A stretch of 64,000 bases of DNA from Phaeocystidibacter luteus. Lineage in GTDB: Bacteria > Bacteroidota > Bacteroidia > Flavobacteriales > Schleiferiaceae. Shown here one piece after another: positions 1 through 64,000 of the stretch. The position numbers and the translations under genes are program-made. The DNA lies in assembly GCF_008933115.1 (NCBI RefSeq), contig NZ_WBVO01000005.1:1-64000 (forward strand). Direction: 5' to 3'. Positions within the stretch are counted from its first letter, which is position 1. Every line of letters starts with the position of its first letter. The notes below the pieces were generated by a model. It made no database searches. It worked only from the letters and a program-made list of their open reading frames with translations, and was not told where the DNA came from.

Positions 1-19
1 TATACCCTTAGCTCAATTC

Positions 20-73
20 CCCGCATAGGCGGGACAGGGGTTAGAGTCCCGCAAGTGCGGGATTAATCGGAAG
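20..73. repeat. GC hairpins followed by GATTAATCGGAAG motif
   Basis: Two adjacent small inverted repeats are visible: CCCGC-atag-GCGGG around 20-33 and TCCCGCA-ag-TGCGGGA at 47-62. The second is followed at 61-73 by GATTAATCGGAAG. The same 13 bases follow a related TCCCGC/GCGGGA hairpin at 30380-30423, so this is a dispersed element. The text GGGGTTAGAGTCCCG at 37-51 resembles a tRNA T-arm, but no tRNA cloverleaf can be folded here. Confidence 0.55.
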
Positions 74-203
74 ATCACCCGACGCGAAGCTATCCAGAAG
101 GAGGAGCAACAAAAGCTTGTCGAATGCCGGGCTTTTTGCATTTCACCTGGTGAGATTCCACCTTAAGCACTTTTCCCTTCATACATTCATGGAAAACCAA
201 ACC

Positions 204-527
204 ATGTATTACATCTACATTCTTTACTCTCAATCTTCCGACAAGTACTATGTTGGCTACACGCACAATTATCAGCAGCGGTTACACCAGCACAACAACT
301 CTGAAAGGACGACCTACACGTCCAAACATCGACCATGGATTTTAGCGGTTGTTTTTGAGTGCTCAGAAGACCGGAATGAAGCCGTTCGGATTGAACGCTG
401 GATAAAGCGACAGAAAAACAGATCGCTTATTGAGAAGATGATTCAAGGTGTAGAGTTGACAGGTGTTTTAGCTGGGTTAGTTAGAGTCAGCGTGCCTGTC
501 CCAACTGCACAGAGGTGGTCCGTGTAA
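204..527 (+). CDS. GIY-YIG domain endonuclease-like protein
   Basis: Small stand-alone GIY-YIG protein of the UPF0213 / single-domain type. The ATG at 204 opens MYYIYILYS, the first beta strand with the GIY-equivalent YIY. Next come YYVGYT (the YIG-equivalent YVG), a conserved Arg in QQRLHQHN, and the later Glu region typical of the family. An in-frame ATG at 189 is an alternative start. After about residue 80 the sequence (LTGVLAGLVRVSV and on) no longer looks like the family and may be read-through into flanking repeat DNA. Family members bind or cut DNA, but the function of single-domain Bacteroidota copies is not established. Related hairpins sit on both sides (47-62 and 540-555), which suggests the gene travels with a repeat element. 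Confidence 0.8.
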   Translation: MYYIYILYSQSSDKYYVGYTHNYQQRLHQHNNSERTTYTSKHRPWILAVVFECSEDRNEAVRIERWIKRQKNRSLIEKMIQGVELTGVLAGLVRVSVPVPTAQRWSV

Positions 528-539
528 AACCGGGAAGAG

Positions 540-555
540 TCCCGTACGCACGGGA
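540..555. repeat. GC hairpin downstream of GIY-YIG gene
   Basis: TCCCGT-acgc-ACGGGA inverted repeat, preceded by gag-like sequence as in the copy at 47-62. It begins 12 bases after the GIY-YIG stop codon. It could terminate that transcript, although no clear U-tract follows. It is followed by GGTTCGAGCCC, which resembles a tRNA T-arm but has no partner arms. Confidence 0.45.
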
Positions 556-683
556 TTGGTTCGAGCCCTCGTTGAACTTGCAAAATCCCGATACGGAGCT
601 ATTGGGAACTACTAGAAAACACATGCATACCCAAGAAAGTGGGTTCCTACAGTTAGTTCGGATCTCATTACTCTCTCCCTTCA

Positions 684-1037
684 CTATTCTCTCGCCCTGA
701 AAGTCCAACTCAGATTCTCGCAGTTATGCTCAAAATACCACGCGAGCCATTTTCTTTTCTCTGACAAAAAGATATTCATGTTTGGATACTCGATCGAATA
801 GTTCATTACTACACCTATATCAACATCCGTGTACACTGAAAGCGAATCTAGAGACTCCAAAAACTCAACACTGCTAATTTTTTGCCCTCTTGAATTTGCC
901 ACTCCTAAAGTGTAGGACTCTACATTATCAATATTATTGAAAAAATGAACCCTGAACTCCTCATTCTCAACACATCCCATTTCACTATCAGGCAGCAAAA
1001 AATTGCTGCTTATCAAGAGAAGTACTTCAATTATCAT
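684..1037 (-). CDS. hypothetical exported protein, 117 aa
   Basis: Not recognised. The ATG at 1037 is followed by a short hydrophobic stretch (IIEVLLLISSNFLL) that may be a weak signal peptide, then a soluble region without a known motif. It is AT-rich like its neighbours and shares their strand with the lipoprotein and YwqK-like genes upstream, so it may be the last gene of the accessory run that follows the RHS locus. Its reality rests only on the open frame and context. Confidence 0.4.
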   Translation of the reverse strand: MIIEVLLLISSNFLLPDSEMGCVENEEFRVHFFNNIDNVESYTLGVANSRGQKISSVEFLESLDSLSVYTDVDIGVVMNYSIEYPNMNIFLSEKRKWLAWYFEHNCENLSWTFRARE

Positions 1038-1160
1038 GTTTTGTCTTTCAAAATATTTTCACCGATTAGTTGTAATCTCTCCAGCTCGACTATAGCCATT
1101 TATTTATGCTGGAAGTAGAAGGATGGGCTTGAAGCCTTCAATTTTGGAGAAGCCGACCTA

Positions 1161-1784
1161 TCAATCAACAGCAAATGTCCTACTCAACACCTTCCCATTA
1201 TACTTCCAAGAGAGATACAGGCCATCAGAATTAAAATATGCCGTATCAATAGCTAATTTCATTGGCCTATGATTAATATCAAATTCGACATCTATCACAT
1301 CCTCACTTCCATCTTTCAGATCTAATACGTCGGCTAGCTGATCAGCAGATTCACCTTGATATACTAAACGTTCTTGCTTTTTATCAAGTAACAGGGGAGA
1401 GTGATAGAATTGACCAGAATTGACGTTTCTATCGAATTTAACTACATAAGCATACGTACACGCCGAACCGCAGCTGCCCAAAACAATGAATGAATTTCCA
1501 ATTAGTGTCCCTTCTAGTTTTTGGTGCATCAACAAGGGCAATGTATCAACACCTTCATTCACAAAACTTCCTGCTAATCCCCAAAGTAAAGTAGTCACGA
1601 GCTTAGAAGAATCCGATTTAGTCAAAACCAATGTATCATTTTGGTTATAGATAGTATCAAAATATTCACTTCCTCCAATTTGAGATTGTCCTCGCGGAGT
1701 GTCTCCATCCCTATTTTGAGTCCCACTACTGCTACATCCGATTACTTCAAAAAGCACTATCAATAATAAGATTGGGTATTTCAT
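1161..1784 (-). CDS. hypothetical lipoprotein, 207 aa
   Basis: The N-terminus has Lys, a hydrophobic core and a lipobox ending IGC at residue 17, followed by a Ser/Gly-rich linker (CSSSGTQNRDGD). This is a classical type II signal for a membrane-anchored lipoprotein. The rest is a beta-rich domain with GSCGSACTYAY in the middle and no recognised family. The start overlaps the stop of the small ORF upstream (ATGA at 1781-1784), so the two are probably co-translated. It lies on the same strand downstream of the RHS remnant. A cell-surface protective (immunity) role is possible by position only. Confidence 0.7.
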   Translation of the reverse strand: MKYPILLLIVLFEVIGCSSSGTQNRDGDTPRGQSQIGGSEYFDTIYNQNDTLVLTKSDSSKLVTTLLWGLAGSFVNEGVDTLPLLMHQKLEGTLIGNSFIVLGSCGSACTYAYVVKFDRNVNSGQFYHSPLLLDKKQERLVYQGESADQLADVLDLKDGSEDVIDVEFDINHRPMKLAIDTAYFNSDGLYLSWKYNGKVLSRTFAVD

Positions 1785-1900
1785 TTGCCTTCCAGTTCAT
1801 CTGATAAACTGAAATCAGAAAAGTATCCAATATTCCATCCACCTTGAGCGGATAATATGATTGATGACATAAAGAATAAAACAAGACATGCTCTATTCAT
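1781..1900 (-). CDS. short secreted peptide (39 aa), possibly a truncated gene
   Basis: Translates as a 39-residue peptide with a convincing signal peptide (MNRACLVLFFMSSIILSAQ). A short mature part (GGWNIGYFSDFSLSDELEGK) follows, then TGA inside the ATG of the next lipoprotein gene. The signal plus GWNIGYF looks like the beginning of a larger exported protein cut short by a stop. It may be a decayed gene kept as a leader for the lipoprotein. Evidence is the signal peptide and the 4-base overlap. Confidence 0.4.
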   Translation of the reverse strand: MNRACLVLFFMSSIILSAQGGWNIGYFSDFSLSDELEGK

Positions 1901-2170
1901 AACTCTAAGGTTCAAATATTAATGCATTCATTTCATGCCAAACTTGCCTTTCTTGATGACCTGTGTATTGATGTCCTTATCTCGCCTTTGAGCTTCTGTC
2001 CTCACACGCACCCTCTCCGTTTAAAGTTCTAAGCTAGAAGAATGACCTATCAATCACTAGTTGAGTCTGAATTGTACTGACGGGTTACATGGAAATGATC
2101 AAACTCTAACTTATTTTTAGAATCGTTGTGTCCGAGTTCTTTGAAGACGTACATGCTAAATCAATACGAA
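1901..2170. other. intergenic stretch with no recognisable gene
   Basis: AT-rich sequence between the short secreted peptide and the YwqK-like gene. No open frame with a credible start, no strong hairpin and no repeat was seen. Confidence 0.4.
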
Positions 2171-2956
2171 CTATTCATCTTTCCAACTATGCTCTTCTGG
2201 GGGTCGAGTGGAATAGTCGACTGTTTTAAGTAAGTTAGAATCTTTGGTATAGTGGTACCAAATTCCAATTCGAGATTGTTCATTTCCACTGTCAAACTGA
2301 CCCTTCACAGCTAATACGCCGTTCTTGTGATAGCGACGGTACTCTCCAGCGTAATTAAATACGTTTCTGACTTGATAGGCCTCCTTGAGAGTGCCATCAG
2401 AGTAATATGTATATACCCAATGAATACTATCTCCATAAACCGTGTCATTTCTTATGACAAGTCCATCCTTGGACCATTCTCGGAAAGAAACGATGCTCTC
2501 CTGGTCTATCATTCCAGTTATGTCTAACTGTTGATTAGTAACGATCTGGGATTCAGGCCATCCGTTTACATGAAGGTTATATGACCAAGAGCTGTCATTT
2601 CTCTGGATATCGTATCCTAAAATCCTCGCATCTTCAGTAATCTGAATAATCACACGCTCATCCAGCTCATTCACATACTCTATTCTCATCGGAATTTGCA
2701 TGGAGCAATTCCATTGAAGCTCCCTTTTAAATCGTACAGGATTCCTCTGAAAAACAAGTTCTGAGTATTCATTCAACCCTGGATCATATAAATCCAGAAC
2801 TATTGAATCTTCTTCGGTGAGACGATAGTAAGTCTTATCACTGCCCTTTAATGGTGTCCAATTTGATTCTCTAAATTGCTCGCAAACATTTGAACTCTGA
2901 GCACTGAGTACATTGATCATCAGCATAAACACCACGAGAATTGCACACTTATTCAT
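2171..2956 (-). CDS. secreted YwqK/MORN_2-like repeat protein
   Basis: The signal peptide (MNKCAILVVFMLMINVLSAQ) predicts export. The C-terminal half carries repeats of the MORN_2/YwqK type: YSDGTLKEAYQVRN, YHKNGVLAVKGQFDSG and IGIWYHYTKDSNLLKTVDY, with the typical pattern of G, aromatic residues and alternating strands. In this family the repeats form a short beta-solenoid, and members are annotated as YwqK-family antitoxins in polymorphic toxin loci. The ATG lies 10 bases after the stop of the RHS tail remnant, on the same strand, so it probably belongs to that locus and could be its immunity partner. That is inference from position; exported immunity proteins do exist. Confidence 0.65.
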   Translation of the reverse strand: MNKCAILVVFMLMINVLSAQSSNVCEQFRESNWTPLKGSDKTYYRLTEEDSIVLDLYDPGLNEYSELVFQRNPVRFKRELQWNCSMQIPMRIEYVNELDERVIIQITEDARILGYDIQRNDSSWSYNLHVNGWPESQIVTNQQLDITGMIDQESIVSFREWSKDGLVIRNDTVYGDSIHWVYTYYSDGTLKEAYQVRNVFNYAGEYRRYHKNGVLAVKGQFDSGNEQSRIGIWYHYTKDSNLLKTVDYSTRPPEEHSWKDE

Positions 2957-2966
2957 AATAGATAAA

Positions 2967-3746
2967 TTAGTTCTGACCTCTGTCTATAAACCTCCAACTT
3001 TCCTGTTGCTCAAATTTAAAAGGTTCATCAACATCATTAACAGGTGTAATATTCATTTCTGGCACTTCAATTGCCGGCACAAGTACTCGAATCCTATTTC
3101 TGAAAACGGTAATAATATCCAGAGTCCAGTTCCCATTGTTAAGAATTGTAGTCTGAAAAAATACACCAGCGATTGTCGCATTATTCCGAAAAGTTCTCAT
3201 ATTAAAATTGTCTGTAACACTCCCATCTTGGGCACTACTGTAAAGCCAAGTAATACTTTGAATTTGAATATTTCCCCTCGACCTAATAGTCGCTGTTTGA
3301 TTGAAAGTTGAATTGGTGCCGCCGCGCACCGGGGTTGTCATTATATCGGAAGTGGGCCGCGTACTATTCACACGAGTTGGACCTAACCATGTTTGTTGTG
3401 AAGCCGATACTCGTGTAGCACTAGTCGTTGTTCCGGTTTCAACCTCGTCAATTTCAACATTTACAATTACGTCTTCTGTAATTCTCTTAATTCTAGTTCG
3501 CATATAGTGCCCGCCCCCAGGTTGCGTTGCATCCCGCTTAAACCAATAATAATATCCCTCTTCACCGCCAGGGCGATCCCACTATCGATAGTCATTATGC
3601 TCAATACGGTTCTTTTGACCCATAATTATCCTCCTTCCGTTAGGGTTGTCGAGCCTCTCATGATGATAGTTTCCAGTAGCCAGTGTGCTATTCACTCCAT
3701 GTTCTGGAAAGTTATATTCATTGTCATCCCACCATATTTCTGGAGC
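2967..3746 (-). pseudogene. RHS C-terminal tail, out of frame with its core and interrupted by a stop
   Basis: One reading frame (minus strand) runs from the poly-G tract at 3746 down to 2967. It is broken only by a TAG at 3582-3584. The first part reads APEIWWDDNEYNFPEHG, then GEEGYYYWFKRD after the TAG, then a 178-residue stretch from the ATG at 3503 (MRTRIKRITEDVIVNVE) to the stop. This frame joins the RHS core if one G is added to the nine-G tract, or two are removed. The 178-residue part is beta-rich and Thr/Asn-rich and matches no toxin known to me. It may be expressed alone from 3503, or be the decayed variable tip of the RHS protein. Confidence 0.55.
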
Positions 3747-4246
3747 CCCCCCCCTTCTGGACCAGATTCCCTGCTCAAATCACTCAACCCCGTAGGATCC
3801 ACAAACATCACCGGATTGTTCCTCACGTAGTTATATGGCGTTAACCATTCACGTAGGTGGGAAAGTGGATCCGCTGACAACCACATACTCGCCTTCGGAT
3901 CGTAGAAGCGCGCTCCCATGTACACGAGGCCTGTTTCCGGGTCGTGTTCTGCGGCCGTAAACTTGTACGGGTTACTATACCCATCGTTGTTTTGATGCTG
4001 AGCGACCACCATTTCACCAAACGGCAAGTAGAAGTAATGCTCGTATGGCATGCCTAAGAGGTCGGTCACGAACTCCGTACTGCCCAAGTGATCTGCATGA
4101 TACCAAAAGATGTTCGGGAATAATTCACATCCCGCGCTAAGAGGTTCATTCTCATACTGTTCATCAATACAACGACAGAACTCTGAATTAAAGAAGGTTC
4201 TACCTGATGGCAAGCAAGCGTGTCGTTCCGTTGACACTTCATGCAC
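3692..4246 (-). CDS. RHS repeat-associated core domain fragment
   Basis: Contains the hallmark of RHS-repeat-associated cores: FWYHADHLGSTEFVTD, a YYPFGE-like YLPFGEMV, KFTAAEHDPETGLVYMGARFYDP, WLSADPL, and the cleavage-site motif NPVMFVDPTGLSD. In this family the core closes the YD-repeat shell around a variable C-terminal toxin. Here only the last ~150 residues of the shell remain: upstream the frame runs into a TAA at 4292-4294 with no ATG, so the thousands of YD-repeat residues are missing. The GTG at 4246 is only nominal. After the core the frame ends soon past a nine-G tract, while the tail lies in another frame. It is probably an orphan RHS tip or pseudogene. Confidence 0.75.
   Translation of the reverse strand: MHEVSTERHACLPSGRTFFNSEFCRCIDEQYENEPLSAGCELFPNIFWYHADHLGSTEFVTDLLGMPYEHYFYLPFGEMVVAQHQNNDGYSNPYKFTAAEHDPETGLVYMGARFYDPKASMWLSADPLSHLREWLTPYNYVRNNPVMFVDPTGLSDLSRESGPEGGGLQKYGGMTMNITFQNME
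3746..3754 (-). repeat. homopolymeric G tract (nine G on the minus strand) inside RHS locus
   Basis: Nine consecutive C on the plus strand, encoding GGG at the junction between the DPTGLSD motif and the variable tail. A one-base gain would fuse core and tail frames. Such tracts slip during replication, so this could be a phase-variable switch, a fixed mutation, or a sequencing error. Confidence 0.75.
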
Positions 4247-4370
4247 GCATCTTGTGTGGAAAGGCTCCCTAAGACCGTCTGGAATCCCGATTTAACTCAG
4301 ACTTCCTCTTCACTCCTAGATCTTGGCAACTTCAGAGTCCTACCTTAAATCAATAGTTATGACTAACAAT

Positions 4371-4538
4371 TTACTGAGTTGTGTCCGGATTGTGATGATG
4401 GGTTACAAACTCACCCTCGGCCAACACTTGGTATAGACTATCCAGCTCCGTGCTCTGACCTAAAGCAGGAGAAGGGTTGAAACTGCACAGCAGCACAAGC
4501 GGGAACGCTAAGGTCCAGAATATCGCAGAGGACCTCAT
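4371..4538 (-). CDS. short exported peptide (55 aa), probable gene remnant
   Basis: The ATG at 4538 starts MRSSAIFWTLAFPLVLLCSF, a signal-peptide-like segment ending near ALGQ. Next comes STELDSLYQVLAEGEFVTHH and a TAA at 4371. The STELDSLYQVL start resembles the beginning of Bacteroidota TPR-containing sensor proteins, so this may be the stump of a truncated gene. It lies immediately upstream of the RHS fragment on the same strand. The evidence is the signal peptide only. Confidence 0.35.
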   Translation of the reverse strand: MRSSAIFWTLAFPLVLLCSFNPSPALGQSTELDSLYQVLAEGEFVTHHHNPDTTQ

Positions 4539-4687
4539 TGGCAAGAGTGATTAGTAGTAGACACAAGGTACATAATTGTACCCACCCAAAATTATGGCCT
4601 ACAGCAACACAATGTGTTGATTGAGCGTGGACAAAGCGTGGACAAGCTCAAAAATAAATCACCCCGCGATAGGTCAGCTTTCAGGGT

Positions 4688-4978
4688 TTAAGCGGAAATT
4701 ACAGGTGTCTTTACCGACATCTGCACCGAGCAACGTATGCCAAAATCAGCCTCTTCGCCATCGTACTCATCGAGCATGAGTTCTAGGGTGCGCAGCTCCG
4801 ACTTCAATTCACGAATACGTGTTTCGAGGTGATGCGTTTTCTGTTCAGAACCCGTCTCGAGCGTGGAAATCTTTTCATTCAAGAATCGGATTTTTTCAGA
4901 TACGAGGGCCATCAATAACTCGGAAGCGTCCTCAGAGCTGTAGGTACTGTCGATCAGTCGAAATTGATAATTCTTCAT
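4688..4978 (-). CDS. small coiled-coil protein, 96 aa
   Basis: No signal peptide. The middle (residues about 25-75) is a continuous heptad-rich helix: LVSEKIRFLNEKISTLE, then HHLETRIRELKSELRTLELML. This predicts a coiled-coil dimer. The C-terminal 20 residues differ in character (FGIRCSVQMSVKTPVISA). It is a single gene with AT-rich flanks on both sides. The function is unknown; a cytoplasmic structural or regulatory partner is all that can be said. Confidence 0.6.
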   Translation of the reverse strand: MKNYQFRLIDSTYSSEDASELLMALVSEKIRFLNEKISTLETGSEQKTHHLETRIRELKSELRTLELMLDEYDGEEADFGIRCSVQMSVKTPVISA

Positions 4979-5231
4979 GGGTATGGGTTCTTAAGTGAAA
5001 AAACGACTGTTGATTTAGGATTGGAAATGGAGACATTCTCATTTTCAACACCTTAACAACACGACAAAGTAACGGGATGTGATTGATATAATTTTATTTA
5101 TAGTTTTAATACAATGCATATAAATAGATATATGATTGATGCTATTGGGTGTGTTCAGTATGCTATCGCTCGGCAGGCATCAGTTGGGTGATAGTTCCTA
5201 TCTTCACCGAATAAGTATTCAGTCTTTCACT

Positions 5232-7178
5232 ATGCGAATATTCTCTCTCTTTATACTTGCCATCGCATCTTCTTTTTCATTGCGCGCACAAAACCCTGCT
5301 TGGCAAACTGAACGAATACAAGCGCCAAACCCTGTTTTCTCGGAAGGGTATGGTGTCTCGATGGCCACCGATGGCAAATACTTGGTTGTTGGATCGCCAA
5401 TGACCACGTTCAATGGAGGTTCATCTAATTCCATACAACGCACTGGCTCTGTCTTTATTTACGAGAGAGTTGGCTCTAGCTGGGTATATACTGCAGAGTT
5501 ATTTGCCACCCTCAAGGGGGTGCATGACAGATTTGGCTATTCGGTGGCGATTGACAACGGTATAATCGCGGTCGGCGCCTACTTACAAGATGAAAATGCA
5601 ACAGGTGGAGCACGAGTGATTTCGTCCGGTTCAGTTCATATTTTCGTGCGTGATTCATCTGGTGCTTGGATTGAAACCCAGGTTGTTCAGCCCAACGCTC
5701 GTAACGTTTCTGACGAATTCGGTAGATCCGTTGATTTGAGCGATGGTCAACTCGTAGTAGGAGCCCTAACAAGCCTTGATCTGAACGGGCAAAACCTTCT
5801 CAACAATGCGGGTTCGGCATATATCTTCGAGCTTGATACTATTTCTGGCCTATTTGTGGAGAAGCAAATCTTGAACCCTTCAGTGCGCAAAGAAACGGCC
5901 TTGTTCGGTTGGAGCGTTAGCATTGAAAAAGGTCATATTATCGTTGGGGCACCAAATGAATCTATTCCTGCTTTAAATCTCCAGAATGTGGGAGCGGCAT
6001 ATTTGTTCTCTGAAAACCGCTTTGGCGAATATGTTGAGGTACTTCGTGTTACCGATGCAAATCCAAACAATGGAGAGTTTTTAGGTGAATCTGTAGCTAT
6101 AACTGGCAGGTTCATGGCTATAGGTCATTCAAGAGAAACGCTCGATTCTTTGGGGCAGAACCCACTTGGCGGTGCAGGTGCCGTTCACGTTTATGAACGG
6201 GCACCAAACGGCACATGGAACTTTTTACAGAAACTTACTCCAGCAGACCGTCAAAATGGAGATACTTTTGGTAGGTCGGTTGCCATTTCAGATAATTTCA
6301 TGGTTGTGGGAGCGATATATGAGGACCATGACACTTCTGGGCTAAATCACATAAACAACTCTGGTTCAACATACTTATATCGACGTAACAATTCTGGACG
6401 ATGGTCTCTAATCCAGAAACTCACAGCTGGCGCAAATCGTCAGCAATCTTCCCTATTCGGACAATCGGTCGCAATCTATGACTCACTCATAACTAGCTCG
6501 ACTCAGGAAGACCATTCTGGAGTTCAAGGTGCAGGAGCTGTTTATTCCTTTTCAAAATGCTCAAGCCTGACGTACGATTCGGTATCAGCTTGTGGGCCTT
6601 ATACCTGGATTGATGGCGTCACCTATTTTGAGAGCAATCCGCAAGCCACGGTCATTGTCTCATCTTCCTCAGGATGTGATTCCGTAGTGAGGCTCGTTTT
6701 CCAACAGCTATCAGACACTGCCGTTCTTGTTACTGACCCCAGCTTAATGGCCCTCGACTCCTCGGCTTCATCTTACCAATGGTTGGCGTGCGATAGTGGG
6801 TTTGCAACAATCCCGGGCGCCAACCAAAGCGTATTTACTCCAGTCGCGAATGGTTCATATGCCCTAGCGATAACGACCAATGGCTGCACGGATACCTCAG
6901 AGTGTTTTGAAGTCCAAACGGTATCCATTCGCGAAGAACAGCCCAACACTTTCATATATCCAAATCCATCTAGCGGCAAAATAAATCTCGCTCCATCCCT
7001 CCAAATTGAGAGCGTAACCATAATTGACATGTCGGGCAGAGTGGTTATACCAGCTCATAAACCAAATGGATCAGTTCTCAATCTGAGTCATTTAGCTGAA
7101 GGAGTGTATTTCGTGATAATTCAGGAACAAAACGGAAACTACTTTGTAGAAAACGTGTCAATATCAAAGACCAATTGA
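5232..7178 (+). CDS. secreted FG-GAP repeat protein with T9SS type A sorting domain
   Basis: The start at 5232 (MRIFSLFILAIASSFSLRAQ) was chosen because it opens a clean signal peptide; the frame is open upstream to 5136 without one. Seven repeats of about 60 residues carry the FG-GAP-like pattern, for example FGYSVAIDNGIIAVGAY, FGRSVDLSDGQLVVGAL, FGWSVSIEKGHIIVGAP and FGRSVAISDNFMVVGAI. They should fold as a beta-propeller. A Cys-containing region (SACGPYTWIDGVTY) follows. The last ~80 residues (IYPNPSSGKINL, IIDMSGRVV, LAEGVYFVII) are a type A C-terminal sorting domain, so the protein should be exported by the type IX system and anchored or released at the surface. The ligand is unknown. 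Confidence 0.88.
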   Translation: MRIFSLFILAIASSFSLRAQNPAWQTERIQAPNPVFSEGYGVSMATDGKYLVVGSPMTTFNGGSSNSIQRTGSVFIYERVGSSWVYTAELFATLKGVHDRFGYSVAIDNGIIAVGAYLQDENATGGARVISSGSVHIFVRDSSGAWIETQVVQPNARNVSDEFGRSVDLSDGQLVVGALTSLDLNGQNLLNNAGSAYIFELDTISGLFVEKQILNPSVRKETALFGWSVSIEKGHIIVGAPNESIPALNLQNVGAAYLFSENRFGEYVEVLRVTDANPNNGEFLGESVAITGRFMAIGHSRETLDSLGQNPLGGAGAVHVYERAPNGTWNFLQKLTPADRQNGDTFGRSVAISDNFMVVGAIYEDHDTSGLNHINNSGSTYLYRRNNSGRWSLIQKLTAGANRQQSSLFGQSVAIYDSLITSSTQEDHSGVQGAGAVYSFSKCSSLTYDSVSACGPYTWIDGVTYFESNPQATVIVSSSSGCDSVVRLVFQQLSDTAVLVTDPSLMALDSSASSYQWLACDSGFATIPGANQSVFTPVANGSYALAITTNGCTDTSECFEVQTVSIREEQPNTFIYPNPSSGKINLAPSLQIESVTIIDMSGRVVIPAHKPNGSVLNLSHLAEGVYFVIIQEQNGNYFVENVSISKTN

Positions 7179-7187
7179 TTATCAAAT

Positions 7188-7577
7188 ATGTCAACACGAG
7201 AAGCCAAAATCGCCCAATCGGAAACCAGAATTTTTAAAGCCGTATTTCCGAATACGACCAACCATTACGACACGCTCTTTGGAGGGACTGCTATGCAGCT
7301 GATGGACGAGGTGGCCTTCATCACAGCCACGCGATTTAGCCGTCAGCGTATGGTTACAGTAAGCAGCGATCGAATAGATTTCACCAAGCCAATTCCGGCA
7401 GCAACGATCGTTGAGCTCGTGGGCAAAGTGACATACTTGGGCAATACAAGCTTGAAGGTGAGGGTGGACATCTTCGTGGAGCAGATGTACTCCGACGAAC
7501 GAGAGAAGGCGGTGAGTGGTGAGTTCACATTTGTGGCCTTGGACGAGAATAAGAAGCCGGTGAGGATACTGGAGTGA
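7188..7577 (+). CDS. acyl-CoA thioesterase, hotdog fold (YciA-like)
   Basis: A 129-residue hotdog protein of the acyl-CoA thioester hydrolase (BFIT/YciA) group, which hydrolyses acyl-CoA to free acid and CoA in the cytoplasm. Family marks are FPNTTNHYDTLFGGTAMQLMDEVAFITATRF (the Asn, the LFGG turn and the catalytic Asp/Glu-bearing MDE helix), then RMVTVSSDRIDFTKPI and the G-x-V-x-Y-L-G-x-T-S-L strand. The length is full for a single-domain member, which would act as a hexamer. It starts 9 bases after the FG-GAP gene. A second hotdog thioesterase of the same group lies at 31052. Confidence 0.9.
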   Translation: MSTREAKIAQSETRIFKAVFPNTTNHYDTLFGGTAMQLMDEVAFITATRFSRQRMVTVSSDRIDFTKPIPAATIVELVGKVTYLGNTSLKVRVDIFVEQMYSDEREKAVSGEFTFVALDENKKPVRILE

Positions 7578-7698
7578 GATATGGCAGGGGAGTTGTACCT
7601 AGACAGCTCCCACTACCTCACTCTCAAGTTTTATCAGTTTTTCAGCTGATTGGTGCAGAAACAGTTAGAAGTGTTTTCGCACTATAAAAGGTGTCGGC

Positions 7699-8148
7699 CT
7701 ATCGCTTCACAGCAACATTTACGGCCGTTGGACCCTTAGGTCCCTTTTCGATTTCGAAAGTCACAAGGTTCCCCTCAATGATGGTTTCTGTGGTGTTGTT
7801 CACGTGAACGAAGATGCTTTCCTGACTCACTTTGTCCTTGATGAAACCATATCCTTTGCCATCGTTGAAGAATGTTACAACGCCTGAACGCTCCGTTGCC
7901 AATTCCTCTTCATCCATGCGGTCTTCCTTCTTTGGAGTTCCAATGATGATGTCCTCGGCCTTTGTTTTTTCCGCTGGTGGCGGTGGAGTGTCAGAGAAGT
8001 TTCCAAACTTATCTACGTACGTGAAGTTGTCGCCAGTGCTATCGCTATTCGCTTGTCTTTCTGCTTTGCGTTTAGCCTTAGCCTCCTTCTTTTGCAACTT
8101 CTTCTTCTCTCTTTCTTTCTTGTTATAGGTTTCCTGTGATCTTCCCAT
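7699..8148 (-). CDS. cold-shock domain protein with basic N-terminal extension
   Basis: Residues about 1-45 are Lys/Arg/Glu-rich (NKKEREKKKLQKKEAKAKRK), a charged helix likely to bind RNA. The last ~65 residues form a cold-shock domain: GVVTFFNDGKGYGFIKD contains RNP1 (KGYGFI), SIFVHV is RNP2, and EIEKGPKGPTAVNV closes the barrel. This architecture is common in Bacteroidota next to a DEAD-box helicase, as here: the helicase stop (8170) is 21 bases upstream of this start on the same strand. The pair probably acts in RNA unfolding, ribosome assembly or cold adaptation. Confidence 0.9.
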   Translation of the reverse strand: MGRSQETYNKKEREKKKLQKKEAKAKRKAERQANSDSTGDNFTYVDKFGNFSDTPPPPAEKTKAEDIIIGTPKKEDRMDEEELATERSGVVTFFNDGKGYGFIKDKVSQESIFVHVNNTTETIIEGNLVTFEIEKGPKGPTAVNVAVKR

Positions 8149-8169
8149 AAATTACTTTCAATGCTGGTT

Positions 8170-9360
8170 TTAATTAATAAAAGTATAAGCCTTACCATTT
8201 TTACCGGCTCTACCTGTTCTTCCGATTCTGTGAATGTAACTGTCGATACTAGCGGGCAGTTGGTAGTTGATGACGTGCGTTACATCAGACACGTCAAGCC
8301 CCCTTGCCGCTACATCGGTAGCTACCAAAATTTGTATCCCGCCTTTGCTAAATTTCTTCAGCGCGTTTTGGCGGTAGTTCTGTGACTTGTTTCCGTGAAT
8401 CTCATCAGATGAAAATCCGGATTGAGTGAGTTTCTTGTTTACTCTGCTCACCCATCGTTTTGTTTCGGCAAAGACGAGCACCTTATCAAACCCTGGCTGG
8501 GCCAAGAGTTCTTTCAGCATACCAAACTTGTCTTGGCCCTCAGCCACCTTGATGATTTCTTGATCAATGTGCTTACCGGTGGTTTCGCCATTGCTCACCT
8601 TCACCTCAATTGGATTTCTAAGCAATTGATCAATTAAGCCCTTTTGCTTGTGGTCAACTGTAGCCGAAAACAACAAGGTCTGCTTTCTTTTCTGCATAGA
8701 CACTGTAATGCGCTGCACATCTTTATTGAATCCCATGTCGAGCATGCGGTCAAACTCATCGAGAATCAAAATATCAAAGTCGCTAAATCGAAGTGCCTTG
8801 CGCTGACTCAAATCCAAAAGTCGGCCCGGCGTACCAATCACCACATGACTGCTTCTTCTGAGTGTTTGGAGATCGCGGTTGATATTCGTTCCGCCAATGA
8901 AGCACTGGCTGTAAAGTCTAAGTCCGGCAGTCAAGCTCTTAAACTCCTCATCAATTTGAACGGCTAGCTCTCTGGTTGGGGCTAAAACGAGGACTTGAAA
9001 CTTCTCCTTTCCGGAGAGCAATCGGTTGATTAGTGGAATCAAAAAGGCGCCAGTCTTACCCGTGCCGGTTTGCGCCACTCCCATGAGGTCACGTCCTTTG
9101 AGCAACGGCTCAATGGTTTTATCTTGAATCTCGGTAGGCTTCTCAAATCCTTTCTTTGCGATAGCTCGCAATAGGCGTCCATCTAAAGGCATTTCCGCGA
9201 AGCTTCGGCCTGATTCGTATACCTTGGCCTCGGGTCGCTCTGTGGCCTTCTGTGTAAGCTGATTTACATTAATCGAGCTCTTCTTCCCCTTTGAGGGTCT
9301 CTGTTGTTTTGTATTTCTCGATCTGCTTTTAACGGCAGGTCGTTTAGTATTTCTAGTCAT
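8170..9360 (-). CDS. DEAD-box ATP-dependent RNA helicase (RhlE-like)
   Basis: All helicase motifs can be read in order: Q-motif region (GFEKPTEIQDKTIEPLLKGRD), motif I AQTGTGKT, Ia PTRELAVQI, Ib TPGRLLDL, motif II DEFD, motif III SAT, IV VFAETKR, V ATDVAARGLD, VI HRIGRTGRAG. Motif II reads DEFD instead of DEAD, a variant that keeps the catalytic D-E. The N-terminus is basic (TKRPAVKSRSRNTKQQRPSKGKK). The ATG at 9360 was preferred over 9405 because the extra residues look non-coding. The protein stops soon after motif VI (GKAYTFIN), with no C-terminal tail. It likely shares a transcript with the downstream cold-shock protein. Confidence 0.92.
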   Translation of the reverse strand: MTRNTKRPAVKSRSRNTKQQRPSKGKKSSINVNQLTQKATERPEAKVYESGRSFAEMPLDGRLLRAIAKKGFEKPTEIQDKTIEPLLKGRDLMGVAQTGTGKTGAFLIPLINRLLSGKEKFQVLVLAPTRELAVQIDEEFKSLTAGLRLYSQCFIGGTNINRDLQTLRRSSHVVIGTPGRLLDLSQRKALRFSDFDILILDEFDRMLDMGFNKDVQRITVSMQKRKQTLLFSATVDHKQKGLIDQLLRNPIEVKVSNGETTGKHIDQEIIKVAEGQDKFGMLKELLAQPGFDKVLVFAETKRWVSRVNKKLTQSGFSSDEIHGNKSQNYRQNALKKFSKGGIQILVATDVAARGLDVSDVTHVINYQLPASIDSYIHRIGRTGRAGKNGKAYTFIN

Positions 9361-9794
9361 AATAGATTCTACGTTGAAGCGCCATAAAAAATGAAACAGG
9401 CGCAAGTGCTTCTGCAGACATCCGCTTTCTGCTGACCTCAGGAATCAAATTGAATTGAGTTCCGAATGTGAGAGGTGTAAATGGTTGTTGATTTGCAGCG
9501 CTCCATTCTGGGGCTGCTGGCAGATGTGATTCCTTGATGTTAAAGACAATATTCCAGCTAAATAAACTTCGATACTTAGCTAAATCTGTGCGAAGGGAAT
9601 GATGCTTAACAATAATCCCGCTAAGGATGGAAGCCACAAAGGTAGGCTTATTTATTGGAAGGAGAATTAAAAACGCCTGATTTATAATAGCTTACCGATA
9701 ACGGACTCGGTTTCAGAGGCGAAGATTTAGGCAATCCCACGTTCGAGATCTGGAGTCAACATGAGAATCTAGAGAATTGGGAATTGGAGGTTCC

Positions 9795-9839
9795 GACTGC
9801 AAGGAGGAATCCAGAGAGGCGAAGCAGATTCGGGACAGG
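9795..9839 (+). repeat. 45-base direct repeat, copy 1
   Basis: Begins GACTGCAAGGAGGAATCC and ends GATTCGGGACAGG. It differs from copy 2 (9896-9940) at three positions. It includes AGAGGCGAAGC, a phrase similar to the ACGCGAAGC text near base 85, which suggests a dispersed family. Confidence 0.8.
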
Positions 9840-9895
9840 GTTGGAGGGCAAGAGGGTTAGAGGGTTGGATGGTCGGACTAGTGGACTGATGTGCT

Positions 9896-9940
9896 GACTG
9901 CAAGGAGGAATCCCGAGAGGCGAAGCTGATTCGGGAGAGG
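9896..9940 (+). repeat. 45-base direct repeat, copy 2
   Basis: 42 of 45 positions match copy 1. In this copy TCCCGA and TCGGGA form a short inverted repeat around AGAGGCGAAGC, so the element may be a small hairpin unit. Confidence 0.8.
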
Positions 9941-9976
9941 CAGGGGCTCGGGTTGAGGTGATTGATTAGGAGTTTT

Positions 9977-10055
9977 GGTTGGGGGAGCTTGGTTGGGGGA
10001 GCTTGGCTAAGGGGGTCTTCGATTGGCGTGACTTCGATTGGCGTGGCTTCGCTAT
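9977..10055 (+). repeat. degenerate short tandem repeats
   Basis: Two exact copies of GGTTGGGGGAGCTT, a third diverged copy (GGCTAAGGGGGTCTT), then two copies of a related unit (CTTCGATTGGCGTGA / CTTCGATTGGCGTGG). It looks like slippage-generated sequence upstream of the xylanase gene. Confidence 0.7.
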
Positions 10056-10410
10056 TGATGTCTTGGTTTGATTGTTTTGTTTTGGATGAGGCGCTCGCCC
10101 CCTGGGGACAGCGCCCGCTGCCCCACCATCAAGTTCCGATAATTCCACCACCCGAGTCGTGAGTTAAACGTTTACTTACGTTTTCAAACGGGTTCCCAAA
10201 ATGAGCGTCTGAGATTTAAAAATTCCATGTCAATTTCACGAACTTGAGACCGGGGAGAGGGGTAACGCCCCTTAGGAGAGAGAGACGGCCCGTTTACCGC
10301 GAACCCCATCCATCCTACACCTCCTTCCAACGCCCTCCAACGCCTCCTCCACCGCCCCCTTCAATTTCAAGACAAAGAATAAGCTTAACTTCAATGCACA
10401 GCTACACTCG

Positions 10411-11460
10411 ATGTCACTCAAAAAACTCATACTCCTTCCCGCTTCCCTTTTAGCGCTTGCATGCTCCAAAGGAAACGTCGAACCATGCGACCTCTCCAGT
10501 GGTCGGCTTTATCAAAAAGTGAATTTCCCCGTCGGCGTTGCTGTCGAACCTGAAGCACTCTACAACCTCCCTCCCTATTCCAACATCGTCCAGGGTCAAT
10601 ACAACAGCATCACTGCCGAAACCATCATGAAGCCCGAGCACCTGCACCCCTTTGAAGGAGTCTACTTCTGGGGAGAGGCCGATAGCCTCGCACGATATTG
10701 CGAAGCGAACAACAAACGCCTCCACGGGCACACCCTCATTTGGCATCAACAGCTTCCACAATGGATCATCAATTTTGAAGGTGATCGTGCCGCCTGGGAT
10801 GCGCTCTTAAAAGACCATGTTCAAACCATTGTCACCCATTTTCGGGGTCAAGTATCGGGTTGGGACGTCGTAAATGAGGCGTTCAACGACGACGGAACCA
10901 TGCGAAGCACCGTTTGGCATGAGCATCTCGGATCGTCCTACATCGAAAAGGCCTTTCGGTATGCCCGCGAAGCGGATCCCGATGCCAAACTCTTTTACAA
11001 CGACTATTCCCTCGCCCTCAATCCGAAAAAGCGGCGTGCGGTAATGACGTTACTGACCGACCTTCGCGCTAAAGGCGTGCCCATCGATGGTATCGGCATG
11101 CAGGGTCATATTTTCATCGGCTTTCCGGAAGTGTCGGAATTCGTAAACACAATGAACGAAATCTGGAGGTCCGGATTCAGCGTCCACGTGTCCGAACTAG
11201 ACGTTTCCATGAATCCCTTCGGACGCGAAATGCCTCAAGCATCTGAGACCGATTTAAATCGCCAGGCTAACGTGATTCTCCAGATCTTTCAAGCCTATCG
11301 ACAAGTCCCATCGCAATTCCAATACGGTATTACCTTCTGGGGCGTAGGCGATGCCGATTCCTGGATTCGAAGCTACTTCGCCAGGGATGACTATCCGCTG
11401 ATGTTCGACGATCAATACCGCGCGAAACCAGCCTATTGCAAACTCCTAGAACACTTGTAA
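10411..11460 (+). CDS. endo-1,4-beta-xylanase lipoprotein, GH10
   Basis: Glycoside hydrolase family 10 enzyme that cuts the beta-1,4 backbone of xylan. The N-terminus MSLKKLILLPASLLALACSK is a lipoprotein signal with Cys at residue 18. The barrel follows: FPVGVAVEP, NSITAETIMKPEHL (strand beta-2 motif), HGHTLIWHQQLPQW, SGWDVVNEAF with the acid/base Glu at residue 156, YNDYSL, GIGMQGH, and VHVSELDVSM with the nucleophile Glu at residue 262. The C-terminal TFWGVGDADSW motif is intact. At 349 residues it is a complete single-domain enzyme with no carbohydrate-binding module. The next gene starts 1 base after its stop and is probably co-transcribed. No SusC/D pair or other polysaccharide-locus gene lies nearby. 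Confidence 0.93.
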   Translation: MSLKKLILLPASLLALACSKGNVEPCDLSSGRLYQKVNFPVGVAVEPEALYNLPPYSNIVQGQYNSITAETIMKPEHLHPFEGVYFWGEADSLARYCEANNKRLHGHTLIWHQQLPQWIINFEGDRAAWDALLKDHVQTIVTHFRGQVSGWDVVNEAFNDDGTMRSTVWHEHLGSSYIEKAFRYAREADPDAKLFYNDYSLALNPKKRRAVMTLLTDLRAKGVPIDGIGMQGHIFIGFPEVSEFVNTMNEIWRSGFSVHVSELDVSMNPFGREMPQASETDLNRQANVILQIFQAYRQVPSQFQYGITFWGVGDADSWIRSYFARDDYPLMFDDQYRAKPAYCKLLEHL

Positions 11461-11461
11461 C

Positions 11462-11902
11462 ATGAAGCACAAAGCTGTCCTATTCGCCGTGTCATTCCTT
11501 CTCGCTTCGCATTTCACTTTTGCGCAGGTGGCCGTAGCCTATTACCCTTTCCAATCGGAAATATCCATTAGTACAGACACCGAAAACACCGTGTGGGGAG
11601 ACCTCAGAATTCAGGCGAATACCTTTTTTGCGCATATGAACTTGGAACCCTCCGTAATGGTAAACGTAAGTCGGCAAACCCATGTAAACTACTACCTGGG
11701 AGCTGGTGTTAACCTGAATTTTTTCAATCCATTGAGCGACCTTCCCCTCATCAACGGATATGCATTTGATGTTGGAGCTCGAATCAAGCCATTCACTTCC
11801 TATCCAGGCGTACAATTGATCTTTGAAATCGCCCCATACGTGAATTACGCGTTCGACAGTGGGCTGCTAAATGCGCGATTGGGGATTGGGTATCAATTCT
11901 GA
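11462..11902 (+). CDS. small outer-membrane beta-barrel-like protein, 146 aa
   Basis: The signal peptide MKHKAVLFAVSFLLASHFTFAQ is followed by about eight amphipathic strands (VAVAYYPFQSEISI, VNYYLGAGVNLNFF, YAFDVGARIKPF, VQLIFEIAPYVNYAF) ending LNARLGIGYQF with a terminal Phe, as expected of a small outer-membrane barrel. It has no specific family. It follows the xylanase stop by one base and may be expressed with it. Confidence 0.7.
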   Translation: MKHKAVLFAVSFLLASHFTFAQVAVAYYPFQSEISISTDTENTVWGDLRIQANTFFAHMNLEPSVMVNVSRQTHVNYYLGAGVNLNFFNPLSDLPLINGYAFDVGARIKPFTSYPGVQLIFEIAPYVNYAFDSGLLNARLGIGYQF

Positions 11903-11904
11903 TA

Positions 11905-12603
11905 CTAGAGTTCGTAAACCAATAGACCTTCCTCGTTTTCTCCCAAACTCGCCACAAGAGTCCCGTCTGCTGTCCAAACTCCAGATTGACCCGCGTTGAC
12001 GAAATTATCTGCAGGTCCAACCGCATTGGCCATTAGCACAACCATGCCATACTTCACGGCAATTTCTGGGTAATGCAGATTGGCCTTCTTCACTCCTCCT
12101 GCGGGTTTAGCCACACTTGCCGTGTAAACATCTGGTGCATGCAATGCAACCTCATCCGCGTGCCTGTGCAATGTTGATTCGTAGCAAATAGCAGGCGCGA
12201 ATTTGCGCTCACCTATCTTGAATACGGTTTGAGATTCACCTTTGACAAAAAAAGGAAGCTCATCGTCATGAAGGTAGCGTTTGGAATAAATCGTTGAAGG
12301 TTTTCGTTGATGGTAGACCACCATACTAATCTGAACGCCGCGACTCGTTTTCAGGGGGAGACCAACAGCAATGTTCATGTTGAATTGATCGCTGGCCTGC
12401 TGGAATACGTTGAGTTTCGAGTTTGGCAATGTAAATGCCAGCTCTCCGGCTAAAGACGGCTCGTATCCCGTAATTGATAACTCGGGAAAGACAATGAGTT
12501 TGCATCCACTTTCAGCAGCTTTGCCAATGTAATCCATGTGCTTGTTGATGTTCGCATCAACTGCTCCTGCTTCAGATTGAATTTGGGCTAAGGCAATTTT
12601 CAT
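11905..12603 (-). CDS. carbon-nitrogen hydrolase (nitrilase superfamily amidase)
   Basis: Nitrilase-fold hydrolase of C-N bonds in amides. The catalytic triad is visible when the ATG at 12603 is used (MKIALAQIQ): Glu41 in FPELSITGYEP, Lys108 in YSKRYL, and Cys140 in APAICYES. The start at 12603 matches the usual MKIALAQ beginning of the family; the upstream in-frame codons look non-coding. Length 232 residues is somewhat short but complete. The substrate is unknown. The gene diverges from the methyltransferase at 12708 with about 100 bases between, where both promoters must lie. It converges with the barrel gene at only 2 bases. Confidence 0.88.
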   Translation of the reverse strand: MKIALAQIQSEAGAVDANINKHMDYIGKAAESGCKLIVFPELSITGYEPSLAGELAFTLPNSKLNVFQQASDQFNMNIAVGLPLKTSRGVQISMVVYHQRKPSTIYSKRYLHDDELPFFVKGESQTVFKIGERKFAPAICYESTLHRHADEVALHAPDVYTASVAKPAGGVKKANLHYPEIAVKYGMVVLMANAVGPADNFVNAGQSGVWTADGTLVASLGENEEGLLVYEL

Positions 12604-12707
12604 TGGGTTTAAGATAGTGAAGTTGAAGCCGGTTGAGCATGCGTGCGTAAGGCAATGATTTGACACTTTGCCCTATCTTCACGCAAACAAATCAACGCCC
12701 CCTTTGA

Positions 12708-13556
12708 ATGTCGTTTTCCAACGAAGATGTCGCCGAATACTACAACGTTGCTCATACTCAATATGAATTGGGTTGGAAACTAAAGGAATCCCATTCGATG
12801 CACTATGGGTATTGGGACGAAACAACGCGAAGTTTTACTGAAGCGCTTCACAATACAACAGTCGTAATGGCTGAAAAAGGAGGCATTAAGGCGAGCCACA
12901 GAGTTCTAGACGCAGGTTGTGGCGTGGGCGGCCCCGCCATGCAAATTCACGAGATGACCAAAGCGAAGGTTACCGGAATTACCATAACAGAACGTCAGGT
13001 GCACATAGCCACAAAAGAGGCCAAGCGGCGGGGTGTTTCTGAGGAGGTCGATTTCCATGAAATGGACTTTTGTGCGACCTCTTTCGAGGATGAATCTTTC
13101 GATGTAGTGATTACATGTGAAAGCCTATGTTACACTCCCGACATGCCGACCTTCCTAAAAGAAATGAGGAGGATACTAAAGCCTGGAGGACGCGTAGTGA
13201 TCTCTACCTACTTCTTGACCGACAACCCCTTAGCGCTGAACAACCCGATCATAGAAAAGTGGAAAGAAACATGGGCAATGACAACCATCGTGACGGATGG
13301 GTCATTCACGGCTGACGCTGAAGAATTGGGCTTTAAGATCATCAGCTTTGAAGATTACACGGACCAAATTATGCGAAGCGCGAAGCGCATGTACCGCGGC
13401 GGATTATTCTCTTATCCTCTGTTTGAATTGAACAACCTGCTCCACCCTAAGATGAAGCGTTTCTCGAAAATCAACCACCGAAGTGGCCTTTATCAATACC
13501 GCGGGTTGAAGAAAAACTTGTGGCGACACAAGCTTGTGGTGGTTGAGAAGAAATAA
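12708..13556 (+). CDS. SAM-dependent methyltransferase (UbiE/tocopherol-methyltransferase-like)
   Basis: Class I methyltransferase. The SAM-binding motif I is VLDAGCGVGGPAMQI, followed by VTGITITERQVHIA, VDFHEMDFCATSFEDESFDVVITCESLCYTPD (motif II) and LKPGGRVVIST (motif III). The N-terminal segment with HSMHYGYWDETTRSFTEAL and the layout recall sterol 24-C, gamma-tocopherol and mycolic-acid-type methyltransferases, which act on lipid or quinone-like substrates. The actual substrate cannot be read from the sequence. It is monocistronic and ends 1 base before a strong hairpin shared with the convergent gene. Confidence 0.85.
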   Translation: MSFSNEDVAEYYNVAHTQYELGWKLKESHSMHYGYWDETTRSFTEALHNTTVVMAEKGGIKASHRVLDAGCGVGGPAMQIHEMTKAKVTGITITERQVHIATKEAKRRGVSEEVDFHEMDFCATSFEDESFDVVITCESLCYTPDMPTFLKEMRRILKPGGRVVISTYFLTDNPLALNNPIIEKWKETWAMTTIVTDGSFTADAEELGFKIISFEDYTDQIMRSAKRMYRGGLFSYPLFELNNLLHPKMKRFSKINHRSGLYQYRGLKKNLWRHKLVVVEKK

Positions 13557-13579
13557 AAAATCCCGCCGAAGCGGGATTT
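13552..13579. terminator. bidirectional intrinsic terminator
   Basis: Nine-base stem AAATCCCGC / GCGGGATTT with a CGAA tetraloop, sitting between convergent genes (13556 and 13598). An A-run on its left gives a U-tract for minus-strand transcripts. The TCCCGC/GCGGGA core is the same as in the hairpins at 47-62 and 30380-30405. Confidence 0.8.
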
Positions 13580-13597
13580 AATTCTTTGCTAAGAATA

Positions 13598-14530
13598 CTA
13601 TTGCGGTTGAATCACAAAGTTCGCTGTTCTGCCATCATTTGTAACTGTGCCCGAAATTTCATTGAATGAAGAGTTAGTCACGATAAACTCTACGTTTGTG
13701 ATACCATCAACATAACCTTCTGCATGTAAGATGATCTTGATCTCTCCTGGGTTTGAATGATTCTCGGGATTCTCTGCGGTTACCGAATATCTGAAGAAAA
13801 GTGCGCCGTAAGGACTAAACCTATTCTCGTCTTCTTGATCACAATACTTCTGACCAGGATTGTAAACCACTCTGCTATCCTTGGAGAACGTATATTTGTT
13901 GTCTGCAAAGCATTCCCAATCTGGATCAGCTGTCAAGTCTTGTCCCTGATCATCAGTCAAGCTAGTGATCAACCAAGCTTTGGCTTTAACAGAAAAGTCC
14001 TCTGAAGTGTAGCCAGGAAATTGATACGTTCCGCTGGCAAAGTCTCTCAAATCATCAAGAACAAGGTGCAAAAAGGTCGGTGGAGTGGTGCAGCCTGACA
14101 CTGCTACGGAGTCATAATTTGTGGTTAGAAAGTATGTTTTCAATTCACTATCGTCCTGTTCTGGGCAACTGAGTTCTTCGTCGCTAGAAGACACATCTAC
14201 TAGACCAGCTCCGGTCCTTGCATCAGACCACCCATTGAGCAATCTAACCTCTGTAGTACGTCCACCTCTCATATCAATACCAAGAGAGTCATTATCGCGG
14301 TTTGGCTGCAGCTCATGAACCTCCATTGGCGCATTCGCACCCTGAGAGTTACGGTAAAACTCATAGTCATTCGCGTATCGAGATGGATAAAGAAGGATGA
14401 TTGCCTCTGGTGTACTCTTAACCCATGAGGTATACGAACCCGGACATCCCTCCTCATCACAGGAACAGTTCGTTACGAAAACGCCAAACAATGTAAATAG
14501 AGCCAAAACTCTTGTTAGTGTAATTTTCAT
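13598..14530 (-). CDS. hypothetical lipoprotein, 310 aa
   Basis: Signal MKITLTRVLALFTLFGVFVTNCSCDEEGCPG with candidate lipobox Cys at 22 or 24. The mature part is beta-rich with several Cys (EGCPGSYTSW, ELSCPEQDD, SGCTTPPTF, WECFADN, KYCDQED) and no recognised domain. The final 90 residues (GEIKIILHAEGYVDGITNVEFIVTNSSF) look like an Ig-like or jelly-roll fold. It lies 15 bases downstream of the barrel protein gene at 14546 on the same strand, so the two probably form an operon. Function unknown. Confidence 0.7.
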   Translation of the reverse strand: MKITLTRVLALFTLFGVFVTNCSCDEEGCPGSYTSWVKSTPEAIILLYPSRYANDYEFYRNSQGANAPMEVHELQPNRDNDSLGIDMRGGRTTEVRLLNGWSDARTGAGLVDVSSSDEELSCPEQDDSELKTYFLTTNYDSVAVSGCTTPPTFLHLVLDDLRDFASGTYQFPGYTSEDFSVKAKAWLITSLTDDQGQDLTADPDWECFADNKYTFSKDSRVVYNPGQKYCDQEDENRFSPYGALFFRYSVTAENPENHSNPGEIKIILHAEGYVDGITNVEFIVTNSSFNEISGTVTNDGRTANFVIQPQ

Positions 14531-14545
14531 GATTGACAGTGTATT

Positions 14546-15676
14546 TTAGAAATAGAAGTTGAAACCAGTTGTGATAAACTCATTTCCCGTATTGGCATAC
14601 GAAAAATTGAATCTGAACCATCCCTTGCCAATGGTAGTAGAGGCTCCCCAGAACAGTTCTGTGTTCGTTCTTTCGAAGTCTGCAAAATCCTCAAGCGTAA
14701 GGTCCGTATCCGGATTAGTACCGCTTTTGTCACGTAACGTCGCTTCAATTGAGCCTACAGAATTCATGGAATAGGTGTTAGACAAATACCCACCAAAAGC
14801 AGTGATCTCAATCCATGAGAACGTCTTACTTACAAAGAGGCGCGAGCCATATGTACTCAAAGCATAATCTAGCCCCTCTAAGTCTGCATTGGCAATCACC
14901 TCGTAATCATCGCTGAAGTCTGTTGAGATTTCAGATTCAAGATCACCCACAAATGCTCCACGAACGCTTGCCGTAAGTTGGGAGTACGCTCCGTCCACGG
15001 AGATATGCCATCCACGACTGTGGAGATAAGGAATCCATGTGGTAATCTCGTGCTTCAACGATACCCCAAAGGCATAGTCGTTTGATACGGTCACCTCGTC
15101 CGTAACGGCACTAGCAACTAGTCCAAATCTTGGCATGATATACCCTCGGACTTCCGTTCCATATCCGACGCCATATCCCAAAGAAACCGCAGCGCTAGGA
15201 ACCGCACCAGCAAATTGATTCAGCCCGGCTGGAGTCTCCAGAATGAACTCTACAGTCGAACCGTCTTCAGGATTTACCACCTCATCTCCCGTATTTGGAT
15301 CAAGAAAGACGAATCGGATGGTCGCATCGCCTGAGTTAAAGAAGGTCGGAATTTCCGCTCCTTGAAAGCTCAGGTTATCATTGTTGAACAACGGGTGAGA
15401 TGGATCATTCACCTTGTGCGTGGGCCAAACAGTGCTCAATCCCGCTAGCATACCTACACTAAATTCGCCGGTGTCCATGACCTCCGCGGTGGATTGCAGG
15501 TTGTAGAAGAAGGATTGGTTCAAGTTCTGGTTAACATCGTACGTGTATTCTTCAATAAACGAGTTGTAAAAACCAGGGAGCTCTTCAAGTTGATAGAAGA
15601 TCTGTTGGAAATTTGAATGCTGCGCAGACAACGCCACGGAGCATAGCAATCCCACAGAGAGGAGTTGGGTTTTCAT
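14546..15676 (-). CDS. outer-membrane beta-barrel protein (DUF6588-like)
   Basis: Signal peptide MKTQLLSVGLLCSVALSAQ. The rest alternates glycine and aromatic residues in strands typical of an outer-membrane barrel: GEFSVGMLAGLST, AAVSLGYGVGYGTEVRGYIMPRFG, HISVDGAYSQLTASV, GKGWFRFNFSYANTG. It ends TTGFNFYF with a terminal Phe, the outer-membrane assembly signature. The layout fits Bacteroidota proteins annotated DUF6588, though that name is from memory of the family, not a search. It is probably the first gene of a two-gene operon with the lipoprotein at 13598. Confidence 0.75.
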   Translation of the reverse strand: MKTQLLSVGLLCSVALSAQHSNFQQIFYQLEELPGFYNSFIEEYTYDVNQNLNQSFFYNLQSTAEVMDTGEFSVGMLAGLSTVWPTHKVNDPSHPLFNNDNLSFQGAEIPTFFNSGDATIRFVFLDPNTGDEVVNPEDGSTVEFILETPAGLNQFAGAVPSAAVSLGYGVGYGTEVRGYIMPRFGLVASAVTDEVTVSNDYAFGVSLKHEITTWIPYLHSRGWHISVDGAYSQLTASVRGAFVGDLESEISTDFSDDYEVIANADLEGLDYALSTYGSRLFVSKTFSWIEITAFGGYLSNTYSMNSVGSIEATLRDKSGTNPDTDLTLEDFADFERTNTELFWGASTTIGKGWFRFNFSYANTGNEFITTGFNFYF

Positions 15677-15892
15677 AGGTCTAGGTCTTTAGATACACGA
15701 ATGTACATCAAGAATCCATGCTGTGCGCATTTTCCTACACGTTGGACACTCAAAATGTTGTGAACGGTAGGGAAAGTGTTGTGAATGACATAAGCCGACC
15801 CCGTTATCAAAGCATTATGTCCACTTCGGCGCTCAAGTGGCCCTCCTCTAAAACCGTGCTGAATCCAGAATTATCAACCCTAGTGAAGGCTG

Positions 15893-17983
15893 CTATACCG
15901 CTTCGACGCTTTGATTGGAACGCAAACGAATTTCATCCATGTAGTTCAGCAACTTTCGCTTCTTTACTTCATACAATTCGATTGAAACGGGCATGAAGTC
16001 ATTTAGAATCATGTACAACCTTCTCAAGTTTTCCTCATTGTATGATCTGCCATTGAAAAACGACCATTTCTTCTCTACAAACTCATTGAAATCCTTCCAG
16101 ATCTCTTCAGATATATTTGGCAATAACTCCTTCGCTTCTAACAACTTAGACACCTCTTTCTTAAACTTGAGCTCTACCGGACGGTATGCGCGAAATCCTG
16201 CCTCAATTTGATACGGCTCTAACTGCTGTGTGGAGAATTCTAGCGACTTAAACATCTTATTAGTGAGCTCCGAACTAACGTCTAGCTCATGGTTCATATT
16301 GACGACAGAATTCCACAATTCGCCAAAATGACCACTCTCCTTCATATGTTGAAGTTCCCAATTCGCGAATGACTTGTACATTCTGGATTCGTGCTCCGAA
16401 AGTTGCTCTTTGTTTCCACGAAGCTCATCGCTCAATTTTGAAGCTAACGCCGAAGCCTCCTTCCATTTGTACTTCCTGCCGTCGTACTCAAAAGTGCTGA
16501 TTCCTGTTTTCGACTTATCAGATAGCTGAATAAGCAAATCTTTGTCCTGTTCCAAAAACATGGTTTCAAAGGCCAGCTTATGTATTTCTGGATTGAAAAG
16601 CTCTTTCCATTCTAAACTATCGGAAGTAGGAACTATTGTCTCGGCGTCTGGCAACCACCGAGGTTCTCGATATCCGAAATAAGCCTGAAACACCTCGGGG
16701 TATCTGGTGCTTTTAATATCACTTTGTATCCCATCTAAGTACTTTTCTGTCTCTACCTCGTCGACCTTCTCTGTCTTGTAGACATCTTCAAAAACCCTTT
16801 TTGTGAATCTCACTTCGAGCTCTTCGGGATCGCGTAGAATTACTCTTGCAATAGGAGATTCTAAGTCTTCAATGTCAGCGGCCGTTTTCTCGATATTTTC
16901 AACCCTGCTACTTAGGTCAGGATGAGTTGCCCACTGCTCACCAAATTTCAACTTAGTTCCATTGAAGACGTTCGACGCTGCGAGTGAAGGTTGCGGTAGA
17001 TCTCCGACAATTTCAACATTGTTGTATTCTGCCAACAGACGCATTACGCCAAATTGAACATCGAATACATTTCGTGGGAGCTCTTTTGTTTTGTGGAAGA
17101 ATTTCTGATGATGGCCAAAACACATCTGAAGTGCACTATCCGCCATAGATAATCGAACAAGTGGACGAATCATTGGCTTCGCGCCTACCAGCTTAGCTCC
17201 GATAGTATCGGCTTGAAACTCCATTTCTCGAGACAGTGCGTAGTTCCGCTTATTCATCAAATCATAAAGCGCAATTTGAGTCTTCTGTGTGAGTCCAACT
17301 ATCCAAATAGCAAACATTGAAAAGAGACTACTGACAATGCTAAAGCTAGCCCAACTTGACACCGCATTTTTGAACCTTTCATTTGGCTGAAGCACTCCCA
17401 CAACAATCATATTCAAGTTGTACACATAGCTACCAACTCGCATCGAGTTTTGCGAAAAGTGTCCAAACTCATGGGCTAAGATGCCCTTCAATTCATCTAC
17501 AGTAACCGCTCTCAACAACGGCAGCCCAATGATGAGGTTACGCTTGGTAGGAACAAACATGCTCCAAAAGCTGGAGTTAAACATTACGGCAGCGTTCACC
17601 GCCGGTGTCAAGTATACCTTATTCGGTTTATCTGTTCCAACGGCTTCCGCCACCTCGTATATTAACTTGAACAGCTCTGGCTGTGTGTGCTCAGTAATCT
17701 CCTCTTTAATCGATTTATCCTCTTCTTTCTTTCTAAAAAATGCACCTACAAGAACACCAAGCACAATTAGGCCGACCGAGATAACCGAAACTCCAACAAC
17801 CAACCCGATAATTGATGGAGCAGCCACGATAATCATTATCCCCGCATATGCCGCCCCGATTGCTAGCATCACCGCCGCCAATAATGTGAGCAAGTACACA
17901 AGTATGTAAATGGTGATACCAATGGCGGCTCTTTTCGCCTGTTTTTTAAAGTGAGGTGTTAGCTCGAGGGTAGCTGCAATCAT
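15893..17983 (-). CDS. membrane-bound M48 family zinc metallopeptidase
   Basis: Large (696 aa) M48-type peptidase. The N-terminal ~90 residues hold two or three transmembrane helices (IGITIYILVYLLTLLAAVMLAIGAAYAGIMIIVAAP and IIGLVVGVSVISVGLIVLGVLVGAF). The zinc motif HEFGH is at residues 171-175 (LAHEFGHFSQ), and the third ligand Glu is in REMEFQADTIG. Another membrane segment lies between (FSIVSSLFSMFAIWIVGL). This resembles HtpX/Ste24-type enzymes, which degrade or process membrane proteins. The long C-terminal ~400 residues (helical, charged) have no recognised domain and make the protein about twice the size of HtpX. It stands alone. Confidence 0.85.
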   Translation of the reverse strand: MIAATLELTPHFKKQAKRAAIGITIYILVYLLTLLAAVMLAIGAAYAGIMIIVAAPSIIGLVVGVSVISVGLIVLGVLVGAFFRKKEEDKSIKEEITEHTQPELFKLIYEVAEAVGTDKPNKVYLTPAVNAAVMFNSSFWSMFVPTKRNLIIGLPLLRAVTVDELKGILAHEFGHFSQNSMRVGSYVYNLNMIVVGVLQPNERFKNAVSSWASFSIVSSLFSMFAIWIVGLTQKTQIALYDLMNKRNYALSREMEFQADTIGAKLVGAKPMIRPLVRLSMADSALQMCFGHHQKFFHKTKELPRNVFDVQFGVMRLLAEYNNVEIVGDLPQPSLAASNVFNGTKLKFGEQWATHPDLSSRVENIEKTAADIEDLESPIARVILRDPEELEVRFTKRVFEDVYKTEKVDEVETEKYLDGIQSDIKSTRYPEVFQAYFGYREPRWLPDAETIVPTSDSLEWKELFNPEIHKLAFETMFLEQDKDLLIQLSDKSKTGISTFEYDGRKYKWKEASALASKLSDELRGNKEQLSEHESRMYKSFANWELQHMKESGHFGELWNSVVNMNHELDVSSELTNKMFKSLEFSTQQLEPYQIEAGFRAYRPVELKFKKEVSKLLEAKELLPNISEEIWKDFNEFVEKKWSFFNGRSYNEENLRRLYMILNDFMPVSIELYEVKKRKLLNYMDEIRLRSNQSVEAV

Positions 17984-18084
17984 GAGAGAGTACTGAAATA
18001 AAAACTGAATCGCTTAGCGCTTTGGTTTCAAATCTAACAATTCTTATTTCAGGTATTTCATTCTGACAACAGGGCCTTCACGCT

Positions 18085-18115
18085 TTGCCCTATTTCCTTT
18101 CTTTTAATACCTTTC
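18085..18115 (+). promoter_or_regulatory. possible Bacteroidota promoter for the S41 protease operon
   Basis: TTG at 18085-18087, 20 bases, then TACCTTTC at 18108-18115, one mismatch from TAnnTTTG. The ATG follows 25 bases later. Confidence 0.4.
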
Positions 18116-18139
18116 CAACCGTAAAGAAATCTCGTCCTA

Positions 18140-20170
18140 ATGCTACCTCGCTTCGCCTCTCTGAAGATTCTGTTTTTCAGTGCGCTATCCGTCCTTTCGA
18201 CCCTTGGGTTTAGCCAGGCGTTGTCTACCTGTGATAAAGCGGATCTCATTCTTCAGATGGCCAGCGATTTTCACGTGAATCCTCGCCCCGTAGATTCCAC
18301 ACTTTCGAGATTGACCTTCAACTCCTTCATGGAGTCTATTAATAGTCGCGAAAGCTTTCTAACCGCAGAAGATGTTGCCCAACTCAACAAGTATAAGTTT
18401 ACCGCCGCACTCAATGGAGACGAAGGGTGCAAACTGATTCAAGACGCTTCTACCATTTACGCTAACCGCCTTGCCGCACTCAAAAATCTTTTGGGAGAAT
18501 TGGGGGAAGCTGAGCTAGACTTCACCACCGACGAATCGTTCAACTACCCCACTTCGGTAATGTCGGAAGAGGAGTGGACCTCCTACTGGAAGAAAACCTT
18601 TCAAATTCGCGTGCTTTTCACGGCCTTCGCTCAGCGCGATTCGGGCTCTACCGAAACGCCTTCTAAAGCTGAATTCGGCGCCTATCAAAAGAAGGTAAGT
18701 GAAAGCGTAATCTGCCGCATGGAAGACGATGTGAACCACTTCGAGAATATCGAATCGTACATCGCCAACAAGTACCTCAACGCGCTAAGTCAAGCTTTCG
18801 ACCCACATACAAGTTTCTTCACGCAAGAGTCGATGAAAGAGTTCGAAATGAGTCTTTCTAGAGATGCAAAGTCCTACGGGCTCAACGTGTACCGAAATTC
18901 GAATGGCGACATCGAAGTGTACGACATCATTCCCGGAAGCCCTGCTTGGCGGAGCAACGAAATCAATATTGGAGACATCATCGTTAAGGTTGAATCTTCC
19001 AACGAGTCGTTCGACGATTTCTCCTGCCTCCCTATGTCGGAGGTCAACCGAATCATCGAAACCGGGAGCTCCGAAAGTGGGACATTCACCTTCCGCAAAC
19101 CTAGCGGCGAGGAGATTGAAGTCTTCCTCCGCAAGGAAGTCGTGGAAGTGAAAGAAAACACCGTCCAAACTTTTATCCTAGACGGCGACGCTAAAATCGG
19201 GTACATCTACCTACCGTCATTCTACATGGGCGGAGCAGATTCCTATAGCCCAGAAGGCTGCGCGCGCGATGTAAGTCTATCCCTAATCCGACTCAAACGA
19301 GAAGGTATCGATGGACTCATTTTCGATTTGCGAAACAACGGTGGAGGCTCCATGTACGAGGCCCTGAGAATGGCCGGGATTTTTGTTGACTACGGTGCCT
19401 TGTCTATCGAATCGGCCGGCGAACCTCCGTATCAAACTCTCAAGGATATGGATCGAGGTATCATCTTCGACAAACCCATGGTGGTAATGGTGAATACGTT
19501 CAGCGCTTCCGCCTCCGAATTGTTTGCCGCCGCTCTTCAAGATCGAAATCGAGCCATCATCGTTGGAAGTCAAACCTACGGCAAGGCAACCATACAACAA
19601 GTGTTGCCCCTGCTCGATTACCGCAATGGCGACACTACCATTGTGCCCGATAATTTCATCAAGCTTACCCTTGGCGCCTTCTATCGCGTTACGGGAGAAA
19701 GTCACCAAGCGGTTGGAATTACACCTGACATTCTTCTCCCTGAATTCGACGACTATTCGGAGTACCGCGAAGATCATTATGCATCGGTGTTAGACTGCCC
19801 AACCATAAATAAGAAAACCTACTACTTCCCGTCAGACCCTCTTCCAATCGCAAGGCTGAAAGAGCTCAGCGAAGGCAGACTAAGGGCTAGTGCAGACTGG
19901 CAACAAGTGGGTAACCACGATGAGGAAGAAAACACTTCGGTTCCTTTGGGTTATGCACAATTTGTAGCGCTGTTCGAGGAAGTCGAGTCACTCGAAATAC
20001 CATTCAAAGACCTTTCAGACAACCTCCCTTATTCCATCGATATCCCCGATTTTGTTTTGGAGATCAATCAGGAAGAAAATGAAAGAATAAAAGAGAACCT
20101 TTCGGAAGATCCGCACATTGCAGAGAGCTTCCTCATTCTAAACGATTACCTACAACTAATTTCTCAATAG
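18140..20170 (+). CDS. C-terminal processing peptidase, S41 (tail-specific protease)
   Basis: Periplasmic serine protease of the CtpA/Prc type. The signal peptide (LFFSALSVLSTLGFSQA) is followed by an N-terminal helical domain ending DPHTSFFTQESMKEF, a PDZ domain (about residues 235-335, IEVYDIIPGSPAWRSNEINIGDIIVKV), and the S41 catalytic domain (IGYIYLPSFY, LIFDLRNNGGGSMYEA). By alignment with E. coli Prc the catalytic Ser is 457 in FSASASE and the Lys is 482 in TYGKATIQ, with Asp468 also kept. The family cleaves proteins near their C-terminus. It is the first gene of an apparent operon: the next gene starts 2 bases after its stop, and the genes after it also overlap. Envelope maintenance is the likely role. 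Confidence 0.92.
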   Translation: MLPRFASLKILFFSALSVLSTLGFSQALSTCDKADLILQMASDFHVNPRPVDSTLSRLTFNSFMESINSRESFLTAEDVAQLNKYKFTAALNGDEGCKLIQDASTIYANRLAALKNLLGELGEAELDFTTDESFNYPTSVMSEEEWTSYWKKTFQIRVLFTAFAQRDSGSTETPSKAEFGAYQKKVSESVICRMEDDVNHFENIESYIANKYLNALSQAFDPHTSFFTQESMKEFEMSLSRDAKSYGLNVYRNSNGDIEVYDIIPGSPAWRSNEINIGDIIVKVESSNESFDDFSCLPMSEVNRIIETGSSESGTFTFRKPSGEEIEVFLRKEVVEVKENTVQTFILDGDAKIGYIYLPSFYMGGADSYSPEGCARDVSLSLIRLKREGIDGLIFDLRNNGGGSMYEALRMAGIFVDYGALSIESAGEPPYQTLKDMDRGIIFDKPMVVMVNTFSASASELFAAALQDRNRAIIVGSQTYGKATIQQVLPLLDYRNGDTTIVPDNFIKLTLGAFYRVTGESHQAVGITPDILLPEFDDYSEYREDHYASVLDCPTINKKTYYFPSDPLPIARLKELSEGRLRASADWQQVGNHDEEENTSVPLGYAQFVALFEEVESLEIPFKDLSDNLPYSIDIPDFVLEINQEENERIKENLSEDPHIAESFLILNDYLQLISQ

Positions 20171-20172
20171 CA

Positions 20173-21201
20173 ATGAAAATTCGTTTCGCTCTGGCCGTGG
20201 TATTCATGGCGGCAAGTACGCTCCTAAGTGCACAACCAAACGAGGCTGTTCGGTACATGGAAAAAGTGGGCAACAGCATCGGTCACCTTAAAAATGAAAC
20301 GTGGGGATACCTTCGTGCCGCAACTCAAGGTCGAAGTGCTCGCACACAAGAACGAAGACGTCAGGCGCTTATCAGAGAACTCGATGACGTGTACAAGGAA
20401 ATCGAAGCCATAGGTCCGTTTAATGGCGACGACACTTACCAAAAAGAAGTGTTGAACTACCTCAGCCTCACATCCATTGTGATGAAGGAAGATTTCGCAC
20501 AAATCATGGACCTTGAGGCCATAGCAGAACAGTCGTACGACGATATGGAGGCCTACATGATGGCCAACGAAATCGCGAATGCGAAGATGGACAGTGCCTT
20601 TCAAATCTACAAAGCGGGACACGAGGCCTTCGCACGTCAGAACAACATCAACCTCATCGAAGGCGAAGGTGATTCACGTGATCAAGCCATCGCCAAGGCG
20701 AGCGCAGCGCTATCTTACTACAACGAAATCTTCCTCATCTTCTTCCGTGCCAATGTGCAGGAAAATTATGCTCTAGAAGCGCTTAACCGAGATGATATCA
20801 TCAGCCTAGAGCAGAACACTCAGGCTTTGGTGGCTGCGGCAGACAAGGGCCTTGCGGCGCTAGACACCATGCCGCGTTTCAACCGAGATCCTAAGTTGAT
20901 TAACGCAGCACGCAGACTACTCGAGTTCTACAAGAAGGAAGGTGAAGAAACCTTCCCGGCCATGGTGGATTTCTACGTGAAGAAAGACCGTTTCGATCGC
21001 CTCAACGAATCCATTCAAGCCAAAGATCGCAGCGATCTAACTCAAGAGGAAATCGACGAATACAACGCGGCACTTGAGGATTTCAATGATATGGTTCCGG
21101 TGTTCAACGAGCTCAACGAAGAGTCAAATGAAGAGCGCGTGGAGCGCTACGAAGACTGGGAAGAAAGAGTAGAGGAATTCTTCGAAAATCATGCTGAATA
21201 A
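20173..21201 (+). CDS. exported all-helical protein, 342 aa (LIC11966-like?)
   Basis: Signal peptide MKIRFALAVVFMAASTLLSAQ, then almost entirely amphipathic helix with many Ala, Glu and Asp. Three helical sections are separated by short turns, and a highly acidic C-terminus (NEESNEERVERYEDWEERVEEFFENHAE) closes it. The pattern resembles exported proteins annotated as LIC11966-family surface proteins; that link is tentative. It has no catalytic motif. It sits between the S41 protease (2-base gap) and a TonB-C protein whose start overlaps its last 11 bases, so it is translated with both. A substrate or adaptor of the protease is possible. Confidence 0.75.
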   Translation: MKIRFALAVVFMAASTLLSAQPNEAVRYMEKVGNSIGHLKNETWGYLRAATQGRSARTQERRRQALIRELDDVYKEIEAIGPFNGDDTYQKEVLNYLSLTSIVMKEDFAQIMDLEAIAEQSYDDMEAYMMANEIANAKMDSAFQIYKAGHEAFARQNNINLIEGEGDSRDQAIAKASAALSYYNEIFLIFFRANVQENYALEALNRDDIISLEQNTQALVAAADKGLAALDTMPRFNRDPKLINAARRLLEFYKKEGEETFPAMVDFYVKKDRFDRLNESIQAKDRSDLTQEEIDEYNAALEDFNDMVPVFNELNEESNEERVERYEDWEERVEEFFENHAE

Positions 21202-22174
21202 TTTGCGAAGCTACATTCTCACCATCGCGCTAAGTGTATTGAGTTTGGTCGGCTATTCGACCAATCCAGAAGACTGTCTAACGTTATCCGACTACCTCGA
21301 AATTCAATTCCGAGGCACACCCGAAACACAGTTCGACAGGTCGGCTTTAGAGGCGAGCGTTGGATCAATCGGCAAGAGAAGGTTCAGGTCCTCATTTGCA
21401 GATACTATCATCTCGTATGTTCCGGTTTCTTGGACCATCACAACGGATGACAACGATCAGGATTTTGTAGTTCAAACTTCACCTACCCTGGGAATAATCG
21501 TAGAGATATCTTCGAAAGACAATCCTTGTATTCATGAGCTGATAAAAGACCTTGAGAGCAGGGATATTGAGCCGGTAGAAGGCGTGGCCGTCAGCTATCG
21601 CGAAACGGACGACGGTGGTGCCAAGCCGAATGTAATGAGCGAGATAGAGCTTTATGAAATCGAAGAGCAATACGTGGAAGTTTACCACAAGGAGGATGAA
21701 ACTCAGCTTTTGATTTATTCCAAGTCTCGGTACAATGCCGTTTTTGGCGAGGAGAGAAATCGCACCTACCCTGAAATAGAAGAAGTGGTAAACTTTGCGG
21801 ACACGTATGATTTCTACGGAGTGGAATCCTACCCGCGTTTCCCTGGATGTGATCAAAAAAGTCAAGACGAGAACTATTACTGCTTTGAGTACAACGTTCG
21901 AAAGGTAATTGGTGCCAATTTTGACTTCCCAGAAGATGCCGTACGCGAAAGTCGCGGTGGCGTGGTTTACATCCAATTCATCATTGAATACGACGGTTCG
22001 ATATCGGAAATCACGGTCATTCGATCCTCTGGACATGATGATATAGACCAAGCGGGTATCGATGCGGCAAGACACTTGCCAAAAATGACACCTGCGAAAG
22101 TTAATGGTCAACCCGTGCGTATGTCTTACGTTGTTCCAATTAACGCACGAATTTCAAGTAATGATGAAGACTAA
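21191..22174 (+). CDS. exported protein with C-terminal TonB-like domain (paralogue 1)
   Basis: A signal peptide (YILTIALSVLSLVGYS) is followed by a short conserved motif (DCLTLSDYLEIQ) shared with the next two genes, and a ~200-residue unassigned region. The last ~90 residues form a TonB C-terminal domain: VRESRGGVVYIQFIIEYDGSISEITVIRSSGHDDIDQAGIDAARHLPKMTPAKVNGQPV. Classical TonB needs an inner-membrane anchor and Pro-rich linker; both are absent, so this is not an ordinary energy transducer. The start overlaps the previous gene by 11 bases, and its end overlaps the next by 14, which indicates translational coupling. Confidence 0.82.
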   Translation: MLNNLRSYILTIALSVLSLVGYSTNPEDCLTLSDYLEIQFRGTPETQFDRSALEASVGSIGKRRFRSSFADTIISYVPVSWTITTDDNDQDFVVQTSPTLGIIVEISSKDNPCIHELIKDLESRDIEPVEGVAVSYRETDDGGAKPNVMSEIELYEIEEQYVEVYHKEDETQLLIYSKSRYNAVFGEERNRTYPEIEEVVNFADTYDFYGVESYPRFPGCDQKSQDENYYCFEYNVRKVIGANFDFPEDAVRESRGGVVYIQFIIEYDGSISEITVIRSSGHDDIDQAGIDAARHLPKMTPAKVNGQPVRMSYVVPINARISSNDED

Positions 22175-23093
22175 AAGCCTTATTGTTTTATCGGCACTAT
22201 GCACTTTGATCGCGTCGTGCTCTGGCTCAAAAGGTGTGGCGTCGATGCCCCCAACAGAATACATTACGTTGTCTGAAGTGAAGACTATACTTGACCAAGG
22301 CACGCTTGAGAATGTGAATCCGAAGTGGGAGTTCTCGCTAATCTCGAATCAAATGCATGCTCCCCATATTCGTGGGCGTAGTGGATATGAAGACTCATCA
22401 AAACTTGGGAGCCTTTGGGCGTTGTACGTACCTGGACTTTACTACAATGTTGAGGTATTTAACAACCCAACTCACGGTAAAGTGGTAGATCTTTTTCTCA
22501 CCAACCCACAAGGTGACAAGCTGATGAGCGAGATCAAAAACGCTACAGATAGCGTCTTCGAAGTGAGCGTAGCAGGTATGGATAGTGCCGAGGTTGTACC
22601 CGTCTATCAACTTGGAGAAGTGTGTGCCGTCATTAAAGATGGAAGGGCGTACTTCTACGATAAAACAGCCTACACACAATTCGTAGAACACGAAACCATT
22701 GCCATAGACCGCTTGAAAGAAGGTCCACCGATTGAGTATAGTTCTCGAGACAACTTCCGTTCACCTTCGTTACCAGAATGTCAATTTGAGTCCGATTCTC
22801 TAAACTATTTGTGCTTTGAAAGACAGATGAAGAACACTGTAGCTAGTAACTTCACCTTCCCCAATTTTGAGTACATATTTGGAGGCGGTGGAAAAGTCGT
22901 TGTGTCCTTTGTAATTTCCAAGAGTGGCGATATAACTGCCTTGCACATTAAAGAAACATCTGGAAGCGATATTATTGACGGTGAGGCCATTCGAGTTGTA
23001 AACGACTTGGACCTCAACATTGGTCCCGCAACCTTAGATGGCGAACCTGTGAATACGATTTATGATGTTCCAATAAGAGCCAAATTTCAGTAG
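22161..23093 (+). CDS. lipoprotein with C-terminal TonB-like domain (paralogue 2)
   Basis: The start at 22161 or 22164 was chosen because it opens the lipoprotein signal MKTKSLIVLSALCTLIASCSGS (lipobox IASC). The N-terminal motif YITLSEVKTILDQG parallels the LSDY/LSDL motif of its neighbours. The C-terminal ~85 residues match a TonB C-terminal fold: GGGGKVVVSFVISKSGDITALHIKETSGSDIIDGEAIRVVNDL, ending DVPIRAKFQ. As a lipoprotein it would be anchored to a membrane by lipid, which is unusual for a TonB domain. It is part of three tandem paralogues. Confidence 0.82.
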   Translation: MMKTKSLIVLSALCTLIASCSGSKGVASMPPTEYITLSEVKTILDQGTLENVNPKWEFSLISNQMHAPHIRGRSGYEDSSKLGSLWALYVPGLYYNVEVFNNPTHGKVVDLFLTNPQGDKLMSEIKNATDSVFEVSVAGMDSAEVVPVYQLGEVCAVIKDGRAYFYDKTAYTQFVEHETIAIDRLKEGPPIEYSSRDNFRSPSLPECQFESDSLNYLCFERQMKNTVASNFTFPNFEYIFGGGGKVVVSFVISKSGDITALHIKETSGSDIIDGEAIRVVNDLDLNIGPATLDGEPVNTIYDVPIRAKFQ

Positions 23094-23190
23094 CACTTTA
23101 CGTCACATTAACGTCATACAGCAGTCATTCCTAGAACGCCCTCGCTCCATAACATGATTCTCCTGATCCTAGGGCACAAAATTTTAATTC

Positions 23191-24165
23191 ATGCGTACTC
23201 TCTCTCTAGTACTTTTCACTTTTGGCATTCTCGCCTTCTCTAGCGCCAATGCCCAAAACGATTCTTGCATTTCGTTAAGCGACCTTATCAAGTTTGCTGA
23301 AACCGGTCATATCGAAGACGTATACCTCACCCGATACATCAACGAGGTTTCCGATGAAATGTGGAAAATCATCCCAGAAACACCATGGATGAAAGGCCAA
23401 TTAGAGGTCCGCGGTTCGCTGTACCGCATCCACATGACCGACCGGTACAAAAACGTGCATATCTATACGCATGAAACCATCGGTCGCGTAATCCAAATGG
23501 ACCTCAACTCCAGTTGCGCACCTCAGCTGCTTCAAGCCATTCAAGCTTCATCAGATTCAATAAAACACGAGGTGAAAACCCTCGAGCGACCTGAGCAAAG
23601 GAGCGATCGCATTGTGGAGACCGAAATCAAGTACTATCACTTTTGGATCGGCGAATTCTTGTTCGAGTATATCTACGATTCGCATATGCCCAAGTTGTAC
23701 GTTTACAATGCGGAAGAATACGCCAAGCTTCGAAGTGCAGGCGAAGGTGAAGGATTCTTTCCGAGCGGATACTACAACTCGAGGTTAAAAGCAGCCACCG
23801 AAATTCAAGCTGAAAACTCAGACCGAGAATATGCCTATCCGTATTACGATGATTGCCGAGGCGATACAGAGGAGGAACGATTCCGCTGTTTCCAAAACAA
23901 AATCATGACTCAAATTGGGGAGGAGTTCGAGTTTCCTGTTAGGGCAAGACTTGAAGGACGTGGTGGACGTATATGGGTCAGTTTTGTCATCAATCTGGAA
24001 GGAGACATCACCGATTTTTCAATTGAAAGATCAAGCGGCCACGATGACATTGATGCAGAGGCCGTACGAGTAGTTTCTAAGCTCATGCGACTCAATCCAG
24101 GAATGTGGAATGGCAAACCATACATGATGCGGTATACCGTTCCAATTAACGCACGATTGAGGTAA
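23191..24165 (+). CDS. exported protein with C-terminal TonB-like domain (paralogue 3)
   Basis: Signal peptide MRTLSLVLFTFGILAFSSANAQ, then SCISLSDLIKFAETG, the same N-terminal motif as the two preceding genes. The C-terminal domain (EGRGGRIWVSFVINLEGDITDFSIERSSGHDDIDAEAVRVVSKLMRLNPGMWNGKPYMMRYTVPINARLR) is the best match in the set to the TonB C-terminal domain. The protein lacks a Pro-rich spacer and a membrane anchor. It is separated from paralogue 2 by about 97 bases and may have its own promoter. It converges with the gene at 24168 at a 2-base gap. Confidence 0.82.
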   Translation: MRTLSLVLFTFGILAFSSANAQNDSCISLSDLIKFAETGHIEDVYLTRYINEVSDEMWKIIPETPWMKGQLEVRGSLYRIHMTDRYKNVHIYTHETIGRVIQMDLNSSCAPQLLQAIQASSDSIKHEVKTLERPEQRSDRIVETEIKYYHFWIGEFLFEYIYDSHMPKLYVYNAEEYAKLRSAGEGEGFFPSGYYNSRLKAATEIQAENSDREYAYPYYDDCRGDTEEERFRCFQNKIMTQIGEEFEFPVRARLEGRGGRIWVSFVINLEGDITDFSIERSSGHDDIDAEAVRVVSKLMRLNPGMWNGKPYMMRYTVPINARLR

Positions 24166-24167
24166 TC

Positions 24168-24662
24168 TCACTCCGTAACCTCCTTCAACATCACATCCCA
24201 TACCCGCTCTTCTTCTTCACCGAACTTCTTTACTATTTGAGCAAGTACCAGGTAAAAGATGAATGGCGGATCACTGTTCACCGTGGAGATCTTTGCCAAG
24301 TAGCCATCCGCATCTTCTAGCTTGAAACGAATGGGTTCACCGTCGGTAGACTCGGCTTGAGAGGTTCTTTGGAGGATGTCTCCCGTGTCCACAGAATCTC
24401 CTTCTTCAACATAAAAAATGTTGTTCGTTCCGCGCTGTATGTACGATTGATTGCTCGACCTCCCCGAATTCGAGATGAACAACTTGCCCAGATCAAAAAG
24501 GCTTCGTGCCTTCTGACGACCCTGATTGATAAACGCCGTACTATCAGCTTCCGTCAGCTCGCTTCGATTGAACCGGCTCTCCATAGTGCTGTAGCTCTGT
24601 CCTGACGCCATAACGGTCGCAAGACTGAACAGCACGCACATCACTATCTTATTCATCCTCAT
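24168..24662 (-). CDS. hypothetical exported protein, 164 aa
   Basis: Signal peptide (MNKIVMCVLFSLATVMASGQ). The mature part contains FNRSELTEADSTAFINQGRQKARSLFDLGKLFISNSG, a helical region, and a C-terminal strand-rich segment. It is unrecognised. Its start overlaps the last 14 bases of the membrane-protein gene at 24649, so the two are probably coupled. The two products may work together at the periplasmic face. Confidence 0.65.
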   Translation of the reverse strand: MRMNKIVMCVLFSLATVMASGQSYSTMESRFNRSELTEADSTAFINQGRQKARSLFDLGKLFISNSGRSSNQSYIQRGTNNIFYVEEGDSVDTGDILQRTSQAESTDGEPIRFKLEDADGYLAKISTVNSDPPFIFYLVLAQIVKKFGEEEERVWDVMLKEVTE

Positions 24663-25521
24663 CTGTATTTTGTGTAAACCGCAAGCGGTAAATTTTTTCG
24701 TCTTTGTACACGATATCCTGTATGTCCAAATTCCTCAACTGATTAATCGGCAACGTCAACCTGTAAATGAATTCCTCCCGGTTCAACAACTCAATGCCAC
24801 TCAGCTCGGGGTGACTTTGAAAGATCTTCGCATCGGGGTGAATTGCCGATAACAACTGTGCTCTACGCTTCTCGAAGTCTTCCGTAATTGAACGTGAGAA
24901 GAAATTGAGCATTAAGGCATAATCATCTGGAAAGAGCGTGACGGTGAGCGTGTCTTTGTTCGACACAATTCCAACCTTCTTCTCCTTGTAATACGCCCCA
25001 TCAACAACCACACTATCCGCCTCTATCCTACCTTTTGAATATTGAAGGCGCTTGCCCACAGTGCTGGTGAATGTCAAACTGTTCGCATCTACGGGCTCTT
25101 GCGTATACGCATCGATGAACGTGAGTACTGGAGTTGAATCACGATTTCCAAGCCACATGGAAACTCCAATTGCGGCTGCAATTACTCCGCCGAAAACGGC
25201 TAGCCATGGTCCAAAGCGAGATCTTTTCACCTCGGCTGGAGCTTCAAAAATGAAAGCATCCCAGTTCTTAAAGCCAGCATACTCGCTGAGTAAATTGAGA
25301 ACGTCGATTCTCGGCAACTTGTCATTCGTGTTTTTGAGGTGAGTGTAGAACCACTTTTCACTCACACTACTCTTGCAACACGCTTCGAGGTCAACCCGAA
25401 AATCTTGAATATCGGCAACACTCCAATCCGCGAATTCCTTCCTTATGGAAAGTCTTTCCTCGGCTTTATTTCTAACGGCTTCCTTGAGCCGTTCAAAGTG
25501 CTGGATGTATTCCTCTGACAT
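24649..25521 (-). CDS. single-pass membrane protein with N-terminal cytoplasmic domain
   Basis: Residues 1-100 form a helical cytoplasmic domain (WSVADIQDFRVDLEACCKSSVSEKWFYTHLKN, then LPRIDVLNLLSEYAGFKNWDAFIFE), a segment I recall from other Bacteroidota membrane proteins but which has no known function. One transmembrane helix (GPWLAVFGGVIAAAIGVSMWLG) follows. The periplasmic part (~160 aa) starts with a beta domain on TFIDAYTQEPVDANSLTFTSTV, resembling a carboxypeptidase-regulatory or Ig-like module. The layout suggests a sensor or anti-sigma-like device. The adjacent gene diverges at 25667 with about 145 bases between. Confidence 0.7.
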   Translation of the reverse strand: MSEEYIQHFERLKEAVRNKAEERLSIRKEFADWSVADIQDFRVDLEACCKSSVSEKWFYTHLKNTNDKLPRIDVLNLLSEYAGFKNWDAFIFEAPAEVKRSRFGPWLAVFGGVIAAAIGVSMWLGNRDSTPVLTFIDAYTQEPVDANSLTFTSTVGKRLQYSKGRIEADSVVVDGAYYKEKKVGIVSNKDTLTVTLFPDDYALMLNFFSRSITEDFEKRRAQLLSAIHPDAKIFQSHPELSGIELLNREEFIYRLTLPINQLRNLDIQDIVYKDEKIYRLRFTQNTDEDE

Positions 25522-25666
25522 TCGCTGACAAATCTATTCGGAAGATAGAATATTCGATTGTAAAGCTCTTGTAAAGCAGTTGCAATCGATTGACAAGCCT
25601 GTTACAGCGCGTTTTTTCGTCATCTCGATTCCTTTGGCACCAGTAACATGTAAAAACCGAATCATC

Positions 25667-26674
25667 ATGCGTACCAAAAGAATAATCGCAATAGCAATTG
25701 CAACACTCCCACTCTTCGCAGTGGCACAAGTAAGAGGAAATTACGACTATCGCAGTTCTTCAAATCAACAATTCAGACAAACAACTGTGCTCCCCACAAC
25801 GAGCGGCATAGCAAGTCTACAACCGCTCGACATCCATCACTTCACTGTAAAGGGAATGATGAATTTAGAAGCCGATTCCTATCTCGCCATCTTCACCATC
25901 ACACAGATGGGCACCACACAAGGTGAAACTGAAGCACTCGTTCGTGCAAAAACCGACAGTATCAAACAAGCACTGGTCGCCGAGGGGATAGATGTTGAAA
26001 CCTACATCGACATGATCTCCTTCGTACCGCTTTACGAAGTTCAGGTGACCAAGAAAATCTTCTCCGAAGACACTTACAATGAAGTTCCAAAGGGCTTCGA
26101 ACTCAAAAAGAACCTCCATTTCCGATACACTGATCCAGAAGTTCTCGAGCGCCTTGTGGCACTTTGCGCTGAGCAAGAAATCTATGATCTCGTTAGGGTG
26201 GATTACCACATCGAAGACATCGAGAAAAAGAAGGCCGAAATGATCGCAAAGGCAGAAACACTTTTGATGGCCGAAATGAACCGTCACAAGCGACTAATGG
26301 GCGTTGATTTCGCCGAGTTCAACGTACAAATGGCCGACGGATTCCGCAGTACGTATCCTATTGAGCGCTATCAAACGTATACGGCTTACTGCAGCAGCGC
26401 ACTAAATGTTCGCGCCGAAAACGGAACGGTGGTTCAGCACGACAAAACCACATCAGAATTCTACATGCCCATTGCCAACAAGGGCTACGACTTCGTGATG
26501 AATGCATCCATTCTCGAGCCGGTCGTTCAACTCGAGTATGAGATTGTACTTCGATACACTCCTAAACCTGAAGAGCAGGTTGTTCAGCCTCAGGTGATGA
26601 CTGAGACTGAAATCCAGCGAGAAGTGTTACTAATCACTGCTAACGGTGAAGTGATTGATTTGGAGTTGGATTGA
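25667..26674 (+). CDS. exported SIMPL/DUF541-like protein
   Basis: The start at 25667 gives the signal peptide MRTKRIIAIAIATLPLFAVAQ; upstream in-frame codons do not. The central region (IHHFTVKGMMNLEADSYLAIFTITQMGTTQGETEALVRAKTDSIKQALVAEGID) fits the N-terminal part of the SIMPL domain: a beta-strand opening, then a long helix. Next come YEVQVTKKIF and RVDYHIEDIEKKKAEMIAKAETLLMAEMNRHKRLMG, another matching helix. SIMPL proteins are periplasmic and poorly understood. A mature length of about 315 residues is longer than the basic family. It stands alone. Confidence 0.6.
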   Translation: MRTKRIIAIAIATLPLFAVAQVRGNYDYRSSSNQQFRQTTVLPTTSGIASLQPLDIHHFTVKGMMNLEADSYLAIFTITQMGTTQGETEALVRAKTDSIKQALVAEGIDVETYIDMISFVPLYEVQVTKKIFSEDTYNEVPKGFELKKNLHFRYTDPEVLERLVALCAEQEIYDLVRVDYHIEDIEKKKAEMIAKAETLLMAEMNRHKRLMGVDFAEFNVQMADGFRSTYPIERYQTYTAYCSSALNVRAENGTVVQHDKTTSEFYMPIANKGYDFVMNASILEPVVQLEYEIVLRYTPKPEEQVVQPQVMTETEIQREVLLITANGEVIDLELD

Positions 26675-26717
26675 GGTTGAAAGGTCGGGTCTTGCTAGGG
26701 GGTGAGGCCCGACTTTC

Positions 26718-27917
26718 TCATACTTTCGCCTTGGATGACATTCCGATGACCGCCAAGTAAATCAGCAAAGGCACCATGGGCACCATAAACCTCGAGGCGT
26801 TTATCGGTCCCGTTATACCAACCACATAGGCGACAATGACAAACGCCCAAATAACGTGCTCTTGCTTCCTGTGCCGCCATGCCCCAATCAAGGCTAACAG
26901 CGCTCTCACTCCATTGATGAGTGCAATGGGGATAAGCACCAGTATGGTCACAGGATTTAAGCTCCTCAGGTATCCCAACACACCGCCCTCGCGATGGGCG
27001 AAACCTTCCTCAATAGTAGTTGGGAGAAGAAACTGAAGATCGAACCTGCCTGGGTCGATTACACCGCGGATTGCGCCTACCGTATGAAACATCAGGTAAC
27101 TAAACGGGGCTGATTTTACATCCGAATAGAAGGACTGGTTATAGACTTCGACCTTCTCCGCATAAGGCACATTCTCTGTCGCCTTCTTAATGGAATCATT
27201 CACCTCTGCAGCATACTCTGCCCCGAATCGATAAACATCAAATTGATACTTGTTGTAATGCAGGGCATTGATGTGCTGAATACTCGAAAACTCGAAGGCA
27301 CCCGTACGGTGTTTGTTCCAGCTCATGTACCCAAGGCTGAGCGCGAAGGGAATCAGCATAAAGGCGAACCAACCTCGGTATGTGCGCATGAAAAAGGCTA
27401 CGAGGCACAGTATGATTGGCAAGAACAAAAAGACCGGCTTAATGAAGGGCAGGAGCGTCAGAAGTAAGACCGCATTCCACATCTTCCGCTTCTGAATCGA
27501 TTCAAACAAAAACCACAATGCGGTCATGGATAGCACTTCGGCCATGACTTTATCTGCATAGAGAAAGACGTTCAAACTGAAAAAAGTAAGAAGCAAAACG
27601 AGTCGCCATTGGCGCTTAGTGAGCTCCTTCAAGTTTAAGAAGCGCACGAGCCTCCAAAAGACGAGAATGACCAATAGATTTTGAAGAAGAACCGCTCCCC
27701 AAACTCCAGTGACCTTTAAGACAAACGGGTAAAGAGGGGGGCGCTTAGAAAGCGCAACTGGATCTTGAATCTGTTTCCAGAGATTGTCTGCCTTGAAAAG
27801 ATATTCCTCGCTATCCACCAACATTACATCCCCAAAAAACAGTGTAACGGCGGCCGAGAGCACTAGTAGGGTTAACACCAGAGCGAGGTAAACTTGCTGA
27901 CGAGAAAACCGATTCAT
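26718..27917 (-). CDS. multi-pass membrane protein, GT-C glycosyltransferase-like
   Basis: About ten hydrophobic segments are visible (VYLALVLTLLVLSAAVTLFFG, LQNLLVILVFWRLVRFLN, LVLLLTFFSLNVFLYA, PVFLFLPIILCLVAFFM, and others). A first periplasmic loop has the acidic pair DVMLVDSEEYLFKADN, and SKRPPLYPFVLKVTG is reminiscent of PMT/ArnT-type GT-C enzymes, which transfer sugars from polyprenyl phosphates. The fit is to the fold, not to a specific family. The start at 27917 (MNRFSRQQ) is preferred because the longer frame runs into the terminator of the gene at 27997. No polysaccharide genes flank it. Confidence 0.6.
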   Translation of the reverse strand: MNRFSRQQVYLALVLTLLVLSAAVTLFFGDVMLVDSEEYLFKADNLWKQIQDPVALSKRPPLYPFVLKVTGVWGAVLLQNLLVILVFWRLVRFLNLKELTKRQWRLVLLLTFFSLNVFLYADKVMAEVLSMTALWFLFESIQKRKMWNAVLLLTLLPFIKPVFLFLPIILCLVAFFMRTYRGWFAFMLIPFALSLGYMSWNKHRTGAFEFSSIQHINALHYNKYQFDVYRFGAEYAAEVNDSIKKATENVPYAEKVEVYNQSFYSDVKSAPFSYLMFHTVGAIRGVIDPGRFDLQFLLPTTIEEGFAHREGGVLGYLRSLNPVTILVLIPIALINGVRALLALIGAWRHRKQEHVIWAFVIVAYVVGITGPINASRFMVPMVPLLIYLAVIGMSSKAKV

Positions 27918-27936
27918 CACCACAAAATACGGGAAT

Positions 27937-27973
27937 AAAAAAACCACGCTGCCCTAGGTGGTAGGCAACGTGG
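27937..27973 (-). terminator. intrinsic terminator of the T9SS cargo gene
   Basis: Ten-base stem CCACGCTGCC / GGCAACGTGG (one G-U-like mismatch), followed on the minus strand by a run of seven T. It lies 24 bases past the stop at 27997. Confidence 0.75.
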
Positions 27974-27996
27974 CTTAAAGCAGAGTCTAACGATTG

Positions 27997-30258
27997 TTAT
28001 CTGATAACAACGTTAACGTTACGCTGAGCATGTTCATTGCTCAAGCTCAAAATGTACATGCCTGTTTGAATGGCAGATACATCAATTCTGTTGGTTTCGG
28101 TAGTTCCGTGCGCAAGCACTCTACCATTCATGTCGATAATCTTGTATTCGAGTTCACCTTCAACCCCGTCAATCTGAATGAAGTCTTCAGCCGGCTGAGG
28201 ATAAATGAGCACGCTTTCAAGTTCGTTTTCGTCGATTCCCACTTCAAAGGTTCCTTTAAAGATGAAAGGAACAATGTCGCCACTTGTGCTCATAGCCCCA
28301 CGCGTAGTGGTAGTACTTGAAACAACAGAGAGGTTGTTAATTGAATATGGCATTGATTGCGCCTCGAGCAATGGAAGTTCAAGTGCTCCACTGTCGATCA
28401 CTAGTGTAAGCTTAGGATTGGCAGAAGACTGAATCAAGTAAGCCACCTGTGGCAAATCAAAACTCACGGCTTCGTCGCCAGCTTGCACTCCATTTACGGT
28501 TTGAGTTAGTCCTGTTCCATCTGCCACGATGAGGCGAACTCCTCCAGTTTTGCCACTCATCGTAGCGCCTGGAATCACAATTTCTTCTACTGCAAGGGTA
28601 GCGTCATGTCCACCGATTGTGATATCCATAGAGTAGATCGACTGGTCGTCGAACACTGTGAAGTCATCGCCCGAAAGCGGGTTGTCGATAAGGTACACTC
28701 CGCTAGCAGAATCTGTTGCTACAACAATCGAGTCGGAGATGGTAAGGCATCCACCCTTTTGACCAACGATGTGGTACACCCCAGAATTTGAGATTGTAAC
28801 GATGGTGGAATTGAATGAGAATGGCACGTAACCGTAAAGGAAAGCGTGGTTGTCAAAACTGCTCACGTTCGTCAACTCAATTTGATTTGGTTGAGGCTGA
28901 CTTCCTAGAGGCTTGACTGGGGCATTCACTTCTACGGTATACTCGGCAACTAGGTTTCCATCAACGTGACATGTATAGGTTGTAGTTGCGCTAGGAGAAG
29001 CAATTGTGACAGCTGTGTTCGTGCTGGACAACCCCGTTGCAGGAGCCCAAGCGTATGTGCTGCCAGAAGTTGGTGCTTGTAGGGCAACTACGCCACCCGT
29101 GCAGATTCCGAAAGTGTCTACATCAATGCTCGATACATTAACTTCAAATTGAAGTGAGTTAACGCCATTGCGCGGGCAGTTATCATCCGTAATATACACG
29201 GCAAACTGATAGGTTCCAGCTGCACCTTGAGGCACAACCCATAGGAACTCAGTATTGTTTGTTAGAGTGCTTACCAACCCTGATTGAGGAGCAAGTGGAC
29301 TGAGTAGTGCATTCCCTGGCAGTGAACCTCCGCCTCTTAATTCAGCTGTGATTTGCTGAGGAGTCATGTTCGGGTTCATGTCGCTATCTGTGGCCTGAAT
29401 TCGGAAATAAATCGAATCGCCCGGTAGTCCATTTGTTGAGTAGAGGATTGAGTCTTGTGTTGACCATCCTGACGCATTTGTAAGTGCAATGTTAGGATTG
29501 CTGTTCGTGGAGCCCGGAGCTGTGCTGGTCACTATTCTGATATCCGCTTGAACTACCGAAGTAGTCTGTCCATTCGCATCAGTTCCTGTAACATCAAAAC
29601 CTGCAATGTACGCTCCTTGGGTGGTGGTTCCTACATAGAAAGTATTACCGATGAGCACATCATTTGGACTTGTCGGGTTGGAAATGCTATACCCTGTGTT
29701 GAAGGTTACACCCGTGGCTGCATTTACAAGTGGTTCAGCCATGCTTAGGCTTGTTGACAATCCCTCTGGGTTAATTACGGGGAGGAAAAGTCTCTTTCCG
29801 TTTTCGTCGTAATGATTGTACAAATCAAAACGAGGGGAGCTCAAATTAGCTCCGGCCGCATGTAGAACAGATTCAATATAAAGATTGCCTGAACCGCTTA
29901 CGTTATCTGTGATGGGGCGACAACACTCATCGTATGCAACTACCAGGTTTGAACCGGCGGTTACGTTCATAGTGATATTAGTCGCTTTGTAGATATACAC
30001 CTCGTAGCCATCCATAGCACCGCAACCTGCTGGAAACTTGTTGAAAGTTTGCATTGCTGCAGAAACGGATGTACTGCCTACATCTATAGTAACATTGGCA
30101 GGCATAGAGATTCCAGAGGGGTCTCTGATAAGCTCTACATAAACATCATACTGATTGTTGCCTAGGGCGTCCCAGTAAATCTGGCCGCCTTTGATGTGTG
30201 TCCCGTAAGATGAAAGGGAAACAAGTGCAACTACTAGCGAGAGTAGCAATTTTTTCAT
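27997..30258 (-). CDS. secreted protein with T9SS type A sorting domain
   Basis: Signal peptide MKKLLLSLVVALVSLSSYG, then THIKGGQIYWDALGNNQYDVYVELIRDPSG. The latter is the opening found in many Bacteroidota T9SS surface proteins (usually THIVGG...YxLxNNxYxxT). Domains after this include a putative Ig-like or adhesion region up to about residue 350, a PKD-like segment (STYAWAPATGLSSTNTAVTI with a TTYTCHV strand), and a C-terminal sorting domain (VLIYPQPAEDFIQIDGVEGELEYKIIDMNGRVL, TGMYILSLSN). It should be exported by the type IX system and bound to the surface. It is monocistronic with its own terminator. An ATG at 30264 is an alternative start. Confidence 0.85.
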   Translation of the reverse strand: MKKLLLSLVVALVSLSSYGTHIKGGQIYWDALGNNQYDVYVELIRDPSGISMPANVTIDVGSTSVSAAMQTFNKFPAGCGAMDGYEVYIYKATNITMNVTAGSNLVVAYDECCRPITDNVSGSGNLYIESVLHAAGANLSSPRFDLYNHYDENGKRLFLPVINPEGLSTSLSMAEPLVNAATGVTFNTGYSISNPTSPNDVLIGNTFYVGTTTQGAYIAGFDVTGTDANGQTTSVVQADIRIVTSTAPGSTNSNPNIALTNASGWSTQDSILYSTNGLPGDSIYFRIQATDSDMNPNMTPQQITAELRGGGSLPGNALLSPLAPQSGLVSTLTNNTEFLWVVPQGAAGTYQFAVYITDDNCPRNGVNSLQFEVNVSSIDVDTFGICTGGVVALQAPTSGSTYAWAPATGLSSTNTAVTIASPSATTTYTCHVDGNLVAEYTVEVNAPVKPLGSQPQPNQIELTNVSSFDNHAFLYGYVPFSFNSTIVTISNSGVYHIVGQKGGCLTISDSIVVATDSASGVYLIDNPLSGDDFTVFDDQSIYSMDITIGGHDATLAVEEIVIPGATMSGKTGGVRLIVADGTGLTQTVNGVQAGDEAVSFDLPQVAYLIQSSANPKLTLVIDSGALELPLLEAQSMPYSINNLSVVSSTTTTRGAMSTSGDIVPFIFKGTFEVGIDENELESVLIYPQPAEDFIQIDGVEGELEYKIIDMNGRVLAHGTTETNRIDVSAIQTGMYILSLSNEHAQRNVNVVIR

Positions 30259-30379
30259 GGTCATAGAGAATTTTGAGAAATGTAAAAGAACTGCACACGA
30301 GAGTTAAAACCTATACAGACTGAGTATACGCTTAACGGCAAAATGAGAGAGAGGGCCTTTTACCGATTTCCCGAAACAG

Positions 30380-30423
30380 AGAGTCCCGCTCATTGGCGGG
30401 ACTCTGCTCCGATTAATCGGAAG
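30380..30423. repeat. GC hairpin plus GATTAATCGGAAG motif (dispersed copy)
   Basis: Ten-base stem AGAGTCCCGC / GCGGGACTCT with a six-base loop (30380-30405), followed by the 12-base palindrome CCGATTAATCGG (30409-30420) and AAG. The 13 bases GATTAATCGGAAG also occur at 61-73, again right after a TCCCGC hairpin. Confidence 0.7.
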
Positions 30424-30570
30424 GCTAAATACTCATTACTACTGAAACTATTACGTGGCGAATACGGGAGAGGGGGCCAAGCGAAAGAAAAAAGTTTGGC
30501 AACAGGTCGATCCGACAATGAGGGGCATCAACGCAAAAAGGGGGGCGAACTATCCATTCCGTCACCCTAA

Positions 30571-30811
30571 AAGTCTAGATCAAAAGCCCTTATAAAAACT
30601 TAGACACCCGGTTAGAATGATATTCGATCAATTGTACTCTAGCTCTGGAATGACATGGATTCTGGCATGAGTTCTTCCGGCATTAAGCTTCAAACTTATC
30701 AACACCTGTTAATAACTTTTTACCCTAAATACCCTGTTTTACAGCTAGTTAACAAAACCAAGCAGCACGGTTTACGTTAGGTGTGTAGTATTGTATCAAA
30801 ATAAACGCACC
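30571..30811. other. intergenic region with two inverted DnaA-box-like sequences
   Basis: No gene. TTATCAACA (30696-30704) and TGTTAATAA (30707-30715) both fit TTATNNACA in opposite orientations, and are set in an AT-rich stretch. This may be coincidence or an origin-like or regulatory site. The rest shows nothing. Confidence 0.3.
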
Positions 30812-30970
30812 ATGATTGTAGCAGAAGAAACACAGCTGAATCATTTCATCACACGCCGCATGCTTCGCTATTGCAAAGAAGTAGGATTCAACTACTACGA
30901 GTCGGCACAAGCCATGCACCTATCGCCCGGCGAAAGAGAGCGGTATGAAACCGAGTGGCTCGAAAACTAG
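30812..30970 (+). CDS. small protein, 52 aa
   Basis: ATG at 30812, TAG at 30968. The peptide begins MIVAEETQLNHFITRRMLRY and ends ERERYETEWLEN. It is charged and helical, with no signal peptide. The sequence just upstream (TTGTATCAAAA, then ATG) resembles that before the thioesterase gene at 31052, which carries TTTGTATCAAAG; this supports transcription. Not recognised. It may be a small conserved regulator, and is too short for most gene callers. Confidence 0.45.
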   Translation: MIVAEETQLNHFITRRMLRYCKEVGFNYYESAQAMHLSPGERERYETEWLEN

Positions 30971-31026
30971 GGTCTATCTCAACATCGAACTGACTTATAT
31001 CATTCGCACAGGGTTGGCGAGTGAAG

Positions 31027-31034
31027 TACCTTTG
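31027..31034 (+). promoter_or_regulatory. TAnnTTTG -7 element before acyl-CoA thioesterase
   Basis: TACCTTTG matches the Bacteroidota -7 consensus, 17 bases before the ATG at 31052. No good TTG element was found at the expected distance upstream. Confidence 0.4.
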
Positions 31035-31051
31035 TATCAAAGCAAAGGAAC

Positions 31052-31444
31052 ATGAGATTTCACACCAGAAAATGGATCAAACCCGAAGACCTCAACCCGA
31101 ACGGGACGCTCTTCGGTGGTAGCCTCCTCCGCTGGATCGACGAAGAGGCGGCTATCTATGCCCACATTCAACTCGACAATGTCCGCGTAGTCACGAAGTA
31201 CATTTCCGAAATAAACTTCATATCCTCCGCCGTACAAGGCGATATTATCGAGCTTGGTATCATCGCAACCGACTTCGGCAAAACGTCAATCACCCTCGCT
31301 GTTGAGGTGCGAAACAAGCTCACACAAAAGACCATCCTCAAAATCGATAAAATGGTCTTCGTAAACCTAAACGAAGAGGGTGTGCCTACGCCGCATGGGA
31401 AGACGGAGATAGAGAGGGTGGTGGATAGGATTCAGGATAAATAA
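31052..31444 (+). CDS. acyl-CoA thioesterase, hotdog fold
   Basis: Second hotdog thioesterase in the window, same group as the gene at 7188. Marks are KPEDLNPNGTLFGGSLLRWIDEEAAIYA (the Asn, the LFGG turn and the DEE helix), VVTKYISEINFISSAVQGDIIELG and KMVFVNLNEEG. It hydrolyses acyl-CoA thioesters in the cytoplasm; chain-length preference is unknown. The protein is complete at 130 residues. The two copies differ strongly outside the motifs, so they are old paralogues rather than a recent duplication. The 3' end is followed by hairpin-rich DNA and a terminator at 31552. Confidence 0.88.
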   Translation: MRFHTRKWIKPEDLNPNGTLFGGSLLRWIDEEAAIYAHIQLDNVRVVTKYISEINFISSAVQGDIIELGIIATDFGKTSITLAVEVRNKLTQKTILKIDKMVFVNLNEEGVPTPHGKTEIERVVDRIQDK

Positions 31445-31445
31445 G

Positions 31446-31496
31446 TTCGCCTCCGGCGAAAAGTCAGCCATAGGCTGAAAGGTCGCTAATCGCGAC
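31446..31496. repeat. cluster of three mini-palindromes
   Basis: TTCGCC-tcc-GGCGAA (31446-31460), TCAGCC-ata-GGCTGA (31464-31478) and GTCGC-taatc-GCGAC (31482-31496), back to back just after the thioesterase stop. Two of them have a six-base stem and a three-base loop, like the array that starts at 31597. Confidence 0.8.
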
Positions 31497-31551
31497 AAGG
31501 CTCGCTCCGCTCGCAAGATAGCGTACGGAAATAAAGCCGATCTATAAATCT

Positions 31552-31585
31552 AAAGAGCCCAACAGGAATACTGCTGGGCTCTTTT
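31552..31585 (+). terminator. intrinsic terminator after acyl-CoA thioesterase
   Basis: Ten-base stem AAAGAGCCCA / TGGGCTCTTT, with CAG/CTG extending pairing within the loop and a T-run following. It lies about 107 bases downstream of the stop, past the palindrome cluster. Confidence 0.8.
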
Positions 31586-31596
31586 AGTTATGCTAC

Positions 31597-32136
31597 TGTC
31601 GGAAACCGACATTCTTTATTGCGAAGAAATCCTTACTACGAAGTAGTCTTGTTGCAAAGCAACCTTGCCACGCAGTGGCCTTGCTGCATCGTAGCCTTAT
31701 TGCGAAGCAATCCTTACTACGAAGTAGTCTTGTTGCAAAGCAACCTTGCCACGCAGTGGCCTTGCTGCCCCGCAGCCTTATTGCGAAGCAATCCTTACTA
31801 CGAAGTGGTCTTGTTGCTAAGCAACCTTAGCCACGCAGTGGCCTTGCTGCCCCGCAGCCTTATTGCGAAGCAATCCTTACTACGAAGTAGTCTTGTTGCA
31901 AAGCAACCTTGCCACGCAGTGGCCTTGCTGCCCCGCAGCCTTATTGCGAAGCAATCCTTACTACGAAGTAGTCTTGTTGCAAAGCAACCTTGCCACGCAA
32001 TAGCCTTACTGCCCCGCAGCCTTATTGCGAAGCAATTCTTACTACGAAGTAGTCTTGTTGCAAAGCAACCTTGCCACGCAGTGGCCTTGCTGCCCCGCAG
32101 CCTTATTGCGAAGCAATTCTCATCGCCTCCGGCGAT
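31597..32136. repeat. array of 81-base repeats made of mini-palindromes
   Basis: Six full units start at 31618, 31699, 31780, 31862, 31943 and 32024, with a partial seventh at 32105. The period is 81 (82 once). Each unit is five 13-base hairpins, 5-base stem and 3-base loop, separated by CTT or CCTT: ATTGC-gaa-GCAAT, ACTAC-gaa-GTAGT, GTTGC-aaa-GCAAC, GCCAC-gca-GTGGC, GCTGC-ccc-GCAGC. The array is bounded by TGTCGG-aaa-CCGACA (31597-31611) and ATCGCC-tcc-GGCGAT (32122-32136). It sits between convergent genes. Because 81 is divisible by three, long open frames exist on both strands, but they are by-products. Confidence 0.95.
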
Positions 32137-32137
32137 C

Positions 32138-32635
32138 CTACTCCACAATCACCTCCACCGTCGCACTCATCTCCTCACCATAGCTCTGGTGAAGACCGTT
32201 TGCGAACTGCATAGTAAGTGTGTATGCTCCTGGCTCTAGTTCGAGGTCGGTTTCCGTTTGGCCACCACCGTAGTGGATGTGCTGCTCGTCGGCCGGAACT
32301 ACATCTCCCTTAGAAATGTGACCCTTGTTGATGATGATGTGATGGTGACCCGTACCCACAACTAGTTCTCCAGCTGGGTTGACAGTCATTCCCTCCACAC
32401 CCATCTCTACGTGGAGTGGAGAAGAAACGGTAGATCCGTCTTCAATATTTACAAAGTATACACGCGCACCCTCTGGAACTGCCAAGTTCTCATCTTCTGG
32501 CATAGTGATCTCTTCCTCCTCCTGTGACATTTCTGTCTCCATTTCAGGAGCAGTAGTATCGTCCGACTTACTCTCAGAGTTGCAAGCGGTAAATACCAAA
32601 ATGGATGATGCAAATAGAAGTTTCGTGATTTTCAT
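32138..32635 (-). CDS. DUF4399 domain lipoprotein
   Basis: Lipoprotein signal MKITKLLFASSILVFTACNS (Cys at 18), then an acidic linker (METEMSQEEEEITMPEDEN) and a DUF4399-type domain: VYFVNIEDGSTVSSPLHVEMGVEGM, TGHHHIIINKG, VPADEQHIHYGGGQTETDLELEPGAYTLTMQFANG. The His-rich motifs and strand pattern are those of this family, whose function is unknown; the Ig-like domain may bind a metal or a ligand. The 3' end is only 1 base from the last palindrome of the repeat array. It lies 9 bases downstream of the biotin carrier gene on the same strand. Confidence 0.85.
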   Translation of the reverse strand: MKITKLLFASSILVFTACNSESKSDDTTAPEMETEMSQEEEEITMPEDENLAVPEGARVYFVNIEDGSTVSSPLHVEMGVEGMTVNPAGELVVGTGHHHIIINKGHISKGDVVPADEQHIHYGGGQTETDLELEPGAYTLTMQFANGLHQSYGEEMSATVEVIVE

Positions 32636-32644
32636 AGTGCAGTG

Positions 32645-33151
32645 TTATTCGAATGAAATTAGAATTTGATTTTTCTCAACGGCTTGTCCCTTCTCGACCG
32701 AAATGCCCTTGATTTTTCCTGCTGTTGGCGACTTCAAAACGTTTTCCATTTTCATGGCCTCAAGAACCAACAATGGATCACCTTCCTCTATCTCGTCTCC
32801 AATCGAAACGCGAATATCAAGTACCAAACCCGGCATCGGCGCCTTAACCTCGCCAACTTTCTGTACCAAAGCGTCGCTCAATCCCATCTTGTCAAGAAGG
32901 ATGTCAATGTCATCCTGCATCGAAAGGGTATGCGATATGCCGTTCACATTGATAACAGCCGTTTTGTCGGTTTTGTTGAATTCGTGAATCTCCACTTCGT
33001 AGGATCCATCGCCGTAGCGGACGTTAAATCGGTTCGAATCTTGACGAACCACATCGAGTGAATATTCCTGGTCATTGACCTTACCTTCTGACGGATTGTG
33101 AGCATTTGGCTCTACCGTATAGGTTTTATCGTTGGATTGAATCTTCAGCAT
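32645..33151 (-). CDS. biotin carboxyl carrier protein (BCCP domain), stand-alone
   Basis: A 168-residue protein whose C-terminal ~75 residues are a biotinyl domain: VKAPMPGLVLDIRVSIGDEIEEGDPLLVLEAMKMENVLKSPTAGKIKGI. The biotinylated Lys is residue 134 in EAMKMEN. The N-terminal ~85 residues are a separate domain typical of the carrier of acyl-CoA carboxylases (propionyl-CoA or oxaloacetate-decarboxylase type). In vivo it shuttles carboxyl groups between biotin carboxylase and carboxyltransferase. Neither partner gene is adjacent here; the flanking genes are a lipoprotein and, divergently, an aminopeptidase, so the partner subunits must be elsewhere. Confidence 0.88.
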   Translation of the reverse strand: MLKIQSNDKTYTVEPNAHNPSEGKVNDQEYSLDVVRQDSNRFNVRYGDGSYEVEIHEFNKTDKTAVINVNGISHTLSMQDDIDILLDKMGLSDALVQKVGEVKAPMPGLVLDIRVSIGDEIEEGDPLLVLEAMKMENVLKSPTAGKIKGISVEKGQAVEKNQILISFE

Positions 33152-33192
33152 GCCTCAAAATTACTTATTTTTCGCGGCTCTATACGCGTCTT

Positions 33193-35697
33193 ATGAAGAA
33201 CTTCATCTATACCGGAATCGCCCTTGGCCTTTCCATTTTCACAATAGCTCAAACTGAGACTCCACAAGAGTCCTCCGAGCCTGAATTTGCCACTCGCCCA
33301 CTGTACCGCGAATCCGCGGCCAGAACTACCGATGTGGTTCATACCGAGTTAAAAGTGTCCTTCGATTGGGATCACGCCTACCTCAATGGCGAAGCAATAC
33401 TTACCCTCAAGCCCTATTTCTTTGAGCTCGACACGTTCGTACTCGACGCTCAAGGCATGGATATTCACGAAGTGAAGTACGTTTCCGAAGGTCGAAACCA
33501 AGATCTCAAATACGAATACGACGGCTGGAAGCTGCGCATCGCTACGGGAAAAACGCTCACGCGAAACGACCAAATGAAGGTACTCATCAAGTACACCTCC
33601 AAGCCAGATGAGCTCACTGTAGAAGGCGGAAACGCAATCAGCGAAGCAAAGGGTCTGTACTTCATCAACCCACAAGACCACCCTCGCGGATGGATGCGCC
33701 AAGTGTGGACACAAGGCGAGCCCGAAAGTAACTCAGCTTGGTTCCCAACGGTGGACGAACCCAACGAGCGCATGACCCACGAGATTGCTATTACAGTTCC
33801 AAGCGCTTATCAAACCATCTCTAACGGTCGCCTTGATTTCAAAACCCGAAATTCCGACGGTACCCGCACAGATTTCTGGCTGATGGATCAACCCCACGCC
33901 CCTTACCTAGTGATGATGGCCGTAGGCGAGTTCAAAGCACAATCGGACGAGTGGAACGGCATTCCCGTTAATTATTGGGTGGAACCAGAGTATGAAGGCG
34001 TGGCCAGACAAGTGTATCCAAACACGGTCGAGATGCTCGAGTTCTTTTCCGAGCGCCTCGGAACACCTTACCCTTGGCAGAAGTACGATCAAGTTACCGT
34101 TCGCGAATACGTGAGTGGGGCCATGGAGAATACCACTGGGGTAATCTTCGGCGATTTCATGTACGGCGACAGCCTTTCTTGGGCCGACGGCACAGGTGAG
34201 GACGTTGTGAGTCACGAGATGTTCCACCACTGGTTTGGCGACCTCGTAACCTGCGAAAGCTGGGCAAACCTGCCTCTCAACGAATCTTTTGCAACCTACG
34301 GTGAAATCCTTTGGAAGGAATACAAGTATGGAGCCGACGAGGCCGAGTGGCACGCTTATGCCGACCTTCGCGCTTACTTGTCAGAATACAGCCGAGGGAA
34401 GAGTGTCGATATGATCCGATACGACTACAACTCAGTACTCGGAATGTTTGACCGCCACTCCTACTCAAAGGGTGGGAGAATTCTATTGATGCTTCGACAC
34501 ATTCTTGGCGACGACGCATTCTTCGAGGGGCTTCGTGTGTACTTGGAAGACAACGCTTATTCCGCGGTTGAGATTCACAACCTTCGACTCGCCATGGAGA
34601 AAGTGTCTGGTCAAGACCTCAACTGGTTCTTCAACCAATGGTTCTTGGCAAGCGGACATCCAATTTTGAAAGTAGAGCATGAATTCCGCCGCGAATCAGG
34701 TGAATATGTGGTGAAGGTTACCCAAACTCAAGACCTTAGCACTACTCCTCTTTACCGCCTACCAGTGCGAATCGATGTGTATTCTAGCATTGGAACAGAC
34801 AGTTACAATGTGGTAGTAGATGCGGAATATCAAGAGTTCACTTTCGAGGTACTCTCCAAGCCATTCCTCGTTCATTTTGATGCCGATCAATACTTGTTGG
34901 CAGAGATTGAAGAGCAGAAGCCAACGGATTTCTTACTTCATCAACTCGCGCATGGTCCGCATATGATGGACCGCTACGAAGCGATAACAAAGATTGTGGG
35001 TGAAGACGCCAAGGGCGTGCGCAAGGGAATGATTCTGCGTATTGGAATGCAGGACGATTTTCACGCCATTCGCCGATATGCTTTGAATAAAGTAGAAGAC
35101 CTTCCAGAAGGTGAGCTCGCCGGTATTAAGGAAACCGTTCAGTCAATGATGGACGACGAAGACCCATCGGTTCGTGCCGACGCATACGAGGTGTGGTACA
35201 ACGTTTACGGTGAAGGCGATGCTGCATTTTACCGAGATCGAATGTTGAACGAAACCTCTTATGCCGCCAAGGCAGGAGCGTTTGGCGTGTGGAAACAACT
35301 CGATAGAGCTGCCGCTGAATCTTTCGCAGTTGAAAACGCCATACGTACGCGAGGAAGCCTTTCAAGTGCACTTATTCGAACCATCCTTGAAGATGAATCC
35401 GGAGTTGAGGCTTCGAAAGTGGCGAAGATGATTGAAAACGCAGGCGCCGAATGGCAGTCGACGATTCACATTTCACTTCCTAAATATTTATCGCGCTTGA
35501 ACGAATCCGATCGCAAAAGCGTTTTGGAGCAGGTCGATGCCGTGGCACCGTATTTGGGTGAGGCAGCATCGTACTACAACTACGGAATTAGAGTAGCAAA
35601 ATATCAACTAAAACAAGCATTGGACAACGGCGAAATGACTCAAGAAGAATACGATAGTCGTAATTCTGTCTTGGAATCACTTGAGACCATCGAATAG
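33193..35697 (+). CDS. secreted M1 family zinc aminopeptidase
   Basis: The start at 33193 (MKNFIYTGIALGLSIFTIAQ) is the signal-peptide ATG; longer in-frame starts overlap the divergent biotin carrier gene. M1 layout: N-terminal beta domain, GAMEN-like substrate motif SGAMENTTGVIF, then the zinc site HEMFHHWFGD (His341, His345) with the third ligand Glu364 in LPLNESFATYGE, exactly 18 residues after the HEXXH. The C-terminal part is helical, with HEAT-like repeats. It removes N-terminal residues from peptides in the periplasm. At 834 residues the length is that of a full M1 enzyme. Confidence 0.93.
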   Translation: MKNFIYTGIALGLSIFTIAQTETPQESSEPEFATRPLYRESAARTTDVVHTELKVSFDWDHAYLNGEAILTLKPYFFELDTFVLDAQGMDIHEVKYVSEGRNQDLKYEYDGWKLRIATGKTLTRNDQMKVLIKYTSKPDELTVEGGNAISEAKGLYFINPQDHPRGWMRQVWTQGEPESNSAWFPTVDEPNERMTHEIAITVPSAYQTISNGRLDFKTRNSDGTRTDFWLMDQPHAPYLVMMAVGEFKAQSDEWNGIPVNYWVEPEYEGVARQVYPNTVEMLEFFSERLGTPYPWQKYDQVTVREYVSGAMENTTGVIFGDFMYGDSLSWADGTGEDVVSHEMFHHWFGDLVTCESWANLPLNESFATYGEILWKEYKYGADEAEWHAYADLRAYLSEYSRGKSVDMIRYDYNSVLGMFDRHSYSKGGRILLMLRHILGDDAFFEGLRVYLEDNAYSAVEIHNLRLAMEKVSGQDLNWFFNQWFLASGHPILKVEHEFRRESGEYVVKVTQTQDLSTTPLYRLPVRIDVYSSIGTDSYNVVVDAEYQEFTFEVLSKPFLVHFDADQYLLAEIEEQKPTDFLLHQLAHGPHMMDRYEAITKIVGEDAKGVRKGMILRIGMQDDFHAIRRYALNKVEDLPEGELAGIKETVQSMMDDEDPSVRADAYEVWYNVYGEGDAAFYRDRMLNETSYAAKAGAFGVWKQLDRAAAESFAVENAIRTRGSLSSALIRTILEDESGVEASKVAKMIENAGAEWQSTIHISLPKYLSRLNESDRKSVLEQVDAVAPYLGEAASYYNYGIRVAKYQLKQALDNGEMTQEEYDSRNSVLESLETIE

Positions 35698-35710
35698 TCT
35701 CGTAGTTTTG
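35681..35710 (+). promoter_or_regulatory. Bacteroidota-type promoter of rseP
   Basis: TTG at 35681-35683, 19 bases, and TAGTTTTG at 35703-35710 match the -33/-7 pattern (TTG, N19, TAnnTTTG) exactly. The ATG is at 35737. The -33 element lies within the last codons of the aminopeptidase. Confidence 0.7.
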
Positions 35711-35736
35711 TCGTCCATAGAAAGAAATACTCCCCT

Positions 35737-37065
35737 ATGCTCATTCAATTAGCTCAGTTTCTCGCTGGACTTTCATTGTTGATTGTCCTTCACGAATTGG
35801 GACACTTCATACCGGCCAAGTTATTCAAGACGAGAGTAGAGAAATTCTACCTCTTCTTCGATTATAAATTCTCTCTCCTCAAGAAGAAAGTTGGTGGAAC
35901 TACTTACGGAATCGGCTGGATTCCGCTCGGTGGGTACGTCAAGATTTCTGGAATGGTAGACGAGAGTATGGACACCGAAGGGTTGTCGAAAGACCCTGAA
36001 CCGTGGGAATTTAGAGCCAAGCCAGGATGGCAACGCTTGATTATCCTCACGGGTGGTGTGATTGTAAACTTCATCCTAGCCATCGTGATTTACGCAGGCA
36101 TGATGAATTACTACGGAGAGTCTTACCTTCCTACGGAGAACATCAAATACGGACTGGAAGTATCTGAAAGCTTAGAAAATGCGGGCTTCCAGAATGGAGA
36201 CAGAATCCTATCTATTGGCGGGGAGAAGATGGAACGCTATTCAGACCTCAAGCTCTCGCTCTTGGTAGGTTTGGATGAAGAAATTCTAATCGACCGTAAC
36301 GGCCAGGAGGTTTCACTCACCATGACGGACACGACGATTGGTGAAATCATCGAAAGTGGAGGGCATTCAGTAACCTATCGCGTTCCCTTTGTGGTTGATA
36401 CCGTTCTTGCTGATGGTCCAGCTGCGGCTGCAGGCTTCATGAATAATGACAGCATTGTGGCTGTTAACAATGAGTCGATTGTATTCTTTGATCAATTCAA
36501 ACAAGCACTTAAGGAAAGCACGAACGATACGGTGCAGGTTGGCTTGTATCGAAATGGTGAATACATGACGTTGGCGGTTGTGCCAGACAGTTCGAAGATG
36601 ATTCAGCTTGGTCCGAATCGAAACCCCTACAAGTACTTCAACATGGTAGACACCACTTACTCGGGTTGGTCGGCAGTTGAAGCGGGTTGGAACAAAGCGA
36701 CGCGTCAGCTTGGCTTCTACATTAAACAGTTCAAGATTATTTTCTCACCAAACACGGGTGCAGTTAAAGAGATCGGTGGCTTCCGTACGATGATGAATCA
36801 ATATGAAGAAAACAACTGGAACTGGGAGCGTTTCTGGGGCGTTACAGCCTTTATCAGCATCATGCTGGGCTTCCTTAACATCTTGCCAATTCCGGCGCTA
36901 GATGGAGGTCACGTGTTGTTTACTTTGATTGAAATGGCCACTGGCAAGAAGCCGAGCATCAAGTTCTTGGAAATCGCTCAGACGATTGGTTTCTTCCTCT
37001 TGGTTGCGCTTCTGATATACGCCAACCTGAACGACTTCAACGTTTGGGACGTCTTTAGAGATTAA
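35737..37065 (+). CDS. rseP: RIP metalloprotease RseP (site-2 protease)
   Basis: Inner-membrane zinc protease that cuts membrane-embedded anti-sigma factors and remnant signal peptides. The HEXXH motif is HELGH at residues 19-23 within the first helix (LIVLHELGHFIPAKLF). The family motif GIGWIPLGGYVKISGM follows at about residue 60, then a PDZ region (LEVSESLENAGFQNGDRILSIGGE and a second PDZ-like segment). The C-terminal LDG motif ILPIPALDGGHVLF carries the metal-binding Asp. At 442 residues it is a full-length RseP of Bacteroidota type, with tandem PDZ modules. It has its own promoter. No anti-sigma gene is adjacent, although the ECF sigma unit at 42.4-43.0 kb is a candidate client in the same window. 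Confidence 0.95.
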   Translation: MLIQLAQFLAGLSLLIVLHELGHFIPAKLFKTRVEKFYLFFDYKFSLLKKKVGGTTYGIGWIPLGGYVKISGMVDESMDTEGLSKDPEPWEFRAKPGWQRLIILTGGVIVNFILAIVIYAGMMNYYGESYLPTENIKYGLEVSESLENAGFQNGDRILSIGGEKMERYSDLKLSLLVGLDEEILIDRNGQEVSLTMTDTTIGEIIESGGHSVTYRVPFVVDTVLADGPAAAAGFMNNDSIVAVNNESIVFFDQFKQALKESTNDTVQVGLYRNGEYMTLAVVPDSSKMIQLGPNRNPYKYFNMVDTTYSGWSAVEAGWNKATRQLGFYIKQFKIIFSPNTGAVKEIGGFRTMMNQYEENNWNWERFWGVTAFISIMLGFLNILPIPALDGGHVLFTLIEMATGKKPSIKFLEIAQTIGFFLLVALLIYANLNDFNVWDVFRD

Positions 37066-37078
37066 GTCCTAGAAAAGT

Positions 37079-39262
37079 TTAAGCCTTCGCAAGCCATCTT
37101 TCAAGGGTGGCTTGCAGTTCGGCTTTCCGAACCGGTTTGCTCAGGTAATCGTCCATTCCATTATCTAACGCGTGCTCTTTATCCCCCTTCATCGTATTGG
37201 CGGTGAGGGCGATAATTGGGGTTTTCACATTTCGCTTTCGGAGTTCTACCGTGGCTTCTATTCCGTCTAATACAGGCATTTGCATGTCCATAAAGATGAG
37301 ATCGTACGAAGCGGCATCAACCTTCTCGAGGGCGTCCTGCCCATTGACAGCCACTTCTATTTTATACCCAAGGCTTTTGAAGAGCATCGTAGCAATCGCT
37401 TGATTCATGGTGTTGTCTTCAACCATAAGAATTCTGGCTGCAGAATACTCAACCTCTGGATTGCTGGAGGTTTCCAACTGAATCTGCTTCTCCTTTCTCT
37501 GCTCCAGTGCACGACGAATCGTGTTGCGTAGCAATCTATGTCTCACAGGTTTCATTAGGCAATCGAACGCTAGCGCCTGGGCTTCTATCTCCTTAGTGGA
37601 AACGGTGATGTCCGATGAAAGCAAGATCGTGTCATATTCAAATGAATACGTGCGTTGCTTGAGTGCCTTCAAGAAATCCATTCCATTGAATTTGGGCATT
37701 TGATAGTCGAGAAGAATCAAGCGAGGCCGCAAGTCTTCTATGACTTCAAGTGCGCTAAGGCCAGAATTTACCGTGGTCACATTCGCATTCCAACTGGAAA
37801 GAAGTGAGTTTAGGACGAATAGATTGGTCTTGTTATCATCTATCACCAGGCAATCTAAACCCTGGAGGTCAATCGACTTTTCGCGTTCGTATTGAGCGAG
37901 GGCTCCTTTGAATGGAATTTGAAAAGTGAAAATTGACCCGGGGTTATCAGGATCGGAAACATGAGGGTTTGGGCTCTGAGCTCGAATGGATCCACCCATC
38001 AGCTCCACTAACAAGCGCGAGATGGTTGTGCCGAGACCTGTTCCACCAAACTTTCTCGTTGTGCTTCCATCTTCTTGGGTGAAGCTTTCAAAGATCAGCT
38101 CGAGATTCTCAGGCGAAATTCCTATTCCAGAATCTTCAATCGAGAACTCTATGCAAATGCGACCCTCTTCATCGGTACGCTTGTGCTGAACGTTGATAAA
38201 TACCTGACCCTTCTCCGTAAATTTCACGGCGTTCCCAATGAGATTGATAAGGATTTGGGACACCCTCAAAGAGTCGCCATGCAGACTCATTGGAAGGGAG
38301 TCGTCTACCAAATAAATCAACTCCAGATCTTTGTCGGCAGCAAGGAATCGCTGCTGCTCTACAACGTCTTCTATGAGGTCTAGCAATACAAAGTCATGCT
38401 CATTGATTTCGAGCTTGCCGGCCTCAATTTTGGATAGATCTAAGATGTCATTAATGAGCTCTAGCAGAATATTTCCGGACCCTGCGATGATCTTCACGAG
38501 ATCCTTCTGTTGGGCATCAAGTGTGCTTACGTCCAGGAGTTCTGTGGCGCCAATAATTCCATTCATCGGGGTGCGAATCTCGTGACTCATGTTCGCCAAG
38601 AATTCAGACTTAGACCTTGTGGCTTCTTCGGCTTGAACGAGTGCTTCTGAGAGCTCTCTTTTTTGCGACTTTACCGTTTCGATATTCGTCTCCGTTTCTC
38701 TGGTGAAAACGAAGAACATGAAGAAGATGGTTCCGATAACCAGCAAATCGTTCACCAATTGAACGTAGGATAAATACTCCTCTGGTAGTGGAAATACCGC
38801 GTCGTGGGACTTGATCCAAAAATCAACCGCGATGTAAATGGGAATGGAAATAAGGGATAAGGTCCACTTCAAAACAGGCCGATGTTCCCCGCTGAAGAAG
38901 ATGAGTGACATTCCAATTCCGGGGAAGATGTAATACTGAAAATGCGATTCTACTCCGAAGAGTACGGGAAGTGTGATTAAGACGAGGTAAGAGAAAAGCA
39001 GGTAGACTACCCTGGAAGAAGTTGTAAAGCCGAGACTATTCAGAATGAAGGGTAAGGGCAAAATGAGCCCAACAACAACCGCTATATAAGCTAGTATTCG
39101 AGTTTCTTCGAGAGAGAAAAACAGATAGACAAAGACGAGGGAAGCGACACCAATTCCAAGGACAGACAAGCTGTTGACAATCCTTGTGATTTGCGTGATA
39201 TGTGCGGATGAACGGGGAGTTACCCCAGCATCGATGAGCTTGGAAAGCAATCGGGTTCTCAA
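37079..39262 (-). CDS. hybrid sensor histidine kinase with two receiver domains
   Basis: N-terminal ~190 residues contain about six transmembrane helices (SVLGIGVASLVFVYLFFSL, ILAYIAVVVGLILPLPFIL, VVYLLFSYLVLITLPVLF and others). A coiled linker (TVKSQKRELSEALVQAEEATRSK) leads into HisKA with the phospho-acceptor His227 in MSHEIRTPMNG, and a HATPase domain (NLIGNAVKFTEKG N-box, DSGIGISPENLELIF, GGTGLGTTISRLLVELMGG G-box). Two receivers follow: the first has DDNKTN and LLDYQMP, and the second has VEDNTMN and FMDMQMPVLDG with the acceptor Asp659. No dedicated output domain is attached. The ligand is unknown. Confidence 0.93.
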   Translation of the reverse strand: MRTRLLSKLIDAGVTPRSSAHITQITRIVNSLSVLGIGVASLVFVYLFFSLEETRILAYIAVVVGLILPLPFILNSLGFTTSSRVVYLLFSYLVLITLPVLFGVESHFQYYIFPGIGMSLIFFSGEHRPVLKWTLSLISIPIYIAVDFWIKSHDAVFPLPEEYLSYVQLVNDLLVIGTIFFMFFVFTRETETNIETVKSQKRELSEALVQAEEATRSKSEFLANMSHEIRTPMNGIIGATELLDVSTLDAQQKDLVKIIAGSGNILLELINDILDLSKIEAGKLEINEHDFVLLDLIEDVVEQQRFLAADKDLELIYLVDDSLPMSLHGDSLRVSQILINLIGNAVKFTEKGQVFINVQHKRTDEEGRICIEFSIEDSGIGISPENLELIFESFTQEDGSTTRKFGGTGLGTTISRLLVELMGGSIRAQSPNPHVSDPDNPGSIFTFQIPFKGALAQYEREKSIDLQGLDCLVIDDNKTNLFVLNSLLSSWNANVTTVNSGLSALEVIEDLRPRLILLDYQMPKFNGMDFLKALKQRTYSFEYDTILLSSDITVSTKEIEAQALAFDCLMKPVRHRLLRNTIRRALEQRKEKQIQLETSSNPEVEYSAARILMVEDNTMNQAIATMLFKSLGYKIEVAVNGQDALEKVDAASYDLIFMDMQMPVLDGIEATVELRKRNVKTPIIALTANTMKGDKEHALDNGMDDYLSKPVRKAELQATLERWLAKA

Positions 39263-39340
39263 TGGTGTGGCCTAGAGGTGAATTCACGTCTAAGTTACGC
39301 AACCACTGTTTCCTACACATTCAATATTGTAGGAACATTC

Positions 39341-39811
39341 CTAATTTCTGCGGACGCGTCGCTCTGTGATCTCCGTGGTGAGGTCAATCGCAAGCCTCAC
39401 GTTATGGAAGTAATCATACCCACCGATGGCTTCTCCGTCATACTCATACCCACCGAACGAGTAGGTGAGGTAAAATCGATAGTAGCGATACGTGATTGAA
39501 CCGCTATACGTATAGCCGGTTTCTTTATCTAAATCGTCCATGATGAGCATACTTGCTCCTCCTCCGATGTACCAGCCGTGGTGATTGCCCCAGGAGGTGT
39601 AAACAGGGAATCCAAGGTCCATTCCCATGGAAAAGAACTCATCGCTGAAACCCAATTCGTAGTTCATCATGAGCGCATCCCATGTGTAATACCCGAATCC
39701 TATTCCGTAAGATTCAAAGGTTGGAGAATAAGCGCCAGATATGCCGTACTGGGCTGATGAAGTGTAGGAAAACAAGCCGAGAAGAGCAATCCAGAGGAAC
39801 TTGAGTTTCAT
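39341..39811 (-). CDS. small exported beta-barrel-like protein
   Basis: The start at 39811 gives the signal peptide MKLKFLWIALLGLFSYTSSAQ. The rest is Tyr/Gly/Phe-rich with alternating strands (YGISGAYSPTFESYGIGFGYYTWDALMMNYELGFS, YIGGGASMLIM, RYYRFYLTYSFGGYEYDGEAIGGYDYF) and ends with basic residues. It looks like a compact outer-membrane barrel or a surface beta protein. It has no family. It lies downstream of a terminator on the same strand as the lipoprotein at 39943. Confidence 0.6.
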   Translation of the reverse strand: MKLKFLWIALLGLFSYTSSAQYGISGAYSPTFESYGIGFGYYTWDALMMNYELGFSDEFFSMGMDLGFPVYTSWGNHHGWYIGGGASMLIMDDLDKETGYTYSGSITYRYYRFYLTYSFGGYEYDGEAIGGYDYFHNVRLAIDLTTEITERRVRRN

Positions 39812-39871
39812 GAGATGGGTAGGTAGGTTGTTGACTATAAAGTTAGGCAACTCACCGGAAACCTGCTCGGA

Positions 39872-39906
39872 AAAAAGAAAACCACGCCTTGAAGGGGGCG
39901 TGGTTG
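39872..39906 (-). terminator. intrinsic terminator of the sigma/anti-sigma operon
   Basis: Nine-base stem AACCACGCC / GGCGTGGTT with a T-rich run on the minus strand. It lies about 36 bases beyond the stop of the lipoprotein at 39943. Confidence 0.8.
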
Positions 39907-39942
39907 ACTCGTGTTTTAGTTGATGTGCGCTACGCTAGTCCG

Positions 39943-41067
39943 TCATGGGTCCTTCGTAGCAACGGCAATGACGAAGTCTGCATCTTCTATGCGCATTTCG
40001 TCTCCGCTCGCGTCCTTGAGGAGAAATGAGCCGGTCAATCTGACCTTCTTCGTTGGACGACCGTCTAGGTCGTTTTCGTAATCGTTGATTTCTTCAATTT
40101 CAACCACACCTGGTGTTTCGTGAAGGGTGGTAGAATATACTCTTCCAGATTCTGTAGTGTAGGCAACCTCTAGTGTGTGAAACTGCTCAATATCTTCGGT
40201 GAAGTTTGGTTCTACACTGTAATTGAAGTCGACCTGACAAGGATCTGGACCACCTGGAGTTAGTGTGAGTGTTCGGATCATTCCCGTACCCGCTCCGCTG
40301 TTGTGCTGGAAGCTAGCTTCTACTTGAACGTCTTCTACACCATTGATGTTGATGAACTTCTCTTGGCCTTTACCCACGCTATTTCCGCGGATCTTCCAGT
40401 TTACCTCATTGAGCTTCATGTACTCGTTGTTCGGAATGAATACACGGTAACGAGTGTCGGTCACCGATTCAATCATGAAATAGGTGATCTCATCTGGAAA
40501 TCTTGTGTCAATTACACGTGTTGTATGCGCTTCACAAGCAGAGGCATAAACTGTAGTAAGTGTGGTGTACGGCTGCGTAGTTCTGCGCGTAGTGTCCCAT
40601 TCAAATACTGGGTTAATGTCCGTTGTGTGTGCACCGAATTGGAAGCTCCAAATGAAGCTCGAGTAAATCTCGTTGGAGAAAGTCGGTAGTACGGAAATAA
40701 GTACTTCGTCTTGATCTTCCGTTCTTCCTACCGTGGCTTGCAGATTCATCTGGCCCACACGTAGTGTACTGTCCACAGCTGTGGCCGAACCCGTGTTATC
40801 ACCTCTGAATCGCACTGTCCACCCTGAGCGATCCGCCCCGGTAGAATTCATCAACCTACCTTCATAATGAGGCACTCCAGACGATTGGTTGTAATCCGTG
40901 TACATGTAGTACCCGTCCACACCAGCGGCATAATTCTTTTCGTCACCATCTACCAAAGCGTTCGCATAGAACACAGGAACTTCATCCATAGGAGGTAAAG
41001 GTGCGTCCTTGCGGCAACCTACTGCAATGACGAATATTGATATACTGAGTAATCCTATCTTTTTCAT
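39943..41067 (-). CDS. hypothetical lipoprotein at the end of the ECF sigma operon
   Basis: Lipoprotein signal MKKIGLLSISIFVIAVGCRKDAP (lipobox VGC, Cys18). The mature part is about 355 residues of beta-rich sequence with WTVRFRGDN, YSSFIWSFQFGAHTTD and a later strand block (VRLTGSFLLKDASGDEMRIEDADFVIAVATKDP). It matches no family known to me. The start overlaps the end of the barrel protein gene (ATGA at 41064-41067), so it is co-translated with the ECF sigma and its putative anti-sigma partner. As an outer-membrane lipoprotein it could be the surface sensor of that system. Terminator at 39872. Confidence 0.7.
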   Translation of the reverse strand: MKKIGLLSISIFVIAVGCRKDAPLPPMDEVPVFYANALVDGDEKNYAAGVDGYYMYTDYNQSSGVPHYEGRLMNSTGADRSGWTVRFRGDNTGSATAVDSTLRVGQMNLQATVGRTEDQDEVLISVLPTFSNEIYSSFIWSFQFGAHTTDINPVFEWDTTRRTTQPYTTLTTVYASACEAHTTRVIDTRFPDEITYFMIESVTDTRYRVFIPNNEYMKLNEVNWKIRGNSVGKGQEKFININGVEDVQVEASFQHNSGAGTGMIRTLTLTPGGPDPCQVDFNYSVEPNFTEDIEQFHTLEVAYTTESGRVYSTTLHETPGVVEIEEINDYENDLDGRPTKKVRLTGSFLLKDASGDEMRIEDADFVIAVATKDP

Positions 41068-42443
41068 AGTCCAAGCATATAACGCGTTCCTACGCGGAGT
41101 TGAACCTGTCTATTCATTCCCGAATTCGGTCCGTCGAATCCATCTAACAATCCTACTGTTCCGTAAGCTGTAATTCTCCAGCGTTCGGTGAGTCGGTAGG
41201 CGTATCCAAATCTGAGACCTGCATCCACTGGGGCACTTCCAGATTCGGTGGTAAGCGCATTGTATGTGGTTACGGTTGCGGGCTCGAGTCCGTTTTCAAC
41301 TACTGAGGTTGTAGTTCCAACTTCCAAAACGCGTATGCCTGCATACCCTCCAAACTCAATTTCGTGATCGCCAAGTGCATAAACTGCGGTAATAGGCAAT
41401 TCGATGTATCCAAGTCGGCTACTTGTGAATTCACGTGACACTGTTCTTCTGCCGAAGCTGTACGATGTGAAATCGTCCGCTTTACTTTGTCCGTAACTAG
41501 CTCTGTGGCTGTAGAATACACCTGAGCGAACCATCCAATTTTCGGCGAAAGCAAGTTCCACCGGAATACCTCCGTAGAACGAAGGAACGGTACTGTAGTT
41601 GCCATTGCTCATTGAACTCATGTTGAGTCCACCTTCAAGTCCGAACGACCAGCGCATTACGCGGTGACGCGGACGTTGAACGATTGGGCTTTGGTCGTCT
41701 TCGGCTGCCATGGCCACCTCTTCTCCGGCTTCATCAGCGGTTTCTGTCACATCAGAAGAAGTGTTTGCAGCAACAACCTCTTTGGTAGTAACTGCTTCTT
41801 CAGAATTGTCCTCGGACAGATCCGGTGTTGTTTCTGCTACGCCGAGGTTGCTTTCGTTTCCAAGAGTGGAAGCAACTTCTGTGTTTGATGTATTCTGCAC
41901 AGTGGATACTTGAGCCACTTGGGATTGAGATACAGCGACACTTTGCGTTGTGGTCTGCGAAACTTCGGTTTGCGTGAAGCTTGAATTATTAGCCGTGTTA
42001 TTCGAGGTGTTGTTCGCTGAAGCAACATTGGTGGAAGGAGCCACCAGATTCTCATCTGGCTGTGGTTCGTTATAGCCAGAGCGTGGTTGAGGCTCAACAA
42101 TTTCTGAATCGTCGAAAGCAACAGCTGCAGGATCCGCTTGCGGGAGCTCTGCGTTGTCAGCTTCGTTTTCGATTGTAGGGATAGTCGTTTCCGATTGTGA
42201 AGGCCATGCAATGGCGTTTGGCGCGATGGTATCGGAAGGCGAATTCACAACGGAGAACGCTGTAAATCCGAGAATAGCGGCAACCGACGCGGCGGTAGAC
42301 CATCCAATGATGGCTCTACGGCGGCGGCGCTTTTCGCCGGCTATGATAAGACGCTCCGCGCCTTCCCAAGCCGCAGGATTAAACTCAACGGTTCGTTCGT
42401 TGAATTTTTTCCGGAATAATATTTCTAATTCCTTCTCCGTCAT
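41064..42443 (-). CDS. anti-sigma-like inner-membrane segment fused to outer-membrane barrel
   Basis: Residues 1-40 are a charged cytoplasmic helix (KELEILFRKKFNERTVEFNPAAWEGAERLI), followed by an Arg-rich stop and one transmembrane helix (RRAIIGWSTAASVAAILGFTAFSVV, about 42-65). Residues 70-260 are a Ser/Thr/Asn/Glu-rich linker of low complexity. From about 265 a barrel-like domain follows (WSFGLEGGLNMSSMSN, WMVRSGVFYSHRASYG, RLGYIELPITAVYALG, DAGLRFGYAYRLTERWRITAYG) ending QLRVGTRYMLGL. Such a fusion would span both membranes. The gene overlaps the ECF sigma (start) and the lipoprotein (end) by 4 bases each, so it is the likely sigma regulator. Confidence 0.75.
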   Translation of the reverse strand: MTEKELEILFRKKFNERTVEFNPAAWEGAERLIIAGEKRRRRRAIIGWSTAASVAAILGFTAFSVVNSPSDTIAPNAIAWPSQSETTIPTIENEADNAELPQADPAAVAFDDSEIVEPQPRSGYNEPQPDENLVAPSTNVASANNTSNNTANNSSFTQTEVSQTTTQSVAVSQSQVAQVSTVQNTSNTEVASTLGNESNLGVAETTPDLSEDNSEEAVTTKEVVAANTSSDVTETADEAGEEVAMAAEDDQSPIVQRPRHRVMRWSFGLEGGLNMSSMSNGNYSTVPSFYGGIPVELAFAENWMVRSGVFYSHRASYGQSKADDFTSYSFGRRTVSREFTSSRLGYIELPITAVYALGDHEIEFGGYAGIRVLEVGTTTSVVENGLEPATVTTYNALTTESGSAPVDAGLRFGYAYRLTERWRITAYGTVGLLDGFDGPNSGMNRQVQLRVGTRYMLGL

Positions 42444-43003
42444 AACATGATGCTCGCCACTTTACTGACGAATCCTTTCAACTTTTTTTTCAACGTTTTC
42501 CGAGCTGTGCTTAGGTGCCATTTTGAGGTTCCTTCGCTGATGCCCAGCATCTCACCGATTTCTTTGTGGTTGTATCCGTCAACTACATACAGGTTGAAAA
42601 CCTTCTGACTAACGGGTGGCAACTCACGAATCATAATCTCCAACTCTTCTGCATCAAACTGTCGGTCTGCTTCATTGAAGTCCATCGACGATACGGGTAC
42701 ATGCCCCTCTAGTTGATCGAAGAAAGCGTGACGATCTCTGTTCTTCTTGCGAAATTCATCAATTACCGTGTTGATGGTAATTCTTCGGATCCACGCTTCG
42801 AATGGAGTATCGTCGCTGTATTTATCTAATCTGGTTAGAATCTTGTAGAAGGCGAGATTGAGAAGCTCTTCTGCATTCTCTTTGTTCTTTTCGTAACGAA
42901 GGCAAACTCCCATCAAGATTCCATAACAGTCGCGGTACAGCTCAAACTGGGCCGCTCTCTCGTGCTTTCTGCACCTTGCTATGAGATCCTTGTTAATTTG
43001 CAT
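42440..43003 (-). CDS. ECF-family RNA polymerase sigma factor
   Basis: 187 residues when started at the ATG at 43003. Region 2 is at residues about 10-80 (FELYRDCYGILMGVCLRYEKNKENAEELLNLAFYKILTRLDKY and PFEAWIRRITINTVIDEFRKK), and region 4 at about 125-180 (LPPVSQKVFNLYVVDGYNHKEIGEMLGISEGTSKWHLSTARKTLKKKL), with a helix-turn-helix. It recruits core RNA polymerase to its own promoters. The downstream gene overlaps its stop (42440-42443), indicating translational coupling with its probable anti-sigma. A strong hairpin with a T-tract sits directly upstream (43011-43062) and may control its expression. The longer frame to 43072 is not favoured because it runs through that hairpin. Confidence 0.92.
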   Translation of the reverse strand: MQINKDLIARCRKHERAAQFELYRDCYGILMGVCLRYEKNKENAEELLNLAFYKILTRLDKYSDDTPFEAWIRRITINTVIDEFRKKNRDRHAFFDQLEGHVPVSSMDFNEADRQFDAEELEIMIRELPPVSQKVFNLYVVDGYNHKEIGEMLGISEGTSKWHLSTARKTLKKKLKGFVSKVASIML

Positions 43004-43010
43004 TTCATTC

Positions 43011-43062
43011 AAAAAAGAAAATCCGGAGATCCAATGTACGTAATCGACACAGATCTCCGGAT
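43011..43062 (-). promoter_or_regulatory. terminator-like hairpin in the ECF sigma leader (possible attenuator)
   Basis: Perfect 11-base stem ATCCGGAGATC / GATCTCCGGAT with a 20-base loop, followed on the minus strand by TTTCTTTTTT and then, 7 bases later, the sigma ATG at 43003. No minus-strand gene lies upstream to be terminated, because the neighbour at 43234 is on the plus strand. Therefore the structure most likely acts on the sigma transcript itself. Confidence 0.6.
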
Positions 43063-43299
43063 CATCGAACAATCCACCTACTGAACAACTAACCTAATTT
43101 TTGTTCTTTTTGTAAGGTCACGGAGACGCTTTCTAATTGTATAGACGCACACTCCGTAAAAAGGGTTGGGGGACTCGAAAAAAATTTCATAATCCACTTT
43201 CCTTTCACTTATAACTACGAGTGAAACGGCAGTTTGGTGCGCTGGAATGGAAATAATTTTTTCTTGTCGTATTTTAGGAGGAAACCTAAACTAACCTTC

Positions 43300-44019
43300 T
43301 TGGACCACCACATCGTAGAAATAGGAACCGGTGATTGGTATCAAGGCTGGGGCATCTTACTCATCCTTTGCCTTTCGGTTTTGTACCTACTCCCCCGCCT
43401 TGGCCGAAAGGGAATGCGCAGCGCTGAAAAAGTCTGGGCCCTACTGCTTTTCCTGAGCTGGGGACTCGAGCAAGTGGTGCTCATTCGAACGGGCAATTGG
43501 GATGCCACTTGGGCCCTTCCACTTCAACTTTGTTCGTTAAGCGGGATGCTCACCATCTTCACACTGATCACACGCAATAAGTGGACGTATTTATTCGTGC
43601 TTTTTTGGGGCATCAGCGGAGGCCTTCATTCATTCCTAACTCCAGAAATGACGTTGGGCGGACAAGGGGTCCTTTTCTTCACCTACATTTTTTGGCATTC
43701 ATCCATCATTGCAATGCCGCTTTACTTCTTCTTTCAACACAAATGGGGAATACCAAGAAATGCCTTCCTCATTGTTTGGGGATGGACGCACTTTGTGTGG
43801 TTGGCCGTGGGTATACTCGATTACACTATCGGTGCCAATTACATGTATGTGATGGAGCCGCCTTTAGTGGATAACCCCTTTGTACAAGGCGCATTCCCGT
43901 ACCACCTCATAGGGTTTGAAATAGCGGGTATTCTGCACTTTGGATTAACACATCTCGTGTTCAGGAAGCTGCAAAAGATAAAGTCGATCGGCGAATCGCC
44001 TATCTGGTTATCAGCCTAG
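43300..44019 (+). CDS. TIGR02206-type multi-pass membrane protein (YwaF-like)
   Basis: Seven hydrophobic segments (GILLILCLSVLYLLPRLG, VWALLLFLSWGLEQVVLI, LCSLSGMLTIFTLITRN, WTYLFVLFWGISGGLHSFLTPEM, FFTYIFWHSSIIAMPLYFFF, FLIVWGWTHFVWLAVGILDYTIGANYMY, LIGFEIAGILHFGLTHLVF) and the family phrase PLQLCSLSGM identify an integral membrane protein of the YwaF/TIGR02206 family, whose function is unknown. The start is uncertain: an in-frame TTG at 43300 follows AGGAGG at 43276-43281, and the frame is open back to a TTG at 43234. It is single in the region between the sigma gene and the ZIP transporter. Confidence 0.7.
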   Translation: MDHHIVEIGTGDWYQGWGILLILCLSVLYLLPRLGRKGMRSAEKVWALLLFLSWGLEQVVLIRTGNWDATWALPLQLCSLSGMLTIFTLITRNKWTYLFVLFWGISGGLHSFLTPEMTLGGQGVLFFTYIFWHSSIIAMPLYFFFQHKWGIPRNAFLIVWGWTHFVWLAVGILDYTIGANYMYVMEPPLVDNPFVQGAFPYHLIGFEIAGILHFGLTHLVFRKLQKIKSIGESPIWLSA

Positions 44020-44832
44020 CGAAACATCCAATATCATCATCACCAAGAAGCCACCAATAAAGCCTAGGGTGGATATGTCGGTGTACTTGTCCCGCTGACT
44101 TTCTGGAACGACTTCCTCAATAACCACGAAGATCATCGCACCTGCAGCGAATGCCAGCGCGTATGGCAAAATAGGCTCCATATAGAATACAGCCAACGCG
44201 CCCACTACACCTGCAACAGGCTCTACAATGGCCGAAAGCTGACCGTACCAAAAGCTCTTGCGGTTGGACACCCCTTGACGTTTTAACGGCATCGAAACGG
44301 CAATGCCCTCTGGAAAGTTTTGCAAGCCAATACCAATGGCCAAAGCGATTGCAGCACCAATCTCCGCACCCGGAACGCCCGCAGCCGCAGCGCCAAAGGC
44401 AACACCTACGGCCAATCCTTCAGGAATATTGTGTAGCGTGATAGCCAACACGAGCAGCGTCGTTCTATGCCAGTTGGTCTGTGGCCCTTCGCTTTCTTCC
44501 TTTTTAAAATTGATATGCAAGTGAGGAACAAATCGGTCTAGCGCAAACAAGAATAGCGCCCCAACACCAAAACCTATAGCTGGTGCCAACCAAGGTGAAT
44601 CTCCGCGGTCTTCACTCATTTCAATCGCCGGGGCTAGCAAGCTCCAAAAGCTGGCAGCAATCATAACGCCACCGGTGAATCCGAGCATGCCATCGAGCCA
44701 CTTCCTGCTCGCCGTTTTAAAGAAGAACACCGTAGCCGCACCCAAGGCGGTTAGCACCCATGTAAACGTTGTGGCAAGTAAGGCTTGAATTACGCCCGAC
44801 TGACTCAAAAACCAATCTTGTATTGCCTCCAT
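44011..44832 (-). CDS. ZIP family divalent metal transporter (ZupT-like)
   Basis: Eight predicted membrane helices. Transport-site motifs are HNIPEGLAVGVAFG in helix IV and GIGLQNFPEGIAVSMPL in helix V, which carry the metal-coordinating His, Asn and Glu. The N-terminus is hydrophobic (IQALLATTFTWVLTALGAATVFFF), and the His-bearing loop PHLHINFKKEE lies before helix IV. ZIP proteins import Zn, Fe or Mn into the cytoplasm. The start at 44832 (MEAIQDWFL) was preferred to 44856 because it follows the repressor stop (44834) with a 1-base overlap-like arrangement. It is in an operon with the DtxR-type repressor immediately upstream. The 3' end overlaps the convergent membrane-protein gene by 9 bases. 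Confidence 0.93.
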   Translation of the reverse strand: MEAIQDWFLSQSGVIQALLATTFTWVLTALGAATVFFFKTASRKWLDGMLGFTGGVMIAASFWSLLAPAIEMSEDRGDSPWLAPAIGFGVGALFLFALDRFVPHLHINFKKEESEGPQTNWHRTTLLVLAITLHNIPEGLAVGVAFGAAAAGVPGAEIGAAIALAIGIGLQNFPEGIAVSMPLKRQGVSNRKSFWYGQLSAIVEPVAGVVGALAVFYMEPILPYALAFAAGAMIFVVIEEVVPESQRDKYTDISTLGFIGGFLVMMILDVSLG

Positions 44833-44833
44833 A

Positions 44834-45502
44834 TTAGTTGAGTTTTTCTGTAACAAGCAGCTGTGAAACTACACCTTGAGGGAGAAGTTGTTCATTCCCA
44901 TCCTCTCGCTGTACCAACATGCTCTGATCAAAATCTATATGCTCCACCACGCGCAGATGCGTGCCGAGCTCTAACTTCATTCTGTTTAAAAACTGTAGAA
45001 ATGCGACGGACGAGTCACTTACCCCGGTCACGATGATCTCATCACCCGGACCAAAGCTCTGGAGCAACCTGCGCTCACGTTCCGGAAAGGATCCGTCTCT
45101 AGATGGTATTGGGTCGCCATGAGGGTCGAACTTTGGGTTGCCCAAAAAGGAATCCAACCGATCGGTCAACTCAGTCGATCGTATGTGCTCCAACTGCTCC
45201 GCCAAATCGTGAACCTCATCCCAATTGAATCCAAGCTTGTCTACCAAGAACGATTCCCACAAACGGTGTTTGCGGATCACTCTTACGGCTACTTCGCGAC
45301 CTTCATCACTCAGCTTCACACCCTGGTACTTGATATAATCCACCAATCCCTTCTCCGAAAGTCGGCGAATCATATCCGTTACGCTCGAAGCTTTCGTCTC
45401 CAAGCGCTCGGCAATCTTATTCGTGCTCACTCCCTTTCCCGACTTCGTCGAAAGGCTCCATATGGCCTTTAGGTAGTTCTCTTCTGTGTAGGTTGTCTCC
45501 AT
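44834..45502 (-). CDS. DtxR/MntR-family metal-dependent transcriptional repressor
   Basis: 222 residues. The N-terminal winged helix (TYTEENYLKAIWSLSTKSGKGVSTNKIAERLETKASSVTDMIRRLSEKGLVDYIKYQGVKLSDEG) matches DtxR-type DNA binding. The metal-binding and dimer domain follows (RKHRLWESFLVDKLGFNWDEVHDLAEQLEHI) with ligands such as the His of RKHRL, the Glu-x-x-His of EQLEHI and the Cys/Asp equivalents. The last ~60 residues form an SH3-like/FeoA domain (GDEIIVTGVSD). It should repress metal-uptake genes when Mn or Fe is plentiful. A palindromic operator (45546-45565) lies upstream, and it is co-transcribed with the ZIP transporter. Confidence 0.92.
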   Translation of the reverse strand: METTYTEENYLKAIWSLSTKSGKGVSTNKIAERLETKASSVTDMIRRLSEKGLVDYIKYQGVKLSDEGREVAVRVIRKHRLWESFLVDKLGFNWDEVHDLAEQLEHIRSTELTDRLDSFLGNPKFDPHGDPIPSRDGSFPERERRLLQSFGPGDEIIVTGVSDSSVAFLQFLNRMKLELGTHLRVVEHIDFDQSMLVQREDGNEQLLPQGVVSQLLVTEKLN

Positions 45503-45513
45503 GTTTCGAGCGA

Positions 45514-45521
45514 CAAAGATA
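45514..45521 (-). promoter_or_regulatory. -7 element of the metal repressor gene
   Basis: On the minus strand TATCTTTG (TAnnTTTG), 11 bases before the ATG at 45502. It predicts a short leader and a promoter close to the shared operator. Confidence 0.5.
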
Positions 45522-45545
45522 TATAATTATTGATGTCGAAATATA

Positions 45546-45565
45546 TTTTTAGACTAATCTAAAAA
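45546..45565. promoter_or_regulatory. DtxR/MntR-type operator palindrome
   Basis: Eight-base arms TTTTTAGA and TCTAAAAA around CTAA. The TTAGACTAATCTAA core fits the DtxR-family operator pattern (TTAG-rich inverted repeat). It lies between the divergent repressor gene and the TonB-dependent receptor gene, overlapping the -33 region of the latter. Confidence 0.75.
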
Positions 45566-45571
45566 TTGAAC

Positions 45572-45579
45572 TATCTTTG
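45572..45579 (+). promoter_or_regulatory. -7 element of the TonB-dependent receptor gene
   Basis: TATCTTTG, an exact TAnnTTTG match, five bases before the ATG at 45584. The expected -33 position overlaps the operator, so repressor binding would block it. Confidence 0.55.
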
Positions 45580-45583
45580 CGGC

Positions 45584-47929
45584 ATGAGAAACGTTGGACT
45601 ACTGCTGTTCATTCTATTATTCAGCTCGTTAGCGCACGCACAAGTCGCCACTAAGGTTACCGTTGTGCTCGACAATCAACCCCTTCCGGGTGTCGAACTC
45701 ACGTGCGGAGAAGCAAAGGCCGCCACCAATGTAGAGGGCGAAGCCACGCTCATGCTTCAACAAGCCGACACCCTCCATGTAAAAGCGTTTGGCATTCACC
45801 CTGTTTCCATTTACTTGAAACCCGGCGACGATATCACCATCGAAGCCGAAGCGCAAAACACGCGTCAATTTCTTGACCAGGTGGTCGTAACTACAACACG
45901 CAAACACCTCGATCGAAGAGAATCACCCATCGCTGTACAAGTGATGAACCGAGAGCTTTTACAGGCAACTCAGAGTATCAGTGTAGCTGAGGGACTCAAC
46001 TTTCGTCCAGGTTTACGCATGGAATACAATTGCCAAAACTGTGGATTCTCACAGGTGAGATTAAACGGTTTGGATGGGCCATACACACAGGTTCTGATTG
46101 ATGGTCGACCTATATTCTCTGCACTTTCTGGAGTATACGGTTTGGAGCAACTCCCCTCCTCGATGATTGAGCGCGTAGAGGTTGTGCGTGGAGGCGGCTC
46201 GAGCATGTATGGAGCGAATGCGATTGCCGGGACAATCAACCTGATCACTCGCGAACCTTTGGCTGACGAATGGGAAGTGAAAGCCCAAACCACCTTGAAT
46301 GGCGGCGTTGCCCCAGATTATATTGTTCAAGGTCACTCGTCTTGGGTTACAGAAAAGTCAGGCGTACAGGTTTGGACATCCCTGCGCAGTCGAGAGCCGT
46401 TCAATGCCAACCCCGATGATTTGTACGACCGTAACGGCGATGGCATAGCTGAAACTAAAGACGACTTCTCCGAAATCACGAAACTGCGTTCTGCTTCTGT
46501 AGGAGGTCGTTATTGGTACCGCCCCAACTCACGTGAGCGCTACCAAATCGAAGGTCGGGGTCTTTATGAATTTCGCCGTGGCGGCAACCGATTCGACTAC
46601 GAACCCCACGAGGCGGATATTGCGGAGCAACTCATTCACCGTGTTGGTGGATTTAACGGTCAATATGAATGGATTAGCAGCGATGGTTTGAGTTACTTGA
46701 CGGTATATGGGGCGGCCAACTTCACCCAACGCGATAGCTACTACGGAGCGGGCGGAAATAGTCCGGATCCTGCGGAACGTGAACGCGCGCTACTCTACTA
46801 TGGAGATACGCGAGATCAAATCGTCAATGCCGGAGCCTTTTATGGGTGGGGCTTAAACGAGCACCATACGCTTCTGGCGGGAATCGATTATCAATACAAC
46901 CACGTAAACGATATCATGCCGGGGTACAACCGAAATATAGATCAAGCGGTATCCACACCGGCGGTTTATGCCCAGTGGCAATGGAAAATCAACGATAAAT
47001 GGACATCCCAAGTAGGTGCCCGATATGACCGTCCTACCATTCAAAGCGTGAATGCGTTCGCAGGTGAGCCGGCATACGTAGGCACCGACTCGTACGATGC
47101 AATTAACCCGCGCTTCAGTCTACTGTATAAGGTGTCTTCTCACATGCGTGTACGTGGTAGTGTGGCAACAGGCTTCCGTGCACCTCAGGCGTTTGACGAA
47201 GACCTGCACATTTCTACTTTGGGTGGGGCGGCTAGAATCGTTCAACTCGACCCCAATCTCGATGTGGAAAGGTCCATCAGTTACAACTTGGGTGTGGAAT
47301 GGGATTACCACCTCAACAGATGGGAAGGAAGAATCAGTATTGATGGATTCTACACGGACTTGATGAATCCGTTCGTGAATCAACCATTCACGGGAGCTAT
47401 AGTAGACAATGGGGATACCATAGCCATTTTGGACACCAAGGTGAATGATCCAAATGGCGCTACGGTAGCTGGGGCAAATATTGAAACCGAATGGGCTCAA
47501 ACCAACTGGACACTTCAACTAGGCTGGACACTCCAAATGGCGACATATGCCGAAGCGAGAGAGTGGTATGAGGGGTGGGCGTCCAATCGCATCCTAAGAG
47601 CACCTCAGAACTATGGATATGCTATTGTGGCTTATATACCCAATGAGCGATGGAGAGTGGACATGTCCACCACCGTAACTGGGTCAATGGTCACTCCAAA
47701 CGAACGATTGGGCATACTGGTTGAGACCCCTTGGTTCGTCGATGGAAATTTATCGGTGCAGCGCACGTGGGAAATAAAAAACGCCCACCTCACATTGGAG
47801 GCAGGCGTGTATAATGTTCTCGATATGTATCAATCCGACGTCGAGATTGGCTGGGAAAGAGATGCTAGCTACTTCTACGGGCCTATTCGCCCTCGAAGCT
47901 ATTACCTCAGCCTTACTTACGGGCTCTAG
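45584..47929 (+). CDS. TonB-dependent outer-membrane receptor, probably for a metal complex
   Basis: 781 residues from the ATG at 45584. Signal peptide (MRNVGLLLFILLFSSLAHAQ), an N-terminal CarboxypepD-regulatory-like region (DNQPLPGVELTCGEAKAATNVEGEA), a plug domain (IAVQVMNRELLQATQSISVAEGLNFRPGLRMEYNCQNCGFSQVRLNGLDGPYTQVLIDGRP) and a 22-strand barrel that ends IRPRSYYLSLTYGL. The first strands after the plug read IERVEVVRGGGSSMYGANAIAGTINLITREP, the usual TonB-box-distal motif. It imports large nutrients using the TonB proton-motive coupling. Its gene is controlled by the metal-repressor operator, so a metal complex is the likely cargo. The 3' end overlaps the convergent adhesin gene by 4 bases. 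Confidence 0.93.
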   Translation: MRNVGLLLFILLFSSLAHAQVATKVTVVLDNQPLPGVELTCGEAKAATNVEGEATLMLQQADTLHVKAFGIHPVSIYLKPGDDITIEAEAQNTRQFLDQVVVTTTRKHLDRRESPIAVQVMNRELLQATQSISVAEGLNFRPGLRMEYNCQNCGFSQVRLNGLDGPYTQVLIDGRPIFSALSGVYGLEQLPSSMIERVEVVRGGGSSMYGANAIAGTINLITREPLADEWEVKAQTTLNGGVAPDYIVQGHSSWVTEKSGVQVWTSLRSREPFNANPDDLYDRNGDGIAETKDDFSEITKLRSASVGGRYWYRPNSRERYQIEGRGLYEFRRGGNRFDYEPHEADIAEQLIHRVGGFNGQYEWISSDGLSYLTVYGAANFTQRDSYYGAGGNSPDPAERERALLYYGDTRDQIVNAGAFYGWGLNEHHTLLAGIDYQYNHVNDIMPGYNRNIDQAVSTPAVYAQWQWKINDKWTSQVGARYDRPTIQSVNAFAGEPAYVGTDSYDAINPRFSLLYKVSSHMRVRGSVATGFRAPQAFDEDLHISTLGGAARIVQLDPNLDVERSISYNLGVEWDYHLNRWEGRISIDGFYTDLMNPFVNQPFTGAIVDNGDTIAILDTKVNDPNGATVAGANIETEWAQTNWTLQLGWTLQMATYAEAREWYEGWASNRILRAPQNYGYAIVAYIPNERWRVDMSTTVTGSMVTPNERLGILVETPWFVDGNLSVQRTWEIKNAHLTLEAGVYNVLDMYQSDVEIGWERDASYFYGPIRPRSYYLSLTYGL

Positions 47930-50900
47930 TGGATGACCACTACGTGTCCTCGTTTCTCGACGTTATCCGACACAAATTCCCATACGTAGACGTCCTCTTT
48001 ACAAAGCGATCCATCGTCTCTGCGTCCGTTCCAGAATTCATTAAACGGATCGTGCGAGCTGAACACTAGGTTCCCCCAGCGGTCAAAGATTTGGAACCTT
48101 GAAGGGCCGATACATTCGCTACCGAAGATGGCGTACTTCTCGTTGATTCTATCTTCATTCGGTGTAAACGCATTTGGAATGTGGAGGTAATCACCTTCCT
48201 GATCGACACCCATGTAGATGTAGAATGTGCTATCGCAACCCAAGGCATCTGAAATGGTCACTTCGTGTGAGCCCGGAGTGATGTCACTCGCAATACCCGT
48301 AAATGGTTCACCGTCGAAATAGTAGTAGTACGGCGGTGTTCCACCCTGACTGTTGAGCTCTACATATCCATCGGCAGAGTTCGGACAAGTTGCAAACTCC
48401 ACGTAGATGTCTGTTTCTATCGGATCATTTTCTACAACCTCGATGGTATCTTGAATAATACATCCGTTGCCATCAACCACCGTGTAAGGATAAACTCCTA
48501 CTGGCAGACTGGTAATATGCTGACCAGATTGGCCGTGGTTCCAGCTCACGCTGTACGGTGGAGTTCCACCAAATGGTGTTACGTCGATTTCACCCGAGTT
48601 CGTTCCGCCGCAGTTCACCATCACCACGTTTGCGTTTACGCCGAGGTCTTCATTCGGACCAATAATGTCCACACTATCCGTCTTATAACAACCGTTGGCA
48701 TCGTAGATTTCTACGCCATATCGGCCTACGGGTAGATTGAAGATCGTATCGGCGGTTGACCCGTCGAACCACACAACGGTGTACGGTGCGGCACCACCCG
48801 AAATCTGTACTCTGGCAACACCATCGGCTTCACCATAACAACGCACTGGGTTCAACATTCCTGCTGCTGCGTTGAGTCCGGCATTTGGCTCTAGCACCGT
48901 TGCGTCAAAAGTTCCCACACAACCGTTGGCGTCTGTTACGGTAAGCGTATAAAGTCCAGCAAATAGTCCTTGAATGGTGTCTGACGCAGAGCCGTTGCTC
49001 CATGAAAGTTGATAAGGCGGTGTTCCACCTGTTACTTGCGAACTGATGATCCCTGCCGCGTCGCCTTTACACATCACATGTTGAAGGACGTTGAGGTTCG
49101 CAGAAATATCAGACTGTGGTTGAGAGATAATCACACTTGTGCTATCTACACACCCATTGGCGTCGGTTACGAGTGCAACGTATGATCCGGCACTCAAGTT
49201 AGCAATGGTGTCATTAGAAGAGCCATTCGACCAAGAGATGCTGTATGGAGCCGTACCGCCCGAAATGGCGACGAAAGCTTGACCATCATTTCCATCGTAA
49301 CACGATACATTCTGAATGAATCCTACGCTTGCGCTCAATGACGATGCAGGCTCCGTGATGTCGAATACAACCGTATCTGAACATCCATTCGCATCTGTTA
49401 CGGTAGCAATGTATTGTCCTGCAACAAGATTGTTAATCGAGTTACCAGTTGCGCCACTATTCCAAGAAACATTGTAAGGTCCAACTCCACCTGAAACCGA
49501 AATGCTGGCAAAGCCATCCATCCCACCGTTACACATCACGTTGCCACGACCCGTTTTCGCAATATTGATCGGTGTAGGCTCCGCAATACTTACCGATAGC
49601 GTTGCTGTACACCCGCTTGCGTCAGTTACGGTTAAAGTGTATGTACCCGCTGTTAGGTTCGCGAGGTTCTGCGTTGTAGCTCCGTTGCTCCAGCTATACG
49701 AATATGGTGTTGTGCCACCTGAAACAGTTGTCTGAACCGCCCCATCGTTTCCTCCATTACAAGATACGTCTACCGTGCTCGCTGCGGCCACGGTCATTCC
49801 CGATGAAGGCTGAGTAATCACAACCTGCGATTGGTCAGTACAACCGTTGGCATCGGTTACCGTAACTGTGTAAGTGCCGGCAACTACGTTGTTGATCACA
49901 GAGGTGCTTGCCCCGTTGCTCCAACTGTATGTGTATGGTCCTGTGCCGCCTGACGCAGAAACACTGGCCGATCCTGTAGCAGTGCCAAAGCAATTGACAT
50001 GGCTAAGTACACCTGCGCTTGCACTCAGTGGCGTTGCAGGCTGTGTAATGTTGACAGACGTGCTTGCGATACAACCGTTGGCATCCGTAACGGTAACTGT
50101 ATAGCTACCTGCGGTTACATTGCTCATGTTGGCCGTTGTTGCTCCATTGCTCCAGCTATACGTATAAGGTGACGTTCCGCCTGTAACATTTGCTGTTGCC
50201 GAACCATCGGTTCCTCCAAAGCAGTTCACATTAGAGTTTACTGTTGCTGAAACAGACAAGCCACTAGCCGGTTGTGTAATCACAACGGTTTGAGAGGTCA
50301 TACATCCGTTTGCATCAACAATGGTAACCGAGTACGATCCAGCAGGAAGGTTTGAAATAGTATCCGTTGTTTGTCCGGTAACCCAGGTAACTGTGTACGG
50401 GGCCGTGCCTCCAGAGTATGTGACATATGCTTCACCCGTTGCGCCGCCAAAACAGTCAACGTGACTGAGAATAGTCACCGCGCTGCTCAAGGCTACCGCC
50501 GGTTCTGTGATGGTGACTGACGCATTTGCTGTACAGCCATTGGCATCCGTAACCGTTACGGTGTACGTACCCCCAGCCACATTGTTGATGGTAGCGGTTG
50601 AAGCGCCATTGCTCCAGCTATAGGTATACGGACCTGTGCCACCAGATGCGCCTGCAGAGGCGGTGCCGTTGGCCGCTCCATTACAAGTTACATTGCTTGA
50701 GCTCAAGATTGCCACGGCGACTGCAGTGGCCGGCTCGGTGATAACAACGTTCGTGTTTGTAGAACATCCGTTAATATCTGTTACAGTAACCGTGTAAGTA
50801 CCCGCTGCAACATTGTTCAAGCTGGCGCCTGTAGTTCCGTTGCTCCAGCTATAGGTATACGGAGCAGTGCCGCCGCTTGCGCTTGCTGTGGCAGACCCAT

Positions 50901-53900
50901 TTGACCCACCAAAGCAGCTTACATGATTGTTGATTGAAGCCGATATTCCGATTGCACTAGCCGGCTGAGTAATGGTAACCGACTCCGTAGTTGAACATCC
51001 GTTTGCATCTGTAATTGTTGCGGTATAAGTACCTGCAACTACATTTGAAAGGGTATCATTTCCTGAACCGTTGCTCCAACTCACCGAGTATGGCGCCGTA
51101 CCTCCGGTAACTGATACATAGGCTTCACCATTGTTTCCGCCAAAGCAGTTCACATTTGAAATCACGGAACTCGTGCTTGTCAATGCCGAAGCTGGCTGAG
51201 TAATGACAACCGTAGTAGTAGCCGTACATCCATTCGCATCTGTAACTGTTGCCGTGTAAGAGCCAGCGGCAAGGTTAGCAATGATGGCTGTAGTTGCCCC
51301 ATTACTCCAAGAAATGGAATACGGAGCTGTGCCGCCGGTAATGTCAATTTCAGCTGAACCAGTTGTATTGCCAAAGCAATCTACATCAGCACTGTTCAAA
51401 AGGGTAACCGCAAGTGCGGCTGATGGCTGCGTGATTGTCACACTGGCCGTATCTGTACATCCGTTGGCATCCGTTATCGTTACGGAATACGTTCCAACAA
51501 TCAAACCAGAAATGTTCGCAGAAGTAGCTCCATTGCTCCAACTGTACGCATACGGAGCAACGCCCCCAGTCGCGCTTGCCTGAGCCGAACCGGTTGAGTT
51601 TCCAAAGCAGTCTACGTTGGATACAACAACAGCACTTGCGCTGATAGCACTAGATGGCTCTGTGATTGTCACCGATTCATTTGTAGTACATCCATTCGCA
51701 TCCGTAATGGTGACGGTGTACGTGCCCGCAGTCAAGTTGCCAATAGTATCGGTTGTGGCACCGTTCGACCAGCTCACAGCATATGGAGCTGTGCCGCCAG
51801 TATAAGTAATGAATGCCCGGCCATCGTTTCCTCCGAAGCAGCTTACATTGCTTAGCACGACGCTTGTACTTGAAAGCGCAGCTGCCGGTTGTGTAATGGT
51901 AATCGAGAGGGTATCTGTACAACCGTTTGCATCGGTCACAGTAACACTGTACGTTCCTGCTGTGATGTTAGCATTCAATGCTGTGTTAACCCCATTGCTC
52001 CAGGCAATGGTATATGGAGCCGTGCCACCTACAATCGTAATTTCTGCCGATCCAGTTGCGTTGCCAAAGCAATCCACATTCTGGCTACTCAATAAGCTCA
52101 CCGCAAGAGCAGATGCTGGTTGAGTGATGATTACACTAGAAGTATCTGTACATCCATTTGCATCCGTTACCGTCACAGTGTAGGTTCCAGCAATCAAGCC
52201 AGTAGCGCTAGCCGCAGTTGCTCCATTACTCCAGCTGTAGGTGTATGGTGCTGTTCCGCCCGTAGCACTCGCTTGGGCCGATCCAGTTGCTGAACCGAAG
52301 CAATCCACATTTGATTGCACAACAGCACTTGCACTTAATGCCGATGCTGGTTCGGTTATCACTACTGTATCCTGTCGCGTACAACCGTTCGCATCCGTGA
52401 TGGTTACGGTGTACATTCCAGCCGTTAGGCCGCTAATGGTATCTGTAGCCGCACCGTTGCTCCAATTCACCACATAAGGAGAAGTGCCTCCAGAGTATGC
52501 AACGGAAGCCTGACCGTCGTTTCCACCAAAGCAATTCACATCGCTGATTACAGATGCGAGAACTCCAACGGAACTCGAAGGCTGTGTAATGACTATGCTT
52601 GAAGTATCCGAACATCCATTTGCATCTGTTACAGTGACGGTGTACGTTCCCGCAGCAAGGCCTGTAGCTATTGCCGTGGATTGGCCATCACTCCATGCGT
52701 ATGTGTATGGAGCCGTTCCACCGGTTGCGCTCGCCGTACCAGATCCCGTATTGGTTCCAAAACAAAGAACATTAGAAGTGACCGTTGCCGAAGCGCTCAA
52801 TGCGCTTGCAGGCTGGGTGATAGTTACTCCAACTGTTACTTGGCATCCGTTACTATCGGTAACCATTACCGTATAACTCCCCGCAGCAAGACCAGTAGCT
52901 GTATCACCAGACGCGCCGTTACTCCATGCATAGGTGTAAGGTGCATCACCGCCGGTAGCGGTTGCGACCGCAACGCCATCAGTGCCTCCAAAACAATTGA
53001 CAGCACTAAACTCAACAGCGGTAAGACTTAACACAGAAGAGGGTTGAGTGATTACCACAGAAAGGCTATCCTGACAACCATTGTCATCGGTTACCGTCAC
53101 CGTGTATGTTCCCGCCGGAAGACCAGAAGCCAAGGCAACAGATGTTCCGTGATCCCAATCGAAGCTATACGGCGGAGTACCACCTGTAGCACTGGCAAGT
53201 GCAGATCCGTCAGACCCTCCCAAACAACGAACGTTGTTGAGCACATCAATTGAAACGGTCACTGAAGAATCAGGCTGTGTCATTGTCACGTGAGCCGTGT
53301 CTGTACAACCATTCGCATCGGTTACAGTAACGATATAAAGTCCGGTATCAAGGCCAGTGGCAGTGATCCCCGCCTGGCCGTTGCTCCAAGAATAGCTATA
53401 TGGTGGTGTACCTCCAGTAGCTGTTGCTGTAGCGTATCCATCAGATCCGCCGAAACAGTTCACTGGGAAGAGCACACTTGCCGAAGCATCTACAGAACTT
53501 GATGGTTCAGTAATGGTCACTTGGGCAGTATCCATACAACCTTGGGCATCAGTTACAATGACGGAGTGAGTTCCGGCAGCCAGATTATTTGCTGTGGCTG
53601 TAGTTTGACCATCAGACCACAAATAGGTGTACGGTGAAGTGCCGCCTTGCGCAAATACATTTGCACTACCATCAGCACCACCTAGGCAGCTCACATTGTT
53701 AATCACTGTCGGTGTGAGAATGATATCCTGAGGTGGCGATTGAATATTCACGTTCGTAGTAGCCTCGCAACCAAGTGCGTCGGTTACCACAACAGTATGA
53801 TTTCCAGCAGCAAGACCAGTTGCTGTATCTGTGGTTTGGCCATCACTCCATTGGTAGGTAAATGGAGCAACACCATTGGTTACCGTTACATAGGCGGCCC

Positions 53901-56900
53901 CGTCAGCACCACCGTAACAACTCGTTGTAGCATACGCGGTAGCTGCGGCCATGATATCTGTGGCAGGCTCAGTAATAACGACAGAAACAAGATCCTGACA
54001 ACCCATTGAGTCTGTAACAAGCACAGCGTAATTTCCAGCTACTAGCCCGGTTGCTGTATCGCCTGTTTGACCATCACTCCACGCATAGGTATATGGCGCT
54101 GTACCACCCGTAGCATTGGCCCAAGCAATACCATCAGAACCACCAAAACAAGTAACGTTTGCTACGACCGTTCCTCCCGCCGTAACCGGCGCAGTAGGTT
54201 GGGTAATAAAGACTCTAGCGGTATCTGTACAACCGTTCGCGTCGGTTGCTGTAACCACGTACCATTGAGAACTCAAGGTCGTCGTATTCGCGCCGGTCAC
54301 ACCGTTACTCCACGTGAATGTATAAGGTGGAGTTCCACCCGTTGCCGATGCCGAAGCAGTTCCATCATTTCCTCCGAAACAAGAAACAGGAGCGGTCATA
54401 CTTGCGGATGCATTAACTGCACTTGCAGGTTGTGTGATCGTAACTGTGGCACTATCTACGCATCCATTGGCATCTGTCACAACAACGGTGTGTGATCCTG
54501 CCCAAAGTCCTGTTGCCGTTCTGGTGGTTTGTCCATTACCCCACAAATAGGTGTAAGGGGAAGTGCCACCTGTAGCGGAAGCTCGAGCTGAAGCGCTTGA
54601 GTCGCCCAAGCACAACACTTGCGACAGAACAGTCGCCGATGCAGAAACAGCCGTCGCCGGTTCTGTTATGGTAATAGTAGCCGTAGTAACACAAGCATTC
54701 GCATCGGTTACTGTAACCGTGTGTGTTCCAGCGGCAAGTGCTATCGCGGTATCGTTCAACTCGCCATTCGACCAGCTATAAGTGTACGGCGGTGTGCCGC
54801 CAGAGCCCGTCGCATATGCGGAACCATCAGATCCCCCAAGGCAAGAAACACTTGAGATCCCAGCTGTTGTAGCCGAAACTTGAGTAGGTTGAGTCAGCGT
54901 CACATCCGCTGTGGTCTGACATCCCAAGCTATCGGTGATTGTAACGGTATATGTTCCAACGGCTAAACCGGTAATAGTGTCGTTCGATGAACCCGTGCTC
55001 CAACTGTAGGTATACGGAGCCCATCCGCCAGATGCGGTGGCGTAAGCCGTCCCATCCGAACTTCCGAAACACGTAATAGTCAGCGCATCAATAGCCGTTG
55101 CAGAAAGCGGAGTTGCCGGTTCTGTTACGGTTACATCGATAGAATCCTGACATCCATTGGCGTCGGTTATAACTACAGTATATGTTCCTGCAGCCAAGCC
55201 TGTTGCAGAGTCTCCAGTTTGACCATTACTCCATGCAAACGTGTACGGCGAAGTACCACCGTTTCCATTTACCGCTGCCCAGCCATCGGCATCGCCAACG
55301 CAGGAAACGGCCCAAACCTGAGAAATACTCACGCTAACAGCAGAAGCCGGTTCGGTTATCACAACCGTAACAGTGTCGGTACAACCAAGGCTGTCCGTTA
55401 CAGTAACGAGGTGCGAACCTGCACTCAAGCCCGTTGCAGTAGAGGAGGTCTGACCATTTGCCCAGAGGTATGTATACGGTGCAGTTCCTCCAGAGCCAAT
55501 AGCTGTAGCCTGACCATCGGAACCTCCAAAACATGAAACTGGATTGTCCATCGTAGCGCTCACGTCTACCGCAGTAGCAGGCTGTGTGATTGTAACTGAA
55601 TCTAGAACAGAGCAACCGTTAGCATCAGTTACTGTAACTGTATGATTTCCGGCCGACAAGCCTGTTGCAGTTGCCGTAGTTTGGCCATTAGCCCATAGGT
55701 ATGTAAATGGAGGAGTTCCTCCAGATCCTGCAGCTGTTGCAGAACCATCTGCGCCACCAAAGCAGCTAACATTTGCCACAACAGTTGTTGATGTTGCGAT
55801 AGAATCTGGCTCACCAACGACTACCGAGCTTGAGCTTGTACAGCCGTTTGAATCGACCACAAATACCGTGTAAGTTCCAGCGGAAACCCCTGTAAGGGTG
55901 TCGCCAGTATATCCTGTGCTCCACGAAATGGTATACGGGGCAGTCCCCCCAGTGGCGGTTCCATAGAGAATTCCATCGGCTCCATTATAACAAGAGATGG
56001 TTCCAATAACCGCAGCCGTCACATCTAGGTCAGCTGCTGGAGGTGGAACATCCAACGTGTCCATCAAAATACAGCCATTCGAATCTGTAATCGTAACAGC
56101 GATCAATCCTCCACCTAGACCAGAGATTGTGTCATTCGTAGTACCGTCTCCCCACACAAACGAGTACGGAGGAGTGCCACCAGACACTGTGATGTATCCT
56201 GATCCATTAGACACGCCACACGTAGGCGCAGTAATCAAGGTAGATGTTGAAGAAAGTGCACTTGCCGGCTGCGCTATGGTCACAAAAGCTGAATCTTGAC
56301 AACCATTGGCATCGGTCATTATAACATGATAGTTTCCAGGAATTAAGCCTGAAGCAGTCTGCCCAGTCTGACCGTCGCTCCACAAGTATGTATACGGAGA
56401 AACCCCTCCTGATCCGTTCGCAGTAGCAGTACCATCAGCTCCACCAAAACAGTTGACGTCCGTTTTTGTGATAATGGCCGCAAGCGGCATAGAAGGCGTA
56501 GTGATTTCGATGGAATCCGTTTGAACACAACCGCGGTTGTCTGTTACGGTTACCCAATAAGTACCAGGGGATAACATGTTAATAGATGAAGTCGTTGCCC
56601 CTGTATTCCACAAATACGAGTATGGCGCTTCTCCCCCAGAAGGAGCAGAACTAGCAGATCCATCAGAAAGACCGAAACATGTAATCATGCTTCCGGTGAC
56701 ATTCAACAAAAGTGAATCTGGCTCTGTAACCACTACTGTATTTGTATCGGTACAGCCCATACTGTCAGTTACCGTAACTATGTAGCTACCAGCGGAAATG
56801 CCGGTGATAGTATCACCCGTCATTCCATTGCTCCACGCATAAGTGTATGGTGGAACACCACCAGAAGCAGAAGCGTACGCGGTTCCATCGCTGGCGCCGT

Positions 56901-59889
56901 TACACGTGATTGTTGTTCCATCTGCCGCACCTACAAGTAGTTCGAAAGCTGGCTCGAAAATGTTCACCAGCGATGTATCTGTACATCCGTTGGCATCGGT
57001 CACGGTGAGAATGTAATTACCACCAGCAAGACCCGTGATATTCGGACCCGTCATGCCGTTGCTCCAAGAATAGGTGTACGGCGGCGTGCCGCCTGAAGCT
57101 GTTGCATTCGCTGATCCATTCACATCACCTCGACAAGTAACACCAACGGTGCTTGAGGTTCCAGCAATCAAAGCTGAAGCAGGCTGTGTGATTGTTAAGC
57201 TCACCGAATCCTGGCAACCATTAGCGTCGGTTACCACAACTGTGTGTGTACCAGCCGATAGGTTGGTTGGATTAGCAGTAGCTTGACCAGACGTCCATGC
57301 ATACGTATAAGGAGTCGTCCCCCCTGTTACGGTGATGGTTGCTTCGCCCGTGCTGTCTCCAAAGCAAAGCACATTGGCATCAACAACACCAGAAACATTA
57401 AGGGCGGTTGGCTCGGTCAATGTGAATACTGCAGTATCCTGACAACCATTGGCGTCAGTGATTGTGGCAGTGTAGGTTCCAGCGGTTAACCCAGAAATGG
57501 TGTCTGTTGAAGCGCCGTTAGACCAAGAGATTGTATAAGGAGATGTGCCTCCAGTGATACCAACATATCCAGATCCATTTGAATCGCCAAAGCAGAGGAT
57601 GGTTTGAAGAATACTAGCCGTAGCCACCAACTCTGCGCTCGGCTCCGCAATTGTTACGGTTGCAGAATCCTGACAACCGTTGGCGTCGGTTACCACCACG
57701 GTATATGTTCCTCCACTTACACCCGTGATTGCGGTATCAATTACCCCATTGCTCCATTCATAGTCATATGGAGGAGTTCCGCCGGTAGCGTTTGCAGTTG
57801 CACTTCCATCAGCATCGCCAAAGCAAAGCACATCTGTGGAATCCGTAATGGCAACTGTCAACGAAGCGGTTGGTTGCGTAATGTTGATGGTTGCACTATC
57901 TGAACAGCCACGGCTATCCGTAACTACAACAGAATACGAACCGGCAGGTCCAGTGATTGAGCTTGTTGTATCACCTGTATTCCACACATAAGAATATGGA
58001 AGTGTTCCGCCTGAAACAGCAACAGAAGCTACCCCATCATTTCCACCGAAGCACGAAACGGGCGCATCCATAGCTATGCTGAGGGTAAGTGCACTGTCTG
58101 GTTGAGTCATCACAAGCGCAAGTGTATCCGTACAACCAACACTGTCGGTTACGATAACCGTATGGCTTCCAGCGGTCAAGCCAGTTGCAGTATCGTTGGT
58201 TTCACCATTGCTCCACAAGTAAGTGTAGGGTGATCTTCCTCCGGTTGCTACCACAACGCCCACACCGTCTGCCCCACCAAAGCAGGAAATAGGTGCTTCA
58301 AGAATAGTGAGTCCCCCAACAGGCTGAGCCGGTTGAGTTAAGGTTGTTGTCAACGAATCGGTACACCCGTTCGCGTCTGTAACAACTACGGAATACGTAC
58401 CAGCTACAAGGTTGTTACGGAGACTATCTGTATTACCGTCATCCCATAACACCGAGTATGGCGGCGTTCCACCCGTTATCAAAATGTCTAGTGATCCAAT
58501 ACTGTCGCCAAAGCACAAAATTTCATTCTGATTCTGAATCGCAACAGCTATTGGTGAACTCGGTTGAGTCAAGTTTACGACTATAGAGTCTGTACACCCG
58601 TTGGCGTCTGTAACATAATAGGTATACGTTCCCGCGCCAATGTTTGAGAGTGTGTCTTGCAATGCGCCGTTTGACCACGACGTAGTATAAGGTGGAGTTC
58701 CTCCGGTGACGAACCCACCGAGTGTCCCGTTTAAGTCACCAAAACATTGAATACTGTCTATTATATCGACGTTGGCGACTAAGGAGTCGGGTTCGGTGAC
58801 CGTTACTTGAACGGTATCCGTACAACCGCCGCCGCTGGTTACGTAAATTTCATACGTCCCAGCGCCAAGGTTGTAAACCGTGTCGCTTGTTGCACCGGTA
58901 GACCATAAGTAGGTGACGGGTGGCGAACCTCCCCAAACGTCAACCCACGCCCAGCCGTCGGTATCGCCGTGACAAGAAACCTGAGCGCCTTGTTGAGCGA
59001 TTGCCCAACCACACCCACCAAAGGTGAACGAAGGAGTGCTGTCGGTAATAGCAATGAAGATGCTGTCTCCATCGCTGAATAGGTTATCATTGACACCACC
59101 GATATCCGAAGCAGAACCACCTAGCGCCGAGTTAGGCGAGGTGGCCGTTGCAAAAATCATTCGAATGGAATCTGTAGGACTCACCCCTAAACTGTCGTAG
59201 GGAATGTAGAAGTCTATAAATATTGGGTCAGAAAGAGGACAGTTCGTGTACCCGGCATGACTTCGTTGAGAGTGCGACGCGCCTGGGTAAGAAGAAAGTG
59301 TTGTTCCGGTTGTAGTACCATCAACATCCATGATAGAAACCAAGCCCCCGGCATTTGTGCCATAAATAACTTCAAGTTCAAAACCTGGGTTTCCTGCAAC
59401 TGCATTTGGGTCGGCCCCTGCGCCTGTAAAACCCATTTTGTTATCGGTATCAATAAGGAAACTGAATCCGTAGGCCCCTGTAACATTCCGAGCAATTCGA
59501 ATCCGATACATCAAAAATTCATCGCCGTTGCCTGGCATTGCATCTGGATCTCCGAGATACCAATATCCGGCACTCATAGGATAACCAGGGTTGTCTACAA
59601 TTTCAGACTTACCGCAATCGTTACCCCCTTGCAAATCTGCAGGAGGCTCTGCGGTGAGGTGAAACATCGGAATCATTGGGTACTCAAAATCGAACGATTC
59701 ATCGATAACCACAGAGGTATCAATGGCACCACCCGAAGCGGAAATCCACCCGTCTGAATTCGGATCAAGTATGGTACCGGAAGATGGGTCGTAAATCCAA
59801 CCAATCTGTCCAAAGGCCATTACATGAACCAATGTCAGAGCTAGAAGCCATACGCGCCGTTTGCAGGGAAGCGAGTAAAGGCTTTTCAT
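47926..59889 (-). CDS. giant SprB-like repeat adhesin with T9SS type B sorting domain
   Basis: A 3987-residue surface protein. Signal peptide 1-27 (RRVWLLALTLVHVMAFGQ), an N-terminal unique domain (about 28-303), and from residue 304 about 47 SprB-type repeats of 72-80 residues. Each starts V-x-CFGG-x-DG, continues GGT-x-PYTYSWSNG and L-x-AGTYTVTVTDANGC, and ends ITQPASAL. The C-terminus (3901-3987, YLHIPNAFTPNEDRIN ... IFDRWGNLVFSS ... KRGHVVVIH) is a gliding-motility-associated type B sorting domain, so export is by the type IX system. SprB-like proteins are cell-surface adhesins moved by the gliding machinery. Repeats 29-40 show a three-repeat higher order. Monocistronic; overlaps the receptor gene end by 4 bases. 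Confidence 0.96.
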   Translation of the reverse strand: MKSLYSLPCKRRVWLLALTLVHVMAFGQIGWIYDPSSGTILDPNSDGWISASGGAIDTSVVIDESFDFEYPMIPMFHLTAEPPADLQGGNDCGKSEIVDNPGYPMSAGYWYLGDPDAMPGNGDEFLMYRIRIARNVTGAYGFSFLIDTDNKMGFTGAGADPNAVAGNPGFELEVIYGTNAGGLVSIMDVDGTTTGTTLSSYPGASHSQRSHAGYTNCPLSDPIFIDFYIPYDSLGVSPTDSIRMIFATATSPNSALGGSASDIGGVNDNLFSDGDSIFIAITDSTPSFTFGGCGWAIAQQGAQVSCHGDTDGWAWVDVWGGSPPVTYLWSTGATSDTVYNLGAGTYEIYVTSGGGCTDTVQVTVTEPDSLVANVDIIDSIQCFGDLNGTLGGFVTGGTPPYTTSWSNGALQDTLSNIGAGTYTYYVTDANGCTDSIVVNLTQPSSPIAVAIQNQNEILCFGDSIGSLDILITGGTPPYSVLWDDGNTDSLRNNLVAGTYSVVVTDANGCTDSLTTTLTQPAQPVGGLTILEAPISCFGGADGVGVVVATGGRSPYTYLWSNGETNDTATGLTAGSHTVIVTDSVGCTDTLALVMTQPDSALTLSIAMDAPVSCFGGNDGVASVAVSGGTLPYSYVWNTGDTTSSITGPAGSYSVVVTDSRGCSDSATINITQPTASLTVAITDSTDVLCFGDADGSATANATGGTPPYDYEWSNGVIDTAITGVSGGTYTVVVTDANGCQDSATVTIAEPSAELVATASILQTILCFGDSNGSGYVGITGGTSPYTISWSNGASTDTISGLTAGTYTATITDANGCQDTAVFTLTEPTALNVSGVVDANVLCFGDSTGEATITVTGGTTPYTYAWTSGQATANPTNLSAGTHTVVVTDANGCQDSVSLTITQPASALIAGTSSTVGVTCRGDVNGSANATASGGTPPYTYSWSNGMTGPNITGLAGGNYILTVTDANGCTDTSLVNIFEPAFELLVGAADGTTITCNGASDGTAYASASGGVPPYTYAWSNGMTGDTITGISAGSYIVTVTDSMGCTDTNTVVVTEPDSLLLNVTGSMITCFGLSDGSASSAPSGGEAPYSYLWNTGATTSSINMLSPGTYWVTVTDNRGCVQTDSIEITTPSMPLAAIITKTDVNCFGGADGTATANGSGGVSPYTYLWSDGQTGQTASGLIPGNYHVIMTDANGCQDSAFVTIAQPASALSSTSTLITAPTCGVSNGSGYITVSGGTPPYSFVWGDGTTNDTISGLGGGLIAVTITDSNGCILMDTLDVPPPAADLDVTAAVIGTISCYNGADGILYGTATGGTAPYTISWSTGYTGDTLTGVSAGTYTVFVVDSNGCTSSSSVVVGEPDSIATSTTVVANVSCFGGADGSATAAGSGGTPPFTYLWANGQTTATATGLSAGNHTVTVTDANGCSVLDSVTITQPATAVDVSATMDNPVSCFGGSDGQATAIGSGGTAPYTYLWANGQTSSTATGLSAGSHLVTVTDSLGCTDTVTVVITEPASAVSVSISQVWAVSCVGDADGWAAVNGNGGTSPYTFAWSNGQTGDSATGLAAGTYTVVITDANGCQDSIDVTVTEPATPLSATAIDALTITCFGSSDGTAYATASGGWAPYTYSWSTGSSNDTITGLAVGTYTVTITDSLGCQTTADVTLTQPTQVSATTAGISSVSCLGGSDGSAYATGSGGTPPYTYSWSNGELNDTAIALAAGTHTVTVTDANACVTTATITITEPATAVSASATVLSQVLCLGDSSASARASATGGTSPYTYLWGNGQTTRTATGLWAGSHTVVVTDANGCVDSATVTITQPASAVNASASMTAPVSCFGGNDGTASASATGGTPPYTFTWSNGVTGANTTTLSSQWYVVTATDANGCTDTARVFITQPTAPVTAGGTVVANVTCFGGSDGIAWANATGGTAPYTYAWSDGQTGDTATGLVAGNYAVLVTDSMGCQDLVSVVITEPATDIMAAATAYATTSCYGGADGAAYVTVTNGVAPFTYQWSDGQTTDTATGLAAGNHTVVVTDALGCEATTNVNIQSPPQDIILTPTVINNVSCLGGADGSANVFAQGGTSPYTYLWSDGQTTATANNLAAGTHSVIVTDAQGCMDTAQVTITEPSSSVDASASVLFPVNCFGGSDGYATATATGGTPPYSYSWSNGQAGITATGLDTGLYIVTVTDANGCTDTAHVTMTQPDSSVTVSIDVLNNVRCLGGSDGSALASATGGTPPYSFDWDHGTSVALASGLPAGTYTVTVTDDNGCQDSLSVVITQPSSVLSLTAVEFSAVNCFGGTDGVAVATATGGDAPYTYAWSNGASGDTATGLAAGSYTVMVTDSNGCQVTVGVTITQPASALSASATVTSNVLCFGTNTGSGTASATGGTAPYTYAWSDGQSTAIATGLAAGTYTVTVTDANGCSDTSSIVITQPSSSVGVLASVISDVNCFGGNDGQASVAYSGGTSPYVVNWSNGAATDTISGLTAGMYTVTITDANGCTRQDTVVITEPASALSASAVVQSNVDCFGSATGSAQASATGGTAPYTYSWSNGATAASATGLIAGTYTVTVTDANGCTDTSSVIITQPASALAVSLLSSQNVDCFGNATGSAEITIVGGTAPYTIAWSNGVNTALNANITAGTYSVTVTDANGCTDTLSITITQPAAALSSTSVVLSNVSCFGGNDGRAFITYTGGTAPYAVSWSNGATTDTIGNLTAGTYTVTITDANGCTTNESVTITEPSSAISASAVVVSNVDCFGNSTGSAQASATGGVAPYAYSWSNGATSANISGLIVGTYSVTITDANGCTDTASVTITQPSAALAVTLLNSADVDCFGNTTGSAEIDITGGTAPYSISWSNGATTAIIANLAAGSYTATVTDANGCTATTTVVITQPASALTSTSSVISNVNCFGGNNGEAYVSVTGGTAPYSVSWSNGSGNDTLSNVVAGTYTATITDANGCSTTESVTITQPASAIGISASINNHVSCFGGSNGSATASASGGTAPYTYSWSNGTTGASLNNVAAGTYTVTVTDINGCSTNTNVVITEPATAVAVAILSSSNVTCNGAANGTASAGASGGTGPYTYSWSNGASTATINNVAGGTYTVTVTDANGCTANASVTITEPAVALSSAVTILSHVDCFGGATGEAYVTYSGGTAPYTVTWVTGQTTDTISNLPAGSYSVTIVDANGCMTSQTVVITQPASGLSVSATVNSNVNCFGGTDGSATANVTGGTSPYTYSWSNGATTANMSNVTAGSYTVTVTDANGCIASTSVNITQPATPLSASAGVLSHVNCFGTATGSASVSASGGTGPYTYSWSNGASTSVINNVVAGTYTVTVTDANGCTDQSQVVITQPSSGMTVAAASTVDVSCNGGNDGAVQTTVSGGTTPYSYSWSNGATTQNLANLTAGTYTLTVTDASGCTATLSVSIAEPTPINIAKTGRGNVMCNGGMDGFASISVSGGVGPYNVSWNSGATGNSINNLVAGQYIATVTDANGCSDTVVFDITEPASSLSASVGFIQNVSCYDGNDGQAFVAISGGTAPYSISWSNGSSNDTIANLSAGSYVALVTDANGCVDSTSVIISQPQSDISANLNVLQHVMCKGDAAGIISSQVTGGTPPYQLSWSNGSASDTIQGLFAGLYTLTVTDANGCVGTFDATVLEPNAGLNAAAGMLNPVRCYGEADGVARVQISGGAAPYTVVWFDGSTADTIFNLPVGRYGVEIYDANGCYKTDSVDIIGPNEDLGVNANVVMVNCGGTNSGEIDVTPFGGTPPYSVSWNHGQSGQHITSLPVGVYPYTVVDGNGCIIQDTIEVVENDPIETDIYVEFATCPNSADGYVELNSQGGTPPYYYYFDGEPFTGIASDITPGSHEVTISDALGCDSTFYIYMGVDQEGDYLHIPNAFTPNEDRINEKYAIFGSECIGPSRFQIFDRWGNLVFSSHDPFNEFWNGRRDDGSLCKEDVYVWEFVSDNVEKRGHVVVIH
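49768..52539 (-). repeat. higher-order repeat: four 231-residue triplets in the adhesin
   Basis: Repeats 29-40 (residues 2451-3374) are each exactly 77 residues on average (924/12) and fall into four triplets. Members 1, 4, 7 and 10 share GGTAPYxVxWxxGxxTDTI. Members 2, 5 and 8 share AVxxLxSxN-like ends. Members 3, 6 and 9 share ALxSxSxVxSN-like ends. This implies amplification by three-repeat blocks. Confidence 0.7.
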
Positions 59890-60071
59890 GACGATATGAT
59901 TTTAGGTCTCATCTGGTCGTCGTCAGCACTACTAAGAATGTAGTTTGAACGAACTTTTCAAATCTACATGCCTCGGTCTCATTGTGTTGTATTCCGTTTC
60001 CGACATTCTATTCTGACTGTTTGAGGATAAAGCGCTCCAGTTAACTAACTTGCAGATATCATCTACGAGGT

Positions 60072-61238
60072 ATGGCTGGAACTGGATCTTCAAACCGCAC
60101 GAAATATCACATCCGAAAAGGTGTACTATTCGCCATTTTACTTCTACCACTTTGGAGCTATTTGTATTGGTTGGCCTCTCCCAACACCACGCTCAAAGTG
60201 GTCATGCTCGATAAAACAGCTCAGGATTTTAGCAACATAGAACACCGTGCCTTCACGTGGGTATTAAACCACGAACGGTACACGAAGCCTGACGGCTCAC
60301 AATACTCTAAAAGACTCGATTATCTTGGCTACTTCCCTAAGCCGACAAATCTATTGGATTCTAAGGACTTACACGGCTTCTCTCAAGCTCAGATAGACAG
60401 CATTTCAGACTATGTAGACGTAGGCTATTTCATCGATACCTATGGGTCTTATTATCAAGACTGGCGCGACCGAATGAGAGACATACCTCGCACAGGCTTG
60501 ATATACGGTGGGTTTGAGGGCGAAGATGCTTCTTTAATGGAGTCGCTCATGGACAAGAAGAAACTTGTGCTTGCAGAGTTTAGCATCTTCGGATCACCCA
60601 CCCCTAAGCCTGTTAGAGAAAGAACAGAAAACTTGCTAGGCGTGTATTTTTCGGGCTGGGTAGGGCGCTATTGGCAACAACTTGACACGATTGTGAGTGA
60701 CGAGGTGCCTCGTTGGATACCTAGACTGTACCAAGAACAATATGGTGTTGAATACGACTTTAGTGGTCCAGGCATTGGCTTTTTTCATGAATCAGGTCGC
60801 CTGCTATTGCTTTCAGAAGACGAGTTGAACCACATCGTTCCGATAATGGAAACGAATCCCGACGTGGCCGAAAAGTATGGCCTCGACGAATACCTGAGGT
60901 ATCCATTCTGGTTTGAAATATGCACCATGAACTCGTCGGTAGAGTCCATCGCCCACTTCAGAATACATCCTAATGAAAGAGGAAAGGAGTTGATGGATAG
61001 TCTCGATTTACCCGTGACCTTCCCTGCGGTTTTAGTGCATCCAGATTGGAAAACCATATACATGGCTGGAGACTTCACCGACAACCCTGTGGGTATTACG
61101 AGTAGCGTATTTGCTGGCGTTCAGCACGTCAAGCCATTTATGTACGACAATCAAAATCCAGAAGATCGAAAGAAGTTCTTCTGGGAATGGTATCGACCAT
61201 TCATCACCGGAATTCTAGCCGAAAACTTTCAGGAATAG
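60072..61238 (+). CDS. membrane-anchored hypothetical protein, 388 aa
   Basis: A single transmembrane helix near the N-terminus (KGVLFAILLLPLWSYLYWLAS, about residues 16-36) acts as an anchor. The large globular part is periplasmic: DKTAQDFSNIEHRAFTWVLNHERYTKPDGSQYSKRLDYLGYFP, DVGYFIDTYGSYYQDW, TGLIYGGFEGEDASLMESLMDKKKLVLAEFSIFGSPT, LLGVYFSGWVGRYWQQLD, and a conserved C-terminus (FTDNPVGITSSVFAGVQHVKPFMYDN). No family or catalytic motif can be named with certainty. The gene is convergent with, and 3 bases from, the family 2 glycosyltransferase gene at 61242, so it may work with the exopolysaccharide system. Confidence 0.7.
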   Translation: MAGTGSSNRTKYHIRKGVLFAILLLPLWSYLYWLASPNTTLKVVMLDKTAQDFSNIEHRAFTWVLNHERYTKPDGSQYSKRLDYLGYFPKPTNLLDSKDLHGFSQAQIDSISDYVDVGYFIDTYGSYYQDWRDRMRDIPRTGLIYGGFEGEDASLMESLMDKKKLVLAEFSIFGSPTPKPVRERTENLLGVYFSGWVGRYWQQLDTIVSDEVPRWIPRLYQEQYGVEYDFSGPGIGFFHESGRLLLLSEDELNHIVPIMETNPDVAEKYGLDEYLRYPFWFEICTMNSSVESIAHFRIHPNERGKELMDSLDLPVTFPAVLVHPDWKTIYMAGDFTDNPVGITSSVFAGVQHVKPFMYDNQNPEDRKKFFWEWYRPFITGILAENFQE

Positions 61239-61241
61239 GGG

Positions 61242-62723
61242 CTAGCTTTTCTTTGCATCTGGATTCGCAGGTTGTTGGAACCCGACGCGCTTCATTGCTC
61301 CCCACTGTTTCTTTCCTTCGAAGAAATAATCCCAATTTCCTCGTACAGCCGACCACATCACAAAAGGATGGAAGACAAAAGGCTCAATGAAGGCCATCAA
61401 GATGAGCTTGCGGAAATCCTTGTTGCGCTTGTACCTGAAGAAAGTAAGGTCTTCCATGAAAAGCGTGTACATCGATATGGTGATGGAGAATAAGTAAACC
61501 ATGGCTGACAGCAGCACGAAGAACTCAATGTTAATCATCCCCAAAATCACATAAATGAAAAGGAACACAATGCCTATAAACTCAACAACCGGCGCAAACC
61601 ACTCGAAGAAAACCCAATACGGGAAACTCAGCAAGCCAATTTTACCATAACTCGGGTTGAGAAACAGCTTTTTATGGAGAAGCACCGTTTCAATGGTGCC
61701 TCGAGTCCATCGATTGCGTTGGCGATGAAGCACCTTCCAACTTTCCGGAACTTCTGTCCAACACAGTGGATCCGGAATAAACTCAACCTTGTACTTGATA
61801 CCATGTTCGCGAGCATACCGGCGCATCCGTACGACTAACTCCATGTCCTCCCCTACTGTGGCGGCGTAATATCCTCCAGATTTCATCACTAGCTCGCGAT
61901 CAAATACGCCAAGAGCTCCCGAAATAAGTAGAAGGCCATCTAGATACCCCCAGGCCATTCTTCCTAAAAGAAAAGCACGGAGGTACTCCAAGGTCTGAAA
62001 GCGACCAATCATCGTTTTGGGAAGGCGAACCTCTTTGATGGAGCCCCCTTCGACCACACAGTTGTTCGCTATTCGAATGACTCCACCCGTGGCGATAATT
62101 CGCGTATCCGTTTCCTCCAAGAAAGGCTTCATCAACTTTTGGAGACAATCCCGTTCGAGGATACAATCCACATCGATGTTCATCACGTAGGGAGACTGGG
62201 CAACATTCAACCCGGCATTCAGGGCATCTGCCTTACCACCGTTCTCCTTGTCCACAACCAGTAACTTCTTGAATGCGGGATTCTTAGACCGGTATACCTG
62301 ACGTATTCGTTTACACTCTAGGCTTCCCGTAGGCTGAAAAGGAATGGGTTCGAGATCGTAGTTGTCGATACACTGTTGTAGTGTTGAATCTTTACTTCCA
62401 TCATTGACCACAACAACTTGAAATCTAGGGTATTTCAAGGATAAAAGTGATCGAATATTCTCTACAATTGTGGCTTCTTCATTGTAGGCTGGGGCAAGGA
62501 CAGAAACGGGAGGCGCAACGGAGCTTTTTAAGAGTAAGTCGTATTTGGCGTACTTATTCCGCTGAATGTAAATGCGCGCTTGGAGATTGGAAAATACTGC
62601 CAGGAAGGTATAGGACAACATGACCAAGATGGTGAAGACGAAGATTCCTCCATATAGAATGAAGAAAACCCAGTCGGCGAAATTCAAATCAGTATCAAGC
62701 TGCTCCATACAAGACTTGGTCAA
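61242..62723 (-). CDS. processive family 2 glycosyltransferase (polysaccharide synthase-like)
   Basis: Inner-membrane synthase of the PgaC/cellulose/hyaluronan type. An N-terminal helix (WVFFILYGGIFVFTILVMLSYTFLAVF) is followed by the GT2 catalytic domain: VSVLAPAYNEEATIVENI, VVVNDGSKDST, VMNIDVDC (the D-x-D motif), TVGEDMELVVRMRR (catalytic ED), and RQRNRWTRG (the Q/RxxRW motif). At least four C-terminal helices complete it (WVFFEWFAPVVEFIGIVFLFIYVILG, IEFFVLLSAMVYLFSITISMYTLFM). It would polymerise a beta-linked polysaccharide from UDP-sugar and export it. The start overlaps the HEAT-like gene by 29 bases. Confidence 0.92.
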   Translation of the reverse strand: MTKSCMEQLDTDLNFADWVFFILYGGIFVFTILVMLSYTFLAVFSNLQARIYIQRNKYAKYDLLLKSSVAPPVSVLAPAYNEEATIVENIRSLLSLKYPRFQVVVVNDGSKDSTLQQCIDNYDLEPIPFQPTGSLECKRIRQVYRSKNPAFKKLLVVDKENGGKADALNAGLNVAQSPYVMNIDVDCILERDCLQKLMKPFLEETDTRIIATGGVIRIANNCVVEGGSIKEVRLPKTMIGRFQTLEYLRAFLLGRMAWGYLDGLLLISGALGVFDRELVMKSGGYYAATVGEDMELVVRMRRYAREHGIKYKVEFIPDPLCWTEVPESWKVLHRQRNRWTRGTIETVLLHKKLFLNPSYGKIGLLSFPYWVFFEWFAPVVEFIGIVFLFIYVILGMINIEFFVLLSAMVYLFSITISMYTLFMEDLTFFRYKRNKDFRKLILMAFIEPFVFHPFVMWSAVRGNWDYFFEGKKQWGAMKRVGFQQPANPDAKKS

Positions 62724-63810
62724 TTATAACGTGTCGGTCTTCCGGCACCGTAGCTTTCAATTCAACCATATACCCCTCACCCGCCGTGGCCTCGAGTGCT
62801 TTTGCGGCTGCAAGGCTCACATCGAAATCGCCAAAAACAAGTTGTGAAATGAGAAAACTTCTGTGCTTTCCTTCGATATCCAAATCGGCAATTGCCTCAA
62901 TAATTTCAATCTGAACTGATTTAGATTCCACTTCAAAACGGTGCAGAAGGTTGGAAATCATCTGGGAATCTCCAAGTTCGCTGACTGCTTGAACACACAG
63001 TCGACGAATCTCGGTATTCTTATGTCCTATGAGATCTGGCACGTTGAGGATAATTTCAAACCAGCTCATCTTTATGGCTATTCTCAGGGTTAGCTCTGTG
63101 AGTGATTCATTCGGCGACCCCATCCAGTCGAGAATATTTGGCTTAACTGGGTCGCCAAGTTTCGCGCATTGCTCCATCAACCTCAATTGCTGCCACTTGG
63201 AAATGGGGCTAGTCAATTCGCCTATAGATGAAAGTGCGCGCCGGCCACCTAGAACTATGGCCGCAAACTGAGCTTCGTCACGAACTAGTCGCTTGTCGTG
63301 ATCGATATATTGAACCACTTCAAAAAGGTACCGGCGAATTCTAAATTCAGAGAGCGCGCTCAATGCTTTTACCTTTTGATGCCAGGGTCCATTCTTGAGT
63401 AATTCGAGCGTCATTCTTGGAAGATCTAGGTCTTTATAAATCTTCTCAATTCTCTCGGCACTTTCCCCTTCTAGTTGTTGATGTAACTCAATAAGATAAT
63501 CTGAAACTTTCGCATAGCTGTGAAAGTCGTACATGCTCACATTGAGCTCATTGCGCAAGTAAGCCAGCTGGGCATTCCATTCCTTGTCTCCTTCCTCCAC
63601 CTCATAAATGAGCGCCAAAATAATAGGCTCAATTTCAGCGAGTAGGGCTTTGGCTTTTCTATCCGCTTTCGACTTCCTCTTTCTGAGTCTCAAAACGATG
63701 AAAAACAAAACCGCACTGAGGACCAGGAGGCCGAAGGAAAACGTAAAAACGATTTGAAAACGAACGTCCTTTGCTGCGAACTGATTCCACAATTCCGAAA
63801 AGGTGTTCAT
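62695..63810 (-). CDS. HEAT-repeat-like membrane-anchored protein
   Basis: An N-terminal transmembrane helix (IVFTFSFGLLVLSAVLFFIVLRLRKR, residues 18-43) is followed by about 320 residues of repeated helical pairs (KALSALSEFRIRRYLFEVVQYIDHDKRLVRDEAQFAAIVLGG; LIGHKNTEIRRLCVQAVSELGDSQMISNLL; LDIEGKHRSFLISQLVFGDFDVSLAAAKALEA). These fit the HEAT/armadillo pattern, making a protein-binding superhelix in the cytoplasm. It overlaps the GT2 gene at its 3' end (shared 62695-62723) and follows the response regulator gene on the same strand. In Bacteroidota similar clusters combine a response regulator, a HEAT protein and a GT2; a regulatory scaffold role is plausible but unproven. Confidence 0.82.
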   Translation of the reverse strand: MNTFSELWNQFAAKDVRFQIVFTFSFGLLVLSAVLFFIVLRLRKRKSKADRKAKALLAEIEPIILALIYEVEEGDKEWNAQLAYLRNELNVSMYDFHSYAKVSDYLIELHQQLEGESAERIEKIYKDLDLPRMTLELLKNGPWHQKVKALSALSEFRIRRYLFEVVQYIDHDKRLVRDEAQFAAIVLGGRRALSSIGELTSPISKWQQLRLMEQCAKLGDPVKPNILDWMGSPNESLTELTLRIAIKMSWFEIILNVPDLIGHKNTEIRRLCVQAVSELGDSQMISNLLHRFEVESKSVQIEIIEAIADLDIEGKHRSFLISQLVFGDFDVSLAAAKALEATAGEGYMVELKATVPEDRHVIIDQVLYGAA

Positions 63811-63843
63811 GCGCCGGGGGTTAGGTTAGTGCCCCGAAAGATA

Positions 63844-63999
63844 TTAAGATTTCAATAGCTTCTTAACTCGAAGGACCAACTCTTTCGGATTGAAAGGTTT
63901 CGTCATAAAATCATCTGCACCAAGATCAAAGGCATCCACCACGGTGTCCTCCGTCTTCAGCCCTGTAAGCAACAAGACTTTCATGGAGGCGTCTTTCTC
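63844..63999 (-). CDS. response regulator receiver domain, C-terminal part (cut by window edge)
   Basis: The last 51 residues of a CheY-like domain: KVLLLTGLKTEDTVVDAF, then DLGADDFMTKPFNPKELVLRVKKLLKS. The conserved Thr of LLTG and the Lys of TKPF are present. The stop is at 63844, and no further domain follows, so it may be a single-domain regulator or end with a receiver. It is the first gene of the cluster with the HEAT-like protein and the glycosyltransferase; the start lies outside the window. Confidence 0.85.
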   Translation of the reverse strand, partial: EKDASMKVLLLTGLKTEDTVVDAFDLGADDFMTKPFNPKELVLRVKKLLKS

Positions 64000-64000
64000 C

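What the first reader, a model, noticed from the sequence alone, without database searches (positions are those of the whole stretch)
31597..32136. Six-unit 81-base array built entirely from tiny palindromes
Seen: each unit consists of five 13-base hairpins (ATTGC/GCAAT, ACTAC/GTAGT, GTTGC/GCAAC, GCCAC/GTGGC, GCTGC/GCAGC) joined by CTT or CCTT. About thirty palindromes lie in 490 bases, and pairing is mostly preserved: a unit-3 substitution becomes a wobble pair and a unit-1 change gives another, although two hairpins are broken. This is not a CRISPR (no spacers) and not a known transposon. Inference: a structure-forming array, perhaps a transcription buffer between convergent genes, a protein-binding array, or an RNA with serial hairpins.
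Basis: partly seen in the sequence, partly recalled or inferred. Interest (0 to 1): 0.75.

Follow-up and report, generated by a model that had tools for sequence, protein, structure and literature searches.

The report
Arrays of tiny single-strand DNA hairpins
One bacterial genome carries, at the edges of many genes, rows of tiny DNA hairpins whose letters differ from place to place while their spacing and shape stay the same, which points to folded single-stranded DNA as the thing being kept, although nobody has yet shown what it does.

Summary
The array is real: 31 serial 13-base hairpins (26 perfect) at 31618-32117, joined by CTT/CCTT. It belongs to a genome-wide family: 19 own-genome stretches gave 235 distinct hairpins. 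Model R2 matched 1 of 60 genomes at E<=0.05, the own one, and 3 of 395 in a shallow phylum search, two of which showed no array. Between arrays the stems change freely, but these stay: the CTT linker, a C-G closing pair and, on the CTT strand, GNA triloops (92 against 13 TNC; 19 of 19 stretches), GNNA tetraloops (23 against 1; third base pyrimidine in 21 of 23, unlike RNA GNRA) and tandem GA/GA mismatches (30 against 0 TC/TC). These are motifs of stable single-stranded DNA hairpins; C-GNA-G is what N4 phage promoters need for supercoil-driven extrusion (PMC4496689). Orientation follows gene edges, not gene strand: AAG array left, CTT array right in 10 of 11 gaps holding both. Best reading: rows of one-strand hairpins, extruded under negative supercoiling, marking gene borders. 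The structural part is well supported; the function is inferred. REP-like spread is the main rival. Transcription could not be tested.

The parts
31052..31444 (+). ORF of 130 aa left of the element (thioesterase-like by recall; no family search was run)
   Evidence: the ORF listing
31446..31514 (+). left half-array: four hairpins joined by AAG on the plus strand, starting one base after the TAA stop codon; the fourth (GCTCGC TCC GCTCGC) holds a tandem TC/TC, that is GA/GA on the other strand
31552..31585 (.). long hairpin AAAGAGCCC..GGGCTCTTTT between the half-arrays, terminator-like by eye in both directions; not called by the terminator scan
   Evidence: scan lists three other sites, among them 31597-31611 (+) and 31460-31446 (-)
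31597..31611 (.). hairpin TGTCGG AAA CCGACA just inside the main array, of another kind
31618..32117 (+). main array (right half): 31 hairpins of 13 bases, order ATTGC, ACTAC, GTTGC, GCCAC, GCTGC, joined by CTT/CCTT on the plus strand (AAG on the minus strand); 26 perfect
32122..32136 (.). outermost hairpin ATCGCC TCC GGCGAT, next to the stop codon of the minus-strand ORF
32138..32635 (-). ORF of 165 aa right of the element
   Evidence: orthologues in 12 of 36 other genomes; the one in congener G002 (L026) shows no such array behind it on reading

Best explanation
The array is one of a genome-wide family of serial DNA mini-hairpins in which the folded form of one strand (the strand that reads CTT between hairpins), not the letter sequence, is what is kept. 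Shown: fixed CTT linker; stems that vary freely but pair; C-G closing pair; GNA/GNNA loops and tandem GA/GA mismatches on the CTT strand; AAG half-array at the left gene edge and CTT half-array at the right one, whatever the gene strands. Inferred from the N4 phage promoter precedent: under negative supercoiling the CTT-strand hairpins extrude as single-stranded DNA while the other strand stays unstructured. An RNA polymerase that leaves either neighbouring gene, sense or antisense, would have these hairpins in its template strand, so the paired half-arrays would act as torsion-sensitive borders that hinder transcription entering the gap, or as landing sites for a hairpin-binding protein. Arrays lengthen by tandem duplication of blocks of hairpins.
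For: Linkers tallied without requiring any linker: CTT 169 and CCTT 30 of 347. Distinct hairpins per stretch: GNA 92, TNC 13 of 185 triloops, GNA>TNC in 19 of 19 stretches; GNNA 23, TNNC 1 of 60 tetraloops, third base C or T in 21 of 23; 2x2 internal loops GA/GA 30, TC/TC 0 of 58, GA/GA in 14 of 19 stretches. Control, isolated hairpins in 340 kb of the same genome: GNA 18, TNC 32 of 378; GNNA 28, TNNC 36 of 407; GA/GA 56, TC/TC 37 of 3514. C-GNA-G 57, C-TNC-G 7 of 165 triloops. Wobbles on the CTT strand: G.T 24, A.C 9; stretches 11 for, 3 against, 5 ties. Double changes inside arrays: L118 C-G 8, T-A 5, T.G 1, C.A 2; L072 G-C 9, A-T 4, none mixed. [quoted passage not shown] Orientation AAG left, CTT right in 10 of 11 gaps with both.
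Against: No expression, supercoiling or binding data. ViennaRNA energies barely separate the strands, and do so under RNA tables too (DNA -3.07 against -2.98, RNA -4.75 against -4.47 kcal/mol; CTT-favouring mean in 13 and 14 of 19 stretches). Whole-array DNA folds mix single hairpins with longer pairings and give the AAG strand the lower energy (-107.7 against -104.3), though the CTT strand departs more from its shuffles (z -7.5 against -4.8). In L118 wobbles show no strand preference (T.G 4, C.A 4 over two pairs); in L072 two pairs have C.A 5 and 4; in L022 C.A and A.C are common. In the window array substitutions do not favour pairing. 50 of 185 triloops and 36 of 60 tetraloops fit neither class. 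One gap (C1:460k) alternates AAG-CTT-AAG-CTT. Most stretches were found with models trained on this family, which may favour similar loops. The border function rests on analogy.
Confidence: 0.42

Rival explanations
1. REP/REPIN-like selfish repeats: each CTT-hairpin is read as single-stranded DNA by a transposase-like (for example HUH/Y1) enzyme that recognises shape and a short tag, and spreads or amplifies in gaps between genes until coding sequence stops it. The single-strand signature then reflects recognition by the enzyme, not use by the host.
For: Intergenic, multi-copy, head-head layout of tags as in REP dimers (PMC3733652 passages); arrays stop near the stop codon at 14 of 17 ORF ends; three Y1 transposase genes in the genome; confined to one species among those searched.
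Against: No consensus stem; the three Y1 genes are flanked by other palindromic repeats and have no CTT-type array beside them; Y1 genes occur in 12 of 24 relatives, none of which matched R2. No empty site was examined.
Confidence: 0.3
2. RNA function: the arrays are 3' UTR or antisense RNAs with serial hairpins that stabilise messages or end transcription.
For: At 14 of 17 ORF ends the array starts within about 10 bases of the stop codon; RNA folds of both window arrays beat shuffles (z -5.5 and -4.9); the small energy edge of the CTT strand exists under RNA tables too.
Against: The signature is on the CTT strand, antisense at gene ends; tetraloops are GNYA, not GNRA (21 of 23); arrays beside ORF starts have the same layout; no Rfam family reached its gathering score.
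Confidence: 0.1
3. Neutral mutation process: replication slippage and template switching at hairpins make and perfect the palindromes, without use or recognition.
For: Blocks are tandemly duplicated (L118 and L071); the window array's own substitutions show no pairing bias; perfect palindromes are what template switching would give (established idea, recalled).
Against: Template switching should repair mismatches, yet GA/GA internal mismatches recur with different stems in 14 of 19 stretches, with no TC/TC; it predicts neither the fixed CTT linker nor the layout by gene edge.
Confidence: 0.13

Closest known systems
REP / BIME / REPIN elements (GTAG- and CGTC-tagged palindromes, RAYT-associated)
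   Same: short intergenic palindromes with a short unpaired tag, mostly behind genes, many copies, head-head dimers (PMC3733652: abstract and passages; PMC12306157: passages)
Phage N4 virion RNA polymerase promoters
   Same: small hairpin with a three-base loop closed by C-G, loop G..A, stable on one strand, sheared G:A, extruded at physiological negative supercoiling (PMC4496689: passages)
   Different: single promoter hairpins with conserved stem bases in a phage; here long arrays in a bacterial chromosome with free stems and no known polymerase
Double-hairpin elements of chytrid mitochondrial DNA (recalled; one search listed no paper with the term)
   Same: hairpin elements with conserved loops and variable but paired stems (recalled)
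   Different: organellar, paired hairpins and not CTT-linked rows; not compared here
Intergenic TAACTGA direct repeats of Beggiatoaceae (PMC4679880: start of abstract in the listings only)
   Same: many intergenic short-unit repeat sets in one genome
   Different: direct repeats of a fixed 7-base word, not hairpins

Membership tests
REP elements | common consensus motif (definition in PMC12306157, passage) | tested here: not met
   107 distinct perfect 5' stems among 235 distinct hairpins; of the 5 pair positions in 49 hairpins of 5-3-5 form each holds all four Watson-Crick pair types, though C-G dominates next to the loop (42 of 49)
REP elements | unpaired GTAG or CGTC motif at one end (PMC3733652) | tested here: not met
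   linkers are CTT 169 and CCTT 30 of 347
REP elements | extragenic palindromes in many copies | tested here: met
   a few chance-like detector hits lie inside ORFs
REP elements | a linked RAYT (Y1) transposase flanked by the same repeat | tested here: not met
   three Y1 genes, no CTT-type array in the loci L038-L040 around them
N4-type extruding hairpins | C-G closing pair with G..A triloop on one strand | tested here: met
   C-GNA-G 57 against C-TNC-G 7 of 165 triloops; most hairpins have other loops
N4-type extruding hairpins | extrusion in supercoiled DNA | not testable with these tools
   needs chemical or nuclease probing
N4-type extruding hairpins | cognate virion RNA polymerase | not tested
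   no search for it was made
CRISPR array | unique spacers between repeats | tested here: not met
   linkers of 3-4 bases only
Known structured RNAs (Rfam 15) | match at the family's gathering score | tested here: not met
   window 31000-32700: two matches, mir-644 23.5 bits (gathering 96) and Pseudomon-Rho 23.5 (gathering 45)

The most novel reading that the evidence does not exclude
A class of bacterial DNA element defined by a single-stranded fold alone: a code of GNA/GNNA loops, tandem GA mismatches and CTT spacers on one strand, free in sequence, set as facing pairs of half-arrays at gene borders, which extrudes with supercoiling and is read by a dedicated hairpin-binding protein, so that the chromosome carries a physical torsion-sensing border at many genes.
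Probability: 0.25. Interest if true: 0.92.

Novelty: new variant of a known kind. Interest (0 to 1): 0.78.

Why it matters
Selection on the fold of single-stranded DNA, as opposed to RNA or double-stranded sites, is rarely visible in a chromosome. Here more than two hundred hairpins with unrelated stems share loops and mismatches known from stable DNA mini-hairpins, on one strand. If they extrude in the cell they are a natural, countable sensor of local supercoiling at gene borders; if they spread by a hairpin-reading enzyme they show a REP-like system that recognises shape rather than sequence. Either outcome is directly testable by DNA probing.

Tried and rejected
CRISPR, known RNA families and plain slippage were considered and set aside (reasons in the rivals and the membership test). 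A 3' UTR RNA role was my first idea, after seeing that both window arrays read AAG behind their genes; it weakened when arrays beside ORF starts showed the same layout. A first impression that wobbles favour the AAG strand did not survive counting.

BLAST of the 540 bases found nothing in phages or plasmids and matched 1 of 60 genomes, the own one. A hairpin pattern that matches 14 of 122 loci held at the time, all own-genome and from three places, matched 0 stretches in genome contigs and 0 in viral contigs (the own genome may be left out of those collections). The phylum search scored only 14 candidates per genome and is weak; in its two foreign hits (L120, L121) the chain detector found nothing, though L120 holds a short CTT-containing tandem repeat. 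Reverse transcriptase PF00078 was absent from the own genome.

Sequence-free chain detection in 320 kb of two congeners gave 4 chains, 0 of them with AAG/CTT linkers. With the CTT tag required, the congeners gave 4 chance-like chains of three hairpins, and 340 kb of own stretches taken without regard to arrays gave 6, against 0-4 for eight other tags; 3 of the 6 belong to real arrays by eye. So arrays are sparse: three places in those 340 kb (L010 twice, L013/L014). Dropped rows: L078 was fetched and left out because reading showed no array; L013/L014 were not among the 19 stretches; detector hits inside ORFs (window 5191, L077 1777, L114 792, L119 6676) were left out of the placement count but not removed from the hairpin statistics. 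Alignments A1, A2 and A5 came out shifted and were not used for models. One search timed out and was repeated without its file search.

Full report
Observation. The array is there as described. Tandem Repeats Finder reports period 81, 6.2 copies, 31616-32117. Read unit by unit there are 31 hairpins of 13 bases at 31618-32117, 26 of them perfect, joined by CTT, CCTT, once TCTT and once CTTA. A further hairpin (32122-32136) ends one base before the stop codon of the minus-strand ORF 32138-32635. The open frames through the array (206 aa plus, 116 aa minus) are what 81 being a multiple of three allows and are not evidence of genes.

A second array in the window. One base behind the stop codon of the plus-strand ORF 31052-31444 lie four hairpins joined by AAG (31446-31514). 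The main array, read on the minus strand, also has AAG linkers. So both genes run into hairpin-AAG-hairpin rows, with a long hairpin (31552-31585), terminator-like by eye, between them. The terminator scan did not call that hairpin; it called 31597-31611 (+), 31460-31446 (-) and one site inside the ORF, a number close to its shuffles (3 against a mean of 2.4).

A genome-wide family. BLAST found further loci at low identity; they hold rows of different hairpins with the same linker. A covariance model of three hairpins (R1) had 41 matches in the own genome at E<=10, best 3.9e-24; among the other 39 genomes of that search the best E-value was 0.0013. A model rebuilt from 49 hits (R2) matched 1 of 60 genomes at E<=0.05, the own one, with 63 matches, 91 at E<=1. 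Neither of the two congeners matched. In a phylum sample 3 of 395 genomes matched at E<=0.01: the own one and two in which the chain detector found no array; only 14 candidates per genome were scored there. Both models remember sequence, so rows of other sequence could be missed. A sequence-free detector on 320 kb of the two congeners found 4 chains, none with AAG/CTT linkers.

Anatomy. Statistics rest on 19 own-genome stretches with arrays: the window, 17 found through BLAST or the models, and L010, which came from stretches taken without regard to arrays. One further fetched stretch (L078) held no array and was left out. A detector that asks for CTT-like linkers found 74 segments with 389 hairpins in 231,591 bases; order-2 shuffles gave 4, 0 and 2 segments. 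With no linker required, linkers were CTT 169 and CCTT 30 of 347. There are 235 distinct hairpins with 107 distinct perfect stems.

One strand carries a structural signature. All hairpins were oriented so that the linker reads CTT. Counting each distinct hairpin once per stretch, triloops are GNA 92, ANA 22, TNC 13, TNT 8, other 50; GNA exceeds TNC in 19 of 19 stretches. Tetraloops are GNNA 23, TNNC 1, other 36; the third base of GNNA is C 12, T 9, A 1, G 1, which does not fit the RNA tetraloop GNRA. 2x2 internal loops are GA/GA 30, TC/TC 0, other 28, with GA/GA in 14 of 19 stretches. In isolated hairpins of 340 kb of the same genome GNA is 18 and TNC 32 of 378, GNNA 28 and TNNC 36 of 407, GA/GA 56 and TC/TC 37 of 3514 (a few array hairpins of L010 are in this control). 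C-GNA-G makes 57 of 165 distinct triloops and C-TNC-G 7. GNA loops with a sheared G.A pair, and AAA loops, are described for single-stranded DNA mini-hairpins in PMC6479982 and its reference titles (passages); that d(cGNNAg) and tandem sheared GA are stable in DNA is recalled. Wobbles on the CTT strand are G.T 24, A.C 9; by stretch 11 for, 3 against, 5 ties.

Pairing is kept through change, with exceptions. Within single arrays the same pair appears as C-G 8, T-A 5, T.G 1, C.A 2 (L118); as T-A 7, C-G 3, T.G 3, C.A 2 (L118, another pair); as G-C 9, A-T 4 with no mixed state (L072). Against this, two other pairs of L072 show C-G 10 with C.A 5 and C-G 12 with C.A 4, and in L022 two pairs show C.A 3 of 8 and A.C 5 of 8. 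In the window array 6 of 310 stem bases and 3 of 93 loop bases differ from consensus, none compensated.

Placement. Of 11 gene gaps in which the detector found both orientations, 10 have the AAG array on the left and the CTT array on the right, whatever the strands of the genes; the eleventh (C1:460k) alternates AAG-CTT-AAG-CTT (ORFs by a mechanical rule, detector hits inside ORFs left out). So each half-array starts with AAG at its gene. At 14 of 17 ORF ends read by eye the array starts within about 10 bases of the stop codon, five times with AAG made by TAA-G; at one more (L071:4210) a hairpin overlaps the stop codon, and at two it does not come close. Beside ORF starts it keeps roughly 25 to 250 bases away (starts assigned by eye, L113 left out as unclear). 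Contig C6 begins inside an array and C3 within 75 bases of one, so the assembly may miss some.

What it is. The constant features describe the fold of one DNA strand. The N4 virion RNA polymerase promoter is the best precedent: the C-G closing pair and the G..A of a three-base loop are required for extrusion of a small hairpin, which happens at physiological supercoiling; the template-strand loop resists single-strand probes while the other strand's does not, and SSB melts the latter (PMC4496689, passages). I therefore propose that the CTT strand extrudes as a row of mini-hairpins. Because the CTT strand is the template for a polymerase that leaves either gene, the pair of half-arrays would be a torsion-sensitive border. 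That last step is inference.

Rivals. A REP/REPIN-like selfish origin explains the head-head layout and the stop at coding borders, but the genome's three Y1 transposase genes carry other repeats, and Y1 genes occur in 12 of 24 relatives, none of which matched R2. RNA function fits the stop-codon placement only. A neutral process should erase tandem GA/GA mismatches.

Limits. ViennaRNA energies give the CTT strand a small edge under both RNA and DNA tables, with the mean in its favour in 14 and 13 of 19 stretches, so they do not decide between DNA and RNA; the tetraloop bases and the placement do most of that work. Whole-array DNA folds mix single hairpins with longer pairings. Most stretches were found with models trained on this family, which may favour similar loops; the unselected L010 shows GNA 3, TNC 0 and GA/GA 3. 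Ten searches of the open-access library listed no report of such arrays by title or start of abstract; subscription journals are not covered.

Kind. It works like an extruding DNA hairpin of the N4 type, multiplied. It fails tested defining features of REP elements (common consensus, GTAG/CGTC tag, linked transposase) and is not filed as one. I rate it a new variant of the broad kind 'intergenic palindromic repeats'; the bolder reading is in the section on the most novel reading.

Noticed in passing
L038, L039, L040 (own genome C23:163k, C11:6k, C1:17k): Three Y1 transposase genes (PF01797), each flanked on both sides by repeated palindromic units of its own kind (for example with GGGCTTTAGCCC in L040); RAYT-like by recall.
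   Followed up: partly
L013:19852 to L014:281 (own genome C1:179.85-180.28k): Hairpins with AAG linkers next to GGGCTTTAGCCC-type palindromes, present twice in near-identical blocks; may link the two repeat families.
   Followed up: no
L116:3170-3600 and L075:120-215 (own genome): Repeated words such as CTCTGTG and TCTGTGTGAGG next to hairpin arrays, a further intergenic repeat type.
   Followed up: no
L026 (congener G002), behind the orthologue of the 32138-32635 ORF: Repeated AGGAACGC/AGGAGCGC-like words in place of the hairpin array.
   Followed up: no
starts of contigs G000:C6 and G000:C3: C6 begins inside a hairpin array and C3 within 75 bases of one, so the assembly may break at such arrays.
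   Followed up: partly
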